Below are positions 1 to 64,000 of a DNA stretch of 64,000 bases, in pieces. The translations under genes were made by a program, and so were the position numbers. Positions within the stretch are counted from its first letter, which is position 1; each line of letters begins with the position of its first letter. Below the pieces are notes generated by a model. It was not told where the DNA came from. It was given only the letters and a program-made list of their open reading frames with translations, and ran no database searches. Origin of the DNA: Agromyces salentinus. Its GTDB lineage: Bacteria > Actinomycetota > Actinomycetes > Actinomycetales > Microbacteriaceae. Location: positions 62,001 to 126,000 of the forward strand of contig NZ_WBIR01000010.1 of assembly GCF_009749395.1 (NCBI RefSeq). Reading direction: 5' to 3'.

Positions 1-367
1 CCTCGCCGACGGTCTTGCCGTCGAGCGGTGCCGCGAGGGCGGCGTCGACATCGGCGGCGCCGGCTGCGGCGACCGCGTCGAGCACCTTCTCGGCGAGCGT
101 GACGAACTTGTCGTTCTTCGCGACGAAGTCGGTCTCGCACGCGAGCTGGATCAGGGTGTAGCCCGCGGGCGACTCCTTGGCAGCGACCAGGCCTTCGCTC
201 GTGGAGCGATCGGCACGCTTCGCGTTGCCCTTCGCGCCCTTGAGACGGAGGATCTCAGTGGCCTTCTCGAGGTCGCCGTCGGCCTCCTCGAGCGCCTTCT
301 TGGTGTCGACCATGCCCGTGCCGAGCTGCTCGCGCAGGGCCTTGATGTCGGCGATGCTGATTGCCAT
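1..367 (-). CDS. tsf: Elongation factor Ts (N-terminal part; gene runs off the window edge)
   Basis: EF-Ts is the guanine nucleotide exchange factor that recharges EF-Tu with GTP in the cytoplasm. The protein begins [19 protein letters not shown], followed by the N-terminal UBA-like domain and the conserved [17 protein letters not shown] and CETDFVAKN stretches typical of EF-Ts. About 122 residues are visible and the C-terminal part lies left of base 1. The ATG at 365-367 is preceded by AAGGAG at a suitable distance. It lies 39 bp downstream of rpsB on the same strand, the near-universal rpsB-tsf pair, so co-transcription is expected. Confidence 0.97.
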
Positions 368-406
368 GTCCGGCATTCTCCTTTGAGTCTGAGTTGGTCG
401 GCGGAA

Positions 407-1336
407 TTACTCTGCTGCAGCCTCGGCAGCGGCCTCGTCGTCGGCCGACTCGGTCGCGGCGACCTCGGTCGCAGCCTCGTCGACGACCTCGGCGGCCTCG
501 ACCTTTGCCTCGGCCTCGGTCTCGGCGACCTTCTCGGTCTCCGCAGATGCCTGCTCGGGGGTGGTCTCCGAACCGGCCTGGAGAAGCTCCTTCTCCCACT
601 CGGCCAGCGGCTCGACGGCCGAGACGTTGCCGGCTTCCTCGGGCTTCTGGTGGCGCTCGATGAGGCCCTCGGCCGCGGCATCCGCGATGATGCGGGTGAG
701 CAGTGCGACCGAACGGATGGCGTCGTCGTTGCCCGGGATCGGGTACTGGACCTCATCGGGGTCGCAGTTGGTGTCGAGGATGCCGATCACGGGGATGCCG
801 AGCTTCTTGGCCTCGTCGATCGCGAGGTGCTCCTTCTTGGTGTCGACCACCCAGAGCGCCGACGGCGTCTTCGACAGGTTGCGGATGCCGCCGAGCGACT
901 TGTGCAGCTTGTCGAGCTCGCGCTTCTTGATGAGGAGTTCCTTCTTGGTGAAGCCACTCGTGGTGCCTTCGAAGTCGAGCTCCTCGAGCTCCTTCATGCG
1001 CGCGAGGCGCTTGGAGACGGTCTGGAAGTTGGTGAGGAGGCCACCGAGCCAGCGCTGGTTCACGTAGGGCTGGCCGACGCGGGTCGCCTGCTCGGCGATG
1101 GACTCCTGCGCCTGCTTCTTCGTGCCGACGAAGAGGATGGTGCCGCCGTGGGCGACCGTCTCGCGGACGAAGTCGTACGCCTTGTCGATGAAGGCGAGCG
1201 ACTGCTGCAGGTCGATGATGTAGATGCCGGAACGCTCGGTGAAGATGAACCGCTTCATCTTCGGGTTCCAACGGCGGGTCTGGTGCCCGAAGTGCACGCC
1301 GCTGTCGAGCAGCTGGCGGATGGTGACGACGGCCAT
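407..1336 (-). CDS. rpsB: 30S ribosomal protein S2
   Basis: S2 is a late-assembling protein of the small ribosomal subunit. The protein starts [20 protein letters not shown] and carries the S2 signatures [20 protein letters not shown] and [10 protein letters not shown]. The open frame extends further upstream, but the ATG at 1334-1336 has AAGGAG just before it and matches the family start, giving 309 residues. The last 70 or so residues are an acidic Ala/Glu-rich tail that is longer than in E. coli S2; such tails are common in Actinobacteria. A promoter and leader hairpin can be proposed upstream (1475-1530). Confidence 0.97.
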
Positions 1337-1474
1337 GAGCCGTACTCCTTTGTTCTCAGTTGACGCTCCGACCGGCGGCCGGAACCCTGGTGCCCGGCAC
1401 GGCTCCGCCCGGTGCAGTTCGCGAGAACTGGGTCGGGACTGAGTGGAGTCGTTGGCCGAAATGGCACGCGTAGT

Positions 1475-1493
1475 CACCTCGACAGGCGAGGTG
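1475..1493 (-). promoter_or_regulatory. Leader hairpin upstream of rpsB
   Basis: A perfect 7-bp inverted repeat, CACCTCG-ACAGG-CGAGGTG, lies about 140 nt upstream of the rpsB start, near the predicted 5' end of its transcript. It may be a structured leader. S2 autoregulates through its leader in gamma-proteobacteria, but I recognise no known motif here. Confidence 0.35.
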
Positions 1494-1501
1494 CTCCTGC
1501 C

Positions 1502-1530
1502 ACTCTACCATCGCGACCTGTCCTCCCCAA
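1502..1530 (-). promoter_or_regulatory. Candidate sigma-A-type promoter for rpsB-tsf
   Basis: On the minus strand, TTGGGG (bases 1525-1530) and TAGAGT (1502-1507) are separated by exactly 17 bp. The -10 fits the TAnnnT actinobacterial consensus and the -35 keeps TTG. Transcription would begin near 1495, leaving a leader of about 160 nt before rpsB. Confidence 0.45.
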
Positions 1531-1606
1531 CCGGCGGCGGTGGCGGAGTCGGGGCGGTTCCGGCCCCTCGTGAATCCGGATGCCGCGAGCGGACGAGCAT
1601 CGCAGC

Positions 1607-2332
1607 ATGAGAGTTCGAACCGACCGGCGTCCACTGAAGAACGACTCGCGTCGCCGGGGCCCGGCCCTCGCGTCGCGCGGCGCTCTCTCACTCCTCCTCG
1701 TCGCGCTGGCCGCGGCGTTCATGCCGGCGGGCGGATCCGCCTCCGCGTCCGCTCCAGCGGCGGAGGTGCGGCCGAGCGATGCAGGTCTAGCCGCCGCCGT
1801 CGCCGCACCTCCTCGCTCCGAGTCGGCCGGATCATCGGCGCCCGATGCGGTCGCTCCCGTCCGTACCCGGTCGAACGAGGTGATCCCCCGGATGCTCCTT
1901 CGCCCCGGGGTTGACGTGGTCGAGGCGGATCCCTGGACCTGGCCGACGCCCATCCCGATCAGGGTCCTCGCTCCGTTCCGGGCTCCGCCCACGCCCTACG
2001 CCGCGGGACACCGCGGCGTGGATCTCCGAGCCACGCAGGGCGAGGCGATCGTCGCGCCGGCGCCGGGCGTCGTGACGTTCGCCGGCCCGGTCGCCGGGCG
2101 CCCGGTGATCTCCATCGATCACGGCGGTGGCGTCGTCAGTTCGATGGAGCCGATCGAGGCCTCCGTCGCCGTCGGCGATCGGGTCGCGCAGGGCGCGGCG
2201 ATCGGCACCGTCGGCGACGGAGAGCACTGCGAGGACTGCATCCACCTGGGCGTGCGCATCGATGGCGAGTACGTGTCACCGATGTTGTTCCTCGGCGGCG
2301 TGCCGTGGGCGATCCTGCTCCCGCTCGGCTGA
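1607..2332 (+). CDS. Secreted M23-family (LytM-like) peptidoglycan peptidase, possibly with altered metal site
   Basis: M23 peptidases cleave peptide cross-links in peptidoglycan or act as activators of other hydrolases. After a basic n-region there is a hydrophobic signal peptide (about residues 25-48), a linker, and an M23 fold at about 120-230. HRGVD (His135, Asp139) gives the first two zinc ligands. The usual HxH pair appears as Cys211-Ile-His213 (CIHLGVR), so the first His is replaced; CLHWG variants recur in actinobacterial M23 proteins. The ATG at 1607 was chosen because it gives a compact signal peptide; ATG 1580 is possible. The gene is divergent from rpsB, as in many Actinobacteria. 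Confidence 0.85.
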   Translation: MRVRTDRRPLKNDSRRRGPALASRGALSLLLVALAAAFMPAGGSASASAPAAEVRPSDAGLAAAVAAPPRSESAGSSAPDAVAPVRTRSNEVIPRMLLRPGVDVVEADPWTWPTPIPIRVLAPFRAPPTPYAAGHRGVDLRATQGEAIVAPAPGVVTFAGPVAGRPVISIDHGGGVVSSMEPIEASVAVGDRVAQGAAIGTVGDGEHCEDCIHLGVRIDGEYVSPMLFLGGVPWAILLPLG

Positions 2333-2349
2333 GGCGGAGCGGCTCCGCC
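2333..2349 (+). terminator. Candidate terminator hairpin after the M23 gene
   Basis: GGCGGAG-CGG-CTCCGCC forms a 7-bp G+C-rich stem directly after the stop codon, between the convergent M23 and xerC genes. The loop is tight and no T-run follows, so termination is only a suggestion. Confidence 0.35.
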
Positions 2350-2374
2350 GAGGGCCCGATGCCCGTGGACTCCC

Positions 2375-3355
2375 TCAGGCGCGCGGGTGCGCCGTGCGGT
2401 AGGTCTGCTTGAGGCGCTCCGCAGACACGTGCGTGTAGATCTGCGTGGTGCCGAGGCTGGCATGTCCGAGGAACTCCTGCACGGCGCGAAGGTCCGCTCC
2501 CCCGTCGAGCAGGTGCGTGGCGGCCGTGTGCCGCAGTGCATGCGGACCGCTCGGCCCTGTGCCAGGCAGCTCCTCGAGCACCGATGCCACGAGCCGGTGC
2601 ACGCTGCGAACCCCCATGCGAGCGCCGCGAGCGCCGAGGAAGACCGCCCCGGCGGCATCCGTCGCTGCGGCTCGTGCGACCCTGCCGCCCACGGCGCCCG
2701 CCGATGCTCGATCCCCGCCCGCTGCGGCGCCTGCTGCGGCGAGCATCGCCGGACGGGCCCGATCGACGTATCGGTCGAGCGCGCGCGCCGCCGGTGAGCC
2801 GTACGGCACGACGCGTTCCTTCGACCCCTTGCCCAGCACGCGCACCGTCCTCCTGCGCCGATCGAGGTCGGCGAGGTCGAGACCGACGAGTTCGGAGACG
2901 CGAAGGGCGGACGCGTACAGCAGTTCGATGATCGCGACGTCCCTCGCCGGGGTCGGCCGTTCGTCGGCGCAGCGCGCCTCCAACCGCGAGATGGCCTCCT
3001 CGAGGGCCTGCTGGCCGACGACGCGCGGGAGAGTGCGTTGCGCTCGCGGCGCCTTGAGCCGCGCACCGGCATCAGCGGGAATGAGGCCCGAACGCGTGAG
3101 CCACGCCGTGAACCCGCGAGCGGATGCCGCACGCCGCGCGATGCTCGCCCGCGCGAGCCCACGCTCGGTGGCCGCCCAGAGCCAGTCGCGCAGCACCTCC
3201 AGGTCGATCGCGGAGACGGTCGAGAGCCCACGATGCTCTGCGAAGTCGATGAGCTCCGCCAGGTCGGCGCGGTAGGCGGCGACCGTGTGCTCCGAGTAGC
3301 CGCGTTCGGCCCTCACGTGCGTCAGGTAGTCGTCCACCAGGGCGTCGAGCGTCAT
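2375..3355 (-). CDS. xerC: Tyrosine recombinase XerC
   Basis: XerC acts with XerD at dif to resolve chromosome dimers. The SAM-like core-binding domain spans about residues 1-100 and the catalytic domain about 115-326. The active-site set is visible: Arg152 (SALRVSEL), Lys179 ([10 protein letters not shown]), His272 and Arg275 (HALRH), His298 ([14 protein letters not shown]) and the nucleophile Tyr307. At 326 residues it is about 25 longer than usual because of an Ala/Gly-rich insert at about 205-237, between the Lys strand and the HxxR helix. The ATG at 3353-3355 has GGGAGG upstream. A catalytic XerD is expected elsewhere in the genome. Confidence 0.93.
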
Positions 3356-3426
3356 GGGTCCAGCCTCCCGCGTGCGATCGTCGCAGCTCCGACGGCGCGC
3401 CCGTCTCGCGGATCTGCCGCCCGGTC

Positions 3427-4347
3427 TCAGACGTGCGACTTGCGCGAGAACCGCTCGAGACGCTCTGCGGGCGGAAGCCCCGCGAGCTCGTCGAGGAATC
3501 GGCCGTCGAACTCGGAGACGACCGGCCCCGCACCGATCGGCACCACGGCTGTTGTCACCGCGTCGTCGTAGACGTGCACCAGCGTGAAGGACCGTCCGCC
3601 GTCGACCCCCACGAGTAAGCGCGGCGAGGCGGACGCGTCGATCGTGTAGGCCGTCGCCCCCGCCACCGCGACCGGGATGTCCGCGAAGGTTCCGTGGGTG
3701 GCGTAGTGGAGGTGTCCGCCGAGGATCAGGCGCACGCCTCGTCCGCGGATGACGGCCGCGAGCTCGTCCTGGCCCCGCAACTCGAGCACGTCCATCAGCG
3801 CGACGGGCGTCGGAATCGGCGCGTGATGCAGGGCGAGGATCGTGCCATGCTCGGCCGGCTCGTCGAGGACCCGATCGAGCCAGTCGAGCGTCTGCGCCTC
3901 GAGGGCACCGTGGTGGTAGCCGGGAACCGTCGAGTCGAGCGCCACGATGCGGAGGCCCTCGACCTCGATGACATGGTTCACGGGTGCGTCGGCACGGTCG
4001 TCAGATCTTGCCGGCCGCTCCCCGATCAGGAGCTCCGTTCGGAAGGTCGAGCGCTCGTCGTGGTTGCCCATGACCCATACGAGGCGGGCTCCGGCCGCGT
4101 CGGCGAGCGGGGCGAGGACGCCTCGCACGCGCCGGTAGGCATCGGCTTCGCCGAGGTCGGCGACGTCGCCCGTGACCACGATGGCATCGAGTCGACCGCC
4201 CATTCGACCGAGTTGGATCGCCGTCTGCGCGAGCGCCCCGACCGTGTCGGCGACACCGCCGAGCATCTGGCCGCCGGCGAGCAGGTGCGTGTCGCTCACA
4301 TGCGCGATGACCTGTCGCGCCGCCGGATACCTCCCGAACTGGACCAT
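3427..4347 (-). CDS. Calcineurin-like metallophosphoesterase (CpdA / 3',5'-cyclic nucleotide phosphodiesterase type)
   Basis: Predicted cytoplasmic class III phosphodiesterase with a binuclear metal centre. The family motifs appear in order: HVSDTHL (DxH), VVTGDVAD (GD), VMGNHDE (GNHD), LALHHAPIP, and the C-terminal [10 protein letters not shown] (GHxH). This layout is that of the CpdA/Rv0805 group that hydrolyses cAMP, although substrate range in the group is broad. The ATG at 4345-4347 has GGAGG 8 nt upstream; the open frame extends into dprA without support. It lies 22 bp after dprA on the same strand, so it may be the last gene of the lepB-to-dprA run. Confidence 0.85.
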
Positions 4348-4369
4348 GTGCCCACCTCCCGCCGAAAGC

Positions 4370-5683
4370 CTACGGCCGACGTCGGCGGATCCAGCCGCTC
4401 CCCCGCCAGAGAGCGACGCCATCGAGTTCGAGGATCCCGAGGACGGCCATGACGTCGGACGCCGGGAGCCCGCTGCGTCTCGCCAGATCTGCAACGGTCC
4501 GCGGGGCGCGCGAGCTCAGCGCATCGAGCACTCGGATGGTCTCAGCGTCAGCGTCCGCTTCCGTGGCGGCGGACCCTGACCCGGCGCCAGCGACCGCGTT
4601 TCCAGCCGTCGGCACCGCTCCGCCCGCGAGCTCGAGCACTTGGTCCGCGTCGACGACGCAGACGGCATCGTATTCGCGCATGAGCCGGTGGCAGCCGGCC
4701 GATGCGGGGCTCGTTGCGGGTCCGGGAAGCGCGCCGAGCGGTCGTCCGAGCGCCGCGGCATGGCCGGCGGTATTGAGCGATCCGCTCCGCATGCCGGCTT
4801 CGAGGACGACGGTCGCGTCACTCGCCGCCGCGATCAGGCGGTTGCGCTGGAGGAACCGCCACTTCGTCGGCGACGCCCCGCAGGGGAGCTCCGAGAACAC
4901 GGCGCCGGTCTCCACGATGCGCTGCAGCAGCGCATCGTGGCCCATGGGGTAGAAACGGTCGACGCCGCCTGCGAGGAAGGCGACGGTGACGCCGGAACTC
5001 GCGAGCGCTGATCGGTGCGCCATGCCGTCGATGCCGTAGGCGCCGCCCGAGACGACGGCGCACCCGCGATCGATCAGGCCGGCCGAGATCTCCATCGTCA
5101 TGTGCTCCCCGTACCCCGTCGCAGCCCGGGCGCCCACCAGGGCGATCGGCCGCCCGGAGAGCGACAGCGCGTCGACGGAGCCGCGAACCCACAGGCCGAT
5201 GGGCGCGTGCGCGCCGAGGTCGTCGACGCCCCTCGGCCATCCGGGATCGCCCGGCACGAGGAACTTCGCACCGACCCGATGCGCCTGCTCCAGGCCGCGG
5301 ACGAAGCCGCGCTCGTCGATGCGCGGTGCCCACCGCGCGATGCCGTTGGCAGCCTCACGGAGCGTCACGGCTTCGCCGGCGTCCGCCGCCGTCGCACTCA
5401 GGCGGTCGGCGGAGACACGGTCGAGCAGGAGCTCGGCCGTGCACGTCGCCCCGAGCGCGGCGATCAGCCGGCCGAGCACGCCATCGCCCGGCTCACCGAG
5501 GCTGCCGAGCACGGCTCTCGAGAATGCCTCGACCATGCCCTCGGCAGGAACCGGTGCATCGGAACCAGCTCGCGCGCTCGGTGATGGCTGATCGTCGTGC
5601 GACTGCGTGGCCGGGGCCTCGGGTCGGAGCACGGCGAACTGGCGCTGCCAACGGGCGGCCGCCTTCCTGGCCAGCGCGCTCAT
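4370..5683 (-). CDS. dprA: DNA-processing protein DprA
   Basis: DprA binds incoming single-stranded DNA and loads RecA during transformation. The Rossmann-like domain (about residues 110-330) shows VVSGGAYGIDGMAHRSAL, AFLAGGVDRFYP and SELPCGASPTKWRFLQRNR, all DprA hallmarks. A C-terminal winged helix (about 375-437) follows an Ala/Gly linker. The ATG at 5681-5683 overlaps the comM stop as ATGA, so translation is coupled. The gene is widespread in non-competent Actinobacteria, where its role is unclear. Confidence 0.94.
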   Translation of the reverse strand: MSALARKAAARWQRQFAVLRPEAPATQSHDDQPSPSARAGSDAPVPAEGMVEAFSRAVLGSLGEPGDGVLGRLIAALGATCTAELLLDRVSADRLSATAADAGEAVTLREAANGIARWAPRIDERGFVRGLEQAHRVGAKFLVPGDPGWPRGVDDLGAHAPIGLWVRGSVDALSLSGRPIALVGARAATGYGEHMTMEISAGLIDRGCAVVSGGAYGIDGMAHRSALASSGVTVAFLAGGVDRFYPMGHDALLQRIVETGAVFSELPCGASPTKWRFLQRNRLIAAASDATVVLEAGMRSGSLNTAGHAAALGRPLGALPGPATSPASAGCHRLMREYDAVCVVDADQVLELAGGAVPTAGNAVAGAGSGSAATEADADAETIRVLDALSSRAPRTVADLARRSGLPASDVMAVLGILELDGVALWRGSGWIRRRRP

Positions 5684-7218
5684 CGCTCGAATCCCTGCCG
5701 GAAGTACAGCGCGCGCCCGACGTGCGCGATCGTCGGCGAATCGCACCCCGCGAGGTCGGCGAGTGTCCACGCGACCTTGAGGACCCGATCGTACCCGCGC
5801 ATCGTGATGCCCCCTCGTTCGAGCGACCGGTCGAGCGCGGCGGTGATGCGACCACCCGGGTGCAGTCCGCCGGTGCCACGCAGCCACGGCCCCGGCACCT
5901 CTGCGTTCGTCCGCCATGGCGTGCCCTTGAGTCGCTCGGAGGCGGCCGCGCGAGCGGCGACGACGCGTCTGCGGGCCTCGGCCGACGACATGCCGGGCCG
6001 TTCGCGAGCCAGTCGAAGCCCCGCCGCCGTGAGACGCGGGACGCGCAGTTGCAGGTCGATGCGGTCGAGGAGGGGTCCTGAGATGCGCGCCATGTAGCGC
6101 CGCCGTGCGGCCGGCGGGCACGTGCACTCACTCGTGCCCTCGCGGCCGCACGGGCACGGGTTCGCGGCGATGACCAACTGGAACCGTGCAGGGAAGGACG
6201 CCACGGCATTGGCGCGATGGATGTTGATCGTGCCGGACTCGAGCGGCTGCCGGAGCACGTCGAGGACGGCGGCGGGGAACTCGGGTGCCTCGTCGAGGAA
6301 GAGCACGCCGTGCGAGGCTCGGGCCGCGGCGCCGGGGCGGATCAACCTGCTGCCGCCGCCGATCATCGCGGCGGCCGTCGCCGTGTGGTGCGGAGCCTCG
6401 AACGGCGGTCGGAACGACAGCGCCGAGGTCACCGCCCGGCCGGCCAGCGAACGCAGGCACGACACCTCGAGCGCCGCATCTGCGTCGAGGTCGGGAAGGA
6501 TGCCGGGCAGCCGGGAGGCGAGCATCGTCTTACCTGCGCCGGGCGGGCCGATCATCGAGAGGTGATGGCCGCCGGATGCCGCCACCAGGAGCGCTTCGAC
6601 GGCGTCCTCGTTGCCCGCGACCTCGGCGAGGTCTCCGGATGCCGCGTCGGCACCGACGACGTCGCCGGCGACGAACGGCACCGGCTCGACCTCGCGCGGC
6701 TCGAACCGCCCGCCGTGGCGGATGGCGGCCTCGAGCAGGGACACGACCCCGATGACCTCGATGCCGGGCACCAGCGACGCCTCGCCGGCGTTCGCGTGCG
6801 GGACCATGACGGTCTCGAAGCCCGCCCGCGACGCCGCCAGGACGGACGGGAGGATGCCGTCGATCGGACGCAGTCGCCCGTCGAGCCCGAGTTCGCCGAG
6901 GTGGACGACGCTCGCGACGGAGGCGACGGACACCTCGCCGGCCGCGGCCAGGCAGGCCATGGCGACCGCCAGGTCGAAGCCGGACCCATGCTTGGGCAGC
7001 GCGGCCGGCGAGAGGTTGACCGTGAGCTTCCGCTGCGGAAGCGGGCAGCCCGCGTTGACGGCCGCGGCGCGGACCCGCTCCCGAGCCTCCGCGAGCGCGG
7101 CATCGGGGAGCCCGATGATGGAGAATCCCGGCAACTGGGCGGAGAGGTCGGCCTCGACCTCGACGATCGAGCCGGTGAGCCCGAGGAGGGCCACGGCATG
7201 GGTGCGTGCGACCGGCAT
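5680..7218 (-). CDS. comM: YifB/ComM-family Mg-chelatase-like AAA+ ATPase
   Basis: ComM is a hexameric branch-migration helicase that aids integration of transforming DNA. The N-terminal Lon-C-like domain (about residues 1-170) is followed by an AAA+ module with Walker A GPPGAGKTMLASRLP and Walker B GVLFLDEAPEF, and a C-terminal Mg-chelatase-like lid domain (ANPCPCGREGT is typical of the family). The start MPVARTHAVALLGLTG at 7216-7218 overlaps the yraN stop by one base (TGATG), and its stop overlaps the dprA start. The length of 512 residues is standard. Confidence 0.93.
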   Translation of the reverse strand: MPVARTHAVALLGLTGSIVEVEADLSAQLPGFSIIGLPDAALAEARERVRAAAVNAGCPLPQRKLTVNLSPAALPKHGSGFDLAVAMACLAAAGEVSVASVASVVHLGELGLDGRLRPIDGILPSVLAASRAGFETVMVPHANAGEASLVPGIEVIGVVSLLEAAIRHGGRFEPREVEPVPFVAGDVVGADAASGDLAEVAGNEDAVEALLVAASGGHHLSMIGPPGAGKTMLASRLPGILPDLDADAALEVSCLRSLAGRAVTSALSFRPPFEAPHHTATAAAMIGGGSRLIRPGAAARASHGVLFLDEAPEFPAAVLDVLRQPLESGTINIHRANAVASFPARFQLVIAANPCPCGREGTSECTCPPAARRRYMARISGPLLDRIDLQLRVPRLTAAGLRLARERPGMSSAEARRRVVAARAAASERLKGTPWRTNAEVPGPWLRGTGGLHPGGRITAALDRSLERGGITMRGYDRVLKVAWTLADLAGCDSPTIAHVGRALYFRQGFER

Positions 7219-7574
7219 CAGCCGATGCCCTCGAGGTGCTCGATGAGGGCCGGGGCCTCCGTGGGAGCCAGCACCGCGACGGCGTCGATGCGGATGCGCG
7301 ACGTGGCGGCCTCGGTCGCTTCGCACCACGCGATCGCGAGGCGCCGCAGCCGCGCGAGCTTGATCGGCGTGATCGCCTCGAACGGATGCCCGAAGTCGTG
7401 CGACGTGCGGGTCTTGACCTCGATGAAGACCGTCGCGTCCCCATCGCGCGCCACGATGTCGATCTCGCCGAGGCGACACCGCCAGTTGCGCTCGACCACT
7501 CGCAGTCCGCGAGCCTCCAGATGCTCGACCGCGAGTTGTTCGCCACGTCGACCGAGCTCAGCATTGTGGGCCAT
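7218..7574 (-). CDS. yraN: YraN family (UPF0102) endonuclease-fold protein
   Basis: A small protein of 118 residues with the restriction-endonuclease-like signature GEIDIVARDGDATVFIEVKTR, giving the Asp and Glu-x-Lys acidic core. The family almost always neighbours rnhB, comM and dprA, as here, and a Holliday-junction or DNA-uptake role has been suggested but not settled. The ATG at 7572-7574 has GGAGG 8 nt upstream; the longer open frame lacks such support. Confidence 0.9.
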   Translation of the reverse strand: MAHNAELGRRGEQLAVEHLEARGLRVVERNWRCRLGEIDIVARDGDATVFIEVKTRTSHDFGHPFEAITPIKLARLRRLAIAWCEATEAATSRIRIDAVAVLAPTEAPALIEHLEGIG

Positions 7575-7694
7575 CAGCACCACCTCCGCGACCAGCGTGG
7601 CGGTGGTGGCGGCGGCGGATCGCGAACGGCCGCGAACGCGGTTCATCTCGCGGCTGGATGACCCTTGTGAGGACGAGTCGGTCGGATGCTCCGA

Positions 7695-8018
7695 CTACTC
7701 GTCGAGCGCGAGTTCCTTCGGAAGCTCGAACTCGCGGGTCGCGAGCTCCTCGACGTTCACGTCCTTGAACGTCAGGACGCGGACCGACTTGACGAACCGG
7801 TCGGCGCGATAGACGTCCCAGACCCAGACGTCCTTCATGGTGAGCTCGAAGTAGAAGTCGTGCTCGGTGTCGCGGCGCACGAGTTCGACCTCGTTCGCCA
7901 GGTAGAAGCGACGCTCGGTCTCCACCACGTACTTGAACTGCGTCACGATGTCGCGGTATTCGCGGTACAGGGCAAGCTCGACCTCGCGGTCGTAGTCTTC
8001 GAACTCGTCGTCATCCAT
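7695..8018 (-). CDS. DUF2469 family protein (Rv2901c-like)
   Basis: A protein of 107 residues, acidic at both ends, with the very conserved core ALYREYRDIV, VVETERRFYLANEVEL and VWVWDVYRADRFVKSVRVLTFKDVNVEEL. It closely resembles M. tuberculosis Rv2901c and is restricted to Actinobacteria. The function is unknown; the constant position beside rnhB-lepB suggests a housekeeping role. The ATG at 8018 aligns with the family start. An ATG at 8027 overlapping the rnhB stop (ATGA) would add MNP and may be used for coupling. Confidence 0.88.
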   Translation of the reverse strand: MDDDEFEDYDREVELALYREYRDIVTQFKYVVETERRFYLANEVELVRRDTEHDFYFELTMKDVWVWDVYRADRFVKSVRVLTFKDVNVEELATREFELPKELALDE

Positions 8019-8023
8019 CGGAT

Positions 8024-8725
8024 TCATCCTACGCCGAGGTCGAAGAGCGCGGGCATCGGCGCAGCCGGCTCCTTGAGCCAGGTTCGGCGGTGCAGGCCGC
8101 TCGGCCCGTGCTCGGCGATGGCCTCGAAATGTGCACGGCTCGAGTAGCCCTTGTTCTCATTCCATGCGTAGAGCGGGATCTCGGCGTGGGATCTGTGCAT
8201 GCCACGGTCGCGGTGCACCTTGGCGAGGACGGATGCCGCGGCCACGGATGCGCAGTCGCGATCGGCCTTGATGCGAGTCGTGACCCTGACGCGGTGCTGG
8301 ATCGCGCGGCTCAACCAGTCGTGGTTGCCGTCGAGCAGGAGCGGGGCATCGACGAGCTCGTGACCGACGCCGGCCGCCTGCTGCGACGCGGAGAGCGCCT
8401 CGAACGCACGCGCCCCGGCGAGGCCGAGGCACGCCATGATGCCCAGCTCGTCGATCTCGGCGGCACTCGCCTCGCCGACGGCCCAGCCGCGTACCCAGGC
8501 ACCGGCGCGGGGAGCCATGGCCTCCCGCCTCGGCTCGGTCATCAGCTTCGAGTCCCGCAACCCGGCCGGCATCCGTCTGACGGATGCGTCGATGACGACG
8601 AGCCCCACCGCGACCGGACCGGCGAGCGCGCCGCGCCCGACCTCGTCGCAGGCGAGGACGACCGGCGCTCCCAAATCGAGCAGCTCCCGTTCGACGCGGA
8701 GGTTCGGCACGACCGACGGAGCCAT
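8024..8725 (-). CDS. rnhB: Ribonuclease HII
   Basis: RNase HII nicks DNA 5' of misincorporated ribonucleotides and degrades RNA in hybrids. CDEVGRGALAGPV carries the first Asp-Glu pair, LLLDGNHDW the third acidic residue, and IKADRDCASVAAASVLAKVHRD the conserved Lys/Asp/Ser block. It has 233 residues. The ATG at 8723-8725 starts one base after the lepB stop and has GGAGACTGAG upstream. Confidence 0.95.
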   Translation of the reverse strand: MAPSVVPNLRVERELLDLGAPVVLACDEVGRGALAGPVAVGLVVIDASVRRMPAGLRDSKLMTEPRREAMAPRAGAWVRGWAVGEASAAEIDELGIMACLGLAGARAFEALSASQQAAGVGHELVDAPLLLDGNHDWLSRAIQHRVRVTTRIKADRDCASVAAASVLAKVHRDRGMHRSHAEIPLYAWNENKGYSSRAHFEAIAEHGPSGLHRRTWLKEPAAPMPALFDLGVG

Positions 8726-8726
8726 C

Positions 8727-9482
8727 TCAGTCTCCGCCCTCGGCCGCCTCGCCGACACCGGCGAACGTGTCGGGATAGTTGCCGAGCCACGCCCAGTGCG
8801 AGACCGGCCAGCTGACCACGAAGGCCCGGCCCACCACGTTCTCGATGGGGACGAAGCCCTTCAGCGGCGTGTCGGCGTTGTAGCGCGAGTCCTTGGAGTT
8901 GTACCGGTTATCGCCCATGACCCAGAGCGAGTCGTCGGGGACGACCTGGTCGAAGTCGTCGCGCGAGACCTTGGACTCCCCGGCCGGGAGCACGACGTAC
9001 GGCTCGTCGAGCGGGACGCCGTTGACGCTCATCTGGCCGAGCGCGTTGCAGCAGACGACCTGATCCCCCGGCAGGCCGATGACCCGTTTCACGAGGTGGT
9101 CGTTGGAGTCGGGCGCCGAGAGCCCGACGAACGCGAGGAACCAGTCGACGGCCGCCACGAGGGGCGGCTGCTGCACCTCGACGCGGGCCGGCAGCCATCC
9201 GCCCGGATCCTTGAAGACCACGACGTCGCCGCGCTCCAGCGGCGTGACCTCGGGGACGAGCTGGTTCACGATGATGCGGTCGTCCTTGACCAGCGTCATC
9301 TCCATCGACTCCGACGGGATGAAGAACGACCGGATGAGGAAGGTCTTGATGAGGAACGAGACGAGCACCGCCACCACGAAGATGACGAGCAGATCCCTCA
9401 GGAAGAGGAGTGCGCCTCGCTGTCGACGGTTCGCCGATGCACTGTCGCGATCTGTGCGCGTCGTGCTGATGTCTTCTGTCAT
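8727..9482 (-). CDS. lepB: Signal peptidase I
   Basis: LepB is the membrane serine protease that removes Sec and Tat signal peptides. One N-terminal membrane segment (about residues 24-48) precedes the catalytic domain. Nucleophile Ser59 lies in PSESMEMTL, general base Lys132 in HLVKRVIGLPGD, and box E in GDNRYNSKDSR. A basic, Ser/Thr-rich cytoplasmic tail precedes the anchor. The ATG at 9480-9482 is preceded by AGGCGG and by a perfect 16-bp hairpin ending 8 nt upstream. Confidence 0.95.
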   Translation of the reverse strand: MTEDISTTRTDRDSASANRRQRGALLFLRDLLVIFVVAVLVSFLIKTFLIRSFFIPSESMEMTLVKDDRIIVNQLVPEVTPLERGDVVVFKDPGGWLPARVEVQQPPLVAAVDWFLAFVGLSAPDSNDHLVKRVIGLPGDQVVCCNALGQMSVNGVPLDEPYVVLPAGESKVSRDDFDQVVPDDSLWVMGDNRYNSKDSRYNADTPLKGFVPIENVVGRAFVVSWPVSHWAWLGNYPDTFAGVGEAAEGGD

Positions 9483-9490
9483 TTAACCGC

Positions 9491-9528
9491 CTGAGCTCCT
9501 CACCCCAGTGTAGGGGTGAGGAGCTCAG
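9491..9528 (-). terminator. Perfect 16-bp hairpin between rplS and lepB
   Basis: The arms are CTGAGCTCCTCACCCC (9491-9506) and its exact complement at 9513-9528, with a 6-nt loop. Read on the minus strand it follows rplS and ends 8 nt before the lepB ATG, with part of the likely Shine-Dalgarno (AGGCGG) in the 3' arm. It could terminate rplS transcription (no U-tract is present, as is common in Actinobacteria) or control lepB translation. Confidence 0.7.
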
Positions 9529-9573
9529 GTCGATGGCCGCAGCGCGCGGGACGCGCGGGGCCGCGAAGCCGGA

Positions 9574-9921
9574 TCAGGCGTCGCGCTTCTCCTTGATCTT
9601 GGCCTTCTTGCCGCGGAGCTTGCGCAGGTAGTAGAGCTTGGCGCGGCGCACGTCACCGCGGGTGACGACCTCGATGTGGTCGATCACCGGGGAGTGCACC
9701 GGGAACTTGCGCTCGACGCCGACCTGGAAGCTGACCTTGCGGACGGTGAAGGTCTCGCGGACGCCTTCGCCCGAACGGCCGATGACGACGCCCTGGAACA
9801 CCTGGACGCGCGAGCGCGTGCCTTCGATGATGTTGACGTGCACCTTGACGGTGTCGCCCGCGCGGAAGTCGGGGACGTCCGTTCGCAGGCTCGCAGCGTC
9901 GACGTGGTCGAGGATGTGCAT
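9574..9921 (-). CDS. rplS: 50S ribosomal protein L19
   Basis: L19 sits at the 30S-50S interface. The 115-residue protein shows the L19 core [47 protein letters not shown] and the end [21 protein letters not shown]. The start [13 protein letters not shown] is standard. No strong Shine-Dalgarno is visible. A promoter can be proposed about 130 nt upstream with a palindrome over its -10 region. Confidence 0.97.
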
Positions 9922-10039
9922 GATGGTTCGCTCTCTGCGCCCGCAACCGGTCGAACGCGGATCTGTGAATGGAAGTGTCTGGTGCCGCCCGCGCGATCAC
10001 TCGCGCTGTGCATGCTCCCCGGAGGCAGAGTCCAGCGGC

Positions 10040-10081
10040 GGCACAATCCTCTATTGTGCCATGCGCGGGCCGCTGCACCAA
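10040..10081 (-). promoter_or_regulatory. rplS promoter with a palindrome over the -10
   Basis: On the minus strand TTGGTG (10076-10081) and CACAAT (10053-10058) are spaced by exactly 17 bp. The inverted repeat GGCACAAT-CCTCT-ATTGTGCC (10040-10060) covers the -10 and the expected start site. It could be an operator or a hairpin at the very 5' end of the rplS mRNA. Confidence 0.5.
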
Positions 10082-10132
10082 AGCGAGCGGCGGATGTCAC
10101 GCCTCGGCCTCCTGCCGTCGAGGCGTTCGGGG

Positions 10133-10648
10133 TCAGGGCCGGTCGCGGTGCTCCTCGACGACGATGATCTCGCCGAGGTCGTACGGCGGCTGCGACGGCG
10201 ACGATTCGCCCGGCGGCGTGGCGCCGATCGGACCCCCGGCCCGAGCCGCGCGCTCGTACTCGGACATCGTCTCCTGCATGCGCTTCGCACCGTCGCGGAC
10301 GAGCTGCACGATCGCGAACCAGAATGCGGCGAGCGCCAGCGCGATCGACAGCACCGCGAAGGCGGCCATCGAGGGCCCGGAGAGGCCGAAGCCGATGATC
10401 GCGAGGTGCCAGGCGCCGAGGACGCCCACGTCGGTCCAGGATGCGGCCCGGTCTTCGCGGACGCTCGGGCGCATCGACACCAGCAGGGCGATGACCGCGA
10501 GCGAGATGAAGGTCAGCGGCACGGTGATGAGCAGGCCGAGCGTGCCCCATCCGCCACCGCCGAAGACGGCCCAGCCGACCGCCAGCCAGATCGGGAGCAC
10601 GACGATCGCCGCCTGGATCCATCGGAAGAAGATGCGCCGGAAGAGCAT
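10133..10648 (-). CDS. Small multi-pass membrane protein of unknown function
   Basis: I do not recognise a family. The protein of about 171 residues has roughly four hydrophobic segments (about residues 8-30, 34-58, 80-98 and 100-120) and a polar C-terminal tail rich in Pro, Glu and Gly. The start is uncertain. TACGCT lies 6 nt before the ATG at 10648, the layout of a leaderless transcript, while GTG at 10654 is the longer alternative. It lies between rplS and the divergent map gene. Confidence 0.65.
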   Translation of the reverse strand: MLFRRIFFRWIQAAIVVLPIWLAVGWAVFGGGGWGTLGLLITVPLTFISLAVIALLVSMRPSVREDRAASWTDVGVLGAWHLAIIGFGLSGPSMAAFAVLSIALALAAFWFAIVQLVRDGAKRMQETMSEYERAARAGGPIGATPPGESSPSQPPYDLGEIIVVEEHRDRP

Positions 10649-10728
10649 GCCCACAGCGTAACCCGGCGACGCCGTGGGGGCGCCGGGTGTTCACTCAGGG
10701 CTGACCGGGCAGAATGGACGCGGAGAGG

Positions 10729-11502
10729 ATGAGCGTGATCGAACTGAGGACCCCCGCCGAGATCGACGAGATGCGGGCAGCCGGGCGATTCGTCGCCGGC
10801 GTCATCGAGGCGACGTCGAAGGCCGCGGCCGTCGGCGTGAACCTGCTCGAGCTCGACGCGCTCGCGCACGAGATGATCCGCAAGGCGGGTGCCGAGAGCT
10901 GCTACATCGACTACCACCCGTCGTTCGGTGCGAGCCCGTTCGGCAAGGTGATCTGCACGTCGGTGAACGACGCGGTGCTGCACGGACTCCCCCACGACTA
11001 CCGCCTGCGCGACGGCGACCTCCTGAGCCTGGACTTCGCGGCCTCCGTGAACGGCTGGGTCTCTGACTCGGCCGTCTCCATCGTCGTCGGTACACCACGG
11101 GACGAGGACCTCCGCCTCATCGAGACCACGCGCCGCGCGCTCGACGCCGGCATCGCCGCGGCGCGCCCCGGCAACCGCATCGGCGACATCTCACGTGCCA
11201 TCGCGGATGTCGCGAAGGGCGAGGGCTACTCGATCAACACGGACTTCGGCGGGCACGGCGTCGGTCGTACGATGCACGGCGATCCGCACATCCCCAACAA
11301 CGGCCGCCCGGGCCGGGGGCTCCCCCTGAAGCCGGGGCTGGTCGTCGCGATCGAGCCGTGGCTCCTCCAGACGACCGACCGCATCTTCACCGACCCCGAC
11401 GGCTGGACACTGCGCAGCGCCGACGGGTCGCGCGGGGCCCACTCCGAGCACACGATCGCCATCACCGAGGGCGACCCGATCGTGCTCACGCAGCGCGGCT
11501 GA
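10729..11502 (+). CDS. map: Type I methionine aminopeptidase
   Basis: Removes the initiator Met from nascent proteins. All five metal ligands of the pita-bread fold are visible: Asp in LSLDFAA, Asp in VSDSAVS, His in FGGHGVGRTMHG, Glu in VAIEPW and Glu in HSEHTIAI. IELRTPAEIDEMRAAG is the usual family start, so ATG 10729 (preceded by GGAGAGG) is preferred over ATG 10714. Actinobacteria often carry two or more map genes; this one is not in the usual secY-adk operon. Confidence 0.93.
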   Translation: MSVIELRTPAEIDEMRAAGRFVAGVIEATSKAAAVGVNLLELDALAHEMIRKAGAESCYIDYHPSFGASPFGKVICTSVNDAVLHGLPHDYRLRDGDLLSLDFAASVNGWVSDSAVSIVVGTPRDEDLRLIETTRRALDAGIAAARPGNRIGDISRAIADVAKGEGYSINTDFGGHGVGRTMHGDPHIPNNGRPGRGLPLKPGLVVAIEPWLLQTTDRIFTDPDGWTLRSADGSRGAHSEHTIAITEGDPIVLTQRG

Positions 11503-11568
11503 GCCGAGGCATCCGCTCGCCTGCGGCATCCGTCGGACGCCGCGTCAGCTCGTCGCGGCTTCCGATCG

Positions 11569-11937
11569 TCAGGCGGCGACCTCGGGCTCGGCCTCGATCG
11601 CGACCTCGATGGCCCCATCGACGATCCGGGACGGATACGTGCGCAGCGAGAGTGCCGGGTCGGTGAAGCACTCCCCGGTCGCGAGGTCGTAGACCTCCTT
11701 GTGCAGGGGTGAGGCGATGGTCGGACGCTCTCCTCGGGAGCCCGTGATGCCACGGGCCATCACCGGTGCGCCCGTGTGCGGGTCCAGGTGGTCGACGGCG
11801 TAGACCTCGTCGGCCGACACGCGCACGAGCGCCACCTGCCGGCCGCCCAGCAACGCGACCTCGCCCCAGCCCGGTTCGAGGTCGCGGAGGCCGCAGGCGC
11901 GCATCCAGAGTGTGGTCGATTCGATCGTCATGCTCAT
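11569..11937 (-). CDS. nirD: Nitrite reductase [NAD(P)H] small subunit
   Basis: NirD is the accessory subunit of the cytoplasmic NADH-dependent siroheme nitrite reductase that makes ammonium. The Rieske-like fold is visible (EVYAVDHLDPHTGAPVMARG, then PTIASPLHKEVYDLATGEC), but the Cys-His pairs that bind a [2Fe-2S] cluster are absent, as is normal for NirD. The 122-residue size fits. The ATG at 11935-11937 has GAGGAG 6 nt upstream. It is divergent from nirB rather than downstream of it, and shares its control region with nirB. Confidence 0.92.
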   Translation of the reverse strand: MSMTIESTTLWMRACGLRDLEPGWGEVALLGGRQVALVRVSADEVYAVDHLDPHTGAPVMARGITGSRGERPTIASPLHKEVYDLATGECFTDPALSLRTYPSRIVDGAIEVAIEAEPEVAA

Positions 11938-11981
11938 GGCGGGCTCCTCTTCTCTGCGTGCTCCGACGCTACGAGCACGGT

Positions 11982-12020
11982 GTTTCCTCCTCGGTACGGT
12001 TCGTGTTTCCCCGACGTGAA
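11982..12020 (-). promoter_or_regulatory. GlnR-like box in front of nirD
   Basis: Read toward nirD the half-sites are TTCAC-n6-GAAAC-n6-CGTAC-n7-GAAAC (plus-strand positions 12016, 12005, 11994 and 11982). The actinobacterial GlnR consensus is gTnAC-n6-GaAAC repeated. The first two half-sites fit well and the third poorly, with one spacer a base longer. The box ends about 45 bp from the nirD start. Confidence 0.6.
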
Positions 12021-12069
12021 ACCCCCCTCACAGCGCCGGTACCACCGCGTGCGCTCGGGGACAAGAGCA

Positions 12070-12096
12070 GTTACCCCGACGTAACAGGGCCGAAAC
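12070..12096 (+). promoter_or_regulatory. GlnR-like box in front of nirB
   Basis: GTTAC (12070-12074), GTAAC (12081-12085) and GAAAC (12092-12096) are spaced by exactly 6 bp, giving an 11-bp periodicity. GTTAC-n6-GTAAC matches the GlnR a/b half-site pair. The box ends 42 bp before the nirB ATG. Confidence 0.7.
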
Positions 12097-12138
12097 GGCC
12101 CGGTCGTACGCTCGCAGCAATCGAGCCACGGAGGACCC

Positions 12139-14748
12139 ATGACCGAGACCGACCGCGCCCGCGACGACGTCCGCAACATCGTCATCGTCGGCGGTGGCCC
12201 AGCGGCCCACCGACTCGCCGACAGCCTGCACGCACGCGACGCCGAGCGCACCGTCCACGTCACCGTCGTCGGCGACGAACCGCACCGGCCCTACGACCGC
12301 GTCGCGCTCAGCACGCGGCTCGCCGACGGCGACGCCGACCTGACGCTGCATCCGACCTCCATGTGGGACGAGGGGCACGTTCGCCTGATCACGGGCGAGC
12401 GCGTCACCTCCATCGACCGAACGAGCCGCACGGCGACCACGTCGGCCGGCACCGAGCTGCACTGGGACGACCTGGTCCTCGCGACCGGGTCGAGCGCACC
12501 CGTGCCCGACATCCCGGGCTCCGACAGCGCTCGCGTCTACCGCACGATCGAGGACGTCGACAACCTCGTCTCCGAGGCGCGGGAACTCGCCCGGCACCAC
12601 GGCCGGCCGGCCAGGGTGGTGGTGGCGGGCGGCGGCCTGCTGGGCCTCGAGGCCGCAGGAGGACTGGCGAAGCTCGGCGCGCACGTCGCGGTGGTGCACT
12701 CGGGCGGCTGGCTCATGTCGGCGCAGCTCGACGAAGGCGCCGGACGTGCACTCGGACGCATCATCTCGGGACAGGGCATCGGGCTCCACCTCGGTGCTCG
12801 CCCCGCGGCCATCCGCGTCGAGGACGACGTCGTCGTGGCGGTCGAGCTCACGAACGAGCGCGTCATCGAGGCGGATCTGGTGGTCTTCGCGATCGGCATC
12901 AGCCCTCGGGACGAACTCGCCCGCGACCTCGGGCTCGAACTCGGCCCGCGCGGCGGCGTCGCGATCGACACGAGCTGCGCGTCGTCGGCGGCGAACATCT
13001 GGGCGATCGGCGAGGTCGCGAGCTTCGAGGGGCGCTGCACCGGCCTCGTGGCGCCGGCGAACGCCATGGCCGAGGTGGTCGCGGATCGCATCCTCGGCGG
13101 TGCCGCGGAGTTCACGAGCGTCGACGACGCCACCAAGCTCAAGCTGTCGGGCGTCGACGTGGCGAGCTTCGGCGACGCCCTCGCGCGCACCGAGCAGGCC
13201 CTCGAGATCGTCTACGCCGACCCCGCCCGCGGGCTCTACCAGAAGCTCGTCATGACCGACGATGCGAAGACCCTGCTGGGCGGCATCTTCGTCGGGGACG
13301 CCTCCCCCTACGCGTCGCTGCGCCCCATGCTCGGCATGCAGCTCTCGTCCGAGCCCGCCGCCTACCTCTCGGCTTCGGGCATGGAGGCGCCCGCGGGCGA
13401 CGAGCTCCCGGCATCCGCCCTGGTCTGCGCGTGCAACAACGTGGCGGCGGGCACGATCCGCGACGCCGTGAACGGCGATGAGCACACCGAGGGCTGCAGC
13501 GAACTCGGCGCGCTGAAGGCGTGCACCCGGGCCGGCACCCAGTGCGGGTCGTGCGTGCCGCTCGTGAAGAAGATCATGGAGACCGAGCTCACCAAGGCGG
13601 GCTTCACGCCGTCGCGGGCCCTCTGCGAGCATTTCGAGCTCTCGCGCCAGGAGCTGTTCGAGTCGATCCGCGTGCTCGAGCTCACCTCGTTCGACGACAT
13701 CGTCGCACGGCTCGGCACGGGTCGCGGATGCGACGTCTGCAAGCCGGTCGTCGGCTCGATCCTGGCGACGCAGCTCGGGTCGTACATCCTCGACGGCGGC
13801 CGAGGCGGCCTCCAGGACACCAACGACCGCGCCATGGCGAACATGCAGAAGGACGGCACCTACTCGGTGGTCCCCCGCATCCCGGCGGGCGAGATCACGC
13901 CCGAGAAGCTGGCCGTCATCGCGCAGGTCGCGACCGACTACGGCCTCTACACGAAGATCACCGGCGGCCAGCGCATCGACCTGTTCGGCGCCCGCCTCGA
14001 CCAGCTTCCCGAGATCTGGAAGCGACTCGTCGATGCCGGCTTCGAGTCGGGCCAGGCCTACGGCAAGGCGCTGCGCAACGTCAAGAGCTGCGTCGGTTCC
14101 ACCTGGTGCCGGTTCGGCGTGCAGGACTCGGTCGCGATGGCCGTGCAGCTCGAGCTCCGCTACCGGGGCCTGCGGTCGCCGCACAAGCTCAAGTTCGGCG
14201 TCTCGGGGTGTGCGCGCGAATGCGCCGAAGCCAGGGGCAAGGACGTCGGCGTCATCGCGACCGACCAGGGCTGGAACATGTACGTGGGGGGCAACGGCGG
14301 CTTCCAGCCGGCGCACGCGCAACTGCTCGCGAGCGACCTCGACGACGAGACGCTCCTGAAGTACATCGACCGCTACATCATGTACTACGTGCGAACCGCC
14401 GACCGGCTCCAGCGGACGGCACGCTGGATCGAGGACATCGAGGGCGGCCTCGACCACGTGCGCGATGTCGTCGTGCACGACTCGCTGGGCCTCGCGGACG
14501 AGCTGGAGGCGGCCGTCGACCGGCACGTCGACTCGTACGAGGACGAGTGGGCGGCGACCCTCGCCGACCCCGAGCGCCTGCGCCGCTTCCGCTCGTTCGT
14601 CAACGCGCCGAACGTCCCCGACCCCTCGATCGCGCGGGTCCCGGACCAGCGCGGCCAGATGCGGCCGGCCACCGCCGAGGAGCGCGATCGCGGCGAGGCG
14701 GTCCTCGTCGCCGGCACGACGATCCCGGTCCGCGGGGTGGACGCATGA
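12139..14748 (+). CDS. nirB: Nitrite reductase [NAD(P)H] large subunit
   Basis: Catalyses the six-electron reduction of nitrite to ammonium with NAD(P)H. Domains in order over 869 residues: FAD-binding (VIVGGGPAAHRL), NAD-binding (VVVAGGGLLGLEAAGGLAK), BFD-like [2Fe-2S] domain near residue 430 (LVCACNN ... CTRAGTQCGSC), and the siroheme/[4Fe-4S] domain with CVGSTWC near residue 650 and CARECAE near 690. A Shine-Dalgarno GGAGG precedes the ATG. The stop overlaps the cobA start as ATGA, so siroheme synthesis is translationally tied to the apo-enzyme. Confidence 0.96.
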   Translation: MTETDRARDDVRNIVIVGGGPAAHRLADSLHARDAERTVHVTVVGDEPHRPYDRVALSTRLADGDADLTLHPTSMWDEGHVRLITGERVTSIDRTSRTATTSAGTELHWDDLVLATGSSAPVPDIPGSDSARVYRTIEDVDNLVSEARELARHHGRPARVVVAGGGLLGLEAAGGLAKLGAHVAVVHSGGWLMSAQLDEGAGRALGRIISGQGIGLHLGARPAAIRVEDDVVVAVELTNERVIEADLVVFAIGISPRDELARDLGLELGPRGGVAIDTSCASSAANIWAIGEVASFEGRCTGLVAPANAMAEVVADRILGGAAEFTSVDDATKLKLSGVDVASFGDALARTEQALEIVYADPARGLYQKLVMTDDAKTLLGGIFVGDASPYASLRPMLGMQLSSEPAAYLSASGMEAPAGDELPASALVCACNNVAAGTIRDAVNGDEHTEGCSELGALKACTRAGTQCGSCVPLVKKIMETELTKAGFTPSRALCEHFELSRQELFESIRVLELTSFDDIVARLGTGRGCDVCKPVVGSILATQLGSYILDGGRGGLQDTNDRAMANMQKDGTYSVVPRIPAGEITPEKLAVIAQVATDYGLYTKITGGQRIDLFGARLDQLPEIWKRLVDAGFESGQAYGKALRNVKSCVGSTWCRFGVQDSVAMAVQLELRYRGLRSPHKLKFGVSGCARECAEARGKDVGVIATDQGWNMYVGGNGGFQPAHAQLLASDLDDETLLKYIDRYIMYYVRTADRLQRTARWIEDIEGGLDHVRDVVVHDSLGLADELEAAVDRHVDSYEDEWAATLADPERLRRFRSFVNAPNVPDPSIARVPDQRGQMRPATAEERDRGEAVLVAGTTIPVRGVDA

Positions 14749-15521
14749 GCGGCAGCGTCACGCTGGTCGGCGGGGGCCCGGGCCAGGAGGACCTGCTGAC
14801 GGTCGCCGCCGTCCGGGCACTCCTGGACGCGGAGGTCGTGCTCTACGACCGCCTGGCGCCCCACGATCGACTGGCGGAGCTCGCGCCGGGCGCCGTGCTC
14901 GTCGACGTCGGCAAGCGTCCGGGGCACCATGCCATCCCGCAGGCCGAGATCGAGGCGCTGCTGGTCGAGCACGCCCTCGCGGGCAGGCGGGTCGTGCGCC
15001 TCAAGGGCGGCGACCCCTACGTGCTCGGCCGCGGCGGCGAGGAGGTGCTCGCATGCCATCGGGCCGGCGTGCCCGTCGAGGTCGTCCCGGGCGTCACGAG
15101 CGCCATCTCGGTGCCGGGCGCTGCGGGCATCCCGCTCACGCACCGCGGCATCAGCCACCTGTTCACCGTCGTCTCCGGCCACGCCCCGCTCACTCCGGAC
15201 GAGCTCGGGCATCTCGCCGGGCTCGGCGGCACGATCGTCGTGCTCATGGGCGTGAACACGCTGCCGTCGCTCACGGCCGGCCTCGCACGTGCCGGCATGG
15301 CGGAGCGGATGCCGGTCGCGATCATCGAACGCGGGTACTCGGCCGAGCAGCGCACGACCATCGGCGAACTCGCCGACATCGTCACGACCGCAGGGCGTGC
15401 CCGCGTGGCCTCCCCCGCCGTCGTCGTCATCGGCGAGGTGGTGCGCCTCGCGCACGACGGCGATGCGAGCGCGGCCGAGCTCATGGACCGCGCAGCCGGC
15501 TTCGCGGCGGTGGCCGGGTGA
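14745..15521 (+). CDS. cobA: Uroporphyrinogen-III C-methyltransferase (SUMT)
   Basis: Uses two S-adenosylmethionines to convert uroporphyrinogen III to precorrin-2, the entry to siroheme. The 258-residue protein shows VTLVGGGPGQEDLLTV, the DVGKRPGHH block, VRLKGGDPYVLGRGGEE and VPGVTSAISVPGAAGIPLTHR, all SUMT motifs. It is a stand-alone CobA without a CysG-type dehydrogenase/chelatase domain. It starts within the nirB stop (ATGA) and ends within the next start (GTGA). Confidence 0.95.
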   Translation: MSGSVTLVGGGPGQEDLLTVAAVRALLDAEVVLYDRLAPHDRLAELAPGAVLVDVGKRPGHHAIPQAEIEALLVEHALAGRRVVRLKGGDPYVLGRGGEEVLACHRAGVPVEVVPGVTSAISVPGAAGIPLTHRGISHLFTVVSGHAPLTPDELGHLAGLGGTIVVLMGVNTLPSLTAGLARAGMAERMPVAIIERGYSAEQRTTIGELADIVTTAGRARVASPAVVVIGEVVRLAHDGDASAAELMDRAAGFAAVAG

Positions 15522-16648
15522 GCGACCTCCTCGAGTGCGCACCCGGGTTCCGCGCCGACCAGCTCGCGGGCTTCCGCATCGGCGTGACGAGCGACCGTCG
15601 CTCGGCCGACCTCATCGACGCCCTCGCCCGCCGGGGCGCGACGGTCGTGCATGCGCCGACGCTGCGCATGACGAACGCGCTCTCCGACGACCCGGTCATC
15701 GCCGACACCCGGGCGATCATCGACGCCCGCCCCGACGTGCTGCTCGCGACGACCGCGTACGGCGTGCGCCGCTGGTTCGAGGTCGCGGATGCCGCGGGGC
15801 TCGGCGAGGACCTCCTCGACGCGCTCGCCGACACGGCGATCCTCGTGCGCGGGCCGAAGGCGCGCGGGGGCATCCGCGCAGCCGGGCTCAACGACGTCGG
15901 CATGAGCGCGCAGGAGACCACGGAATCGCTCATCGACGAGGTGCTCGCGAACTACCCTTCCGGGCTCACGGTCGCCGTGCAGCTGCACGGGTTCCTCGAG
16001 CCCTCCCAGCTCGAACGCCTGGACGCGTCCCATGCTCGCGTGCTCACGGTCGCGCCGTACCGCTGGGTCGAGATCGACGAGTCCGATGACCGCGTCGAGC
16101 GGCTCATCGAGTCGGCCTGCACGGGCGGGCTCGACGCCATCACCTTCACGAGCGCGCCGGCCGTGCACGCCCTGTTCGGTGCAGCCGAGGCCATGGGGCG
16201 CTACGACGACCTCGTCGACGCGATGCGCGGCCCCGTCGTCGCCGCCGCGGTCGGACCCGTCACCGCGCTGCCGCTCGCCGCCGCGGGGATCGAGCCGATC
16301 CAGCCCGACCGCTACCGCATGGGCGCGCTCATCCGGCTCGTGTGCGAGCACCTCGAGAACGATCGCGTCGTGCGGCTCGAGACGAGGCACGGCACGCTCG
16401 CGCTGCGCGGGTCGATCGTCGACGTCGCCGATCGGCGGGTCTCGCTCGCCCCGGTCGCCCTGATGATCCTGCGGGCGCTCGTCCAGGCCCGCGGTTCGGT
16501 GGTGGCGCGCGATCGCCTGGCCGCGGGCCTGCCCGGGACGAGCGACGAGCATGCGCTCGAGGTCGCGCTGAGCCGGCTCCGCCAGACGCTCGCCGTGCCG
16601 GGCCTCATCGCGACGGTCGTCAAGCGTGGGTACCGCATCGACGTGTGA
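15518..16648 (+). CDS. Uroporphyrinogen-III synthase (HemD)-like domain fused to an OmpR-type winged helix
   Basis: Residues 1 to about 280 match the two-lobed HemD fold (LAGFRIGVTSDRRSADLIDAL, AITFTSAPAVHALF, VAAAVGPVTALPLAAAGI). Residues from about 290 to 376 form a Trans_reg_C winged helix (RRVSLAPVALMILRALVQ ... VVKRGYRIDV). The same architecture occurs in mycobacterial Rv0260c, beside a nitrate transporter. It may act as an enzyme, or as a regulator that uses a HemD fold to sense tetrapyrrole or uroporphyrinogen. The GTG start at 15518 overlaps the cobA stop (GTGA). I favour a regulator of this cluster, unproven. Confidence 0.88.
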   Translation: MSDLLECAPGFRADQLAGFRIGVTSDRRSADLIDALARRGATVVHAPTLRMTNALSDDPVIADTRAIIDARPDVLLATTAYGVRRWFEVADAAGLGEDLLDALADTAILVRGPKARGGIRAAGLNDVGMSAQETTESLIDEVLANYPSGLTVAVQLHGFLEPSQLERLDASHARVLTVAPYRWVEIDESDDRVERLIESACTGGLDAITFTSAPAVHALFGAAEAMGRYDDLVDAMRGPVVAAAVGPVTALPLAAAGIEPIQPDRYRMGALIRLVCEHLENDRVVRLETRHGTLALRGSIVDVADRRVSLAPVALMILRALVQARGSVVARDRLAAGLPGTSDEHALEVALSRLRQTLAVPGLIATVVKRGYRIDV

Positions 16649-16784
16649 GCATCGCCTCACATCCGTCACCGGCACCGGTGAGCAGGTGGAGACGCAGGGT
16701 TTACGACCGGACCGATCCGCAGAAACACGACGTCAATAGCTTCGAGTCGAAGGATCCACTCGTGATCGAACCCCGGAGGCACCG

Positions 16785-18185
16785 ATGACCCAGACCGTGA
16801 GCACCGCTCCCGCCGCGACATCCGCATCGCCCGATACGACGGCCGCGGCGCCCGAGCTGCGCAGGCGGCCGGGCCGGTGGATCGACGGATGGGACGCCGA
16901 GAACACCGAGCAGTGGGAGTCGCAGGGCCGGGCGATCGCGCGCCGGAACCTGAACTGGTCGATCTTCGCGGAGTTCCTCGGATTCGTGGTGTGGCAGCTC
17001 TGGAGCGTCGTCGCCGTCGCCCTCCCCGCGGCCGGCTTCAACCTGACCACGGGCGAGATCTTCTGGCTCATCTCGATCCCGAGCCTCGTCGGCGCGACGC
17101 TGCGGATCCCCTATTCGTTCCTCGTGCCGAAGTTCGGCGGACGCAACTGGACCATCATCTCCGCCGGCCTCCTGCTCGCGCCGACCATCGCGATGGTCGT
17201 CTGCGTCTCCAACCCCGACACGCCCTTCCCGGTCCTGCTCGGGGCCGCGGCGCTCGCGGGCTTCGGCGGCGGCAACTTCGCCAGCTCCATGTCGAACATC
17301 ACCTTCTTCTACCCCCAGCGCGAGAAGGGCTGGGCGCTCGGCCTGAACGCGGCCGGCGGCAACCTCGGCGCCGCCGTGGCCCAGTTCGTCGTGCCGATCG
17401 CCATCACGATCGGCGCCGCTGCCACCCTCAACCTCCCGGTCGCCGGCTGGATCTGGATCCCGTTCATCCTCGTCGCGATGTTCGGCGCCGCCCGCTACAT
17501 GGACAACCTCTCCAACGCGAAGGCGGACTTCAGCGGATCGGCCGCCGCGCTGAAGGAACCCCACCTCTGGCTGCTCTCCCTGCTCTACATCGGCACGTTC
17601 GGCTCGTTCATCGGCTTCGCGAGCGTCTTCCCCAAGCTCATCGCCGACCAGTTCCCGGAGTTCTCCGCGATCGCCATCGGCGGTGCCGCGGTGCCGCTCG
17701 CGTTCCTGGGTGCCCTGGTGGGCTCGCTCGCCCGGCCCTACGGCGGACGGCTCTCCGACCGGTTCGGCGGCGCGCGGATCACGATGGTCGCCTTCGCCGC
17801 GATGGCGCTCATCACGATCGCCGTGCTGGTCACCCTGCCGCTCGGCAACTTCTGGCTCTTCCTCGGCCTCTTCCTGCTGCTCTTCGCCTCGGCGGGCATC
17901 GGGAACGGGTCCACCTACCGCATGGTGCCGATCGTGTTCGCGGTTCGCGGCGGCGGCACGGGCGACGTCTCGACCCAGCGCAAGGCCGCAGCGGCACTGG
18001 GCCTCATCTCCGCCATCGGCGCCTACGGCGGCTTCCTCATCCCGCAGGCGCTGAACCTCTCGTTCCAGTCCACCGGCGGCTACGGCGCCGCCTTCGCAGG
18101 GTTCATCGCGGCCTACGTGCTGCTGCTCGTGCTCACCTGGGCCGTGTACGTGCGGTCCGACAAGCTCAGCGCCCACAAGATCTGA
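16785..18185 (+). CDS. narK: NarK-type nitrate/nitrite MFS transporter
   Basis: Predicted inner-membrane importer of nitrate (or nitrate/nitrite exchanger) of the NNP family. It has 466 residues with about 12 membrane segments after a Thr/Ala-rich cytoplasmic tail of about 45 residues. The family Gly-rich motif is present as LAGFGGGNFASSMSN and its second copy as ASAGIGNGSTYRMVP, with LNAAGGNLGAA between them. A Shine-Dalgarno CGGAGG precedes the ATG. It is followed after 12 bp by the nitrate reductase gene, so import and reduction are co-transcribed. Confidence 0.94.
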   Translation: MTQTVSTAPAATSASPDTTAAAPELRRRPGRWIDGWDAENTEQWESQGRAIARRNLNWSIFAEFLGFVVWQLWSVVAVALPAAGFNLTTGEIFWLISIPSLVGATLRIPYSFLVPKFGGRNWTIISAGLLLAPTIAMVVCVSNPDTPFPVLLGAAALAGFGGGNFASSMSNITFFYPQREKGWALGLNAAGGNLGAAVAQFVVPIAITIGAAATLNLPVAGWIWIPFILVAMFGAARYMDNLSNAKADFSGSAAALKEPHLWLLSLLYIGTFGSFIGFASVFPKLIADQFPEFSAIAIGGAAVPLAFLGALVGSLARPYGGRLSDRFGGARITMVAFAAMALITIAVLVTLPLGNFWLFLGLFLLLFASAGIGNGSTYRMVPIVFAVRGGGTGDVSTQRKAAAALGLISAIGAYGGFLIPQALNLSFQSTGGYGAAFAGFIAAYVLLLVLTWAVYVRSDKLSAHKI

Positions 18186-18197
18186 ATCGAGACCAGC

Positions 18198-20333
18198 TTG
18201 AGCCCTTCCGCCGACACCCATTGCCCGTACTGCGCGTTGCAGTGCGCGATGACGCTGACCCCGACGGATGCCGCAGCGGATGCCGCAACCACACCGGTGA
18301 CCGTCACGGGGCGCGACTTCCCCACCAATCGGGGCGGTCTCTGCAAGAAGGGCTGGACGTCGGCGGAACTGCTCCGGGCCCCGTCCCGCCTCGGCGCCCC
18401 GCTCGTGCGGGGCGCCGACGGCGTGCTCCACGAGGCGAGCTGGGACGACGCGCTCGACCTCGTGGCGGCATCACTCCGCGGCATCCGCTCGGAGCACGGT
18501 GCCGACGCGGTCGGCGTCTTCGGCGGCGGCGGCCTCACGAACGAGAAGGCGTACCTGCTCGGCAAGTTCGCGAGGTTGGCGCTCGGCACCAGCCGCATCG
18601 ACTACAACGGCCGGTACTGCATGTCCTCGGCCGCGGCGGCCGGGAACCGGGCATTCGGGGTCGACCGGGGCCTGCCCTTCCCGCTCGAGGACCTCGACGG
18701 GGCGGAGACGGTGCTGCTGCTCGGCACGAACGTCGCCGAGACGATGCCGCCGTTCATCGGCCACCTCGCCGGAGCGCAGGCCGCCGGCGGCCTCGTGGTC
18801 GTCGACCCCCGCCGCACGGCGACCGCGCGACTGACGGAGGACGGACGAGGGTTGCACGTCCAGCCCGTCCCCGGCACCGACCTCCCCCTGCTCCTGGGCC
18901 TGATCCACATCGTCATCGCCGAACGACTCGTCGACCTCGACTACGTCGACTCCCGGACCGTGGGGTTCGAGCGCGTGCGGCGCAGCGTCGCCGCGTGGTG
19001 GCCCGAGCGCGTGCAGTCGGTCACGGGCGTCGCCGCGCTCACGCTGAAGCGGCTCGCGCGGCGGCTCGCGTCCGGCCGCGGCACCTACATCCTCACCGGC
19101 CGGGGCGTCGAGCAGCACGTCGACGGCACCGACACCGCCACGGCGGCGATCAACCTCGCACTCCTGCTCGGCCTCCCGGGCCGGGTCGGCAGCGGGTACG
19201 GCACCCTCACCGGGCAGGGCAACGGCCAGGGCGGCCGGGAGCACGGCCAGAAGTGCGACCAGCTCCCGGGATACCGCAAGATCACCGACCCCGAGGCGCG
19301 CGCCCACGTGGCGCGGGTGTGGGGCGTGGACCCGGAGGCCATCCCCGGGCCCGGCGTACCGGCGGTCGAGCTGCTGAAGATGCTCGGTGCGCCGGGCGGC
19401 GTGCGGGCGCTCATGGTGCACGGCTCCAACCTCGTGGTCAGCTCGCCCAACGTCCTCGACGTGCGCGCCGGGCTCGAACGGCTCGACCTGCTCGTCGTGT
19501 GCGACTTCTTCCTCTCCGAGACGGCCGCACTGGCCGACGTCGTGCTGCCCATCACCCAGTGGGCCGAGGAGGAGGGCACGATGACCTCGCTCGAGGGCCG
19601 CGTCATCCGGCGGCGCCGTGCCATCACGCCGCCCTCCGGCGTGCGCGACGAGCTCTGGATCCTGCACGAGCTGGCCGAGCGCCTCGGGTGCACGGCCGCC
19701 TTCGACACCGATCCGGAAACCGTCTTCGAGGAACTGCGCCTCGCCTCCGAGGGCGGCATCGCCGACTACTCGGGCATCGACTACGCGATGCTCGACCGCG
19801 GCGAGGCGGCCCACTGGCCCTACCCGCGCGGCGGCACCGGAACGCCTCGCCTCTTCGCCGAACGATTCGCGCACCCCGACGGACTCGCACGGCTCGTCCC
19901 GGTCGCCGTGCGCGAGACGGCTCGCCCCGCCCCGATCGGCGCCGAGATCACCCTCATCACGGGGCGGCTCCTCGAGCACTACCAGAGCGGTGCACAGACC
20001 CGGCGGGTTCCCGAACTCCTCGAGGCCCGTCCCGAGGCGATCGCGACGCTGCATCCCGCGACCGGGCTGCGTCTCGGCATCGACGACGACGACGAGGTCG
20101 AACTCGCCAACCATCGCGGCGTCGTGCGCTGCCGTGCCCGGCTGACCCCCGACATCCGACCCGATGCGGTGTTCCTGCCCTTCCACTACGGCGACGACCA
20201 GGCGGCGAACCTGCTCACCTCCGACGCCGTCGACCCGATCTCGGCGATGCCCGAGTTCAAGACCAGCGTCGTCGGCATCCGCCGCATCGCCGCCGCTTCA
20301 CTGCGCAGCGCAGAGACCGGAGTGCCCGCATGA
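18198..20333 (+). CDS. Assimilatory nitrate reductase catalytic subunit (molybdopterin, [4Fe-4S])
   Basis: Reduces nitrate to nitrite in the cytoplasm with a bis-MGD cofactor. The N-terminal cluster ligands are Cys9, Cys12, Cys16 and Cys49 (HCPYCALQC ... GGLCKKG), typical of NasA/NarB. The Mo-domain (LGTNVAETMPPF, YGTLTGQGNGQGGREHGQK) and a C-terminal dinucleotide-binding beta-barrel (about 590-700) follow. The only plausible start is TTG at 18198, 12 bp after narK. The 711-residue length fits NasA without a C-terminal BFD domain, and that domain is instead on the next gene. The stop overlaps the next start (ATGA). Confidence 0.93.
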   Translation: MSPSADTHCPYCALQCAMTLTPTDAAADAATTPVTVTGRDFPTNRGGLCKKGWTSAELLRAPSRLGAPLVRGADGVLHEASWDDALDLVAASLRGIRSEHGADAVGVFGGGGLTNEKAYLLGKFARLALGTSRIDYNGRYCMSSAAAAGNRAFGVDRGLPFPLEDLDGAETVLLLGTNVAETMPPFIGHLAGAQAAGGLVVVDPRRTATARLTEDGRGLHVQPVPGTDLPLLLGLIHIVIAERLVDLDYVDSRTVGFERVRRSVAAWWPERVQSVTGVAALTLKRLARRLASGRGTYILTGRGVEQHVDGTDTATAAINLALLLGLPGRVGSGYGTLTGQGNGQGGREHGQKCDQLPGYRKITDPEARAHVARVWGVDPEAIPGPGVPAVELLKMLGAPGGVRALMVHGSNLVVSSPNVLDVRAGLERLDLLVVCDFFLSETAALADVVLPITQWAEEEGTMTSLEGRVIRRRRAITPPSGVRDELWILHELAERLGCTAAFDTDPETVFEELRLASEGGIADYSGIDYAMLDRGEAAHWPYPRGGTGTPRLFAERFAHPDGLARLVPVAVRETARPAPIGAEITLITGRLLEHYQSGAQTRRVPELLEARPEAIATLHPATGLRLGIDDDDEVELANHRGVVRCRARLTPDIRPDAVFLPFHYGDDQAANLLTSDAVDPISAMPEFKTSVVGIRRIAAASLRSAETGVPA

Positions 20334-21937
20334 GCCCCTTGAAGGTCGTCCTCGTCGGCTACGGTCCGGTCGGCGCCCGATTCGTCGAGGAGCTGCTGCC
20401 CGGCGTGCGGAGCGGAGCCGTCGCGCTCACCGTGCTCTCCGGCGAACCCGTCGAGGCCTACAACCGGGTCCTCGTCGCCGAGTACGCGGTCGGCAACACG
20501 GACCTGGACTCGATGTTCATCGGGGACCGCGAATCGGCCGAGGAGGCCGGCGCCCGCGTCCTCTCCGGCGTCGACGTCGTCGGCATCGATCGAGCTGCGC
20601 GCACCGTGAGGCTCAGCACCGGCGAGTCCCTGGCGTACGACCGGCTCGTGCTCGCCACGGGCGCACGGGCGAACGTCCCGACGCTCGACGGCGTCGAGCG
20701 CAACCGCCGGGACCTCGCATCGCTGGAGAAGTACGGCCGCAGCCTCATCGCCCGCGATGACGACCTGCCGGCGGGCATCACCGCGTTGCGCGACCTCGCG
20801 GACGCCGAACGGGTCCTGGAGGCGGTGCAGGGCCGCAAGCGCATCATCGTCCTCGGCGCGGGCGTGCTCGGCCTCGAGCTGGCACTCGCCGCGGCCCACG
20901 CCGGCGCACAGGTGTGCGTCGTGCACCACGGCCCGCACCCGATGCCCCGCAACCTCGATCGCGGCGGCGGCCAGGTCCTGAGGTCGGCGCTGCGACGCAC
21001 CGGCATCCAGGTCATCGCGCACAGCCGCGCCGAGGCCGTCGCCTTCCACACCGACGACGCCGGCGAGCGCCGCTTCGACATGCTCGTGACCGCCGACGGC
21101 AAGCAGATCAGGGGCGACCTGCTCGTACTCTCCTGCGGGGTCAGCCCGCGCACCGAATTGGCCGTCCTCGCCGGCCTGCGCACCGCATCGGGCATCGTCG
21201 TGCACCCGACGCTCGCCTCCTGGAGCGACCCGGCCGTCTTCGCCATCGGCGACTGCGCGCAGGTCGTCGAGCGCACCGAGGAACTGGCCGGCCAGCGCAC
21301 GCTGCCAGGCGCGCCGTCCGGGCTCATCGCGCCCGGATGGCGCCAGGCCGCCTGGCTCGCCGGCACCTTCCTCGATGAGGCCGTCGAACGGCCGACCACG
21401 GTCGCGCCTCCCGTCGAGCGCGAGCCGCTCGTGATGCTGAAGGCCGAGCACATCGACGTCGTCGCCGTCGGCGACATCTCGGGCGATCCGTTCGACGACG
21501 ACGCCCTCCACCCGCGGCGGCGCATCGCCCAATGGGCCGATCCCGAGCACCTGAGGTACGTCAAGATGGTCACCGAGGACGGCGTCCTGACGGGCTTCGT
21601 GAGCGTCGGGATGCCGCGCACGGCGGCCGAGCTGACCCTGCTGTTCGAACGCGGCGGCGAGCTTCCGGCCGATCGGTCCCTGCTCCTGCGCTTCGACGGG
21701 CCCGACTACGACCCGGCCGCCGACGCGGACGCGTTCTCGCCGGCGACGACCGTCTGCTGGTGCAACGCCGTCACCGTCGGCCGGATCGAGGAGTCCGCCG
21801 CCTGCGGGAACACGACCGTCGAGGGTGTCGGTCGAGACACCCGAGCGGGCACCGGGTGCGGCGGATGCCGCGGACGCATCGCCGACGTGCTCGCGCGGGT
21901 CGGCGACCCCGACGGGGAGCCGACGCTCACCGTGTGA
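20330..21937 (+). CDS. FAD/NAD(P)-dependent oxidoreductase with C-terminal BFD [2Fe-2S] domain (NasB-like electron donor)
   Basis: Likely passes electrons from NAD(P)H to the adjoining nitrate reductase. FAD-binding VLVGYGPVGARFVEELLPG at the N-terminus, NAD-binding IIVLGAGVLGLELALAAAH at about residues 180-200, and IGDCAQVV before the dimer region are typical of the NirB/NasB reductase half. The C-terminal Fer2_BFD domain has Cys pairs at about 476/478 (VCWCN) and 509/512 (GCGGC). It has 535 residues, and the ATG overlaps the nitrate reductase stop. It has no siroheme domain, so it is not a second nitrite reductase. Confidence 0.9.
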   Translation: MSPLKVVLVGYGPVGARFVEELLPGVRSGAVALTVLSGEPVEAYNRVLVAEYAVGNTDLDSMFIGDRESAEEAGARVLSGVDVVGIDRAARTVRLSTGESLAYDRLVLATGARANVPTLDGVERNRRDLASLEKYGRSLIARDDDLPAGITALRDLADAERVLEAVQGRKRIIVLGAGVLGLELALAAAHAGAQVCVVHHGPHPMPRNLDRGGGQVLRSALRRTGIQVIAHSRAEAVAFHTDDAGERRFDMLVTADGKQIRGDLLVLSCGVSPRTELAVLAGLRTASGIVVHPTLASWSDPAVFAIGDCAQVVERTEELAGQRTLPGAPSGLIAPGWRQAAWLAGTFLDEAVERPTTVAPPVEREPLVMLKAEHIDVVAVGDISGDPFDDDALHPRRRIAQWADPEHLRYVKMVTEDGVLTGFVSVGMPRTAAELTLLFERGGELPADRSLLLRFDGPDYDPAADADAFSPATTVCWCNAVTVGRIEESAACGNTTVEGVGRDTRAGTGCGGCRGRIADVLARVGDPDGEPTLTV

Positions 21938-21952
21938 GGCGCACCCGGATGC

Positions 21953-22714
21953 TCAGGCGGACCGCAGTCGGTCGGCCGCCACGGCCGCGTACCGATCGAG
22001 GACCACGTCGACGAGGCCCTGCGGGACCGGGCGGCCGGCCGCGATGAGCGGTTCGGCGACGACCTCGGCGCCGGCGGCGAGCACCGAGTCGTAGAAGGCG
22101 CCCGGCGCGAGCAGGTACGCCGCGACGATGATGCGGGTGCCCGGGTGCACCTCGCGGATCATCTCGATCGCGTCGGGCAGCCGCGGAATGGCCGCCGCGA
22201 TGAACCCGACGGTCACCGAACGGCCCAGGTGGTGGCCGAGGCGCCGCGCGGTCTCGAAGCACTCGCGCACGGCCCGGGGGTCGTTGGACCCGGCGGCCGC
22301 GAGCAGCACCTGGTCGCCGGGCTCGAGACCGGCCTCCGCGAGGCGGTCGGCGAGGGCGCCGACGATGCGGTCGTCGGGGCCGAGCTCCGCGGCCAGTCGA
22401 CCGGCGGCGCCGATGCGCTCCAGGCCGAACGACAGGCCCGTGCGCACGTGATAGCCGGCCGAGAGCGTCAGCGGCACGATCACGCTGTCGGCATCGGCCG
22501 CGGCGGCGACGGCGGCGGCGACATCCGCGGTGCTCGCGTCGACGAAGCTGATGGCGACGTCCAACCCGGCGGCCGACTCGACCACGCGGTCGACCAGTCG
22601 CAGGACCGCCTCGCGATTCGCCGAGGACGGGACGCCGTGCGTCACGGCGACCAGTCGCACCGGGGAACCTTCGACGACCTCGGATGGGAGGTCAGCGCCA
22701 CTCGACCCTGGCAT
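21953..22714 (-). CDS. CbiX-type sirohydrochlorin chelatase
   Basis: Inserts Fe(II) (or Co(II)) into sirohydrochlorin, the last step of siroheme synthesis. Two CbiX-like halves are present: THGVPSSANREAV ... VIVPLTLSAGYHV and LAAAGSNDPRAV ... IIVAAYLLAPGAFYD. The 253-residue length fits an actinobacterial two-domain CbiX. The gene is on the minus strand, convergent with the nitrate reductase operon, but is preceded by a strong GlnR-like box, which ties it to nitrogen control. No separate precorrin-2 dehydrogenase is visible in the window. Confidence 0.88.
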   Translation of the reverse strand: MPGSSGADLPSEVVEGSPVRLVAVTHGVPSSANREAVLRLVDRVVESAAGLDVAISFVDASTADVAAAVAAAADADSVIVPLTLSAGYHVRTGLSFGLERIGAAGRLAAELGPDDRIVGALADRLAEAGLEPGDQVLLAAAGSNDPRAVRECFETARRLGHHLGRSVTVGFIAAAIPRLPDAIEMIREVHPGTRIIVAAYLLAPGAFYDSVLAAGAEVVAEPLIAAGRPVPQGLVDVVLDRYAAVAADRLRSA

Positions 22715-22751
22715 GGTGCAACCCGCTCTTCCCGGCGGGTCTCAGCCGCCG

Positions 22752-22811
22752 GTTTCGACGTTATGCACGGCGTGTTTCCACATCGGCACCCGCCTGTTTC
22801 CGGGACGTGAA
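22752..22811 (-). promoter_or_regulatory. Extended GlnR-like box (six half-sites) in front of the CbiX gene
   Basis: Read toward cbiX the half-sites are TTCAC, GAAAC, GTGCC, GAAAC, TGCAT and GAAAC, each separated by exactly 6 bp (plus-strand positions 22807, 22796, 22785, 22774, 22763 and 22752). This is the GlnR arrangement gTnAC-n6-GaAAC carried through three repeats, with all three b-sites perfect. It ends 37 bp before the start codon. Confidence 0.75.
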
Positions 22812-22840
22812 GAACAGCTCACGTGGCCCGGCGGAGGGCC

Positions 22841-23530
22841 TCAGCCGTCGAGCAGTTCGGGCCGCACGCGACGGGTGCGCTCCAGCTGCTGCTCGCGACG
22901 CCACGCGGCGACGGCGCCGTGGTTGCCGGAGAGCAGCACGGGCGGGACCTCGAGGTCGCGCCACACCGACGGCTTGGTATAGCTCGGATACTCGAGCAGG
23001 CCGTCTTCGTGCGACTCCTCGACGAGGCTCTCGGGGTTGCCCACGACGCCGGGCACCAGGCGGCCCGCGGCCTCGATCATCGCCATGACGGCCACCTCGC
23101 CGCCGTTCAGCACGTAGTCGCCGAGGCTGATCGCACGCACGCGCATGCGCGTAGCGTAGTGGTCGGAGACCCGCTGGTCGATGCCCTCGTAGCGCCCGCA
23201 GGCGAAGACGAGGTGCTGCTCGGCCCCGAGCTCGCGCGCCACGGCCTGGGTGAACGGCTCACCCGCCGGCGAGGGGACGACGAGCAGGGCTTCGGATGCC
23301 GCGGGGCCGACGATCGAGTCGATCGCCTCGCCCCACGGCTCCGGCTTCATGACCATGCCGGCTCCCCCGCCGTACGGGGTGTCGTCGACCGTGCGGTGAC
23401 GGTCATGAGTGAACGCGCGCAGATCGTGCGCCACGACGTCGATGATGCCCGCCTGCCTGGCCTTGCCGAGCAGCGAGATGTCGAGGACCGAGAAGAACTC
23501 GGGGAAGATCGTGACGATGTCGATGCGCAC
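22841..23530 (-). CDS. trmD: tRNA (guanine-N1)-methyltransferase (m1G37)
   Basis: Methylates G37 next to the anticodon to prevent +1 frameshifting. The SPOUT trefoil-knot fold is indicated by [60 protein letters not shown] and [23 protein letters not shown] at 23528-23530 is the family start (229 residues) with GAGG upstream; the open frame extending to 23590 enters rimM. Part of the rpsP-khpA-rimM-trmD operon. Confidence 0.95.
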
Positions 23531-23537
23531 GCGTGCC

Positions 23538-24128
23538 TCAGTCGCCCGTCGTGTCGGACGCGGCATCCGGTTCGTCGGACTCACCGTCATCGGCGACGTC
23601 CTCGAAGAGGCCGGCCGGCGGCGTGACCCGGACGGTGCCGGCGGCGAGGTCGACCTCGGGAACGATCGCCTGGACGAACGGCACCATGACCTCGCGGTCG
23701 GCGGCGCGGACGATCAGGAGGTCCTGAGCGGGGAAGTGGTCGACGCGGACGACCTCGCCGACCTTCTCGCCGTCGCGGACGACGGCGAGGCCGACGAGCT
23801 GGTGGTCGTACCACGCGTCGGGTTCGGACTCCTCCTGGTCGACGTTCTCGACCCAGAGGATCGCCTTCAGGAGGCCCTCGGCCGCCGTCCGGTCGTCGAC
23901 GCCCTCGAAGAAGCCGACGGGGATCTGGTTGTACCAGCGCAGTTCGCGGAGCACGAGGTGCTTGCCGTGCCACGGCGACGAGGCCGGCACCTGCAGCGAG
24001 AACTCGGCGCCCGGCACGAACCGGCGCTCGGGGTCGTCGGTGTAGAGCTCGAGCTTGATGGCTCCCTTGAGGCCGTGCGCCTTGGTGAGGCGACCGACCC
24101 GGAGCTGGGTTCTGGGGGCGTCGGACAC
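23538..24128 (-). CDS. rimM: 16S rRNA processing protein RimM
   Basis: Assists maturation of the 30S head domain by binding S19. [25 protein letters not shown] opens the RimM N-domain, and the PRC-barrel half holds [12 protein letters not shown] and [16 protein letters not shown] at 24126-24128 lies one base after the khpA stop and gives 196 residues. An ATG at 24173 would overlap khpA by 44 bp and is less likely. The acidic tail ([13 protein letters not shown]) is variable in the family. Confidence 0.93.
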
Positions 24129-24129
24129 G

Positions 24130-24366
24130 TCAGTCGTCGGTGTCGACGACGTCGACGCGGACGCGGCGACCATCGGCGAGTGCGGTGACGAGCGTCCGGA
24201 GCGCCTTCGCGGTGCGTCCGGCGCGACCGATCACGCGACCGAGGTCCTCGGGGTTCACATGAACCTCGAGGACCTCGCCACGTGCGCTCGACGCGGAGAC
24301 GACCTTCACGTCGTCAGGGTGATCGACGATCCCCTTGACGAGGTGTTCGAGCGCGGACTGGAGCAA
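24130..24366 (-). CDS. khpA: KH-domain RNA-binding protein (KhpA)
   Basis: A 78-residue protein made of a single KH fold with the loop VIGRAGRTAKALRTL and a preceding EVHVNPEDLG. KhpA forms RNA-binding complexes with KhpB/Jag in Gram-positives. The start is TTG at 24364-24366, three bases after rpsP. The position between rpsP and rimM is conserved across Actinobacteria. Confidence 0.92.
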   Translation of the reverse strand: MLQSALEHLVKGIVDHPDDVKVVSASSARGEVLEVHVNPEDLGRVIGRAGRTAKALRTLVTALADGRRVRVDVVDTDD

Positions 24367-24369
24367 GAC

Positions 24370-24780
24370 CTACGCCTCGTCCGTCGACGCCTCGGCGGCC
24401 TCGGCCTCTTCGGCCTTCGGCGCGGGCTTGTCGGCCTTGGGCTTCAGCACCGGCTTCTTCTTCTCGTCGGCGACGAAGGCAGCCTTGGGCTCGGCGACCT
24501 GCACGGTCGAGACCGCGTCCTTGTCGCCCTTGAACTTGCCCCAGTCGCCGGTCAGCTTGAGGATGGCCGCGACCTGCTCGGTCGGCTGCGCACCGACGGA
24601 GAGCCAGTACTGGGCACGCTCGGAGTCGACCTGGATGAACGAGGGCGTCTCGGTGGGGTGGTACTTGCCGATCTCCTCGATCACGCGACCGTCGCGCTTG
24701 GTGCGCGAGTCGGCCACGACGATGCGGTAGTACGGCGCCCGGATCTTGCCGAGACGCTTGAGACGAATCTTGACAGCCAC
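24370..24780 (-). CDS. rpsP: 30S ribosomal protein S16
   Basis: Starts [19 protein letters not shown] with the S16 core [22 protein letters not shown] and [13 protein letters not shown]. It has 136 residues: after the about 85-residue conserved domain there is a Lys/Ala/Glu-rich tail of about 50 residues, as in many Actinobacteria. It heads the operon rpsP-khpA-rimM-trmD. AGGAG lies before the ATG. Confidence 0.96.
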
Positions 24781-24999
24781 AATTCTCCTGAAATGTTATG
24801 AGGTGGGCGAACTGACAGCCGTGAGCGTGGGGTGCACACTCGGCGGAAGCTCTGAGTGGATCCGTGCGCCGGATAGAGGGTCGGGCGCAACAGAACTCGA
24901 CTGACCATTCTTGCAGATAACCATGCAGAAGGATAATCGCCCGGGGTGCATGTCATGATGGGCCGACGGTGGAGCACGCACCGCGCGAAAGGGGACCGC

Positions 25000-26154
25000 A
25001 TGCCGATCGAGTTCGCCCACTCCGCCCGGTCCACGGTGGGCCTCGAATGGGAGGTCGCGATCGTGGATCGCGCCACCGGCGAGCTCGCCTCGATCGGCGA
25101 TCGGGTGCTCGACGTGCTGCACGCACGCAGCGAGGGCGGGCAGCATCCGTGGATCACCGCGGAGATGCTCACGAACACCGTCGAACTCGTGAGCGGCGTC
25201 CACGACCGCGTCGCCGACGCCGTGGCCGACCTGCAGGGCCAACTCGACGAGGTGCGCGCGGTCGTCGACGAACTCGGCGACTACGAGCTGATCTGCAGCG
25301 GCTCGCACCCCTTCAGCCAGTGGTACGACCAGCACCTGACCGACAAGCCGCGCTACCACAAGCTCGTCGAGCGCACCCGATGGTGGGGGCGCAACATGAT
25401 GATCTGGGGCGTGCACGTGCACGTCGGCATCGAGGAGCGCGACAAGGCCCTGCCCATCCTCGACGGGCTGCTCACCTACCTCCCGCACCTGCAGGCGCTC
25501 TCCGCGTCGAGCCCGTTCTGGGCGGGCGTGGACACGGGGTACGCGTCCAACCGGGCCCTCATGTTCCAGCAGTTGCCGACCGCGGGCCTGCCCTACCACC
25601 AACCCGACTGGGCCGCCTACGAGCGATACGTCGACGACCTCGTGCGCACCGGCGTCATCGAGGACTACTCCGAGGTCCGCTGGGACATCCGGCCCTCGCC
25701 GAAGTGGGGCACGATCGAGGTCCGCGTGTGCGACGGCGTCTCGACCGCCGAGGACCTCGCCGCCATCGGGGCGCTCGTGCAGTGCCTCGTCGAGTGGATG
25801 AGCGCGCGCCTCGACGACGGCGAGGCCCTCACCGTGCTGCAGCCCTGGTACACACGTGAGAACAAGTGGCGGGCCGCGAGGTACGGCCTGGCCGCCGAGG
25901 TCATCACCGATGCCGAGGGGACCGAGCGCCTCGTCTCCGACGACCTCCGCGACCTCATCGTGACGCTCGAGCCGGTCGCCGAACGGCTGGACTGCGTCCA
26001 CGAGCTCCGGCTCGTGGGCGACCTCCTCGACCGAGGGGGCAGCTCGCAGCGCCAGCTCCAGGTCGCGGCCGCCAACGACGGCGACCTCACGGCCGTCGTG
26101 GCGCACCTCGCGCGGGAACTGCGCGGCGACGCCGCGGCGGCATCCGCTGGCTGA
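25000..26154 (+). CDS. Glutamate-cysteine ligase-like carboxylate-amine ligase (GCS2/YbdK family)
   Basis: Family members ligate glutamate to an amine with ATP; YbdK has weak glutamate-cysteine ligase activity. The GCS2 motifs are present: STVGLEWEVAIVD at the start, ELVSGVHDRVADAVADL, SGSHPFSQWYDQ, MMIWGVHVHVGI, WDIRPSPKWGTIEVRVCDG and WYTRENKWRAARYGL. ATG 25000 (384 residues) has AAAGGGGA upstream; the open frame begins earlier without support. True glutathione synthesis is unusual in this group and I see no GshB, so the in vivo product is uncertain. Confidence 0.88.
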   Translation: MPIEFAHSARSTVGLEWEVAIVDRATGELASIGDRVLDVLHARSEGGQHPWITAEMLTNTVELVSGVHDRVADAVADLQGQLDEVRAVVDELGDYELICSGSHPFSQWYDQHLTDKPRYHKLVERTRWWGRNMMIWGVHVHVGIEERDKALPILDGLLTYLPHLQALSASSPFWAGVDTGYASNRALMFQQLPTAGLPYHQPDWAAYERYVDDLVRTGVIEDYSEVRWDIRPSPKWGTIEVRVCDGVSTAEDLAAIGALVQCLVEWMSARLDDGEALTVLQPWYTRENKWRAARYGLAAEVITDAEGTERLVSDDLRDLIVTLEPVAERLDCVHELRLVGDLLDRGGSSQRQLQVAAANDGDLTAVVAHLARELRGDAAAASAG

Positions 26155-26158
26155 TGCC

Positions 26159-27610
26159 TCAGGCCTCCGGGACGGGGGCCTCCGGCAATGAGCGCGTGCG
26201 GATGAGCTCGGCGTACCAGAGCGCGCTGTCCTTCGGGAGGCGCTCGAAGGTGTCGTAGTCGACCCGCACGATGCCGAAGCGCTTGGAGTACCCGAAGCCC
26301 CACTCGAAGTTGTCCATGAGCGACCACACCTGGTACCCGCGCAGGTCGACGCCGCGCTGCATGGCGCGGTGCGCGGCCGTGAAGTGCCGGCGCAGGTAGT
26401 CGGTGCGCTCGACGTCGTGCACCGCGGGCCCGTCTGCGCCCTCGACGACCTCGTCGGCGAACGCGGCCCCGTTCTCGGTGACCATGAGCGACAGTCCGGG
26501 GTAGGCCTCGTGCAGGGCGACGAGGAGGTCCTCGAGGCCCGACGGGTCGATGTTCCAGCCCATCTCGGTGTACGGGCCGGGCTGCTCGAGGAACTCGACC
26601 ATCTCGGACCCGGGCCAGGGCGTGCCGCCCATGTCCTTGTGCCCGTCGGCATTGGCGCGCGGCGACTCGCCGTCCCACATGCTGACCGTCACGGTCGAGT
26701 AGTAGTTCACGCCGAGCAGGCTGATCGGCTGGCGGATCAGCTCGGTGTCGCCCGGCTTCACGAACGACCAGTCGGTGAGGTCGGCCGTGTCGACGATGAC
26801 GTCGGCCGGGTACTCGCCGTCGAGGAGCGGGCCGAGGAACACGCGGTTGGCCAGCCCGTCGATGCGTCGGGCCGCCTCTGCGCCAGTCGGCCCGACGGGC
26901 CGGATGACGTGCAGGTTGAGGGTGATCGAGTATCCGGGATCGTTCGTGACGACCTCGCGGAGCGCGGATATCGCCATGCCGTGCGCGAGGTTCAGGTGAT
27001 GGACGGCGGCCAGGGCCTTCGCTCCGTCCATCAGGCCGGGCGCGTGCGCCCCCGAACCGTACCCGAGGTATGCGGCGCACCATGGCTCGTTCAGGGTGGT
27101 CCAGACGGCGACGCGATCGCCGAGCCGCTCCCCCACGATGCGCGCGTACTCCGCGAACGCCTCGGCGGTCGAGCGAGCGGTCCAGCCGCCCTCGTCCTCG
27201 AGCGCCTGCGGGAGGTCCCAGTGGTAGAGCGTCGCGATCGGGCGGATGCCGCGTGCGATGAGCCCGTCGACGAGGCGCTCGTAGAACGCCAGCCCGGCCT
27301 CGTTCGCCGGGCCCCGACCGGTGGGCTGGATGCGCGGCCAGGCGATCGAGAAGCGGTACGCCTCGAGCCCGAGGCGCACCATGAGGTCGAGGTCCTCCTC
27401 GAGCCGGTGGTAGTGGTCGCATGCACGATCGCCCGTGTCGCCGTTCCACACCTTGCCCGGCGTGTGGCTGAACGTGTCCCAGATTGATGCTCCCCGACCG
27501 TCCTCGTGCACGGCGCCCTCGATCTGGTACGAGGCGGTCGCCGAGCCGAAGAGGAAGTCCTCGCCGAAGGCGAGTCCCGAGTCGCGGTAGTCGGCCGAAC
27601 CGATCGTCAT
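26159..27610 (-). CDS. GH1 beta-glucosidase
   Basis: Cytoplasmic retaining beta-glycosidase acting on cellobiose or other beta-glucosides. GH1 landmarks: [15 protein letters not shown] at the N-terminus, acid/base Glu175 in TLNEPWC, nucleophile Glu379 in MVTENGAAF, and aglycone/glycone site residues in [17 protein letters not shown]. It has 483 residues with no signal peptide. The ATG at 27608-27610 has GGGAG upstream. It ends 4 bp from the convergent ligase gene. Two palindromes 53-91 bp upstream suggest control by a sugar-responsive repressor. Confidence 0.95.
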
Positions 27611-27662
27611 GATGCTGCTCCCCACGTGGTCACGGCGCTGGTCACCGCCCGCAACACTGTAG

Positions 27663-27679
27663 CGCGTTCCCGGAACGCG
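27663..27679. promoter_or_regulatory. 17-bp operator-like palindrome (bgl / spermidine-synthase-like gap)
   Basis: CGCGTTCC-C-GGAACGCG is a perfect palindrome around a single central base. It lies 53 bp upstream of the GH1 start and directly abuts a second palindrome. This size and position suit a repressor for the beta-glucosidase gene. Confidence 0.55.
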
Positions 27680-27701
27680 TTGCTTACAGCTCTGTAAGCA
27701 A
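27680..27701. promoter_or_regulatory. 22-bp operator-like palindrome abutting the first
   Basis: Arms TTGCTTACAG and CTGTAAGCAA flank a 2-bp centre. The element overlaps the position expected for the -35 of the spermidine-synthase-like gene (its -10, TAGGGT, is at 27715-27720). The TTAC...GTAA core resembles TetR- or GntR-type operators. The regulator is not in the window. Confidence 0.6.
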
Positions 27702-27726
27702 ACTCGATCCCGCATAGGGTTGGAGC

Positions 27727-28527
27727 ATGGATGTCCGAGGCCCGCTCACCCTCGATCTCGGAGGGCTCCGCGCGGAACTCCTCCCCGCCCGCGGGGCGAA
27801 CGGCGGCGTCTCCCTCGTCGTCGACGGCATCACCCAGTCGCACGTGAATCCCGCGGACCCGACCGACCTCCAACTCGAGTACGTGCGCTGCGTGGCCGCG
27901 GTGATCGACGGATGCCTCGAGCCGGCCTCCCCCGCGCGGGTACTGCACCTCGGGGCGGGTGCACTGACGCTCGCGAGGTACGTCGGCGCGACGCGCCCGG
28001 CATCCGTGCAGCACGTCGTGGACCTGCACCGGGAGCTCGTCGAGTTCGTCCTCGACGCGCTGCCGCTCGACCCCGCGCTCACGGTGACGTTCGAGTACGA
28101 CGACGCCCGCGTCGCGGTGGATCGCTCGGCGGCGCATCGCGTCGAGTTCGATCTCGTGATCGTCGACGTCTTCTCGGGCAGCCGGACCCCCGAGCACCTG
28201 GCCACCACCGAGTTCTTCGACGCGATCGCGAGCCTGCTCGGCCCCGCCGGCGTGCTCGTCGTGAACACGATCGCCTCGAGCGGGCTCGGGATCTCGCGCA
28301 CCGCCGGGGCCACCCTCCGCGACGTGTTCGCCGACGTGGCGGCGCTCGCGGCGCCGGCCGTGTTCGCCGAGGCCGGGCCGGGCAACGTCGTGTTCGCCGC
28401 CTCGCAGGCGGAACTGCCGCTGCGCCGCATCCGTCGCCGGATCGATCGGACGCATCGGCGCATCGACCTGCTCGACGGCAGCGCCCTCACGGCCTACCTC
28501 GACGGGGCGCCGGTCAGCCGCGACTGA
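27727..28527 (+). CDS. Spermidine-synthase-like class I methyltransferase-fold protein
   Basis: Aminopropyltransferase-like Rossmann fold of 266 residues with the nucleotide-binding turn [15 protein letters not shown], the acidic [11 protein letters not shown], and [18 protein letters not shown] with a catalytic-type Asp. It lacks the membrane domain of MFS/spermidine-synthase fusions. Function as a true polyamine synthase is doubtful; many actinobacterial paralogues are uncharacterised. TAGGGT lies 6 nt before the ATG, implying a leaderless mRNA. Confidence 0.82.
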
Positions 28528-28597
28528 ACGGGCGTCGCTCACGACCCCGTGGACGCGCGAGACGGCCGGCCTGGTCGGCGACCTCGGCCCGCCGGGC

Positions 28598-30178
28598 TCA
28601 GCGCCCGAGGAGCTTCTGGACCTTGGCGAGGTCTTCGGCCGACGGCGTCGGCGCGCCGCCCTTCGTGCCGAGGCCGAAGCCGGCACCCGAGGCCGCCGGC
28701 GCACCGGCCACGGGCCGGCCGTCGGTGATCGCCTGGTTCTCGGCCGCGCGCTTCGCCGGGTTTCCGGAGCGCGACCCGGAGGCCTTCTTCTTGCCCTTGG
28801 CCGCCTGGCGCTTGCCGCCGCCGTGCCCGCCGCCGCCCGGCATCGGGCCCATGCCGGGAATCTGCGGCATGCCGCCGCGGGCCACGGTCTTCATCATCTT
28901 CGCGGCCTGCTCGAAGCGCTGCACGAGCTGGTTCACATCGGTCACCGTCATGCCGGCGCCCCTCGCGATGCGGAGTCGGCGGGACCCGTTGAGCAGCTTC
29001 GTGTTCTTGCGCTCGGCGGGCGTCATCGACTGGATGATCGCCTCGGTGCGCACGATCTCGCGCTCGTCGAAGTTCTCGAGCTGCTGCTTCATGCCGCCGG
29101 CGCCCGGGAGCATGCCGAGCATCTTCTTGATCGAGCCGGCGCCGCGGAGCTGCTGCATCTGCGCGAGAAAGTCCTCGAGCGTGAACTGCTCGGTCGCCAG
29201 CTTCTCGGCGACCTTCATGGCCTCCTCCTCGTCGAAGGCCTGCTGGGCCTGCTCGATGAGGGTCAGGATGTCGCCGAGGTCGAGGATGCGGCTCGCCATG
29301 CGGTCGGGGTGGAAGGGCTCGAAGTCGTCGAGGCCCTCACCCGTGGAGGCGAAGATGATGGGGCGCCCCGTGACGGACGCCACGCTCAGGGCCGCACCGC
29401 CGCGCGCATCGCCGTCGAGCTTGGAGAGCACGACGCCGGTGAAGTCGACGCCCTCCTGGAAGGCCTTCGCCGTGGTCACGGCGTCTTGGCCGATCATGGC
29501 GTCGATGACGAAGAGCACCTCGTCGGGGTTCGTCGCCTTGCGGATGTTCGCGGCCTGCTTCATCATCTCGGCGTCCACGCCGAGTCGACCGGCGGTGTCG
29601 ATGATGACGACGTCGTGCTGGGCGCGCTCGGCCTGCTTGACGGCATCCTTCGCGACCTTGACGGGGTCGCCCACGCCGTTGCCGGGCTCGGGCGCGAAGA
29701 CGGTGACGCCCGCCTGGGAGCCGACCACCTGGAGCTGGTTGACCGCGTTCGGGCGCTGCAGGTCGGCCGCGACGAGCATGGGCGTGTGGCCATCCTTGAC
29801 GAGCCACTTCGCGAGCTTGCCGGCGAGGGTCGTCTTGCCGGCGCCCTGGAGGCCCGCGAGCATGATGACCGTCGGCGGGTTCTTCGCGAACTGCAGCCGC
29901 CGCTGCTGGCCGCCGAGGATCGCGACGAGCTCCTCGTTGACGATCTGCACGACCTGCTGGGCCGGGTTCAGGGCCTTGTTGACCTCGTCGCCGAGCGCGC
30001 GCTCGCGCACGTGCGACGTGAACTGCTTGACGACGTCGAGGGAGACGTCGGCGTCGAGCAGTGCGCGGCGGATCTCGCGGACGGTGCCGTCGACATCGGC
30101 CGCAGAGAGCTTGCCCTTGGTGCGGAGGTTCTTGAAGGTCTCGGCGAGGCGGTCAGACAGGTTTCCGAAGGTAGCCAT
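28598..30178 (-). CDS. ffh: Signal recognition particle protein Ffh
   Basis: GTPase that binds signal sequences and 4.5S RNA for co-translational targeting. The N-domain (about residues 1-90) is followed by the G-domain with GLQGAGKTT (G1), DTAGR (G3), SKLDGDARGG (G4 region), and the Met-rich M-domain (from about 300). A Gly/Lys-rich C-terminal tail (PGGGGHGGGKRQAAKGKKK) extends it to 526 residues. The companion SRP RNA gene was not found in the window. Confidence 0.96.
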   Translation of the reverse strand: MATFGNLSDRLAETFKNLRTKGKLSAADVDGTVREIRRALLDADVSLDVVKQFTSHVRERALGDEVNKALNPAQQVVQIVNEELVAILGGQQRRLQFAKNPPTVIMLAGLQGAGKTTLAGKLAKWLVKDGHTPMLVAADLQRPNAVNQLQVVGSQAGVTVFAPEPGNGVGDPVKVAKDAVKQAERAQHDVVIIDTAGRLGVDAEMMKQAANIRKATNPDEVLFVIDAMIGQDAVTTAKAFQEGVDFTGVVLSKLDGDARGGAALSVASVTGRPIIFASTGEGLDDFEPFHPDRMASRILDLGDILTLIEQAQQAFDEEEAMKVAEKLATEQFTLEDFLAQMQQLRGAGSIKKMLGMLPGAGGMKQQLENFDEREIVRTEAIIQSMTPAERKNTKLLNGSRRLRIARGAGMTVTDVNQLVQRFEQAAKMMKTVARGGMPQIPGMGPMPGGGGHGGGKRQAAKGKKKASGSRSGNPAKRAAENQAITDGRPVAGAPAASGAGFGLGTKGGAPTPSAEDLAKVQKLLGR

Positions 30179-30238
30179 GGTGCTTCGATTCTAAGCGACC
30201 GCGGATGCCGCTCCGTGCGGCCGGGGCAACCTCGCCGA

Positions 30239-30727
30239 TCAGCCCTCGACGCGCACGTCGACGACCTCGCGCCCCACGTCGATCGAGGCGATGAGGCGTT
30301 CGTCGGTCTCCTCGGGAGCCAGCCCGTACTCGAATTCGGCGAATCCCTCGCCCTCGCCGTAGAGCTCGGGGCGGAGGTCGACGCGCACGAGGGTCATCGA
30401 GCGCAGGGCATCGATCTGGCGATCGCCGGAGTCGCGGCCGATGGCATCCTCGATCTCCTCGGCCTGCTCGAGCTCGGGGTCGAGCAGCGCGTTCAGGTAC
30501 GTCACCACGGGCGAGCTGCCGGAGTCGAGCTGGCTGACGAAGGCGTTGCGGATCTCGTCGTCGACGAGCTCGAGCTCGCTCACCATGGCGGCGGCCGTGT
30601 CGAGCGCGCTGGCGGGCACCTCGTCGTCCTCGGTCTCGAGGACGACCTCGACGCGCTGGTCGGCGTACTCGATCACCTCCGACCAGTAGTCGCCGACGAT
30701 GCCGAAGTAGTCGTGCTCGGTGGCCAT
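30239..30727 (-). CDS. Conserved acidic protein, DUF2004-like
   Basis: A 162-residue soluble acidic protein (pI clearly low from the Asp/Glu content) starting MATEHDYFGIVGDYWSEVIEY. It resembles the DUF2004 proteins found in this family, but I am not certain. There are no membrane segments, catalytic motifs or Cys pairs. It lies between ffh and ftsY on the same strand, 30 bp downstream of ftsY. Function unknown. Confidence 0.65.
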   Translation of the reverse strand: MATEHDYFGIVGDYWSEVIEYADQRVEVVLETEDDEVPASALDTAAAMVSELELVDDEIRNAFVSQLDSGSSPVVTYLNALLDPELEQAEEIEDAIGRDSGDRQIDALRSMTLVRVDLRPELYGEGEGFAEFEYGLAPEETDERLIASIDVGREVVDVRVEG

Positions 30728-30756
30728 GACCTGCCCTTCCTGTGGAGTGGTCGGCG

Positions 30757-31632
30757 TCAGCCGACGAGTTTCTGCGCGAAGACGTGGGGCGTGAACCCGG
30801 TGAGGTCGTTGATGCCCTCGCCCTGGCCGATGAGCTTGATGGGCAGGCCGGTCTTCTCCTGCACGGCGAGCACGAAGCCGCCCTTGGCGCTGCCGTCCAG
30901 CTTGGTCAGGACGAGGCCCGTGACGCCGCCGTGCTCGATGAACGCCTCGGCCTGGGCGAGCCCGTTCTGGCCGGTGGTCGCGTCGAGCACGAGGAGCACC
31001 TCGCTGATGGGGGCCTGCTTCTCGATGACGCGGCGGATCTTGCCGAGCTCGTCCATGAGGCCGCCCTTGGTGTGCAGGCGGCCGGCCGTGTCGATGATCG
31101 CGATCTCGATGCCCTCCCGCTTGGCGCGGTCGACGGTCTGGAATGCGACGGATGCCGGGTCCTGGCCCTCGCGCTCGGGACGCACGATCTCGGCTCCGGC
31201 GCGGCCCGCCCAGGTCGCCAGCTGGTCGACGGCCGCGGCGCGGAACGTGTCGGCCGCGCCGACGACGACACTGCGGTCGTAGGTGCGGAGGAAGCGGGCG
31301 AACTTGCCGATGGTCGTGGTCTTGCCCACGCCGTTCACCCCGACGACGAGCACGACGGCCGGTCGCTCGGTGAGCTTCAGCGTCGGGTCGTACTTGGCGA
31401 GGCGCTCCTCGACGACCTCGCGCAGCATCCGCTGGACGTCCTTCGGGTCGGTCGTGCGATACCGCTCGACCTGCGCCTTGATGCCCTCGACGATCTCTTC
31501 AGTGACCGCGGGCCCGAAGTCCGCGCGGATGAGCGCCGCCTCGAGGTCGTCCCAGGTGTCCTCGTCGATCGTCTTCGCCCCGAAGACCCCGCGGAGGGCC
31601 GCTCCGAGCGACCAGGATGCACGTTCTGCCAT
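30757..31632 (-). CDS. ftsY: SRP receptor GTPase FtsY (short form)
   Basis: Membrane-associated receptor for the SRP. The NG domains are complete: VGVNGVGKTTTIGKFA (G1), GAADTFRAAAVDQL, IDTAGRLHTKGGLM (G3), TKLDGSAKGG (G4). At 291 residues it lacks the acidic A-domain of E. coli FtsY, a normal short form in many bacteria. The ATG at 31630-31632 has both GGAGG and, 6 nt upstream, TAGGCT; the latter suggests that transcription may start at or near the ATG. Confidence 0.96.
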   Translation of the reverse strand: MAERASWSLGAALRGVFGAKTIDEDTWDDLEAALIRADFGPAVTEEIVEGIKAQVERYRTTDPKDVQRMLREVVEERLAKYDPTLKLTERPAVVLVVGVNGVGKTTTIGKFARFLRTYDRSVVVGAADTFRAAAVDQLATWAGRAGAEIVRPEREGQDPASVAFQTVDRAKREGIEIAIIDTAGRLHTKGGLMDELGKIRRVIEKQAPISEVLLVLDATTGQNGLAQAEAFIEHGGVTGLVLTKLDGSAKGGFVLAVQEKTGLPIKLIGQGEGINDLTGFTPHVFAQKLVG

Positions 31633-31735
31633 GCCTCCAGCCTAGAGCGCCGGTACACCGCGGACGGTTCGCCTGCAAGGGGTTGCCCGCCCGGCGCCCA
31701 CGCTGGGAGCCTCGAGGCTGACGGAAGGAGTGCGA

Positions 31736-32704
31736 ATGACGATCGTGGGATTCCACGCCTCGCACGAACAACTGCCGCCCAGCCGCCTGCTCCAGGCCGT
31801 GAAGCATGCCGAAGCCGCGGGCTTCGACGCCGCGATGTGCAGCGATCACCTCGAGCCCTGGAGCATCCGGCAGGGCCACTCGGGCTACGCCTGGAGCTGG
31901 CTCGGTGCGGCGCTCGAGGCGACCTCGCTGCCCCTCGGCGTCGTGACCGCGCCCGGGCAGCGCTACCACCCGGCGGTCGCCGCCCAGAAGCTGGCCACCC
32001 TCGCCGAGATGTACCCGAACCGGTTCTGGGCCGCGCTCGGCAGCGGCGAGGCGATCAACGAGCACGTCACCGGCGACCCGTGGCCCGAGAAGGAGGAGCG
32101 CGACGCCCGGCTCGTCGAGACCGTCGACGTCATCCGCCGGCTCCTCGCCGGCGAGGAGGTGACGGCCGACGGCCTCGTCCGGGTCGACCGCGCCCGGGTG
32201 TGGAGCCTTCCCGACGTCCCGCCGCCCCTGCTGGCCGCGGCCGTCAGCACGGAGACCGCACGCGAGGCCGCGGCGTGGGCCGACGGCGTCATCACCGTGG
32301 ACCAGCCGCGCGACGCGCTCCGCGACTTCGTGGCCGCCTACCGCGACGCGGGCGGCGATGGTCCCATCGCGGTGCAGGTGCACCTGAGCTGGGCCACCAC
32401 GGACGACGAGGCGATCGCGATCGCCCACGACCAGTGGCGCCAGAGCCTCGTCCCCGCGCACCTCGCGTGGGAACTCGACCGACCGGAGGACTTCGACGCG
32501 CGCACCGCCGACGCCACCCCCGACCAGGTCGCCGGCACCCTGCTCGCCTCGGCCGACACCGGCCGCCACCTCGATCACCTGGCGGGCATCGCCGAACTCG
32601 GGGTCGACCGCATCTTCCTGCACCACGTCGGCACCCGGCAGGAGGGCTTCATCGATGCCTTCGGCGAGCATGTCCTGCCGCAACTGAAGGGGGCCGGGCA
32701 GTGA
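31736..32704 (+). CDS. Luciferase-like (LLM class) flavin oxidoreductase
   Basis: A TIM-barrel flavin enzyme of 322 residues with the bacterial-luciferase family layout: IVGFHASHEQLPPSRLL, AEAAGFDAAMCSDH, SWLGAALEATSLPLGVVTAPG, and RFWAALGSGEAINEHVTG. It resembles the subgroup sometimes called probable non-F420 flavinoid oxidoreductases (TIGR03885), so FMN rather than F420 may be used; this assignment is from memory. ATG 31736 has GGAAGGAG 7 nt upstream. Its stop overlaps the next start (GTGA), coupling it to the GH13 gene. Confidence 0.85.
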   Translation: MTIVGFHASHEQLPPSRLLQAVKHAEAAGFDAAMCSDHLEPWSIRQGHSGYAWSWLGAALEATSLPLGVVTAPGQRYHPAVAAQKLATLAEMYPNRFWAALGSGEAINEHVTGDPWPEKEERDARLVETVDVIRRLLAGEEVTADGLVRVDRARVWSLPDVPPPLLAAAVSTETAREAAAWADGVITVDQPRDALRDFVAAYRDAGGDGPIAVQVHLSWATTDDEAIAIAHDQWRQSLVPAHLAWELDRPEDFDARTADATPDQVAGTLLASADTGRHLDHLAGIAELGVDRIFLHHVGTRQEGFIDAFGEHVLPQLKGAGQ

Positions 32705-34362
32705 AGATCACCGACCGGAGCGACCTCTGGTGGAAGACGGCGATCGTCTACTGCCTCGACGTCGAGACGTACATGGACTGGAACGACGACGGTTGCGGCG
32801 ACCTCGAGGGCCTCGCGCACCGGCTGGACCACTTGGCCGCCCTCGGCGTCACCTGCATCTGGCTGATGCCGTTCCAGCCCACGCCCGACCGCGACGACGG
32901 CTACGACATCACCGACTTCTTCGGCGTCGACCCGCGCCTCGGCTCCCTCGGCGACGTCGCGGAGTTCACCCGAACCGCCCGCGACCGCGGCATGCGGGTG
33001 ATCATCGACTTCGTGATGAACCACACCTCGGCGCGGCATCCGTGGTTCAAGTCCGCCAGGCGGAGCCGCAACTCGCCGTACCGCGACTGGTACGTGTGGC
33101 GCGATGAACCGCCCAAGACGCCGAACGCGGTGTTCCCGGGCGAGGAGGACTCGATCTGGGAGTACGACGAGGGCACCGACCAGTACTACCTGCACAGCTT
33201 CTACCGCCACCAGCCCGACCTGAACATCGCCAATCCCGCCGTGCGCGACGAGATCGCGAAGACCCTCGGCTTCTGGCTGCAGCTCGGCATCTCAGGATTC
33301 CGCGTCGACGCGGTGCCGTTCCTCATCGAACCGCCCGAGGGCGTGGACATCGGCGACCCGCACGAGTTCCTCCGCGACCTCCGCCGGTTCCTCCAGCGCC
33401 GGTCGAGCGAGGCCGTGCTGCTCGGGGAGGTCAACCTGCCCTACGACCAGCAGCTCGAGTACTTCGGGAAGGCGGGCGACGCCTCCGAGCTCACCATGCA
33501 GTTCGACTTCCTCGGGATGCAGGCGCTCTACCTCTCCCTCGCACGGCAGGATGCGCGCCCACTCGCGGCCAGCCTCGCGAGCCGGCCGCCCATCGAGCCC
33601 GAGGCGCAATGGGCGAACTTCGTGCGCAACCACGACGAGCTGACGCTCGACAAGCTCTCCGACCCCGAGCGCGCCGAGGTGTTCGAGGCCTTCGCGCCCG
33701 AGGAGTGGATGCGCGTCTACGACCGTGGCATCGTCCGCAGGCTCCCACCCATGCTCGACGGCGACCCCCGCCGCATCCGCATGGTCTACAGCCTGCTCTT
33801 CTCGCTGCCCGGCACGCCCGTGCTGTTCTACGGCGAGGAGATCGGCATGGGCGAGAACGGCGCGCAGGCCGGCCGCCAGGCGGTGCGGACGCCGATGCAA
33901 TGGACGGGCGGTCGCAACGGCGGCTTCTCCCGCGCCGCGCCGGGGCGCCTCGTCGCATCGCCGCCGTCCGACGGCTACGCACCCGAGCACGTCAACGTCG
34001 AGGCGCAGATGCACGACCCCGAGTCGCTGCTCGGCTTCATCCGGGAACTCGCGGTGCGCTACCGCAGCTCCCCCGAGATCGGCTGGGGCGCGTTCGACGT
34101 GCTGCCGACCGGGCAGGACACGGTGCTCGCGCACCGGATCACGGCCGACGTCGGCCGTTTCGTGGCGCTGCACAACTTCGCCGCCGTGCCGACGGTCGTC
34201 CCGCTCGAACTCGGCGAGGTCGCGGAGGGAACGGTGCTGTCCGACCTGTTCACCGTCGAGGAGGACCCCATGGACGAGCGCGGGCGCATCGACGTGCACC
34301 TCGACGCCTACGGGTATCGCTGGTTCCGGATCGTCGAACCCGACGACCGCCGGATCACCTGA
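32701..34362 (+). CDS. GH13 alpha-glucan enzyme, trehalose-synthase-like
   Basis: Alpha-amylase superfamily (beta/alpha)8 barrel of 553 residues. Catalytic nucleophile Asp203 (GFRVDAVPF), acid/base Glu243 (LLGEVNLP) and transition-state Asp312 (NFVRNHDEL) are all present, with DFVMNHTSARHPWF as region I. WWKTAIVYCLDVETYMDWNDDG at the N-terminus is TreS-like, so maltose-trehalose interconversion or a related transglycosylation is likely. There is no signal peptide and no fused maltokinase. The GTG start overlaps the oxidoreductase stop. Confidence 0.88.
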   Translation: MKITDRSDLWWKTAIVYCLDVETYMDWNDDGCGDLEGLAHRLDHLAALGVTCIWLMPFQPTPDRDDGYDITDFFGVDPRLGSLGDVAEFTRTARDRGMRVIIDFVMNHTSARHPWFKSARRSRNSPYRDWYVWRDEPPKTPNAVFPGEEDSIWEYDEGTDQYYLHSFYRHQPDLNIANPAVRDEIAKTLGFWLQLGISGFRVDAVPFLIEPPEGVDIGDPHEFLRDLRRFLQRRSSEAVLLGEVNLPYDQQLEYFGKAGDASELTMQFDFLGMQALYLSLARQDARPLAASLASRPPIEPEAQWANFVRNHDELTLDKLSDPERAEVFEAFAPEEWMRVYDRGIVRRLPPMLDGDPRRIRMVYSLLFSLPGTPVLFYGEEIGMGENGAQAGRQAVRTPMQWTGGRNGGFSRAAPGRLVASPPSDGYAPEHVNVEAQMHDPESLLGFIRELAVRYRSSPEIGWGAFDVLPTGQDTVLAHRITADVGRFVALHNFAAVPTVVPLELGEVAEGTVLSDLFTVEEDPMDERGRIDVHLDAYGYRWFRIVEPDDRRIT

Positions 34363-34382
34363 GCCGAGCCCGGTGCCGCCGA

Positions 34383-34430
34383 CGAGCGGATGCCGCGGCG
34401 CGGCCATCGCCGGCCCGCGGCATCCGCTCG
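34383..34430. terminator. Bidirectional terminator between the GH13 gene and smc
   Basis: Arms CGAGCGGATGCCGCGG (34383-34398) and their exact complement (34415-34430) form a 16-bp stem with a 16-nt loop between two convergent genes, ending 1 bp from the smc stop. The stem contains the genome's recurrent GGATGCC word. No T-run is seen on either strand. Confidence 0.65.
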
Positions 34431-34431
34431 G

Positions 34432-37400
34432 CTAGCTGGCCTTCGCCGTCGGCTCCTCGCGCACGCGCTGGCCGACGACGGCCGAGACGCCGTCCTGGCG
34501 CATCGAGACGCCGTAGAGGGCGTCGGCGATCTCCATGGTGCGCTTCTGGTGGGTGATGACGATGAGCTGGCTGTTCTCGCGCAGGTCCTCGAGGGTCGTC
34601 AGCAGTCGCCCGAGGTTGGCGTCGTCGAGGGCCGCCTCGACCTCGTCCATGATGTAGAACGGGCTCGGGCGCGCCTTGAAGATGGCGAGCAGGAGGGCGA
34701 CCGCCGCCAGTGATCGCTCGCCGCCCGAGAGCAGCGAGAGCCGTTCGATCTTCTTGCCGGCCGGGCGCACGGCCACCTCGATGCCCGTCGTGAGCATGTC
34801 GTCGGGGTTCGTGAGCGAGATGCTGCCCGCTCCCCCGGGGAAGAGCACGGGGAAGACCTGCGCGAAGGCGGCCTGCGTGTCGTCGAACGCGTCTCGGAAG
34901 ATCGTCGACATCTTGCCGTCGATCTCCTCGATGATCGTGAGGAGGTCCTTGCGCGTGTTCGCGAGGTCGGTGAGCTGCTCGGTGAGGAACCGGTGACGCT
35001 GCTCGAGCGCCGCGAACTCCTCGAGCGCGAGCGGGTTCACGCGACCGAGCTGGGCGAGCTTGCGCTCCGCCGCGGCGAGCCGTCGCTGCTGCTCCTCGCG
35101 GCGGTACGGACGGGTCGGAACGGCCGATTCGCCACCGTCGTCAGGCGCCTCGTCGCCGGCGTCCGCTCCGGCGTCGCGGCGCTCGGCCGGCTCACCCGGG
35201 CCGTCGACGGGGATGGGCACCTCGGGGCCGTACTCGGCCACGAGCACCGCCTCGTCGAGGCCGAGCTCCGATTCGCCACGCTCGAGCATGCTGCCGAGCT
35301 GGAGCTTCTTCTCGTAGATGCGCAACTCGAGGCCGTGGACGTCCTCCGTCACGGAATGGAGGCGCTCGCGCACGACGCCCTCGTCGCGGCGGAGCGCCTG
35401 GAGCTCCTCGTTGCGGGCCGACCGCTCGGCCTCGGCACGCGCGAGCGCGACGCCCGCCTCGGCGACCGATGCATCGACGGAGGCGAGCGCGGCGGGCAGC
35501 GACGACGCCACCGCGCTTGCCGCGGCCAGTTGAGAGCGGCGCACGACGGCACGCCTCGCGGCCTCCGCCGCGGCCTGCCGCTCGGCATCGTGCTGGGCCT
35601 GCATCGCCCGGATGCGGGCCTCCTCGGCACGGACCCGCTCGCGCGCGGTCTCGAGCCGCAGCTTCGCCTCGACCTCGGCCTCGCGTGCGCGATCCAGGCG
35701 GGCGGATGCCGCGTCCCGGGCGCTCGGGTCGAGCACGGGCCTCGGCACGGCACGTGCGGTCTCGAGCGCCTCCTTCGCCGCGGCCGACGCGGCCTCGGCG
35801 TCGGCGACCCGCTCCTGGGCGTTCGCGACGGCCTGCCGGAGTCGCTCGGAGTCCGCCTCGGCGGCCTCGGCCTGCACGCGCGCCCGGTTCAGGCGTTCGG
35901 CCCGCTGTGCGAGCTGCGCGTCGAACTCGCGGAGCGCCGTGAGGGCGGCTTTCGCAGCCTCCTTCGCCCGCGCGTGCAGCTCGCGCTGCTCGCCGAGCTC
36001 CGCGCGTCGGCGCTCGATCTCGCTGCGGACCTCGTCGAGGCGCGCCGCGGCCCGGTCGCGCTCGGCGAGCAGCTCGATGCGGCTCTGCTTGCGACCGGTG
36101 CCGCCGCGGACCACGTACCGACCGACGAGCGTGCCGTCGCGCGTGATCACGGTCGCGGGGACCGCCCGCTCGGCGAGGGTCGCCTCGGCCGAGCGCACGG
36201 CATCGAGGTCGTCGGCGACGAGCACCTCGGCGAGGAGGCCGTGAACGCCCGCGGGGGCGGTGACGACGTCGGATGCCGCGACGAATCCCTCGGGCAGCGC
36301 GTCGCCGCTCGGGCGGGCTCCGCCGGCCGGCGCGGCGAGCACGAGTGCGACCCGGCCCATGTCGCCGCGTTCGGCGGTCACGAGCGCGTCGTGAGCCGCG
36401 CGAAGGTCGTCGACGAGCACCGCGTCGCTCAACGAGCCCAGTGCGGCCGAGATCGCCGCCTCGTAGCCCGGGGCGACCTGGAGCGATTCGGCGAGGAGGC
36501 CGCGCACGCCGGCGACCTTCGCCGCGACGAGGGCGGCCGAGCCGTCCTTCTGGTCGAGGGCGAGCGAGAGGGCCTGGCTGCGGGCGGCCAGCGCACCCTG
36601 CTCGCGCTCCCCCTCGTGGAGCTCGTCGCGGAGTCGCTCGATCTCGGCCTCGGCCTCGAACACGGCCGCCTGGGCCAGCTCGTACGCCTCGTCGAGGTCG
36701 GTCTCGGCGGTCTGCTCGACCTCGGCCTCGCTCGTGGCCTCGGCGAGCGCGATCGCGGCCGCCTCACGGCGCTGCGAGGAGGCGTCGAGGGCGTTCGCGT
36801 GCCGCAGCACCTCGCCGCGCACCGCGGCCAGCTTGGACGCCTCGGAATCGGCGAGCCCGGACAGCTTGGAGGCCTCGAGGTCGTACGCCTGCACCTCGGC
36901 GCTGCGCCGGGCGATGTCGAGGTCGACCGCGTCGAGCTCGAGCCGCGTGCGACGGGTCGCATCCTGGGCCACCTCGAGCGCGGATGCCGCGACGTCGATG
37001 CCCTCGCGGATCTCGTCGAGCTCGGCGACCGCGTCCTCGATCATCGAACGGGTGACGGTGGGCGCGGCATCCGTCGTCTCATCGGCCGCGGAGAGCAGCG
37101 CGATGCGCTGGTTCGCGAGCGAGTCGAGCGACCGGAGGGCGGTGCGGGCCTGCTCGAGGGCGAAGTTCGCGGCGCGGGCCGTGTCGACGTCGTCGCCGAG
37201 GTGCGACTGCTCGAGTGCGGTGACGCGGGCCTGGCGCTGTTCGAGCTGGTCCTGCAGCACGAGCCGCTCGGCGTGGCGCTGCTGCTCGGTGCGACCGTGG
37301 TCCTCGAGGGCCCGCCGGAGCCCGATGACCTCGTCGGCCAGGAGCCGCGCCTTGGCGTCGCGCACGACCGCCGCGATGGTCGCGGCCTCGCGCGCCACCT

Positions 37401-38028
37401 CGGCCTGGCGGCCGAGTGGCTTCAGCTGGCGCCGGATCTCACCGGCGAGGTCCGACAGCCGGGTGAGGTTCGCCTGCATCGCGTCGAGCTTGCGGAGGGT
37501 CTTCTCCTTGCGCCGCCGGTGCTTCAGGATGCCCGCGGCCTCCTCGATGAAGCCGCGCCGGTCCTCGGGCGTGGCGCGGAGGACGGCATCGAGCTGCCCC
37601 TGTCCCACGATGACGTGCATCTCCCGGCCGAGGCCGGAGTCGGAGAGCAGTTCCTGCACGTCGAGCAGGCGGCAGGTCTCGCCGTTGATGGCGTACTCGC
37701 TGGAGCCGTTGCGGAACAGCGTGCGCGAGATCGACACCTCCGAGTACTCGATCGGCAGCGCGCCGTCGGAGTTGTCGATCGTGAGGCTGACCTCGGCGCG
37801 CCCGAGTGGGCCTCGCGTCGAGGTGCCGGCGAAGATGACGTCCTCCATCTTTCCGCCGCGGAGGGTCTTCGCGCCCTGCTCGCCCATGACCCAGGCGAGG
37901 GCGTCCACGACGTTGGACTTGCCGGAGCCGTTGGGGCCGACGATGCACGTGACGCCCTGCTCGAAGGCGAACGTCGTCGGCTGGGCGAAGGACTTGAAGC
38001 CCTTCAGCGTCAGGCTCTTCAGGTACAC
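34432..38028 (-). CDS. smc: Chromosome segregation protein SMC
   Basis: Condensin ATPase that organises and segregates the chromosome with ScpA/ScpB. Walker A GPNGSGKSNVVDALAWVMG near residue 32 opens the head. Two long Ala/Glu/Arg-rich coiled coils flank a hinge near residues 500-650, and the C-terminal head carries LSGGERSLAAVALLLA and the Walker B FYIMDEVEAALDD. GTG at 38026-38028, with GGAAGG upstream, matches the family start VYLKSLTLKGFKSFA and gives 1198 residues. Confidence 0.96.
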   Translation of the reverse strand: MYLKSLTLKGFKSFAQPTTFAFEQGVTCIVGPNGSGKSNVVDALAWVMGEQGAKTLRGGKMEDVIFAGTSTRGPLGRAEVSLTIDNSDGALPIEYSEVSISRTLFRNGSSEYAINGETCRLLDVQELLSDSGLGREMHVIVGQGQLDAVLRATPEDRRGFIEEAAGILKHRRRKEKTLRKLDAMQANLTRLSDLAGEIRRQLKPLGRQAEVAREAATIAAVVRDAKARLLADEVIGLRRALEDHGRTEQQRHAERLVLQDQLEQRQARVTALEQSHLGDDVDTARAANFALEQARTALRSLDSLANQRIALLSAADETTDAAPTVTRSMIEDAVAELDEIREGIDVAASALEVAQDATRRTRLELDAVDLDIARRSAEVQAYDLEASKLSGLADSEASKLAAVRGEVLRHANALDASSQRREAAAIALAEATSEAEVEQTAETDLDEAYELAQAAVFEAEAEIERLRDELHEGEREQGALAARSQALSLALDQKDGSAALVAAKVAGVRGLLAESLQVAPGYEAAISAALGSLSDAVLVDDLRAAHDALVTAERGDMGRVALVLAAPAGGARPSGDALPEGFVAASDVVTAPAGVHGLLAEVLVADDLDAVRSAEATLAERAVPATVITRDGTLVGRYVVRGGTGRKQSRIELLAERDRAAARLDEVRSEIERRRAELGEQRELHARAKEAAKAALTALREFDAQLAQRAERLNRARVQAEAAEADSERLRQAVANAQERVADAEAASAAAKEALETARAVPRPVLDPSARDAASARLDRAREAEVEAKLRLETARERVRAEEARIRAMQAQHDAERQAAAEAARRAVVRRSQLAAASAVASSLPAALASVDASVAEAGVALARAEAERSARNEELQALRRDEGVVRERLHSVTEDVHGLELRIYEKKLQLGSMLERGESELGLDEAVLVAEYGPEVPIPVDGPGEPAERRDAGADAGDEAPDDGGESAVPTRPYRREEQQRRLAAAERKLAQLGRVNPLALEEFAALEQRHRFLTEQLTDLANTRKDLLTIIEEIDGKMSTIFRDAFDDTQAAFAQVFPVLFPGGAGSISLTNPDDMLTTGIEVAVRPAGKKIERLSLLSGGERSLAAVALLLAIFKARPSPFYIMDEVEAALDDANLGRLLTTLEDLRENSQLIVITHQKRTMEIADALYGVSMRQDGVSAVVGQRVREEPTAKAS

Positions 38029-38204
38029 GTGCCACCCTTCCGACTCGCGAGCGCGCTGCGGTCGAGCGTAGCCGAGGTCGAGGCGGCATCCGTTCGCCCT
38101 CGCCGTGCTGCAGCCGATCGGCATTGCCGCGGACGCTCGCCTTCGATAACCTGATCGGCTGCGCCGGCGCCGCCCGTGCGGCAGGACGCGAACGAGGAGG
38201 ACGC

Positions 38205-39320
38205 ATGGCGATCGAGATCCGACCCGTCCCGGTCCCCGTGACGCTCGGCGGGCCCGATGCCGCAGAGTTCGAGGCCATGGCCGAGACCGCCGCGCTCGTC
38301 GAGGAATCGGTCTGGGGTCATCGGAGGTTCGCGTACGACGCGTACGAGCTCCTCCCGATGTACCACGACGGCTACCAGGGCCGGCAGGCGTTCGCCGCGT
38401 GGAGCGGTGACCGGTGCGTCGGCCGCATCGAGTGCACGTGGGAGCGTGACGCAGCGGCCGAGACCGTCGATCTCGCGCTCGGCGTGCTGCCGGAGGCCAG
38501 GCGCGTCGGAGTCGGGACCGCCCTGCTCGCCGCCGGGCGCGCGGTCGCCGACGGGCTCGGGCGCACCACGATCACGGCGATGTCGGATGTCCCGGCGGAA
38601 GCCCTCGACCTGCGCGGGCCCAGGCTGGAGGCGCGGGACGGGAGCGGCTCGATCCCGGCGGGCGACACCGGCGCCGCCTTCGCGCTGCGTCACGGGTTCC
38701 GGCTCGCGCAGCTCGAACGCGTGAGCGCGCTGCCGGTCGCGGATCGCGCGGCGGAGTTCGCCGAGGCATCCGCCCGGCATGAGGCCGCCGCGACGACCTA
38801 CCGGCTCCGCTCGTGGATCGACCGGGCTCCCGACGACCTGCTCGACGAGCTCGCGGTCGCCCATGCCGCGATGTCCACGGATCCTCCGTCCGGCACCGCG
38901 ACCTACGACATCGAGGTCTGGGACGCCGCGCGGGTCCGGGCGACCGAGCAGCAGGCACTCGACGGACGCCGCACCACCCTGGTCACGGCCGCCGTGTCCG
39001 ACGAGGGCCGGGTGGCGGGCTACACCGAGCTCTCACTGCCCGCGGGCTCCAGCGCGGCGTTCCAATGGGACACCATCGTGCTGAAGGAGCACCGCGGGCA
39101 CCGCCTCGGCATGCGGATGAAGGTCGCGAACCTCGCCCTCCTGGCCCGGGCGGCGCCCGAGCGCACCGAGGTCGTCACCTGGAACGCGGACGAGAACGAG
39201 CACATGCTCGCGATCAACATCGCCCTCGGGTTCACCGTGCGCGGGCTCAGCGCCCTCTGGCAGCACGAGGCCGACGCAGACGCTGGCACCGCGGGCACCG
39301 GTGCGACGACCGGTTCATGA
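38205..39320 (+). CDS. Tandem GNAT-fold acetyltransferase
   Basis: A 371-residue protein with two GNAT domains. The first (about residues 1-190) has LGVLPEARRVGVGTALLAAG, a clear acetyl-CoA-binding RxxGxG/A loop. The second (about 200-360) has TIVLKEHRGHRLGMRMKVANL and NADENEHMLAINIALGF. Such double-GNAT proteins are often resistance- or secondary-metabolism-related, but the substrate is unknown. ATG 38205 has GGAGGA upstream. The last 74 bp overlap the end of the convergent mutM. Confidence 0.87.
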   Translation: MAIEIRPVPVPVTLGGPDAAEFEAMAETAALVEESVWGHRRFAYDAYELLPMYHDGYQGRQAFAAWSGDRCVGRIECTWERDAAAETVDLALGVLPEARRVGVGTALLAAGRAVADGLGRTTITAMSDVPAEALDLRGPRLEARDGSGSIPAGDTGAAFALRHGFRLAQLERVSALPVADRAAEFAEASARHEAAATTYRLRSWIDRAPDDLLDELAVAHAAMSTDPPSGTATYDIEVWDAARVRATEQQALDGRRTTLVTAAVSDEGRVAGYTELSLPAGSSAAFQWDTIVLKEHRGHRLGMRMKVANLALLARAAPERTEVVTWNADENEHMLAINIALGFTVRGLSALWQHEADADAGTAGTGATTGS

Positions 39321-40188
39321 ACGCCTCGCGGACCATCGGCGTGCCGCAGCGCGGGCAGGGCAGGCCCGCCCGGCCGTAGGCGTTCAGCGAATGGGCGAAG
39401 TAGCCCGACTCGCCGTTGACGTTCACGTACTGCTCGTCGAAGCTCGTGCCGCCCTCGACGAGCGCCTTGCCGAGCACGTCGCGAACGGCGCGGAGCAGGT
39501 CGAGTCGGCGACGGCGGGTGAGGGAGGACGCGGGCTGCTCGCCGTGCAGGGCGACCGCCCACAGCGACTCGTCGGCGTAGATGTTGCCGATGCCGCTGAT
39601 GAGCCCCTGGTCGAGCAGCACCCGCTTGACCCCGGAGGCGCGCCGCGACATCCGATGGAAGAAGAGGTCGTCGTCGAAGGCCGGGTCGAGCGGGTCGCGT
39701 GCGATGTGGGCGACCTGCGTGGGCACCAGGCGCGCCCACTCCCCCGTCGCCTCGCCGCTGAAGCCGGCGATCTCCGCGTCGGCCGTGGGCACGAGGCGAT
39801 CGACCGCGAGCGACCCGAAGGTGCGTTGGTCGACGAAGTCCACCCGCAGTTCGCCGTGCGCCGGATGCTCCAGGTGCAGCCGGATGCGCGCGTGCCGGTC
39901 GTCACCGGGGTGGTCGGGCGTCCGCAGCAGCAACTGGCCGCTCATGCCGAGGTGCCCGACGATCGCCCGCGGCCCGCCGGCGGAGTCGAGCGGCAGCCAC
40001 AGGAACTTGCCGCGGCGCACCGCGGCCCCGATCGTCGCGCCCGTCGCCAGCTGCTCGAAGTCGCCGGACGAGGGATCGTGTCGGGTCAGCGCTCGGACGT
40101 CGAGCACGTCGACGGCGGCGATGCGCGCGCCGGTGACGGCCGGCGCCAGGCCGGCACGGACGACCTCGACCTCGGGCAGTTCGGGCAT
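39247..40188 (-). CDS. mutM: Formamidopyrimidine-DNA glycosylase
   Basis: Base-excision repair enzyme removing 8-oxoG and Fapy lesions. Catalytic Pro2 and Glu3 are in MPELPEVEVV. GKFLWLPLDS holds the conserved Lys, and the C-terminal zinc finger reads CPRCGTPMVREAFMNRSSHRCPRCQ, followed by a basic tail. It has 313 residues. TACCCT lies 6 nt before the ATG, consistent with a leaderless start. The 3' end runs 74 bp into the convergent acetyltransferase gene. Confidence 0.95.
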   Translation of the reverse strand: MPELPEVEVVRAGLAPAVTGARIAAVDVLDVRALTRHDPSSGDFEQLATGATIGAAVRRGKFLWLPLDSAGGPRAIVGHLGMSGQLLLRTPDHPGDDRHARIRLHLEHPAHGELRVDFVDQRTFGSLAVDRLVPTADAEIAGFSGEATGEWARLVPTQVAHIARDPLDPAFDDDLFFHRMSRRASGVKRVLLDQGLISGIGNIYADESLWAVALHGEQPASSLTRRRRLDLLRAVRDVLGKALVEGGTSFDEQYVNVNGESGYFAHSLNAYGRAGLPCPRCGTPMVREAFMNRSSHRCPRCQRLRRPRAARGR

Positions 40189-40225
40189 CCTTCGAGGGTA
40201 CCGTCGCCGCCCGGGGCGACGGCCG

Positions 40226-43200
40226 TCAGCGTCGCGAGAGCCTGAGCGTCACGAGCTGGAACGGACGCAGGCGCAGCCTCGTGGTCCCGTCCCCCGCGGC
40301 GACCAGCGCCGACGGTTCGGCGACCTCGCGCTCGAGCAGGTCGGTCTCCGTGATGCCGGCCGACTGGAACCCGACGTGCAGCGCGCCCTCCGCGCGCGCG
40401 CCGCGCGCCTCGTAGAGCCGGACCACCACGTCGCCGGACCGGTCCTCCGCCAGCTTCACCGACTCGATGACGATGGCCGGCGAATCGGTCCGCACGAGCG
40501 GCTCGATCACCGCCCCCTGCCCCACGTGGCGCAGCGGGAGGTTGAGCGCGTACCCGACCCGGGCCGCATCGAGCACGTCGGCGCCGATCGCCACCGACGT
40601 GCGCATGCGATGGCGCCCCTGGTCGCTGGACGGGTCCGGGAAGAGCGGGGCGCGGAGCAGCGACTGCCGGACGAGCGTGGTCGTCCCGCCCGACGCCCGC
40701 GTCGTGCGCGTGATGTCGTGACCGTAGGTCGAGTCGTTCGCGACGACCACCCCGAAACCCGGTTCGGCGACGTGCACCCAGCGGTGCGCGCAGGTCTCGA
40801 ACCGTGCGGCATCCCACGAGGTGTTGACGTGCGTGGGCCGGTGGACATGGCCGAACTGCACCTCGGATGCCGCGCGTTCGGCGTGCACGTCGAGGGGGAA
40901 CGCGAGCTTCAACAGTTTCTGCCGCTCGTGCCAGTCGACCTCGGTCTCGATCTCGAGTGCGGCCGAGCGCGTCGAGAGCGCGAGGACCTGCGTCACCCGC
41001 GAGGCACCGAACCGTCGCACGACGCGGACCGAGGGCCGCCCCGAGGCATCCGTCACGACCTCGACGGACTCGGCCTCGAGCAGGTCGGTGCCCGACCGCT
41101 GGTAGTGCTGGTCGAGGTCCCACGCATCCCACTGGGTCGGGGTGTCCCTGAACACCTGCAGCAGGTTGGCGGGCCGGCCTTCGGGGATGGCATTCCTCCC
41201 GGTCGCCACGTCGACGAGGGAGACGACGAGGCCGCGATCGTCGATCGTGATCCGCAGGCGGTCGTCCTCGAGCGTCACGCCGCGCTCGTCGCGCGTCGCC
41301 GCCACCGCGGAGGCCGGCGCGATGGGGCCCGCGGCCAACGCGGGGACGCCCTCCACCGGGAACGGGGATGCGTTGAACGCGACCGGTGCCCCCTCTGCAC
41401 CGGGCGCGGGCGCGCCGAGCGCCGAGATCGCCTCGGCGATGATCTCCTCGAGGTCGGCCGAGATGCGCGCGTAGGTCTCCTCGGCGACCCGGTGCACCCA
41501 CGCGATCGAGGTGCCGGGCAGGATGTCGTGGAACTGCAGCAGCAGGACCGACTGCCAGATCTGCGCGAGGCGCTCGTGCGGATAGTCGGCGCCCGCACGC
41601 ACCGCGGCGGTGGCGGCCCAGAGCTCCGCCTCCCTCAGCAGGTGCTCGCTGCGACGGTTGCCCGACTTCGTCCTCGCCTGCGACGTGTACGTTCCCCGGT
41701 GGAACTCGAGGTACAGCTCTCCGGACCAGACCGGAGGGTTCGGGTAGTCGCGCTCCGCCTCCTCGAAGAAGGCGTGCGGCGAGGCGACCTCGACCGTCGG
41801 CGATCCCTCGAGCGACGCGGTCCGGGCGGCCGCGGCGACCATCTCGCGGGTCGGCCCGCCGCCGCCGTCGCCGAAGCCGAAGGGCACCAGCGACACGTTC
41901 GACGCTCCCTTCTCCGCATACTGCCGCTGCGCCCGCGCGAGTTCCTCGCCCGAGAGCACGGAGTTGTACGTGTCGACCGGCGGGAAGTGCGTGAAGATGC
42001 GCGACCCGTCGATGCCCTCCCACGAGAACGTGTGGTGCGGCATCGTGTTGGTCTCGTTCCAGCTCGTCTTCTGGGTGAGGAAGTACCGGGACCCCGCCGC
42101 GGTCGCGATCTGCGGCAGGGCCGCCGTGTACCCGAAGGAGTCGGGCAGCCAGACCTCGAGCGGCTCGATGCCGAACTCGCGCATGAAGAACGACTTGCCC
42201 GCGACGAACTGCCTCGCGAGCGCCTCGCCCCCGGGCATGTTCGTGTCCGACTCGACCCACATGCCGCCGACCGGCACGAAGCGGCCTTCCAGCACGCGTG
42301 CGCGGATCCGTTCGAACAGGTCGGGATAGTGCTGCTTCATCCAGGCGTACTGCTGGGCCGACGAGGCGGCGAAGACGAAGCCCTCGTCGCGGTCCATCAG
42401 GTCGAGCACGTTGGAGAAGGTGCGGGCGCACTTGCGGACGGTCTCGCGCACCGGCCAGAGCCAGGCCGAGTCGATGTGCGCGTGTCCGACCGCGACCACC
42501 CGGTGGGCGCTGGCATATGCCGGCTTCGCGAGCACCGGCTCCAGGATCGCGCGCCCGACGGCCGCGGTGCCGGCCACGTCGTCGGGATCCATGCGATCGA
42601 CGACCGTCTCGAGGGCGCGTCGGATCTCGGCGGTGCGAGGCAGGTCGTCGCCGAGTTCGTCCATCAGGCCCATCAGGGTCCAGATGTCCATCTCGAGCTC
42701 CCAGACCTCCGGTTCGCGCAGCGCGACATCGACCCGGCCGAGCCGGTAGATCGGATCGGTTCCCGCGGTGGCCTTGTCGCCGACCGCCGTCGGTCGGAAG
42801 CTCCAGTCGCTCCCGACATCCGGATTCGACGCCGCCTCGATGTAGAGGTCGATCCGGCCGCCGGGCCCCACCTCGATCGGGACGTGGTTGTTGAACGGCT
42901 CGATCGCCTTGAGGATGCGTCCCCGGGGGTCGAACACGAGGCCCTCGGCCTGGAACCCGGCCTGGCCCGAGAGGAAGCCGAGGTCCACGAGCACCTCGAT
43001 CGACCGCTCGGACGCATCCCAGCCGACCGGCACCTCCCCGGTGACGTGGAACCACGTGGTCCCCCACGGCTTGCCCCAGGTCGACCCGACCTCGAACGGG
43101 TCGAATCGCTGCGTCACCGCCTCCGCGAACGGCACCGGCTCGTCGGGCACCTCCCAGGCGGTGAGCGAGAGCGGTGCGCTCGCGCTGTGGACGGCCGGCT

Positions 43201-43261
43201 TCACGCGCTCCTCGACGAAGCGGGCGATGCGGGCGCGGACGAGGGAGGAGTTGTCGTGCAT
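40226..43261 (-). CDS. GH38 alpha-mannosidase
   Basis: Retaining, zinc-dependent exo-alpha-mannosidase of 1011 residues. The GH38 catalytic domain shows VVAVGHAHIDSAWLWP (zinc His260 and an Asp264), the nucleophile Asp374 in WLPDSFGYTAALPQIA, and SWNETNTMPHHTFSWEG. A long beta-rich C-terminal half with a central three-helix domain follows. No signal peptide is present, so it likely trims imported manno-oligosaccharides in the cytoplasm. It is the last gene of the mannan cluster; ATG 43259-43261 lies 29 bp after the permease stop. Confidence 0.95.
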   Translation of the reverse strand: MHDNSSLVRARIARFVEERVKPAVHSASAPLSLTAWEVPDEPVPFAEAVTQRFDPFEVGSTWGKPWGTTWFHVTGEVPVGWDASERSIEVLVDLGFLSGQAGFQAEGLVFDPRGRILKAIEPFNNHVPIEVGPGGRIDLYIEAASNPDVGSDWSFRPTAVGDKATAGTDPIYRLGRVDVALREPEVWELEMDIWTLMGLMDELGDDLPRTAEIRRALETVVDRMDPDDVAGTAAVGRAILEPVLAKPAYASAHRVVAVGHAHIDSAWLWPVRETVRKCARTFSNVLDLMDRDEGFVFAASSAQQYAWMKQHYPDLFERIRARVLEGRFVPVGGMWVESDTNMPGGEALARQFVAGKSFFMREFGIEPLEVWLPDSFGYTAALPQIATAAGSRYFLTQKTSWNETNTMPHHTFSWEGIDGSRIFTHFPPVDTYNSVLSGEELARAQRQYAEKGASNVSLVPFGFGDGGGGPTREMVAAAARTASLEGSPTVEVASPHAFFEEAERDYPNPPVWSGELYLEFHRGTYTSQARTKSGNRRSEHLLREAELWAATAAVRAGADYPHERLAQIWQSVLLLQFHDILPGTSIAWVHRVAEETYARISADLEEIIAEAISALGAPAPGAEGAPVAFNASPFPVEGVPALAAGPIAPASAVAATRDERGVTLEDDRLRITIDDRGLVVSLVDVATGRNAIPEGRPANLLQVFRDTPTQWDAWDLDQHYQRSGTDLLEAESVEVVTDASGRPSVRVVRRFGASRVTQVLALSTRSAALEIETEVDWHERQKLLKLAFPLDVHAERAASEVQFGHVHRPTHVNTSWDAARFETCAHRWVHVAEPGFGVVVANDSTYGHDITRTTRASGGTTTLVRQSLLRAPLFPDPSSDQGRHRMRTSVAIGADVLDAARVGYALNLPLRHVGQGAVIEPLVRTDSPAIVIESVKLAEDRSGDVVVRLYEARGARAEGALHVGFQSAGITETDLLEREVAEPSALVAAGDGTTRLRLRPFQLVTLRLSRR

Positions 43262-43290
43262 GGAGTGGGTTCCAATCGGATCGGGTGCGA

Positions 43291-44127
43291 TCAGCCCTTG
43301 ACGGCGCCCGCGAGCGCGGACGATCCGCCCAGCACCCGCGAGACGAGGACGTACAGGGCGATGACGGGCACGGAGTAGAGCAGGGAGAATGCGGCGAGCT
43401 GGCCGTACGCGACGGAACCGTATTGGCCGAAGAAGGCGAAGATGCTCACCGCCGCCGGCAGCTTGTCCGGCGAGAGGAGCAGCACGAACGGGACGAAGAA
43501 GTTCCCCCAGGCGCCGATGAACACGAAGATGAACACGACCGCGAGGCCCGGGCGCATCAGCGGGACGACGATCCTCGTCAGCGTCGACATCATGGAGGCG
43601 CCGTCCATCCACGCCGCCTCCTCGAGCGTGACCGGCACGCCGTCCATGAAGTTCTTCGTCATGTAGATCGCCATGGGCAGGCTCGTCGCGGCGAGGAAGA
43701 GGATGGTGCCCGCCATCGAGTCGATGAGGTTGAACGCCACGAACAGGCTGTAGACGGGCACCATCATCGCCGTGATCGGGAGACAGGTGCCGAAGAGCAC
43801 GCCGTAGAGGAACGGCTTGTTGATGCGCATGCGGTAGCGCGAGAGCGGATACGCCGCCAGGACCGCGACGACGACCGTGATCACGGCGCACCCGGCCGAG
43901 AGGATCAGGCTGTTCATCAGCGGGATGAACGCCTTCTCGGGCGTCATGACCTCGACGAAGTTCTGCAGCGAGAGCTCGTCCGGCAGCTTGATCGAGAGGG
44001 TCGCCCGTTCGTCGAGCGAGGCGAGCACGAGCCAGACGAGCGGCAGGGCGAAGGCCAGGCCGACGAGGAGCAGGACGCCGTTGGAGACGAGACGCAGGCT
44101 TCGACGGCTGGGAGAGGTCATGCCCAT
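43291..44127 (-). CDS. Carbohydrate ABC transporter permease (MalG type)
   Basis: Six predicted membrane segments over 278 residues and the ATPase-contact EAA loop EEAAWMDGASMMSTLTRIVVP place it in the CUT1 MalG class. Start ATG 44127 has GGAGG upstream and lies 2 bp after the partner permease stop; ATG 44121 is an alternative. It works with the adjacent permease and binding protein, probably importing manno-oligosaccharides. Confidence 0.92.
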   Translation of the reverse strand: MGMTSPSRRSLRLVSNGVLLLVGLAFALPLVWLVLASLDERATLSIKLPDELSLQNFVEVMTPEKAFIPLMNSLILSAGCAVITVVVAVLAAYPLSRYRMRINKPFLYGVLFGTCLPITAMMVPVYSLFVAFNLIDSMAGTILFLAATSLPMAIYMTKNFMDGVPVTLEEAAWMDGASMMSTLTRIVVPLMRPGLAVVFIFVFIGAWGNFFVPFVLLLSPDKLPAAVSIFAFFGQYGSVAYGQLAAFSLLYSVPVIALYVLVSRVLGGSSALAGAVKG

Positions 44128-44129
44128 GG

Positions 44130-45077
44130 TCAGTCCGCCTCCGGCTTGAGCGCGCGCAGGTAGACGATGGAGAACAGCGCCCCGACCAGGAGCAGGATGG
44201 TGGCGATCGCGGTTCCGAATCCGAGCTGTCCGAACTGGAACGCCTCCTGGTACGCGAGCACCGGCAGGGTGGAGCTGTCGGTCCCCGGCCCGCCGCCGGT
44301 CATCACGAAGATCAGCGTGAACACGGACAGGGTCTGCAGGGTCGTGAGCATGAGGTTGGTGGTGATGCTGCGCCGGATCATCGGCACGGTGATGAACGCG
44401 AGCCGCTGCCACCCCCGCGCCCCGTCGACCTCCGCCGACTCGGTGATCTCGGCGGGCACGTCCTGGAGCGCCGCCGAGTACACGAGCATCGAGAACGCGG
44501 TGCCACGCCAGATGTTGGCGAGGATCACCGCGAGCATCGGGGTCGCGTAGAGCCAGTTGGTGCCCTCGAGCCCCGCCCAGGCGAGCATCGTGTTGAGCGT
44601 GCCGGTGTCGTTGAAGAACGCGTAGGCGGCGAACGAGGCCACGATCTCGGGGAGCACCCAGGCCGTCACGACGAAGGTGCCGACCAGTCCCCGCGCGATC
44701 CCGCTCGAGGAGCGCATCAGCAGCGCGAGGCCGAGCCCGATGACGTTCTGGCCGATGATCGCCGAGGCGACCAGGAACACGAGCGTCAGCATGACCGACT
44801 TCGGGAAGTCGGGGTCGGCGAACAACTCCGCGTAGTTCTGGAATCCCACGAACGACGAGCCCTGCGCCGAGGCGCCCGTGAGGGAGGCATCCGTGAACGA
44901 GCCGTAGAACGAGCTGATGACGGGGCCGAGCAGGAAGATGACGAGGAGCACGATCGCCGGGAGCAGCGGGATGCTGCGCACGAGCGACCTGCGGGCCCCG
45001 GCCCTCCGCCGGCCGGGCCGGGGAGCATCTCCCCGGCCCGGCGCGGTCGCGGGCGGCGCCGCTGCGAGCGTCGACAT
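44130..45077 (-). CDS. Carbohydrate ABC transporter permease (MalF type)
   Basis: A 315-residue CUT1 permease with an Ala/Pro/Arg-rich cytoplasmic tail of about 35 residues, six membrane segments, and the EAA loop ITESAEVDGARGWQRLAFITVP. It pairs with the MalG-type permease immediately downstream. No ATP-binding subunit is encoded nearby, so a shared MsiK-like ATPase is expected. Confidence 0.92.
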   Translation of the reverse strand: MSTLAAAPPATAPGRGDAPRPGRRRAGARRSLVRSIPLLPAIVLLVIFLLGPVISSFYGSFTDASLTGASAQGSSFVGFQNYAELFADPDFPKSVMLTLVFLVASAIIGQNVIGLGLALLMRSSSGIARGLVGTFVVTAWVLPEIVASFAAYAFFNDTGTLNTMLAWAGLEGTNWLYATPMLAVILANIWRGTAFSMLVYSAALQDVPAEITESAEVDGARGWQRLAFITVPMIRRSITTNLMLTTLQTLSVFTLIFVMTGGGPGTDSSTLPVLAYQEAFQFGQLGFGTAIATILLLVGALFSIVYLRALKPEAD

Positions 45078-45080
45078 TGG

Positions 45081-46430
45081 CTACTTCGCGCTCGTCGTGT
45101 TCTCTTCGCCGACGATGCCGGCGACCGCGTCGTCGTAGGCGGCGGCGGCCTCCTCCGGCGACTGCTGACCGGTCATGACCGCCTCCATGGCGATGGTGAT
45201 CTCGCTCGAGATCTGGCCGTAGTCGCTCGTCGCCGGTCGGAAGTTCGTGACCTCGACGATCTCGGAGAAGAACCCGAAGGTGGGGTTGGCCGCCTGGTAG
45301 TCGGGGTCCTCGGAGACATCCCCGCGGACCGCGATCTGGCTTGCCGCGATGTCGTAGGACTGCGAGTTGTCCTTGTCGAGCGCCAGGGCGATGAAGTCCC
45401 ACGCGGCATCCTTGTTCGCGGACTTCGAGCCCATCGCGAGGGTCCACCCGCCGGACATGCTGGTCGCCCCCGGCTCCTGGCCCTCCTGGGTGGGCATCGG
45501 CGCCTGGGCCATGACCTCGCTCCACTCGGGCCACGGCGCCGTGCCGGTCTCGAGCCACGTTCCGCTGAGCCACGACCCGTCGAGGCCGATGGCCAGCTCG
45601 CCCTGCGGGAACCATTCGGCGGAGACGAGGTTCCCGACGTTCTTGTCGAGCGCCTGCTCGGGGGTCGGGCCGAGCCCGCCCTGGTACAGGTCCTCGATGA
45701 AGGCCAGCGAGTCGACGAAGCCCTGCGAGCCGGTGACCCACTTCTTGGAGTCAGCCTCGTACAACGTGTCGCCCGTGCCGTAGAGCAGCATCTCGAAGCC
45801 CTGCATCGCGGCCGCCTCGCCCTGCGCCTTGCCCGAGTAGACGTTCAGCGGCACCACGTCGGGCAGCTCGGCCTTGACGCTCGCCGCGGCATCCAGGACC
45901 TCGTCCCAGGTCTTCGGCTCCCACGGGACGGGCAGGCCGGCCCGCTCGAAGACCTCGGTGTTGTACCAGAGCGCGCGGGTGTCCGTTCCCATGGGGATGC
46001 CGTAGGTCTTGCCGTCGCCGCCCAGGCCCGCGCTCTTGGCGTTGTCGTAGAACTGATCCCAGTCCTCCCACTCGGCCGTGTACTCGTCGAGGGGCGCCAG
46101 GTACCCGGCGTCGGCGTCGGACTCGACCATGAACGTGTCCTCGTACATGACGTCGGGTGCCGTGGACGCCGACTTGTTCATGAGCGCGAGCTTGGTGAAG
46201 TAGTCGTTCTGCTGCGCCTCGATGGGCACGAGCTCGACGGTCATGCCCTCGTTCTCGGCCTCGAAGTCGGCCTTGACCTGCTTCATGTGGTCATCGAGCT
46301 GGGTGAAGGTGCCGAACTTCTGGTAGGCGACCTTGATGGTGTCGGATGACCCGCCGTCGTCGGCCGAGCAACCCGAGAGGGCGAGCAGGCCGGCCGCGGC
46401 GAACGCGGCGGCCGTGATGGTGCGCTTCAT
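45081..46430 (-). CDS. Extracellular sugar-binding lipoprotein of an ABC importer
   Basis: A 449-residue family 1 solute-binding protein. The signal peptide ends in the lipobox LALSGC (Cys near residue 21), so it is lipid-anchored outside the membrane. Typical binding-protein features are DTIKVAYQKFGTF, PDVMYEDTFMVE and GIPMGTDTRALWYNTEVFE. The ATG at 46428-46430 has AAGGAG 6 nt upstream. The start of the permease gene follows its stop by 3 bp. By context the ligand is probably alpha-manno-oligosaccharide. Confidence 0.92.
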   Translation of the reverse strand: MKRTITAAAFAAAGLLALSGCSADDGGSSDTIKVAYQKFGTFTQLDDHMKQVKADFEAENEGMTVELVPIEAQQNDYFTKLALMNKSASTAPDVMYEDTFMVESDADAGYLAPLDEYTAEWEDWDQFYDNAKSAGLGGDGKTYGIPMGTDTRALWYNTEVFERAGLPVPWEPKTWDEVLDAAASVKAELPDVVPLNVYSGKAQGEAAAMQGFEMLLYGTGDTLYEADSKKWVTGSQGFVDSLAFIEDLYQGGLGPTPEQALDKNVGNLVSAEWFPQGELAIGLDGSWLSGTWLETGTAPWPEWSEVMAQAPMPTQEGQEPGATSMSGGWTLAMGSKSANKDAAWDFIALALDKDNSQSYDIAASQIAVRGDVSEDPDYQAANPTFGFFSEIVEVTNFRPATSDYGQISSEITIAMEAVMTGQQSPEEAAAAYDDAVAGIVGEENTTSAK

Positions 46431-46509
46431 CGAATCTCCTTGTGAGTACCTCTGGTGGACGCCCGCCGATGGCCTCACTGCTGCCGGCGGACGGTCTCGG
46501 TGGTCGAAC

Positions 46510-46526
46510 GGATGCCGGCGGCATCC
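46510..46526 (-). terminator. Weak hairpin after the GH76 gene
   Basis: GGATGCC-GGC-GGCATCC lies just after the GH76 stop and 80 bp before the binding-protein gene on the same strand. The 3-nt loop is tight. It could attenuate transcription between the secreted enzyme and the importer, but the word is common in this genome. Confidence 0.3.
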
Positions 46527-46532
46527 GCCGTC

Positions 46533-47747
46533 TCAGTACAGGTCGCGCCACTGGCGCGGCGACCAGGCCAGGACCGCGTAGATCTGGGTCATCGCAGCCT
46601 GTTCGAGCAGTTGGGTGTGCTCGCCCTCGAAGACGAACAGGCCGGTGGAGCGATCGCGCTGCTCGGCCCACACGCGGTCGGCGTAGTCCTGCATCGCCGT
46701 GCGATAGGTCGACCCGCCGGTCTCGGACTCGAGGAGCAGGAGGTTCTTGAAGAAGATCGAGTTGAAGAATGCGGGCTGGTCGTCGAGGCGTCCCTCGGTG
46801 ACGTAGTAGCGGTACGCGGCCTCCGCTATGCGCTTCGCCTCGTCGAGATACCGACGCTCGCCCGTCACCTGGGAGAGCAGCACGTTGACCCCGACGGGGA
46901 CGCCCTGGTTGTACGACCACACCGTGGGCTCGATGACCCCGGCGAGGTCGACGTGGTCGGAGTACAGCCCGTCGGGACGCTGCAGGTTCTCGTTCGTCCA
47001 GTCGTACATCTTCAGCGCCCAGTCGAGGTAGGACTGCTCACCGGTGATCTGGTGCAGGCGCAGGCCCAGCTGCGCGCCCGGCATGTTCGACACGGTGTTG
47101 CGGTCGCTGCTCCAGGGCGCCTGCGTCCAGAAGACGCCGCCCGGGTTCGGGTGCGTCGGGTCGGTGTCCCACCCGGAGACGACGAGCGCGAAGATCTCCT
47201 CCGCGCGGGCCAACGCCGCCTCATCGCCGTCGGTGAGGTAGCGCTGCACGTCGAGCAGGCCGACCCACTCGTTGTCGTCGTAGAAGTAGTCGCCGCCGTC
47301 GCCGTACGCGCCGACCGGGTAGGAGGCGTATCCGGGAAGGCCCGTCGTGCCGCCGTCGGCGTCCCAGTAGTGCTCCTGCGCGGCGGCCGCGGTCGCGAGG
47401 TCATCGTCGTAGCGGTGCCCGGTCAGTGGCTGGTTCGCGAGGTCGGCGATGGCGATGTGCGCCTGGGAGAACGGCCATTCGAACGCGTACGGCCGGTCGT
47501 CGGCCTCCGCGGGAACCTGCTCGAGGTAGAGGCCGCTGCCGTCGTCGACCGAGAAGTGCTCCTGCATCGCCCGGAAGGCGGCGTTGGCGCGAACCGAGTT
47601 CAGCACGCGATCCACTGCGGGATGGCCGTGCCCCGTCTGCCCTGCGGGTACTGGAGCGGCGACCGCTGCGGGTGCGACCGCCGCGCCTGCCAGCGCGAGC
47701 GCCGAAGCCGTCGCGATCGCGAGCGCTCCGTTGAGGCGCCTCTTCAT
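46533..47747 (-). CDS. Secreted GH76-family alpha-1,6-mannanase-like protein
   Basis: Predicted extracellular endo-acting enzyme on the alpha-1,6 backbone of fungal-type mannan. A Sec signal peptide (about residues 1-30, cleavage near AVAA-PVP) precedes an (alpha/alpha)6 barrel. YFYDDNEWVGLLDVQRYL contains the consecutive Asp-Asp catalytic pair of GH76, with NMPGAQLGLRLHQITGE and WSYNQGVPVGVNVLL as further family blocks. Of the two adjacent ATGs, 47747 is 7 nt from GGAG and is preferred (404 residues). No anchor or carbohydrate-binding module is visible. Confidence 0.86.
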   Translation of the reverse strand: MKRRLNGALAIATASALALAGAAVAPAAVAAPVPAGQTGHGHPAVDRVLNSVRANAAFRAMQEHFSVDDGSGLYLEQVPAEADDRPYAFEWPFSQAHIAIADLANQPLTGHRYDDDLATAAAAQEHYWDADGGTTGLPGYASYPVGAYGDGGDYFYDDNEWVGLLDVQRYLTDGDEAALARAEEIFALVVSGWDTDPTHPNPGGVFWTQAPWSSDRNTVSNMPGAQLGLRLHQITGEQSYLDWALKMYDWTNENLQRPDGLYSDHVDLAGVIEPTVWSYNQGVPVGVNVLLSQVTGERRYLDEAKRIAEAAYRYYVTEGRLDDQPAFFNSIFFKNLLLLESETGGSTYRTAMQDYADRVWAEQRDRSTGLFVFEGEHTQLLEQAAMTQIYAVLAWSPRQWRDLY

Positions 47748-47823
47748 CATGGATCTCCTTTGATTCCAAGTGATGTCCCCCGCTGTCACCCGATCGGGGG
47801 GTCCGATGCGTATAACTAAAACG

Positions 47824-47843
47824 CATGGACTAATCCATGTCAA
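47824..47843 (-). promoter_or_regulatory. Promoter and operator of the GH76 mannan operon
   Basis: CATGGA-CTAA-TCCATG is a perfect palindrome (47824-47839). On the minus strand a consensus -35 TTGACA (47838-47843) overlaps its edge, and an A+T-rich region resembling a -10 follows about 18 bp on. A repressor bound here would block RNA polymerase; the ROK gene just upstream is the obvious candidate. Confidence 0.65.
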
Positions 47844-47893
47844 CCGTTTCCCCACCACGTGCACGAGCACCGTGGTCGACCGGACCCGCCGCG

Positions 47894-49123
47894 TCAGGTC
47901 GTGATGAGGAGCGCCGAGGGCCGCGGCGAGAGGACGTCATCGAGCACCAGGCACGCCGCGCCCACCGCCGCCACGTCGTTGCCGATGCTCGACACCGTCA
48001 CGGCGATCGGATGCGTGGTCACGAGCGCCGGCGACGTGTTGACGAGGACCGAGATCCGCTCGAGGACCGATCCGGAGATGTGGTTCCAGTACGGGCCGCC
48101 GAACACGACCGTGTCGAGGTCGAGCAGGTTCGCGACCGTCACGACGGCGACCGCGATCCGCGCCGCCACCACCTCCAGCGCTGCGGATGCCCCGCGGTCG
48201 CCCGACTCCGCCAGGAGTGCGATGCGCGCGAGGGCCTCGTCGACCTCCACGGCGTCGGGCCGGCCCGCATGCGCACCGATGAGCCCCGTCGAGATCGCGC
48301 CGGCGACGACGCTCCGCGGCATGATCGCATCGCCGAGGCACCCGCGGCGGCCGCAACTGCACAGAGGTCCATCCGGATCGACGATGAGGTGGCCGATGTC
48401 GCCCGCATTGCTCGTCGCACCGCGCACGGCCTCGTGGCCGATCGCCAGGCCCAGCCCGACGCCGGTGCCGTAGTAGAAGAACATGAAGTCATCGCGCTCG
48501 TGCGACGACCCCGTCCACAACTCCGCGATCGTCGCCGCGGTCACGTCCTTCTCGAGCAGGACCACGAGCCCCGTCGCCTCCGCCAATGCGTCCCGGAGGG
48601 CGACGCCGTGCCAGCCCTCGAGCAGCGGCGGGTCCAGGACGACGCCGCGCTCCAGGTCGAGCGGGCCGGGCGCCGCGATGCCGACTCCGAGGATCCTGGC
48701 GGGGTCCACGCCCGCTTCGACGATGATCGCGTCGATCGACTCCCGCATGCGCTCGACCATCAGGTCCGGAGCGACATCCGAGGGCGTCGTCGAGGCGCTG
48801 TGCGCGACCACCCTGCCATCGAGGTCGAGGACCACGTAGGTCACGACCGACGGATCGAGGTGCACCCCGATCGCATAGCCGCCCGAGGGATCCAGTTGGA
48901 GGATGATGCGGGGCTTGCCGACCCCGAGGATGCGCTGACCCGCCTCGCGGATGACGCCGTCGTCGAGGAGCCGGCGCGAGACGTTCGACACGGTCTGCGC
49001 GCTGAGCCCTGTCTGCTCGGCGATCTCGACACGGCTGAGGCCCTCGCGACTGCGGCGGATGGTGTCGAGGATGACGATCTGGTTGAAGCCGCCGAGGGCA
49101 TGGACGTTGGTGCCTCGGCGCAT
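47894..49123 (-). CDS. ROK-family transcriptional repressor
   Basis: A sugar-responsive repressor of 409 residues: an N-terminal winged helix (about residues 12-75, SRVEIAEQTGLSAQTVSNVSRRL) and a sugar-kinase-like ROK domain. The zinc-binding motif CSCGRRGCLGD and the ATP-site-like YYGTGVGLGLAIG are present. It is encoded directly upstream of the mannan genes and probably binds the palindrome at 47824-47839. GGGAG precedes the ATG at 49121-49123. Confidence 0.93.
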   Translation of the reverse strand: MRRGTNVHALGGFNQIVILDTIRRSREGLSRVEIAEQTGLSAQTVSNVSRRLLDDGVIREAGQRILGVGKPRIILQLDPSGGYAIGVHLDPSVVTYVVLDLDGRVVAHSASTTPSDVAPDLMVERMRESIDAIIVEAGVDPARILGVGIAAPGPLDLERGVVLDPPLLEGWHGVALRDALAEATGLVVLLEKDVTAATIAELWTGSSHERDDFMFFYYGTGVGLGLAIGHEAVRGATSNAGDIGHLIVDPDGPLCSCGRRGCLGDAIMPRSVVAGAISTGLIGAHAGRPDAVEVDEALARIALLAESGDRGASAALEVVAARIAVAVVTVANLLDLDTVVFGGPYWNHISGSVLERISVLVNTSPALVTTHPIAVTVSSIGNDVAAVGAACLVLDDVLSPRPSALLITT

Positions 49124-49189
49124 GCGTCACTCCCTCGAACCGTCTGCCACCCAGTATGACGCTCGGCCCGACGGATGCACGGAGGAGGC

Positions 49190-49900
49190 TCAGGCCGAGT
49201 TCAGCGACGTCCAGGCCTCGAGGGCTGCCGCCATCTCGGCCTGCTTCTTGCTCGAGCCCTCGCCCGAGGCCGTGACCAGCGCGCCGACGACGACGGTGGC
49301 GACGAAGTGCTTGTGGTGGTCGGGCCCGCTCTCGACGACCGTGTAGACCGGCGGCGCGACGTTGCGCTTCGCCGCGATCTCCTGGAGGCTCGTCTTCGGG
49401 TCCATCGACGCGCCGAACCGATCGGGGTCGAGCATGAGCGGCGAGATGAGGCTCAACACGAACGGCGTCGCGACGTCTCCGCCGCCGTCGAGGTAGACGG
49501 CGCCGATGATGGCCTCCACCGTGTCCGCGAGGATCGACGGCTTCTCGGCGCCACCGGTGAGGGTCTCGCCGCGGCCGAGCCGGATGTAGGGTCCGAGTCC
49601 GATCGAGCGCGCCACCTCGGCAAGTGCCGCACTGGAGACCAGGCTCGCCCTTCGCTTGGCGAGTTCGCCCTCGTCGAGGTCGGGGTGATCGCGGAACAGC
49701 CGCACGGTCACGGCCTGCCCGAGGATCGAGTCGCCGAGGAACTCGAGCCGCTCGTTCGTCGCGATGCCGCCGTTCTCGTACGCGAAAGACCGGTGCGTGA
49801 GCGCCAGGAGCAGTAACTCGGGATCGATCTCGATGTGCAGCTTCTGCTGCAGTTCTTCGAGGTTCGGCTTCTCGAGCCCTCTGCGCTCCGTGCGCGTCAC
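49190..49900 (-). CDS. rnc: Ribonuclease III
   Basis: Double-strand-specific endoribonuclease for rRNA and mRNA processing. The catalytic signature NERLEFLGDSILG and ILADTVEAIIGAVYLDGG give the acidic residues of the endonuclease domain, followed by a dsRNA-binding domain (about residues 160-236, KTSLQEIAAKRN ... GSSKKQAEMAAA). The start is GTG at 49898-49900. It follows rpmF by 28 bp, the classic rpmF-rnc pairing. Confidence 0.95.
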   Translation of the reverse strand: MTRTERRGLEKPNLEELQQKLHIEIDPELLLLALTHRSFAYENGGIATNERLEFLGDSILGQAVTVRLFRDHPDLDEGELAKRRASLVSSAALAEVARSIGLGPYIRLGRGETLTGGAEKPSILADTVEAIIGAVYLDGGGDVATPFVLSLISPLMLDPDRFGASMDPKTSLQEIAAKRNVAPPVYTVVESGPDHHKHFVATVVVGALVTASGEGSSKKQAEMAAALEAWTSLNSA

Positions 49901-49928
49901 GACCGGTCGATGCTGCGTCAGGCGTCGA

Positions 49929-50132
49929 CTAGACGTCGGCGACCTTGCGGCCCTTGTACTCGAGGAACAGCGGGGTGCCCGCCGAGTCCTCGACGACCTT
50001 CGCGCGGTGAGGGAGGCTGTAGGTGACCTTGCCGTTCTCGACGGTCTTCACCAACGTGGGAACCTCAGCCTTCCACTGCGAACGACGCGCGTGGGTGTTT
50101 GCTCGCGACTTCTTCCGCTTGGGAACAGCCAT
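49929..50132 (-). CDS. rpmF: 50S ribosomal protein L32
   Basis: A 67-residue basic protein starting [20 protein letters not shown], the L32 signature. The Cys pairs of zinc-binding L32 are absent, so this is the C-minus form, and a zinc-containing paralogue may exist elsewhere. It lies 9 bp after the DUF177 gene with a GAGAGAG-type ribosome site. Confidence 0.96.
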
Positions 50133-50141
50133 GACACTCTC

Positions 50142-50705
50142 TCAATCTCTCTTCGGGTCGGCGTCGGATGCGACATCCGGGCCCTGGTCTTCGGAAGCTT
50201 GGAACCCTGCGAGCGCGGCCCATCGAGGATCGCGCACATTCGGGGAGTCGAGTTCCGGATGATCAGCCAGTCGCAACCCGGTCTCTGGGTCGAGACCCGG
50301 GCAGTCCGGCCGGCAGACCGGCTGGAACGGCAGTGACAGCACTACCGCATCTCGGATGAGTGGTTCAAGATCCACGTGGTCGTCTTGAACCTCGAACTCG
50401 AAAGCTTCTCCAGAATGATACGCGAAAAGCTCTTGGAACTCGACTTCGACAGGCAGGGCGATGTCGATGAGGCATCGACCGCACTCCCCCTCGGCCACCG
50501 TATCGACGCTCGCGCTCACGAGGATGCCCTCGTGAACGGATTCCAGACGCACGTCGAGATCGAGTTCGGAACCCTCGCGCACGGCGACGAGTCCCTCTCC
50601 GAAGGGCTCGCGCGCGGGCACCTGGAATCGGTGCTCGCGCATCTCGCCCGGACGGTTCAGGATGTCGCGCACGTTCATGCGGAACGGCGAATACTGGATG
50701 GCCAC
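50142..50705 (-). CDS. DUF177 / YceD family protein
   Basis: A protein of 187 residues implicated in 23S rRNA maturation or ribosome assembly in other bacteria. VRDILNRPGEMREHRF opens the domain, EGECGRCLIDIALPVEVEFQELF is the family core with a Cys-x-x-Cys, and VCRPDCPGLDPETG follows near residue 140. GTG 50705 is preferred because TAGACT lies 8 nt upstream, as in a leaderless mRNA; ATG 50678 is the alternative. The neighbouring rpmF is the usual partner. Confidence 0.88.
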   Translation of the reverse strand: MAIQYSPFRMNVRDILNRPGEMREHRFQVPAREPFGEGLVAVREGSELDLDVRLESVHEGILVSASVDTVAEGECGRCLIDIALPVEVEFQELFAYHSGEAFEFEVQDDHVDLEPLIRDAVVLSLPFQPVCRPDCPGLDPETGLRLADHPELDSPNVRDPRWAALAGFQASEDQGPDVASDADPKRD

Positions 50706-50716
50706 GAACGACGAGT

Positions 50717-53041
50717 CTACGCTCCGCCGCCTGCACGAACGCCGGGTACGCGCACGACACGCTCCACGAGCGACCGTGGAAGCAGCGCAGCCGCCAGGCG
50801 GTCTCGTGCACCGGCATCGTGCAGCATCGCCCGTCTGACCGCTCGAAGGTCGTCGGCGAGCGCATGACGAGCCTGCGGTGGCGGCTCGACGACATCGTCG
50901 GGCCCGAAGCGCGCACGCTCGACCGCGTCGCGCAACCGCAGCATCGCCGCGCTCGTGTCGGGATCGCGGAAGGCCGGTCGCCCCGCCACCGACGAGGCGA
51001 TCGCGCGAGGCGTGCCCGAGGCGATGCCGATGCCGAGGTCCGCGGCCGTGGCGACGAACTCCTGCCAGGCGGCATCCGCCGACCGATCGCCGCGCCGGAT
51101 GCGACGGTGCCGCATCGCGCGTTGCAGGACGCGGGTCAGCGCGGGGATGGACAGGAGCGCCGCCACGCCGAGCAGGAGCGCCACGACGCGCCATGAGCCG
51201 CTGTTCGTGAACGGATCGCTCGCGGGCCCGGCGAATCCGCGGTCGGGGTCGAGGTCGGGTCGTCCGCTCGGCGCCGTCGTCGACGCCGGCCCCGTGGGGA
51301 GGACGGAGGTCGGCGACTGGCCGGCACCCGGTCTCGAGTACGCCGGCACCGAGCCCCGGCCGGGCGTCGGCTCGAAGGGCACCCATCCGACGCCCTCGAA
51401 GTACAGCTCCGGCCACGCGTGCAGGTCGTGCGAGTCGACCTCGACCCGCTGGACCCCGTCGACGCGTTCGGTCGTCGGCGATCCGGAGGTGTACCCGATC
51501 GAGATCCGCGACGGGATGCCCGCCTCGCGCGCGAGCACGGCCATCGTCGACGCGAAGTGGACGCAGTACCCCTGCTTCTGCTCGAGGAACGACCCGATCA
51601 CCTCGAAGCCCCCGCCGTCGTAGCCGCCCTCGACGGGCGCCTCGGTCGAGTACGCGAACTCGGGCGAGCGGAGGAAGGCCTGGATCGCGACGGCCGTGTC
51701 GTAGGCGGAACCAGATCCGGACGCCAGGCTCGCCGCGGTGGCGGGGATGATCTCGGGGATCTCCTCGGGCAGCTCGAGGTAGCGGCCGTCGATGCCCGCC
51801 GACGAGCCGGCACCTCGAAGCTGCTCGACGGTCGGCTCGACCTCGAGCCGCGTGACCTCGTAGCGCTGCCCAGCCGTGTTGGTGTCGGCGCTGCGCACGG
51901 TCAGCGACTCGTCGTCCCAGAACCACGAGCCCTGGAGCCCGTCGATCCGCGTCGACGGGTACGGGACCGGGAGCCACGTCGTGCGGACCTCGTTGACGAG
52001 CACCTCGATCGGATGCTCGGATGTCTCGACCTCGGCCTCGAGGCCGACGGGAGCGCCCATCGCGTCCACCGTGTTGTCGCCGTCGACCGGGCGGTCGGCG
52101 ACGGACCACACGTCGCCCTCGAATCGGTCGAGGGTGAGCAGGGTGAAGTTCGGCCGGTCGCCGTCGCGCGCCAGGTAGCGGAACGCCGGCCGCGGCTCGG
52201 GCCGGCGCAGGTCCTTGCCGAGGTCGATGAAGGGGCTCACGCCGCGGGCGAAGAGCGTGCTCTGCGACCCGGTGCCGAGCAGGAGGCTCGAGGAGATGCT
52301 CGGCGTCGAGGCCGCGAGCATCGAGGCGACCACGATGCCGACGCCGGCCACGCCGAGCGATGCCCCGAGCGTCGACGCGACGGGCACCCGTCGCGGCGCG
52401 GTGACCGTGGCGATGCCGTCGTCGCGGTCGAGCTCGAAGCGGGCGCTCCGGTTCACCCTGACGTCGACGCGCAGGAGCAGCAGGTACGACGCCGCGACGA
52501 GCACGAGGACGGGCAGCCCCACGCCCGTCTCGACGATGAACCCGGGGATCAGCAGCGGCACGATCACGGGTACGGCGGCGAACGCCGGTCGCCGTGCGAC
52601 CTGCACGAGGATGTCGAGCAGGATCGAGAGCACGCCGACGCCGAGCGCGAGCGCGAACGAGAGCGCGGGCACGGTCACCGCCGGCACCGACTGCTGCGCG
52701 ATGGTGCGCTGCGCGCCGCTGAACAACTCGCCGAAGAGGCCGAACGTCTCGGGGGTCGGCACGAGGAACAGCAGGCTCGTCGACCCGCCGAACAACAGGG
52801 TCAGCAGCATGAGCAGGACGACGGCCTCGAGCAGGGGCACGAGCGCGCCCCGCACGCGCAGCGCACGCAGGCCCGCACCTGCGAAGAGGACGCCGGCCGA
52901 CACGAACGCGCAGAGCCACCACCACGCGCTGCTCGCGATCAGTGGGCCGAGCGCCATGATGGCGGTGGCCATGAGGACGAAGGACGCTGCCGTCAGGCCG
53001 AGTCGCTGGGCGGCCGTGAGCACCGGCTGGTCAGGATGCAT
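50717..53041 (-). CDS. TgpA-like membrane transglutaminase
   Basis: A 774-residue membrane protein. The N-terminal part has about six membrane segments (residues 15-220). An extracytoplasmic transglutaminase-like domain follows with nucleophile Cys near residue 490 (KQGYCVHFASTMAVLAREAGIPSR) and the His in DSHDLHAWPELYFEGVGWVPFEPTPG. One further segment (near 610) and a cytoplasmic tail with a DUF4129-like region complete it. It overlaps the upstream DUF58 gene by 11 bp, forming the MoxR-DUF58-TgpA trio thought to act at the cell envelope; the substrate is unknown. Confidence 0.88.
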   Translation of the reverse strand: MHPDQPVLTAAQRLGLTAASFVLMATAIMALGPLIASSAWWWLCAFVSAGVLFAGAGLRALRVRGALVPLLEAVVLLMLLTLLFGGSTSLLFLVPTPETFGLFGELFSGAQRTIAQQSVPAVTVPALSFALALGVGVLSILLDILVQVARRPAFAAVPVIVPLLIPGFIVETGVGLPVLVLVAASYLLLLRVDVRVNRSARFELDRDDGIATVTAPRRVPVASTLGASLGVAGVGIVVASMLAASTPSISSSLLLGTGSQSTLFARGVSPFIDLGKDLRRPEPRPAFRYLARDGDRPNFTLLTLDRFEGDVWSVADRPVDGDNTVDAMGAPVGLEAEVETSEHPIEVLVNEVRTTWLPVPYPSTRIDGLQGSWFWDDESLTVRSADTNTAGQRYEVTRLEVEPTVEQLRGAGSSAGIDGRYLELPEEIPEIIPATAASLASGSGSAYDTAVAIQAFLRSPEFAYSTEAPVEGGYDGGGFEVIGSFLEQKQGYCVHFASTMAVLAREAGIPSRISIGYTSGSPTTERVDGVQRVEVDSHDLHAWPELYFEGVGWVPFEPTPGRGSVPAYSRPGAGQSPTSVLPTGPASTTAPSGRPDLDPDRGFAGPASDPFTNSGSWRVVALLLGVAALLSIPALTRVLQRAMRHRRIRRGDRSADAAWQEFVATAADLGIGIASGTPRAIASSVAGRPAFRDPDTSAAMLRLRDAVERARFGPDDVVEPPPQARHALADDLRAVRRAMLHDAGARDRLAAALLPRSLVERVVRVPGVRAGGGA

Positions 53042-54350
53042 CGCGCACCGCCGTGGATGCGATGGCGGTCCAGGCGCCATCGAGGTCGGATGTCCGGCGA
53101 ACGGTGACCACGTTCCAGTCGGCGTCCTCGAGCATCTGGCGGACGACGGAGGACACGGTGGCGGTGACGAAGGCGATGGCCGGTTCGAAGGACGGGCGAA
53201 GGGCCACGAGCGCGCCCGCATCGGCCTGGCTCGGATCGGCGAGCACCGCGAATCCCGGCTCGCGCGCGTCGCGACCGCGCGTTCGCACCTCGGATGCCGC
53301 GCGGCCGTCGTCGGCGCGCCCTCGGTGCGCCGCGGCATCCACGCGTGCCAGGTCCTCGAGCAGCAGGTGCTCGCCGCCCGGCATCCGGTAGGAGCCGTCG
53401 AACGGCGCGGAGGGACCGAGGCCGCGCTCATGGTCGGTGATGCTCGTGCACCTGAGACGGAAGCCGTGCTCGAGCAGGTGCACCCCGACGGATGCGGCGA
53501 CCTCGACGGCGAGCTCGAAGCGCTCGTCGACCTCGGGCGAGCGCTCGTGATGCACGGCGAGACCGCTTCGCGCGCCCGTCGGCACGTCGAGCAGGACGCG
53601 GGCCTCGGGGTCGCCGCGCTGCTCCTCCTCACGGACCATCAGCTCGCCGCGACGTGCCGTCGCCGGCCAGTTCACCCGGCGGAGCGGGTCGCCGTAGCGG
53701 TACTCGCGGGCGATGAGCTCATCGGAGTTCGGGTGGTTGCGTCTCTGCAGGCCGTGCACGACGCCGTCGATGCTCGCCGCGGTCGCGAGGGCCTCGGACA
53801 GCGGCGTGACCCGTGGGGTCACGAGCACCTCGTGCGCGGCGCCGGCGTCGCGCTCGACACCCGCGAGCGCGAACGGGTCCTGCACGCCGATGCGCAGGGG
53901 GCCGACCGGGAAGACGCCGCGACGCGGCATCCGGAGGCGGTACTCGACGCGTACCCGGTCGTCTCCCGACGGCAGCACGGCCTCGTACGGCCCGAGGGCC
54001 GGCAGCAGCGTCTCGGGCGGAGCGAGCGCCCCCTCGGGCGCACGGTCTCGCCAGTGCGCTCCATCGAGGGTGCGCGTGCCCCGGTTCTGCACGACGAGCG
54101 AGACCCGCGTCGACTCGCCGGCCGGGACGACGGCCGGTGCGAATTCGCGCTGCACGGCGAGCCGAGGCCGCCTGAGTGCGACGAAGACCGCCGCGACGAC
54201 CGGCATCGCCACGCCCACGAACGCCAGCACGAGGATGTCGCGCAGGTCGAACCAGAGCGAGACTCCGGCCATGAGCACGCCGACCACCATGAGGGCGATG
54301 CCGCGTCGGGTGAGGCGGGGCCAGGTCGGGTGCGTTCGGGGGCGGGGCAT
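53031..54350 (-). CDS. DUF58 domain membrane protein
   Basis: A 439-residue protein with two N-terminal membrane segments (about residues 15-55) and a DUF58 domain signed by REYRYGDPLRRVNWPATARRG near residue 215, then a VWA-like region. DUF58 proteins almost always accompany MoxR ATPases and are presumed chaperone clients or partners. ATG 54350 starts 2 bp after moxR. Confidence 0.92.
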   Translation of the reverse strand: MPRPRTHPTWPRLTRRGIALMVVGVLMAGVSLWFDLRDILVLAFVGVAMPVVAAVFVALRRPRLAVQREFAPAVVPAGESTRVSLVVQNRGTRTLDGAHWRDRAPEGALAPPETLLPALGPYEAVLPSGDDRVRVEYRLRMPRRGVFPVGPLRIGVQDPFALAGVERDAGAAHEVLVTPRVTPLSEALATAASIDGVVHGLQRRNHPNSDELIAREYRYGDPLRRVNWPATARRGELMVREEEQRGDPEARVLLDVPTGARSGLAVHHERSPEVDERFELAVEVAASVGVHLLEHGFRLRCTSITDHERGLGPSAPFDGSYRMPGGEHLLLEDLARVDAAAHRGRADDGRAASEVRTRGRDAREPGFAVLADPSQADAGALVALRPSFEPAIAFVTATVSSVVRQMLEDADWNVVTVRRTSDLDGAWTAIASTAVRDAS

Positions 54351-54352
54351 GC

Positions 54353-55372
54353 TCAGTTCCTTCGTGCACTCCCGACCGGCACTGGCGTCTCCGCCACGAT
54401 GCGCCGCACGATCGCGTCGATGAGCGGCCCGCTGTCGCGATCGTGGGATCCGACCGCCCGGCTGGTGGGCACCAGTCGGTGCGCGAGCACCGGCACGGCG
54501 AGCGCGTCGACGTCGTCGGGCAGGACGAAGTCGCGACCGTGCATGGCGGCATGGGCCTTCGCCGCCCTGATGAGCTGCAGCGTCGCGCGGGGGCTCGCGC
54601 CGAGCCTGAGCTGGCGGTCCTCACGTGTGGCGCGCGCCAGTTCGACCGCGTACTCCTTGACCGGTTGCGACGTGAAGACGTGCTGGACGGCCCCGATCAT
54701 GCCCCGGAGCTCCTCGACCTCGACGACCTGTTCGAGCCGGTCGAGCGGACTGGACGTCTCGCGGGTGGAGAGCATCGCGAGCTCGTCGGCGGGCGACGGG
54801 TAGCCCATGGAGACCCTCGCCATGAATCGGTCGCGCTGCGCTTCGGGCAACGGGTAGGTGCCCTCCATCTCGACCGGGTTCTGGGTCGCGATGACCGTGA
54901 ACGGGAGGTCGAGGTGGTACGTCGTGCCGTCGGCCGTGACCTGGCGCTCCTCCATGCACTCGAGCAGCGCGGCCTGCGTCTTCGGGCTGGCGCGGTTGAT
55001 CTCGTCGCCGATCACGAGGTTCGCGAAGACCGGGCCGCGCTTGAACTCGAAGCGCCGGTCGGCCTGGTCGAACACCGAGACGCCCGTGACGTCGCTCGGC
55101 AGGAGGTCGGGCGTGAACTGGATCCGGCTGATGCTGCTGCCGAGCGACCGCGCGAGGGCCTTGGCCAGCATCGTCTTGCCGACGCCCGGCACGTCCTCGA
55201 TGAGCAGGTGGCCCTCGGCGAGCACGACGGTCAGCGCCGCCGTGATCGCCTCGCGCTTGCCCGCGATGACGGTCTCGACGTTGGCGACCACGCGGGCGGC
55301 GAGGGCGCCGACCTCGTCGATGAGCATGACGGATGCCGCGTCGACGGCGTTCGCGGTCGGGGAGGCGGTCAT
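54353..55372 (-). CDS. MoxR-family AAA+ ATPase
   Basis: A chaperone-like ATPase of 339 residues. Walker A EDVPGVGKTMLAKAL, Walker B LVIGDEINRASPKTQAALLECM, sensor 1 IATQNPVEMEGTYPLPEAQ and an arginine-finger region are all present. It probably remodels the DUF58/TgpA membrane partners encoded just downstream. ATG 55372 has GAGG 6 nt upstream. A GTG at 55387 that overlaps the coaD stop (GTGA) is a coupled alternative. Confidence 0.93.
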   Translation of the reverse strand: MTASPTANAVDAASVMLIDEVGALAARVVANVETVIAGKREAITAALTVVLAEGHLLIEDVPGVGKTMLAKALARSLGSSISRIQFTPDLLPSDVTGVSVFDQADRRFEFKRGPVFANLVIGDEINRASPKTQAALLECMEERQVTADGTTYHLDLPFTVIATQNPVEMEGTYPLPEAQRDRFMARVSMGYPSPADELAMLSTRETSSPLDRLEQVVEVEELRGMIGAVQHVFTSQPVKEYAVELARATREDRQLRLGASPRATLQLIRAAKAHAAMHGRDFVLPDDVDALAVPVLAHRLVPTSRAVGSHDRDSGPLIDAIVRRIVAETPVPVGSARRN

Positions 55373-55383
55373 CGGAGCCTCGC

Positions 55384-55875
55384 TCACGGGGTCATCGCCG
55401 TCGCGAGGAAGTCGGCCACCACGGGCGGAACGTAGGGCGATACGTCGCCGCCGAGCGCGGAGACCTGGCGCACCAGCGAACTGGAGACGAGGGCGTGCTG
55501 CGGGTCGGGAAGCAGGAACACGGTCTCGACGCCGGCGAGGTGGCGATTGACGATGGCCATCGGCGTCTCGTAGGCCACGTCGACCTGGGACCGCACGCCC
55601 TTCACGAGGACGCTCGCGCCGACGTCGGTGCAGTAGTCGACGAGGAGCCCCATGCTCCAGGATGCCACCACGACCCGCCCCTGGATGCCGGCATCGATGA
55701 CGGCGCGCTCGATGAGTGCGACGCGCTGCGCGATGGGGAGCAGGGCGCTCTTGTCGGGGTTGTGCACGACCACGACGTGGAGTTCGTCGTAGAGCCCGGC
55801 GGCTCGCTCGATCACGTCGAGATGCCCCTTGGTGACGGGGTCGAATGAACCGGGAACGACGGCGATCCGCTGCAT
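55384..55875 (-). CDS. coaD: Phosphopantetheine adenylyltransferase
   Basis: Makes dephospho-CoA from 4'-phosphopantetheine and ATP. The nucleotidyltransferase motif is [19 protein letters not shown], and [17 protein letters not shown] and [16 protein letters not shown] complete the site. It has 163 residues. TACGCT lies 7 nt before the ATG, consistent with a leaderless mRNA. RecG lies upstream on the other side of a 51-bp gap. Confidence 0.96.
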
Positions 55876-55926
55876 ACGCACCAGCGTACTGCCCGCCCAG
55901 CGCACCGGAAGGGGTGCGTTCGACTC

Positions 55927-58143
55927 TCAGCCCTTGCTCAGGAATCCGGTGGCGTCGTCGTCGAGTCGCCGCCGGACCTCGGCCGAGAGTGCGGGGTGGC
56001 CGGCCAGTCGCGGATCGTCGACGAGGAGGGACGCGGCTGCCTCGCGGGCGTCGGCGATGATCTCCCCGTCGCGGGCGACCCGCAGCAGCTTGAGCGAGGA
56101 TCGCCCGCCCGACTGGGTCGCACCCAGCACGTCGCCCTCCTGTCGCAGTTCGAGGTCGACCTGCGCGAGCTCGAAGCCGTCGAGGGTGGCGGCCACGGCT
56201 TCGACCCGCTGCCTCGCGAGCGAACCCGGTTCGGACGCGGTCACGAGCAGGCAGAGCCCCGGCAGTCCGCCCCGGCCGACCCGACCGCGCAGCTGGTGCA
56301 GCTGGGAGACACCGAACCGATCGGCGTCGGTCACAACCATGACGCTCGCGTTGGGCACGTCGACGCCGACCTCGATGACGGTCGTGGCGACGAGGACGTC
56401 GATCTCTCCTGCGGCGAAGGCGCGCATCGTGGCGTCCTTCTCCTCGGATGCCATCCGGCCGTGCAGGGGCGCGACGCGGATCCCGGAGAACCGCGGGTGC
56501 GCCGTGAGCTCGGCGAGGATCGCCGCGACCGACGCGACCGGCGCCGAGGTCGGGTCCGCGTCGACGTCGGTCGCACCGTCGCCCTGGACGGGGTCGGCCT
56601 CCTCGGCCACCCTGGGCTCGATGGCGGGGCAGACGACGAAGCCCTGGCGGCCCTCGGCGATCTCCTCGGCGAGCCGCTCCCAGACCCGCGTGCGCCAGGC
56701 CGGCCGCTCGACGAGCGGCACGACGTGCGATTCGATGCCGGCACGACCGGCCGGCAGTTCGCGGATGGTGGAGACGTCGAGGTCGCCGAAGACCGTCATG
56801 GCGACGGTGCGCGGGATCGGCGTGGCGGTGAGCACCAGCACGTGCGGCGGCCGCCGCCCCTTGAGCCGCAGCGCCTCCCGCTGCTCGACGCCGAACCGAT
56901 GCTGCTCGTCGACGACCACGAGGCCGAGGTCGGCGAAGGAGACGCTCTCGCCGATGAGCGCGTGGGTGCCGACGACGATGCGGGACTGGCCCGCTGCCGC
57001 ACGCAGGAGCGCCTTGCGCCGCTCGGCGGCCGGAAGCTGCCCGGTGAGCAGCGTGGGGACCAGCTCCGCCGACAGGTCGGGCCCGAGCATGCGGGCGATC
57101 GACCGCAGGTGCTGGGCCGCAAGGACCTCGGTGGGCGCGAGCAGCGCCGCCTGCCCACCGGAATCGGCGACCGCGAGCATCGCACGCAGTGCGACCACCG
57201 TCTTGCCCGAGCCGACCTCGCCTTGGACGAGCCGGTTCATGGGCACGGGTTCGGCCAGGTCGGTCGCGATGGCGGTGCCGACCTCGACCTGGTCGCCGGT
57301 CAGGGTGAACGGCAGGGCCGCGTCGAAGCGCTCCAGGAGCCCGCCGGCCGACGGATGCCGCGCGGTCGCCTCGTGCGAGCGCAATTCGGCACGTCGCAGC
57401 AGCAGCGTCGTCTGCAGCACGAGCGCCTCGGTGAACCGGAGCGTGCGCCTGGCGGCCTTCCAGTCGGCCTCGGCCTCTGGCCTGTGGATGCGCTCGATGG
57501 CGTCGCGGTGGGCGAGGAGCCCGCGCCCGGACCTGATCTCGCCGGGTACGGGGTCGGGCACCGGGTCGAGGCCGTCGAGGAGGAGCGCGATGGCCTTGGC
57601 GAGCTGCCAGCTCGCGAGCGCCCCGGTCGCGGGGTAGATCGCGATGGGGGCTTCCGCCCAGCGCTTGACGGATGCGTCGGTCGGCGACACCGCCGCCGCA
57701 TCGTCGAAGAGCTCGTAATCGGGATGGGCGAGCTGTCGCGCGCCGCGGTAGTCGCCGACCTTTCCCGCGAAGATGCCGCGGGCGCCGGGAACGAGCTCGC
57801 GGGCGCGCCACGCCTGGTTGAAGAACGTGAGGACCAGGATGCCGGTGCCGTCGGAGATCTTCACCTCGAGGATCGATCCGCGACGCGATCGCATGCTGCG
57901 CTCCCGGACCTCGAGCACCTCGGCCACGATGGTCACGTTCTCGTCGAGCGGAAGGCTCGCGAGCGCGGTCAGCTCGCCGCGCAGGGCGTACCTGCGCGGA
58001 TAGTGGCCGAGGAGGTCGCCCACGGTGCGGTAGCCGAACGCGCGCTCGAGCGCCTGCGCCGTGCGGCCGCCGAGCGCACCCGTCAGTCGCGTGTCGAGGG
58101 TGAACCGGCCGACGCCGGTCTCGTGGGTCTCGTCGGCCGTCAT
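55927..58143 (-). CDS. recG: ATP-dependent DNA helicase RecG
   Basis: Branch-migrates stalled forks and recombination intermediates. The N-terminal wedge/OB domain (about residues 1-180) includes LLGHYPRRYALRGELT. Helicase motifs follow: QGEVGSGKTVVALRAM (Walker A), VVDEQHRFGVEQRE (motif II, DEQH), TATPIPRT (III), VATTVIEVGVDVPNA (V) and QLRGRVGRGGLPG (VI). It has 738 residues. The ATG overlaps the upstream gene's stop (ATGA). Confidence 0.96.
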   Translation of the reverse strand: MTADETHETGVGRFTLDTRLTGALGGRTAQALERAFGYRTVGDLLGHYPRRYALRGELTALASLPLDENVTIVAEVLEVRERSMRSRRGSILEVKISDGTGILVLTFFNQAWRARELVPGARGIFAGKVGDYRGARQLAHPDYELFDDAAAVSPTDASVKRWAEAPIAIYPATGALASWQLAKAIALLLDGLDPVPDPVPGEIRSGRGLLAHRDAIERIHRPEAEADWKAARRTLRFTEALVLQTTLLLRRAELRSHEATARHPSAGGLLERFDAALPFTLTGDQVEVGTAIATDLAEPVPMNRLVQGEVGSGKTVVALRAMLAVADSGGQAALLAPTEVLAAQHLRSIARMLGPDLSAELVPTLLTGQLPAAERRKALLRAAAGQSRIVVGTHALIGESVSFADLGLVVVDEQHRFGVEQREALRLKGRRPPHVLVLTATPIPRTVAMTVFGDLDVSTIRELPAGRAGIESHVVPLVERPAWRTRVWERLAEEIAEGRQGFVVCPAIEPRVAEEADPVQGDGATDVDADPTSAPVASVAAILAELTAHPRFSGIRVAPLHGRMASEEKDATMRAFAAGEIDVLVATTVIEVGVDVPNASVMVVTDADRFGVSQLHQLRGRVGRGGLPGLCLLVTASEPGSLARQRVEAVAATLDGFELAQVDLELRQEGDVLGATQSGGRSSLKLLRVARDGEIIADAREAAASLLVDDPRLAGHPALSAEVRRRLDDDATGFLSKG

Positions 58144-58940
58144 GCCTCGATCGTAGGCTCGGCCGCCGTCAACGCCTCGATCTCCGCGCGCACGTACGGG
58201 TCGTCCGGGCGGAGCACGGCCAACTCGCGTTGCAGCGCGAGCGCCTCGTCGGTGCGACCGAGGGTTCGGAGGCATCTCGCGACCGACCACCTCGTGACCT
58301 GTCGCTGCTCGGCGGAACCGTGGCGGTCGGCGATCTTGACGGCACGCTCGAACTCCATGAGCGCACCGGTGGCGCGGCCCTGGTCGTGCTTCGTCCAGCC
58401 GAGGTTGTGGTGCAGCGCGATGCCCCAGCGCAGCACGCGTGGGTCCCGCTGGCCGTCGAGGACGTCGAGCCCCTCGGCGGCCCATTCCTCCTCGTGGCCG
58501 GCGTCGTGCAGTGCGAGCAGGTGCAGGGCGTCGAGCACGAGGAAGGCCGAACCGGCCCGTGCGGCCTCGCGCACGCCGAGCGTCAGGCCGGGGACCGCGG
58601 TGGTCGGTTCCGCACCCGCGGCGACGATCCTGCCCCGCTCGATCGCCACCCGGGCGCGCAGCTCCGCGTCGGACTCCCCGGCCTCGCGCTCGACCGCGTC
58701 GAGCACGCGGCCGGCGTCGTCGAGCTCGCCGAGCATGCCGAGCGCACGGGCGAGCTGGGTCGCCATGACGGCACGCACCTCGCTCGACGCCCGCTCGTCG
58801 AGCGAGGCCGCACGGAACCGCTCGACGGCCGAGGCCGGATCGGCGAAGTCCCACATACGGTCGAGCACGGCCTGGTCGACGAGCGCACGGCGTCTGGCGG
58901 TCACGGGAGCGGGAGGGGCATCCACGGTCTGGTCATCCAC
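58140..58940 (-). CDS. Tetratricopeptide-repeat-like protein of unknown function
   Basis: A soluble protein of about 266 residues made of helical repeats (LARALGMLGELDDAGRVLDA, LGWTKHDQGRATGALMEFER, LRTLGRTDEALALQREL) with the spacing of TPR units. No enzymatic motif is seen. GTG 58940 is inferred from the frame and a weak GGAAG; the frame is open further upstream into the divergent rsmD. Its stop overlaps the recG ATG, so the two are co-expressed. Confidence 0.78.
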   Translation of the reverse strand: MDDQTVDAPPAPVTARRRALVDQAVLDRMWDFADPASAVERFRAASLDERASSEVRAVMATQLARALGMLGELDDAGRVLDAVEREAGESDAELRARVAIERGRIVAAGAEPTTAVPGLTLGVREAARAGSAFLVLDALHLLALHDAGHEEEWAAEGLDVLDGQRDPRVLRWGIALHHNLGWTKHDQGRATGALMEFERAVKIADRHGSAEQRQVTRWSVARCLRTLGRTDEALALQRELAVLRPDDPYVRAEIEALTAAEPTIEA

Positions 58941-59013
58941 GCTTCCATCATGGCAGCGCGACGGGCCGCCCGGACGGCATGCGACGCAGTCGGGCCGGTA
59001 GGCTGCGATGAGC

Positions 59014-59607
59014 ATGACGCGCATCATCGCCGGAACCGCCGGCTCACTCACCCTCGCCGTGCCGCGATCCGGCACGCGGCCCACGAGCGATCGCGTCCGT
59101 GAGGCCATCTTCTCGGCACTGGAGTCGCGGGACGCGATCGACGGGGCCGTCGTGCTCGACCTCTACGCCGGCTCGGGTGCGCTCGGGCTCGAGTCCGCGA
59201 GCCGCGGTGCCGTCGAGGTGGTGCTCGTCGAACGCGCCAAGCCGGCCGCCGAGGTCTGCCGGCGCAACGCCGACGCCGTCACCCGGGCGATCGGCCGCGG
59301 TGCGGCGCGCATCCGGGTGGTCCCGCGCGCCGTCGCCGCCTACCTCGAGACCGCGCCGGCCGGCGTGGACCTCGCCTTCATCGACCCGCCGTACGACCTC
59401 GACGAAGGCGCGCTCGGCCGCGACCTCGAGCTGCTCGCACCGCTCCTGAACGCCGATGCCGTCGTCGTCGTCGAGCGCAGCTCGCGCTCCCCCGAGCCGA
59501 CCTGGCCCTCGGGCATCGAACCGGAGCGTCGCCGGGACTACGGCGAGACCACGCTCTGGTGGGCGACCACGGAGGATCAGCCGGCGCGCCCGTCCCAGCC
59601 CGAGTAG
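59014..59607 (+). CDS. rsmD: 16S rRNA (guanine966-N2)-methyltransferase RsmD
   Basis: Methylates G966 of 16S rRNA. The Rossmann methyltransferase shows RIIAGTAGSLTLAVP at the start, VLDLYAGSGALGLESASRGA (SAM loop) and the catalytic FIDPPYDLDEG (DPPY). ATG 59014 (197 residues) gives the family start; ATG 59008 is 6 nt earlier. TAGGCT ends 9 nt before ATG 59014. The last 31 bp overlap the convergent thiL. coaD usually follows rsmD; here it is about 3 kb away. Confidence 0.93.
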   Translation: MTRIIAGTAGSLTLAVPRSGTRPTSDRVREAIFSALESRDAIDGAVVLDLYAGSGALGLESASRGAVEVVLVERAKPAAEVCRRNADAVTRAIGRGAARIRVVPRAVAAYLETAPAGVDLAFIDPPYDLDEGALGRDLELLAPLLNADAVVVVERSSRSPEPTWPSGIEPERRRDYGETTLWWATTEDQPARPSQPE

Positions 59608-60599
59608 GGATCCCATCCGTCGGCCCCTGCCTCACGGCCGTCGAGCAGGATGCGACCACCGCCCGCGACCACCCGGCCGATGCGCTCGAAGGGCGCGGGG
59701 ATCTCGGTGCCGGCCGGGAAGGTGGCGAGCATGCCGTGGTCCTCGCCGCCCGCGAGCGCCCACCTGACCACGTCGGGATCGCCGCCGAGCGCCTCGGAGG
59801 AGAAGTCCAGGTCGACGCCGCTCGCCTCCGCCACGCGCCTGGCGTCCCGCGCGAGCCCGTCGGACACGTCGAGCATCGAGGTCGCGCCGGCCGTCGCTGC
59901 GATGACGCCGGCCCGCACGGGCGGCGATGGCGCCAACTGGGCACGCACGAGGTCGGGCCGGCGCTCCCGGAGCGCGGCGGCCAGGTTCGCATCGGGCTCA
60001 CCCGCGGCATCCGTCGCCTCGGCGAAGAGCAGCGCGAGCCCGCGGGCGGCATCGCCCCGCGTTCCGGCGTGTGCGATGACGTCGCCGGCCCTCGCCCCCG
60101 ATCTCAGCACGGGGGCGCGCCCCTCGAGGTCGCCGAACGCGGTGACCGCGATCGTCAGGACGTCGGATGCTGAGAGGTCGCCGCCGACGACGCCGGCACC
60201 CGGTGCGAGCGCGGCCAGCGCCTCGCGGAGGCCGTCGGCGATGCCCTCCAGGAGCGCCGGCGACGACGCCGGGGGCGCCGCGATCGCCACCACGAGCGCG
60301 GTCGGCCGCGCACCCATGGCCGCCACGTCGGTGAGGTTCGTCGCCGCGGCCTTCCAGCCGAGCTCGAACGGCGTCGACCAGGCGAGCCGGAAGTCCGGTC
60401 CGTGCACGAGCAGGTCGGTGGTCACCACGAAACGACCGTCGGATGCCGCGACGACGGCGGCGTCGTCGCCGGGCCCGAGCAGCGCGGCGTCGCCTGAGGA
60501 CAGGCGGGGCAGGATGCGGCGGAGCGCCGCGATCTCGCCGATGCCGCCGATCGTGGCGTCGACGGGTCTCTGGTCGTTGGGCAGCGACGGATTCGGCAC
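59577..60599 (-). CDS. thiL: Thiamine-monophosphate kinase
   Basis: Phosphorylates TMP to the cofactor TPP. PurM-like fold with LGPGDDAAVVAASDGRFVVTTDLLVHGPDF, NLTDVAAMGARPTALVV, GGDLSASDVLTIAVTAFG and MLDVSDGLARDARRVAE, all ThiL motifs carrying the metal-binding Asp residues. It has 340 residues. The GTG start is preceded by TAGGCT at 6 nt, as in a leaderless mRNA. It overlaps rsmD by 31 bp at the 3' end. Confidence 0.95.
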   Translation of the reverse strand: MPNPSLPNDQRPVDATIGGIGEIAALRRILPRLSSGDAALLGPGDDAAVVAASDGRFVVTTDLLVHGPDFRLAWSTPFELGWKAAATNLTDVAAMGARPTALVVAIAAPPASSPALLEGIADGLREALAALAPGAGVVGGDLSASDVLTIAVTAFGDLEGRAPVLRSGARAGDVIAHAGTRGDAARGLALLFAEATDAAGEPDANLAAALRERRPDLVRAQLAPSPPVRAGVIAATAGATSMLDVSDGLARDARRVAEASGVDLDFSSEALGGDPDVVRWALAGGEDHGMLATFPAGTEIPAPFERIGRVVAGGGRILLDGREAGADGWDPYSGWDGRAG

Positions 60600-60669
60600 G
60601 CCGCCAGCCTAGGACAGGCGATCGCACACCCGTTTCCGGCATGGCACCCGTCCGGGGGACATGTCAAGA

Positions 60670-60688
60670 ATGTAACGAATACTTACAT
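60670..60688. promoter_or_regulatory. Inverted repeat in the A+T-rich thiL / VWA gap
   Basis: ATGTAA-n7-TTACAT lies in one of the few A+T-rich spots of the window, about 100 bp upstream of the VWA gene. It may be an operator or part of the promoter region. No known family is recognised. Confidence 0.4.
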
Positions 60689-60787
60689 ACGGGGCGATCC
60701 TGCCGTACAGTGAACTCGCCTCACCCAGGCCGCGAGACCCGAACGCGGTGGCTCACATGTTGCTCACCGTGCAGCAATGGAGCCCAT

Positions 60788-62518
60788 GTGAACCGACGAA
60801 GCGAACGAGCCGAACGTGTGCGTGCCCGCCGCCGACACCGCCGAGTGGCGGTGATCGTCGCCGCCGCCACCGCCAGCCTCGCCCTCGTCGGCATCGCGGG
60901 CACCGCCTGGGCCGGCGGGTCCTTGAGCGCCTGGCTCGCCTCCGCCCCCGCCTGCATCGAGCCGGTGGAACTGACGGTCGTGGCCGACACCGCGATCGCC
61001 CGCCCCGTGAAGGAGCTCGCCGCCGAATACGATGCGCGGGAGGACGCCTGCGCGCGCACCGAGGTCGTGGCCCAGGACTCCGCCGACACGTCCGCCCTGC
61101 TCGCCTCGGGCAACGGATCCGACGTCGACGCCTGGATCCCGGACTCCCCCGTCTGGCTCGTGCGCACGGCCGCCAGCGCCCGTTCGCTCGGCCGCGACGT
61201 GCCCGACGTCGCGCTCGAGCGCTCGATCGCGTCGAGCCCCGTCGTCTTCGCCGCGCCGGTGAGCGGCGCCGACGCGCTCGCCGGCCGGACGCTCGACTGG
61301 AACGCCGTGCTCACCGGCGAACTGCCGACGCTGCTCGCCGACCCCGAGGCATCCTCCGCCAGCCTGAACGGGCTGCAGGCCATGGAACGCGCCACCCCGA
61401 TCGGGCAGGCGCGCGAGTTCACCAACGCGATGATCCGGCTGAGCGACGGCGCTCCAACCCGCGTGGACGCCGCATTCAGCTCGCTCGCGGTGAGCCCGCC
61501 GGGCACCGTGGCGATCGCCAGCGAGCAGCAGGTCGCCATGCACAACCACGACGACGCCGCCACGCCGCTGCTCGCCCTCTACCCGGCCGACGGCACGCTG
61601 GCCCTCCAGTTCCCCTTCCTGCGCATGCTCGACGAGTCCGAGCTCGCGAAGAACCAGCCCGCCGACGGCGAGGCCGCGAAGGACGAGGAGTCCGAGCGGC
61701 TCGCGCAGCGCGCGGCGCAGCTGAACGCCCTGAAGATCGCGCTCTGGGACGCGTCCGACCGCTTCGCGGCCGAGGGGTTCCGCGACGGCACCGGCGGTGG
61801 CGAGCTCGAGCAGGACGGCGTCATCGCCGACGCGACCGAGGTGGGCTCGGCCGCGGCATCCGCCCAGGTCGCGATCCTGCGCAACTGGGGCGTCCTCAGC
61901 CTGCGATCGCGCATCCTCTCGGTCATCGACGTCTCGGGGTCGATGGAGGAGCCGACCGTCACGGGGCTCCGCCGCATCGACCTCGTCACCCAGGCGGCGA
62001 GCAGTACCGTGTCCCAGCTCTCCGAGGCCGTCGACGTCGGACTGTGGGCCTTCTCGACCGCCCGGATCGGCGACCAGGACTGGGAGCCGCTGTCGGGCAT
62101 CGAACCCCTCGCGGAGGACGAGCACCGCACGGAGGTGCTCGACGTGATCGGCTCCCTGCCCGGACGGCTCGGTGGTGCGACCGGGCTCTACGACACCACG
62201 CTCGCCGCGGTGCAGGCGGTCCGCGAGCACTACGACCCCGAGAACGTGAACTCCGTCCTGCTGCTGACCGACGGCCGCAACGAGGACGAGAACGGGATCA
62301 GCCGCGAGACCCTCCTCGACGAACTGGCCGCCATCACCGGCAGCGACCGGCCCGTTCCCGTCGTCCTCGTCGGCGTCGGCCCGGACACCGACCTCGAATC
62401 GATGCGCCTCATCGCCGAGGCGACCGGCGGCGCCGCCTACTCCGCCCAGCGACCGGAGGACCTGAAGACGGTGCTCACGGACGCCCTGTCGCAGCGCTCC
62501 TGCCGTCCGAACTGCTGA
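60788..62518 (+). CDS. Membrane-anchored substrate-binding-like plus von Willebrand factor A protein
   Basis: A 576-residue protein. After a basic N-terminus, a hydrophobic anchor or signal (about residues 18-45) leads to an extracytoplasmic domain like periplasmic-binding proteins (VELTVVADTAIARPVKELA, SGNGSDVDAWIPDSPVW). The C-terminal VWA domain (from about 380) has the MIDAS DVSGSM and TDGRNEDENG, so it binds Mg2+ and probably a partner protein. It ends SCRPNC. The GTG start has GGAG 5 nt upstream. Partner and substrate are unknown; it interrupts the usual thiL-DUF3515 neighbourhood. Confidence 0.83.
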   Translation: MNRRSERAERVRARRRHRRVAVIVAAATASLALVGIAGTAWAGGSLSAWLASAPACIEPVELTVVADTAIARPVKELAAEYDAREDACARTEVVAQDSADTSALLASGNGSDVDAWIPDSPVWLVRTAASARSLGRDVPDVALERSIASSPVVFAAPVSGADALAGRTLDWNAVLTGELPTLLADPEASSASLNGLQAMERATPIGQAREFTNAMIRLSDGAPTRVDAAFSSLAVSPPGTVAIASEQQVAMHNHDDAATPLLALYPADGTLALQFPFLRMLDESELAKNQPADGEAAKDEESERLAQRAAQLNALKIALWDASDRFAAEGFRDGTGGGELEQDGVIADATEVGSAAASAQVAILRNWGVLSLRSRILSVIDVSGSMEEPTVTGLRRIDLVTQAASSTVSQLSEAVDVGLWAFSTARIGDQDWEPLSGIEPLAEDEHRTEVLDVIGSLPGRLGGATGLYDTTLAAVQAVREHYDPENVNSVLLLTDGRNEDENGISRETLLDELAAITGSDRPVPVVLVGVGPDTDLESMRLIAEATGGAAYSAQRPEDLKTVLTDALSQRSCRPNC

Positions 62519-62542
62519 ACCCGACGGGGTAGCCTGAAGCGG

Positions 62543-63052
62543 ATGTCTCAGCACTCCGCCACTCCCCCGCGCCTGCGGCGCGTCAGGCTCACCGGGGCAG
62601 CCCTCGCCTCGGTCGCCGCCGTCATCGTCCTCGCCGGCTGCAGCCCCATCGTGAACCTGCAGGCCGGGCCGGAGTCCGCGGACACCGCCTGTGCCGAGGT
62701 CGTCGTGCTCCTGCCCGACACCGTCGCGGAGCAGCCGCAGCGCGAGACCGACGCCCAGGGCACCGGGGCATGGGGGGAACCCGCATCCGTGCTGCTGCGA
62801 TGCGGGGTTCCGCCCCTCGGGCCGACCACCGACCGCTGCGTCAGCGTCGACGGGATCGACTGGGTCATCGACGAGTCCCAGGCGCCGAAGTACCTGTTCA
62901 CCACCTACGGGCGCACGCCCGCCGTGGAGGTGCTCGTCGACAACGACGTCGTCTCGGGCACCACGGCCCTCGCCGACCTGTCGGGCGCCGTGGGAAAGAT
63001 CCCCGCCGACGGCGGATGCACGTCGGTCGAGGATGCCCCGCCGATCGACTGA
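62543..63052 (+). CDS. DUF3515 lipoprotein
   Basis: A 169-residue lipoprotein whose signal peptide ends in the lipobox VLAGCS (Cys near residue 33). The domain TACAEVVVLLPDTVAEQ ... LRCGVPPLGPTTDRCVSVDGIDWVIDE is the DUF3515 pattern with conserved Cys residues. In Actinobacteria it sits between ddl and thiL, as here apart from the VWA gene. TAGCCT lies 7 nt before the ATG (leaderless layout). It ends 15 bp from the convergent ddl. Confidence 0.88.
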   Translation: MSQHSATPPRLRRVRLTGAALASVAAVIVLAGCSPIVNLQAGPESADTACAEVVVLLPDTVAEQPQRETDAQGTGAWGEPASVLLRCGVPPLGPTTDRCVSVDGIDWVIDESQAPKYLFTTYGRTPAVEVLVDNDVVSGTTALADLSGAVGKIPADGGCTSVEDAPPID

Positions 63053-63067
63053 CCGGCGGGCCCTCGT

Positions 63068-64000
63068 TCAGCGAGCGCCGCGCGCGTGCCCCACGTCGAT
63101 CAGCTCGCCGATCAGCTCGGGGTAGCTGAGCCCCGTCTTGAGCCAGCAGGTCGGGAACATCGAGATCGGGGTGAACCCCGGCATGGTGTTGATCTCGTTG
63201 ACGACGAAGCCCTCGTCGCCGAGGAACACGTCGACCCGGGCCAGGCCCTCGCCGCCGATGGCCTCGAACGCGCGACGGGCGATGCGCTCGAGCTCGAAGG
63301 TCTCGCCGTCGCCGAGCTCAGCCGGGCACACGAGGTCCACCCCGGGCGCGTCGAGGTACTTCGCCTCGAAGTCGTAGAAGTCCCGCCCGGTGACCACGAC
63401 CTCGCCCGCGACGCTGACCCTCACGCCGTCGCGCCCCTCGAGCACGGCGATCTCGATCTCGCGACCGGGGATCGCCTGCTCGACGAGGACGGTCCGGTCC
63501 TCGGCGAAGGCCACGCCGAGCGCGGCGTCGAGCTCCGACCAGTCGGAGACCTTGGTGACGCCGACGGAGGAGCCGGCGCGCGCGGGCTTGACGAACACGG
63601 GCAGCCCGAGTGCGCGAACCCGGCGGTGCCAGAGGTCGGTGTCGGCGTCGAGCGCCGAGCGGGTCAGCGTGACCCACGGCGCAACCGGGATGCCGGCGGC
63701 CTCGAGAGCCGTCTTGGTGAAGTGCTTGTCCATGCCGACCGCCGAGGCCAGCACGCCGTTGCCGACGTACGGGAGGCCGACGAGCTCGAGCAGGCCCTGC
63801 ACCGTGCCGTCCTCGCCGAAGCGCCCGTGCAGGATCGGGAGGACCACGTCGACGTCGCCGAGCGAGCGCTCGCCGGCGGCATCCGTCACCCGGAGCTCGC
63901 GGGATGCCGAGCTCTCGGGCCACCGCACGCGGGATCCGTTGTCGTGGACCTCGGGCAGGCGACCGGGATCGAGCGCGAAGCGCGCGGGATCGTCGCTCTC
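63068..64000 (-). CDS. ddl: D-alanine-D-alanine ligase (3' part; start lies beyond the window)
   Basis: Makes the D-Ala-D-Ala dipeptide of peptidoglycan precursors. The ATP-grasp fold shows VLPILHGRFGEDGTVQGLLE, LPYVGNGVLASAVGMDK, VFVKPARAGSSVGV, VEQAIPGREIEIAVL and VNEINTMPGFTPISMFP. The frame is open to the right edge, so the first part of the gene is missing. The in-frame GTG near 63928 is internal, not a start. Confidence 0.95.
   Translation of the reverse strand, partial: ESDDPARFALDPGRLPEVHDNGSRVRWPESSASRELRVTDAAGERSLGDVDVVLPILHGRFGEDGTVQGLLELVGLPYVGNGVLASAVGMDKHFTKTALEAAGIPVAPWVTLTRSALDADTDLWHRRVRALGLPVFVKPARAGSSVGVTKVSDWSELDAALGVAFAEDRTVLVEQAIPGREIEIAVLEGRDGVRVSVAGEVVVTGRDFYDFEAKYLDAPGVDLVCPAELGDGETFELERIARRAFEAIGGEGLARVDVFLGDEGFVVNEINTMPGFTPISMFPTCWLKTGLSYPELIGELIDVGHARGAR

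Follow-up and report, generated by a model that had tools for sequence, protein, structure and literature searches.

The locus considered here raises the question of whether a gene thought to complete siroheme, the cofactor of nitrite reductase, is placed under nitrogen control through its own promoter, and by which regulators such a promoter would be read. The gene, cbiX, lies in the window (the whole stretch of DNA analysed, 64,000 nucleotides), which is part of contig C40 in the 4.23-Mb genome of a soil actinobacterium of the genus Agromyces. The reading preferred here, at a probability of roughly 80%, is that the cbiX promoter comprises a GlnR box and a −10 element, with an upstream GTGAG acting as an NnaR half-site and so giving joint control by GlnR and NnaR. 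Within this explanation the binding of the regulators, their activating effect, the position of the start site and what GTGAG does are all inferred from sequence, and the part played by GTGAG is the weakest step.

The cbiX locus and its product

cbiX (21953-22714, minus strand) encodes a sirohydrochlorin chelatase-like protein of 253 aa, in which the Pfam CbiX domain is found in two stretches (E 5.7e-17; PF01903 at 62.4 bits against a cut-off of 22). NCBIfam yields nickelochelatase models alone, far under their cut-offs, and the product has no match among PDB sequences, and so its metal has to be taken from context, where insertion of iron to complete siroheme is predicted. Agromyces proteins make up 12 of its 14 named relatives, the closest being from A. 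terreus at 81%.

cbiX stands, in convergent orientation, at the end of a cluster for nitrate assimilation. This runs from nirD, the small subunit gene (11569-11937, minus strand; an ORF with Pfam Rieske_2, E 1.2e-32), and the divergent nirB, encoding the nitrite reductase large subunit (12139-14748, plus strand; Pfam NIR_SIR, Fer2_BFD and Pyr_redox_2), through a cobA-like uroporphyrinogen methyltransferase gene (14742-15521; TP_methylase, E 4e-43), an NnaR-like regulator gene (15518-16648; HEM4, E 5.4e-33, and Trans_reg_C, E 3.8e-9), the nitrate/nitrite transporter gene narK (16785-18185; NCBIfam NarU, E 1.5e-105, and NarK-family, E 8.7e-87, both below cut-off) and a nasC-type assimilatory nitrate reductase gene (18198-20333; NCBIfam AssmNtatRedNasC, E 1.1e-212, below cut-off) to an FAD/BFD oxidoreductase gene (20330-21937; Pfam Pyr_redox_2 and Fer2_BFD) convergent with cbiX, all from nirB onwards on the plus strand. 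The cluster regulator has the NnaR-type architecture, a HemD domain fused to a winged-helix DNA-binding domain. A plasmid origin was considered and rejected, with no match among 72,556 plasmid records.

For comparison across the genus, a CbiX match was found in 58 of 60 Agromyces genomes and the best 53 were kept as orthologues (E up to about 2e-75), leaving out five genomes with lower-scoring paralogues alone (G017, G026, G033, G034 and G042) and two without a match (G011 and G055). The upstream neighbour of cbiX on the same strand is trmD (22841-23590, minus strand; NCBIfam TrmD above cut-off), and a text pattern places the trmD C-terminus just upstream of cbiX in 50 of the 53 orthologue loci, while TrmD homology is found at all 53 and in Leifsonia.

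A probable GlnR box in front of cbiX

Downward from 22822 on the minus strand, the trmD-cbiX gap reads GTGAG-n6-TTCAC-n6-GAAAC-n6-GTGCC-n6-GAAAC-n10-TAACGT-CGAAACC. A first-pass annotation had seen in it a GlnR box of six half-sites, and the six 5-mers are indeed present with exact 6-bp spacers from 22811 to 22752 (TTCAC-n6-GAAAC-n6-GTGCC-n6-GAAAC-n6-TGCAT-n6-GAAAC); it missed the −10 element TAACGT, which overlaps the supposed third a-site, and a conserved GTGAG at 22822-22818. Conservation in the genus delimits a putative GlnR box at 22774-22811 (minus strand), made up of a1 TTCAC (22811-22807), b1 GAAAC (22800-22796), a2 GTGCC (22789-22785) and b2 GAAAC (22778-22774).

When the consensus was set at its best-scoring position in the upstream DNA of the 53 orthologues and each site then counted, a1 was TTCAC in all 53, b1 was GAAAC in 52 and GTAAC in one (G041), and b2 was GAAAC in 46 and GTAAC in seven, making GWAAC in every case. 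The base after b1 and after b2 is A throughout (53/53), giving GWAACA, which fits the mycobacterial GnAACA. In a2, GTGCC recurs in only eight of the 53 and the essential A is absent from all of them. The essential adenines, taken as A(C/T)-n9-AC, are accordingly present in pair 1 in 53/53 and in pair 2 in 0/53, and for pair 3 in 25/53 including this genome. The a1-b1 pair TTCAC-n6-GAAAC meets gTnAc-n6-GaAAc, its first letter being T rather than the weak g, and the second pair does so partly, GTGCC being without the A. In contrast to a1, b1, b2 and the −10 element, the 28 bp upstream of GTGAG hold no common motif by eye.

The box has a candidate reader. The genome encodes a GlnR orthologue (C37:64539-65276), which matches chains of solved GlnR-type structures with an E of about 5e-72; among these, 4o1h is entered as GlnR, and 8hig and 8hih are entered as regulators only; GlnR is found in 60 of 60 Agromyces genomes at 74-100% identity. 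Three genomes (G010, G036 and G041, 99-100% complete) are without NnaR, narK and a close nirB and still keep a1, b1, b2 and the −10 element at cbiX, so that the constant reader of the box is most likely GlnR.

Outside Agromyces, trmD-cbiX promoters of the form TTCAT-n6-GAAAC-n17-GAAAC-n10-TAGTTT occur in Leifsonia sp. Leaf264 and in two genomes of one other genus of the family, and none of these three has GTGAG in the upstream slot. One of these genomes (G084, from another genus of the family) has two cbiX genes, and the promoter stands at the trmD-linked copy only. There the CbiX genes flank trmD (L238, L183), one near nirB after a nirD-like region and the other after trmD with the GlnR-type promoter, and so nitrate cluster and trmD locus adjoin outside Agromyces too. 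A second CbiX gene is present in our own genome as well (C36; L211:2185-4994), directly before a gene of the sulfite/nitrite-reductase family. No GlnR-type promoter was found in the 6 kb read at this paralogue, the best candidate having 4 mismatches, as would suit a genome in which one chelatase is under nitrogen control and the other is kept apart from it.

The −10 element and the supposed third pair

Ten bp after b2 lies the −10 element TAACGT (22758-22763, minus strand), and TANNNT stands at this spacing in 53/53 orthologues and also at glnA, nirD and narK. The third GAAAC (22752-22756, minus strand) falls between this element and the predicted +1 at about 22751, and does not behave as a GlnR site. 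It is GAAAC in 20 of the 53, and the base that follows is C in 28 and G in 25, never A; the five nearest relatives in a TrmD plus CbiX tree have GAAAT or GATAC in its place. TGCAT, the supposed third a-site, is likewise found in 20/53 and overlaps the −10 box. On this pattern of conservation pair 3 is core promoter, and pairs 1 and 2 are the GlnR box. The earlier count of six half-sites is therefore not borne out, its third pair being the −10 box and the start region, and neither is the “unusually cooperative” binding expected of three pairs, since one of these is core promoter and a2 is without its essential A in all 53 orthologues. That all b-sites are perfect holds for this genome, where all three are GAAAC; across the orthologues it holds far better for b1 and b2 (52 and 46 of 53 exact) than for the third (20).

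The leaders of cbiX look rich in stem-loops, and a leader hairpin was considered and rejected: folding 50 nt from the start in the 53 orthologues gave a mean z of −0.45, with 7/53 below −1.5.

Rarity of the pattern and sister promoters

The earlier suggestion that similar arrays at many unrelated sites would speak against the box was followed up by a genome scan. GAAAC-n17-GAAAC has five matches in the genome, where the base composition of the window predicts about 1.2, and a reversed-pattern control has none. Two of the five fall at cbiX, and the others lie singly upstream of genes for glutamine synthetase, a solute-binding protein and an ammonium transporter, and so the box is not refuted. 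The match before the solute-binding-protein gene (L001 1501-1527, C19) is a lone one, sharing TGCATAACG with cbiX in a position shifted by two bases, probably by chance. The fuller TNAC-n6-GWAAC-n17/18-GWAAC-n10-TANNNT is found three times in 4.23 Mb, at glnA, nirD and cbiX (about 0.0002 expected, control 0), and a two-pair GlnR pattern with at most 3 mismatches at five places (glnA with 0, cbiX with 2, amtB and two others with 3; control 0).

If GTGAG is included, as GTGAG-N39/40-GWAAC-N10-TANNNT, three matches again result, at nirD, narK and cbiX only (about 0.035 expected, control 0). In 199 genomes of the family, four of them Agromyces, this pattern gives 54 matches in 40 genomes against 6 for the control, and still 44 against 6 when the 10 matches of the four Agromyces genomes are set aside. 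Among 29 family loci that were read, 24 have a nirB, narK, nirD, cbiX or cobA homologue within 3 kb and five have none. The claim of a GlnR box before cbiX is sustained by its presence in all 53 genus orthologues and, with TTCAT as first site, in all three trmD-linked promoters read in other genomes of the family, by the very rare pattern it shares with glnA and nirD and by the presence of GlnR in 60 of 60 Agromyces genomes; the same conservation, rarity and GlnR presence support the proposed link between nitrogen control and siroheme supply.

The promoters of the cluster itself were compared at the best-scoring 30 nirB and 30 narK loci, drawn from 60 genomes with a nirB match and 51 with a narK match, and among the rest 10 nirB and 9 narK upstream regions were read. 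The nirD promoter (11966-12031, minus strand) carries an array like that of cbiX, GTGAG-n6-TTCAC-n6-GAAAC-n18-GAAAC-n10-TAGCGT, and in the best 30 of the 60 nirB loci its GTGAG is present in 30/30, whether or not GTGAG itself serves to set the position, and TTCAC in 28/30. Between nirB and nirD the best 30 loci point to a palindrome CGCAC-n17-GTGAG (12027-12053, minus strand) as a probable full NnaR operator, the left half there being CGCAC in 22, CTCAC in three and a near variant in five. The narK promoter (16656-16742, plus strand) reads CTCAC-n17-GTGAG-n6-GAGAC-n6-TTTAC-n17-GAAAC-n10-TAGCTT, and CTCAC-n17-GTGAG, with GTGAG as its right half, is found in 30/30 of the best 30 of 51 loci; the GAAAC and −10 box in that comparison are present by construction, as the loci were positioned by searching for them.

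Other promoters of this kind are built somewhat differently. At nirB the order is GTTAC-n6-GTAAC-n6-GAAAC-n10-TACGCT (12070-12112, plus strand), with two b-like sites 11 bp apart, and similar strings are seen by eye, uncounted, in several relatives. An amtB-like ammonium-transporter gene (L003 about 1430-1560, C39) has a tandem GlnR box, but its last b-site is not followed by TANNNT at the 10-bp spacing, a point against the preferred reading; GAAAC and TTTAC sites also lie farther upstream there, out of the 11-bp phase.

The upstream GTGAG

GTGAG (22818-22822, minus strand) precedes a1 by 11 bp and b2 by 44 bp, in the register it has at nirD and narK, and is present in 39/53 orthologues, a count that does not depend on using GTGAG to set the position. 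It is found in 36 of the 37 genomes whose NnaR is 70% identical or more, against 3 of the 16 others, a strong association by count. Of the genomes concerned, however, G036 and G041 are sisters, G009 has lost GTGAG and keeps NnaR, and in G006 and G010 GTGAG persists although no close NnaR is present; one genome scored as having no NnaR (G050) is 77% complete. The coupled loss of GTGAG and NnaR is kept as a mere hint because the tree shows few independent events, and for that reason, and with exceptions in both directions, GTGAG is called a probable NnaR half-site.

Its left partner is not seen at cbiX. CTCAC or CGCAC is found in 0/53 orthologues at the narK spacing, no single offset between −26 and −18 has it in more than 2/53, and so the full NnaR palindrome ctCACa/c-(16N)-t/gGTGag is represented by its right half alone. 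In the more distant members of the genus GTGAG is exact in 5/10 nirB and 1/9 narK upstream regions, and this fading weakens the NnaR part of the explanation. The narK genes of three genomes (G003, G002 and G048; L148-L150), where NnaR is 42% identical, are preceded by GTGAC-n6-GTGAC-n6-TTTAC-n17-GAAAC-n10-TAGCGT, and the upstream half-site may there have drifted along with the regulator.

A proposed activation pathway and its alternatives

Under nitrogen limitation GlnR would occupy the tandem box, with its strong a1-b1 pair, strong b2 and degenerate a2, at about −60 to −23. The box would stand in for a −35 element and recruit RNA polymerase to TAACGT (22763-22758), with transcription predicted to start near 22751 and to give a leader of about 37 nt. 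GTGAG, some 70 bp before the start and in step with the 11-bp register, would be the right half of an NnaR-type operator, from which slot NnaR may add the input of the nitrate cluster as at nirD and narK. Joint control of the nirD and narK kind would have siroheme chelation induced alongside the siroheme-dependent nitrite reductase, the cbiX product completing siroheme for NirB. cbiX would then be a new member of the GlnR regulon, and probably of a GlnR and NnaR regulon.

Three other accounts of the same DNA have to be weighed against this pathway. If the box were truly one of six half-sites, three GlnR dimers would lie side by side with the third over the start region. The exact spacing, the perfect third GAAAC and the fit of pair 3 to AT-n9-AC, here and in 25/53, would all suit that arrangement, but an a-site and a b-site each kept in 20/53, a GAAAC never followed by A and the loss of this GAAAC in all five nearest relatives make it very unlikely, and a dimer over the invariant −10 box would be expected to block rather than activate. 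Just as unlikely is a different OmpR-family regulator with a near-identical motif, above all MtrA, as the main reader. The genome does have an MtrA orthologue (2gwr, E 2.1e-98). MtrA is expected to have a broader target set, whereas the exact pattern is limited to glnA, nirD and cbiX, all of them nitrogen or nitrogen-cofactor genes. In favour of MtrA, its motif and that of GlnR are nearly identical and it binds the mycobacterial nirB, as described in PMC6277429.

A more serious contender, at somewhat over one chance in three, leaves the GlnR part intact and takes GTGAG for one more half-site of the GlnR type or, in certain genomes, simply for the trmD stop region. In its favour, GTGAG keeps to the 11-bp pitch of GlnR sites, 10/53 genomes have a trmD stop codon overlapping it and cbiX shows no left NnaR half. 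Against it, GTGAG is kept in most genomes with the trmD stop elsewhere, none is found in the 60 bp upstream of this genome's glnA box or of its amtB box, and in the best 30 narK loci and 25/30 nirB-nirD regions it forms the right half of a palindrome. The NnaR half-site is retained in the preferred reading. A further step, doubtful as it stands, would have a single NnaR protomer on the cbiX half-operator, in helical register with the GlnR array, forming a mixed row of activators; through its HemD domain, which is tetrapyrrole-synthase-like, NnaR might sense siroheme or a precursor and so gate cbiX together with the reductase that uses its product. If true, this would be a cofactor-matching loop superimposed on nitrogen control.

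What the preferred reading would mean is that the last step of siroheme synthesis has a promoter of its own that makes it a direct part of the nitrogen regulon. The 65-bp pattern has only three matches in the 4.2-Mb genome, and these are the nitrate-assimilation promoters nirD, narK and cbiX. How NnaR cooperates with GlnR, and whether its HemD domain senses a tetrapyrrole, become testable on short, well-aligned natural promoters, some from genomes that have lost NnaR yet keep the GlnR box.

Comparison with known systems

The class of promoter is a known one, and cbiX as a direct member of it with half an NnaR site was not found in PMC3087709, PMC3662644 and PMC6277429, whose main texts do not mention cbiX, siroheme or a chelatase; these come from a limited literature search, and no claim that the membership is unpublished is made. 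Tandem two-pair GlnR boxes, with gTnAc 6 bp before GaAAc, are described for Streptomyces amtB and glnA in the main text of PMC3087709. The cbiX box resembles these in having two a/b pairs, an 11-bp pitch, GAAAC b-sites and an OmpR-family GlnR in the genome, and differs from them in serving a siroheme chelatase-like gene, in its a1 TTCAC and in an a2 without the conserved A. The M. smegmatis GlnR motif Gn2AC-n6-GnAACA, with its AC-n9-AC, comes from PMC3662644, the main text of which gives nirB, nnaR and narK3 as GlnR targets. The cbiX a1-b1 pair fits AC-n9-AC and both its b-sites read GAAACA, in contrast to which there are two tandem b-sites and not one motif per site, and a1 starts with T and not G.

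Closest in design are the joint NnaR-GlnR promoters of M. smegmatis nirB, narK and trHbN, where, in the account of PMC6277429, an NnaR motif ctCACa/c-(16N)-t/gGTGag adjoins the GlnR motif and the start site lies downstream of the GlnR box. The Agromyces narK and nirB-nirD palindromes are one base shorter (15N against 16N), and cbiX has the right half alone. The order of NnaR motif, GlnR box and (in Agromyces, predicted) start site is the same in both, NnaR half-sites of the CTCAC/GTGAG type stand next to a GlnR box at a fixed spacing, and this likeness takes in the Agromyces nirB/nirD and narK promoters as well.
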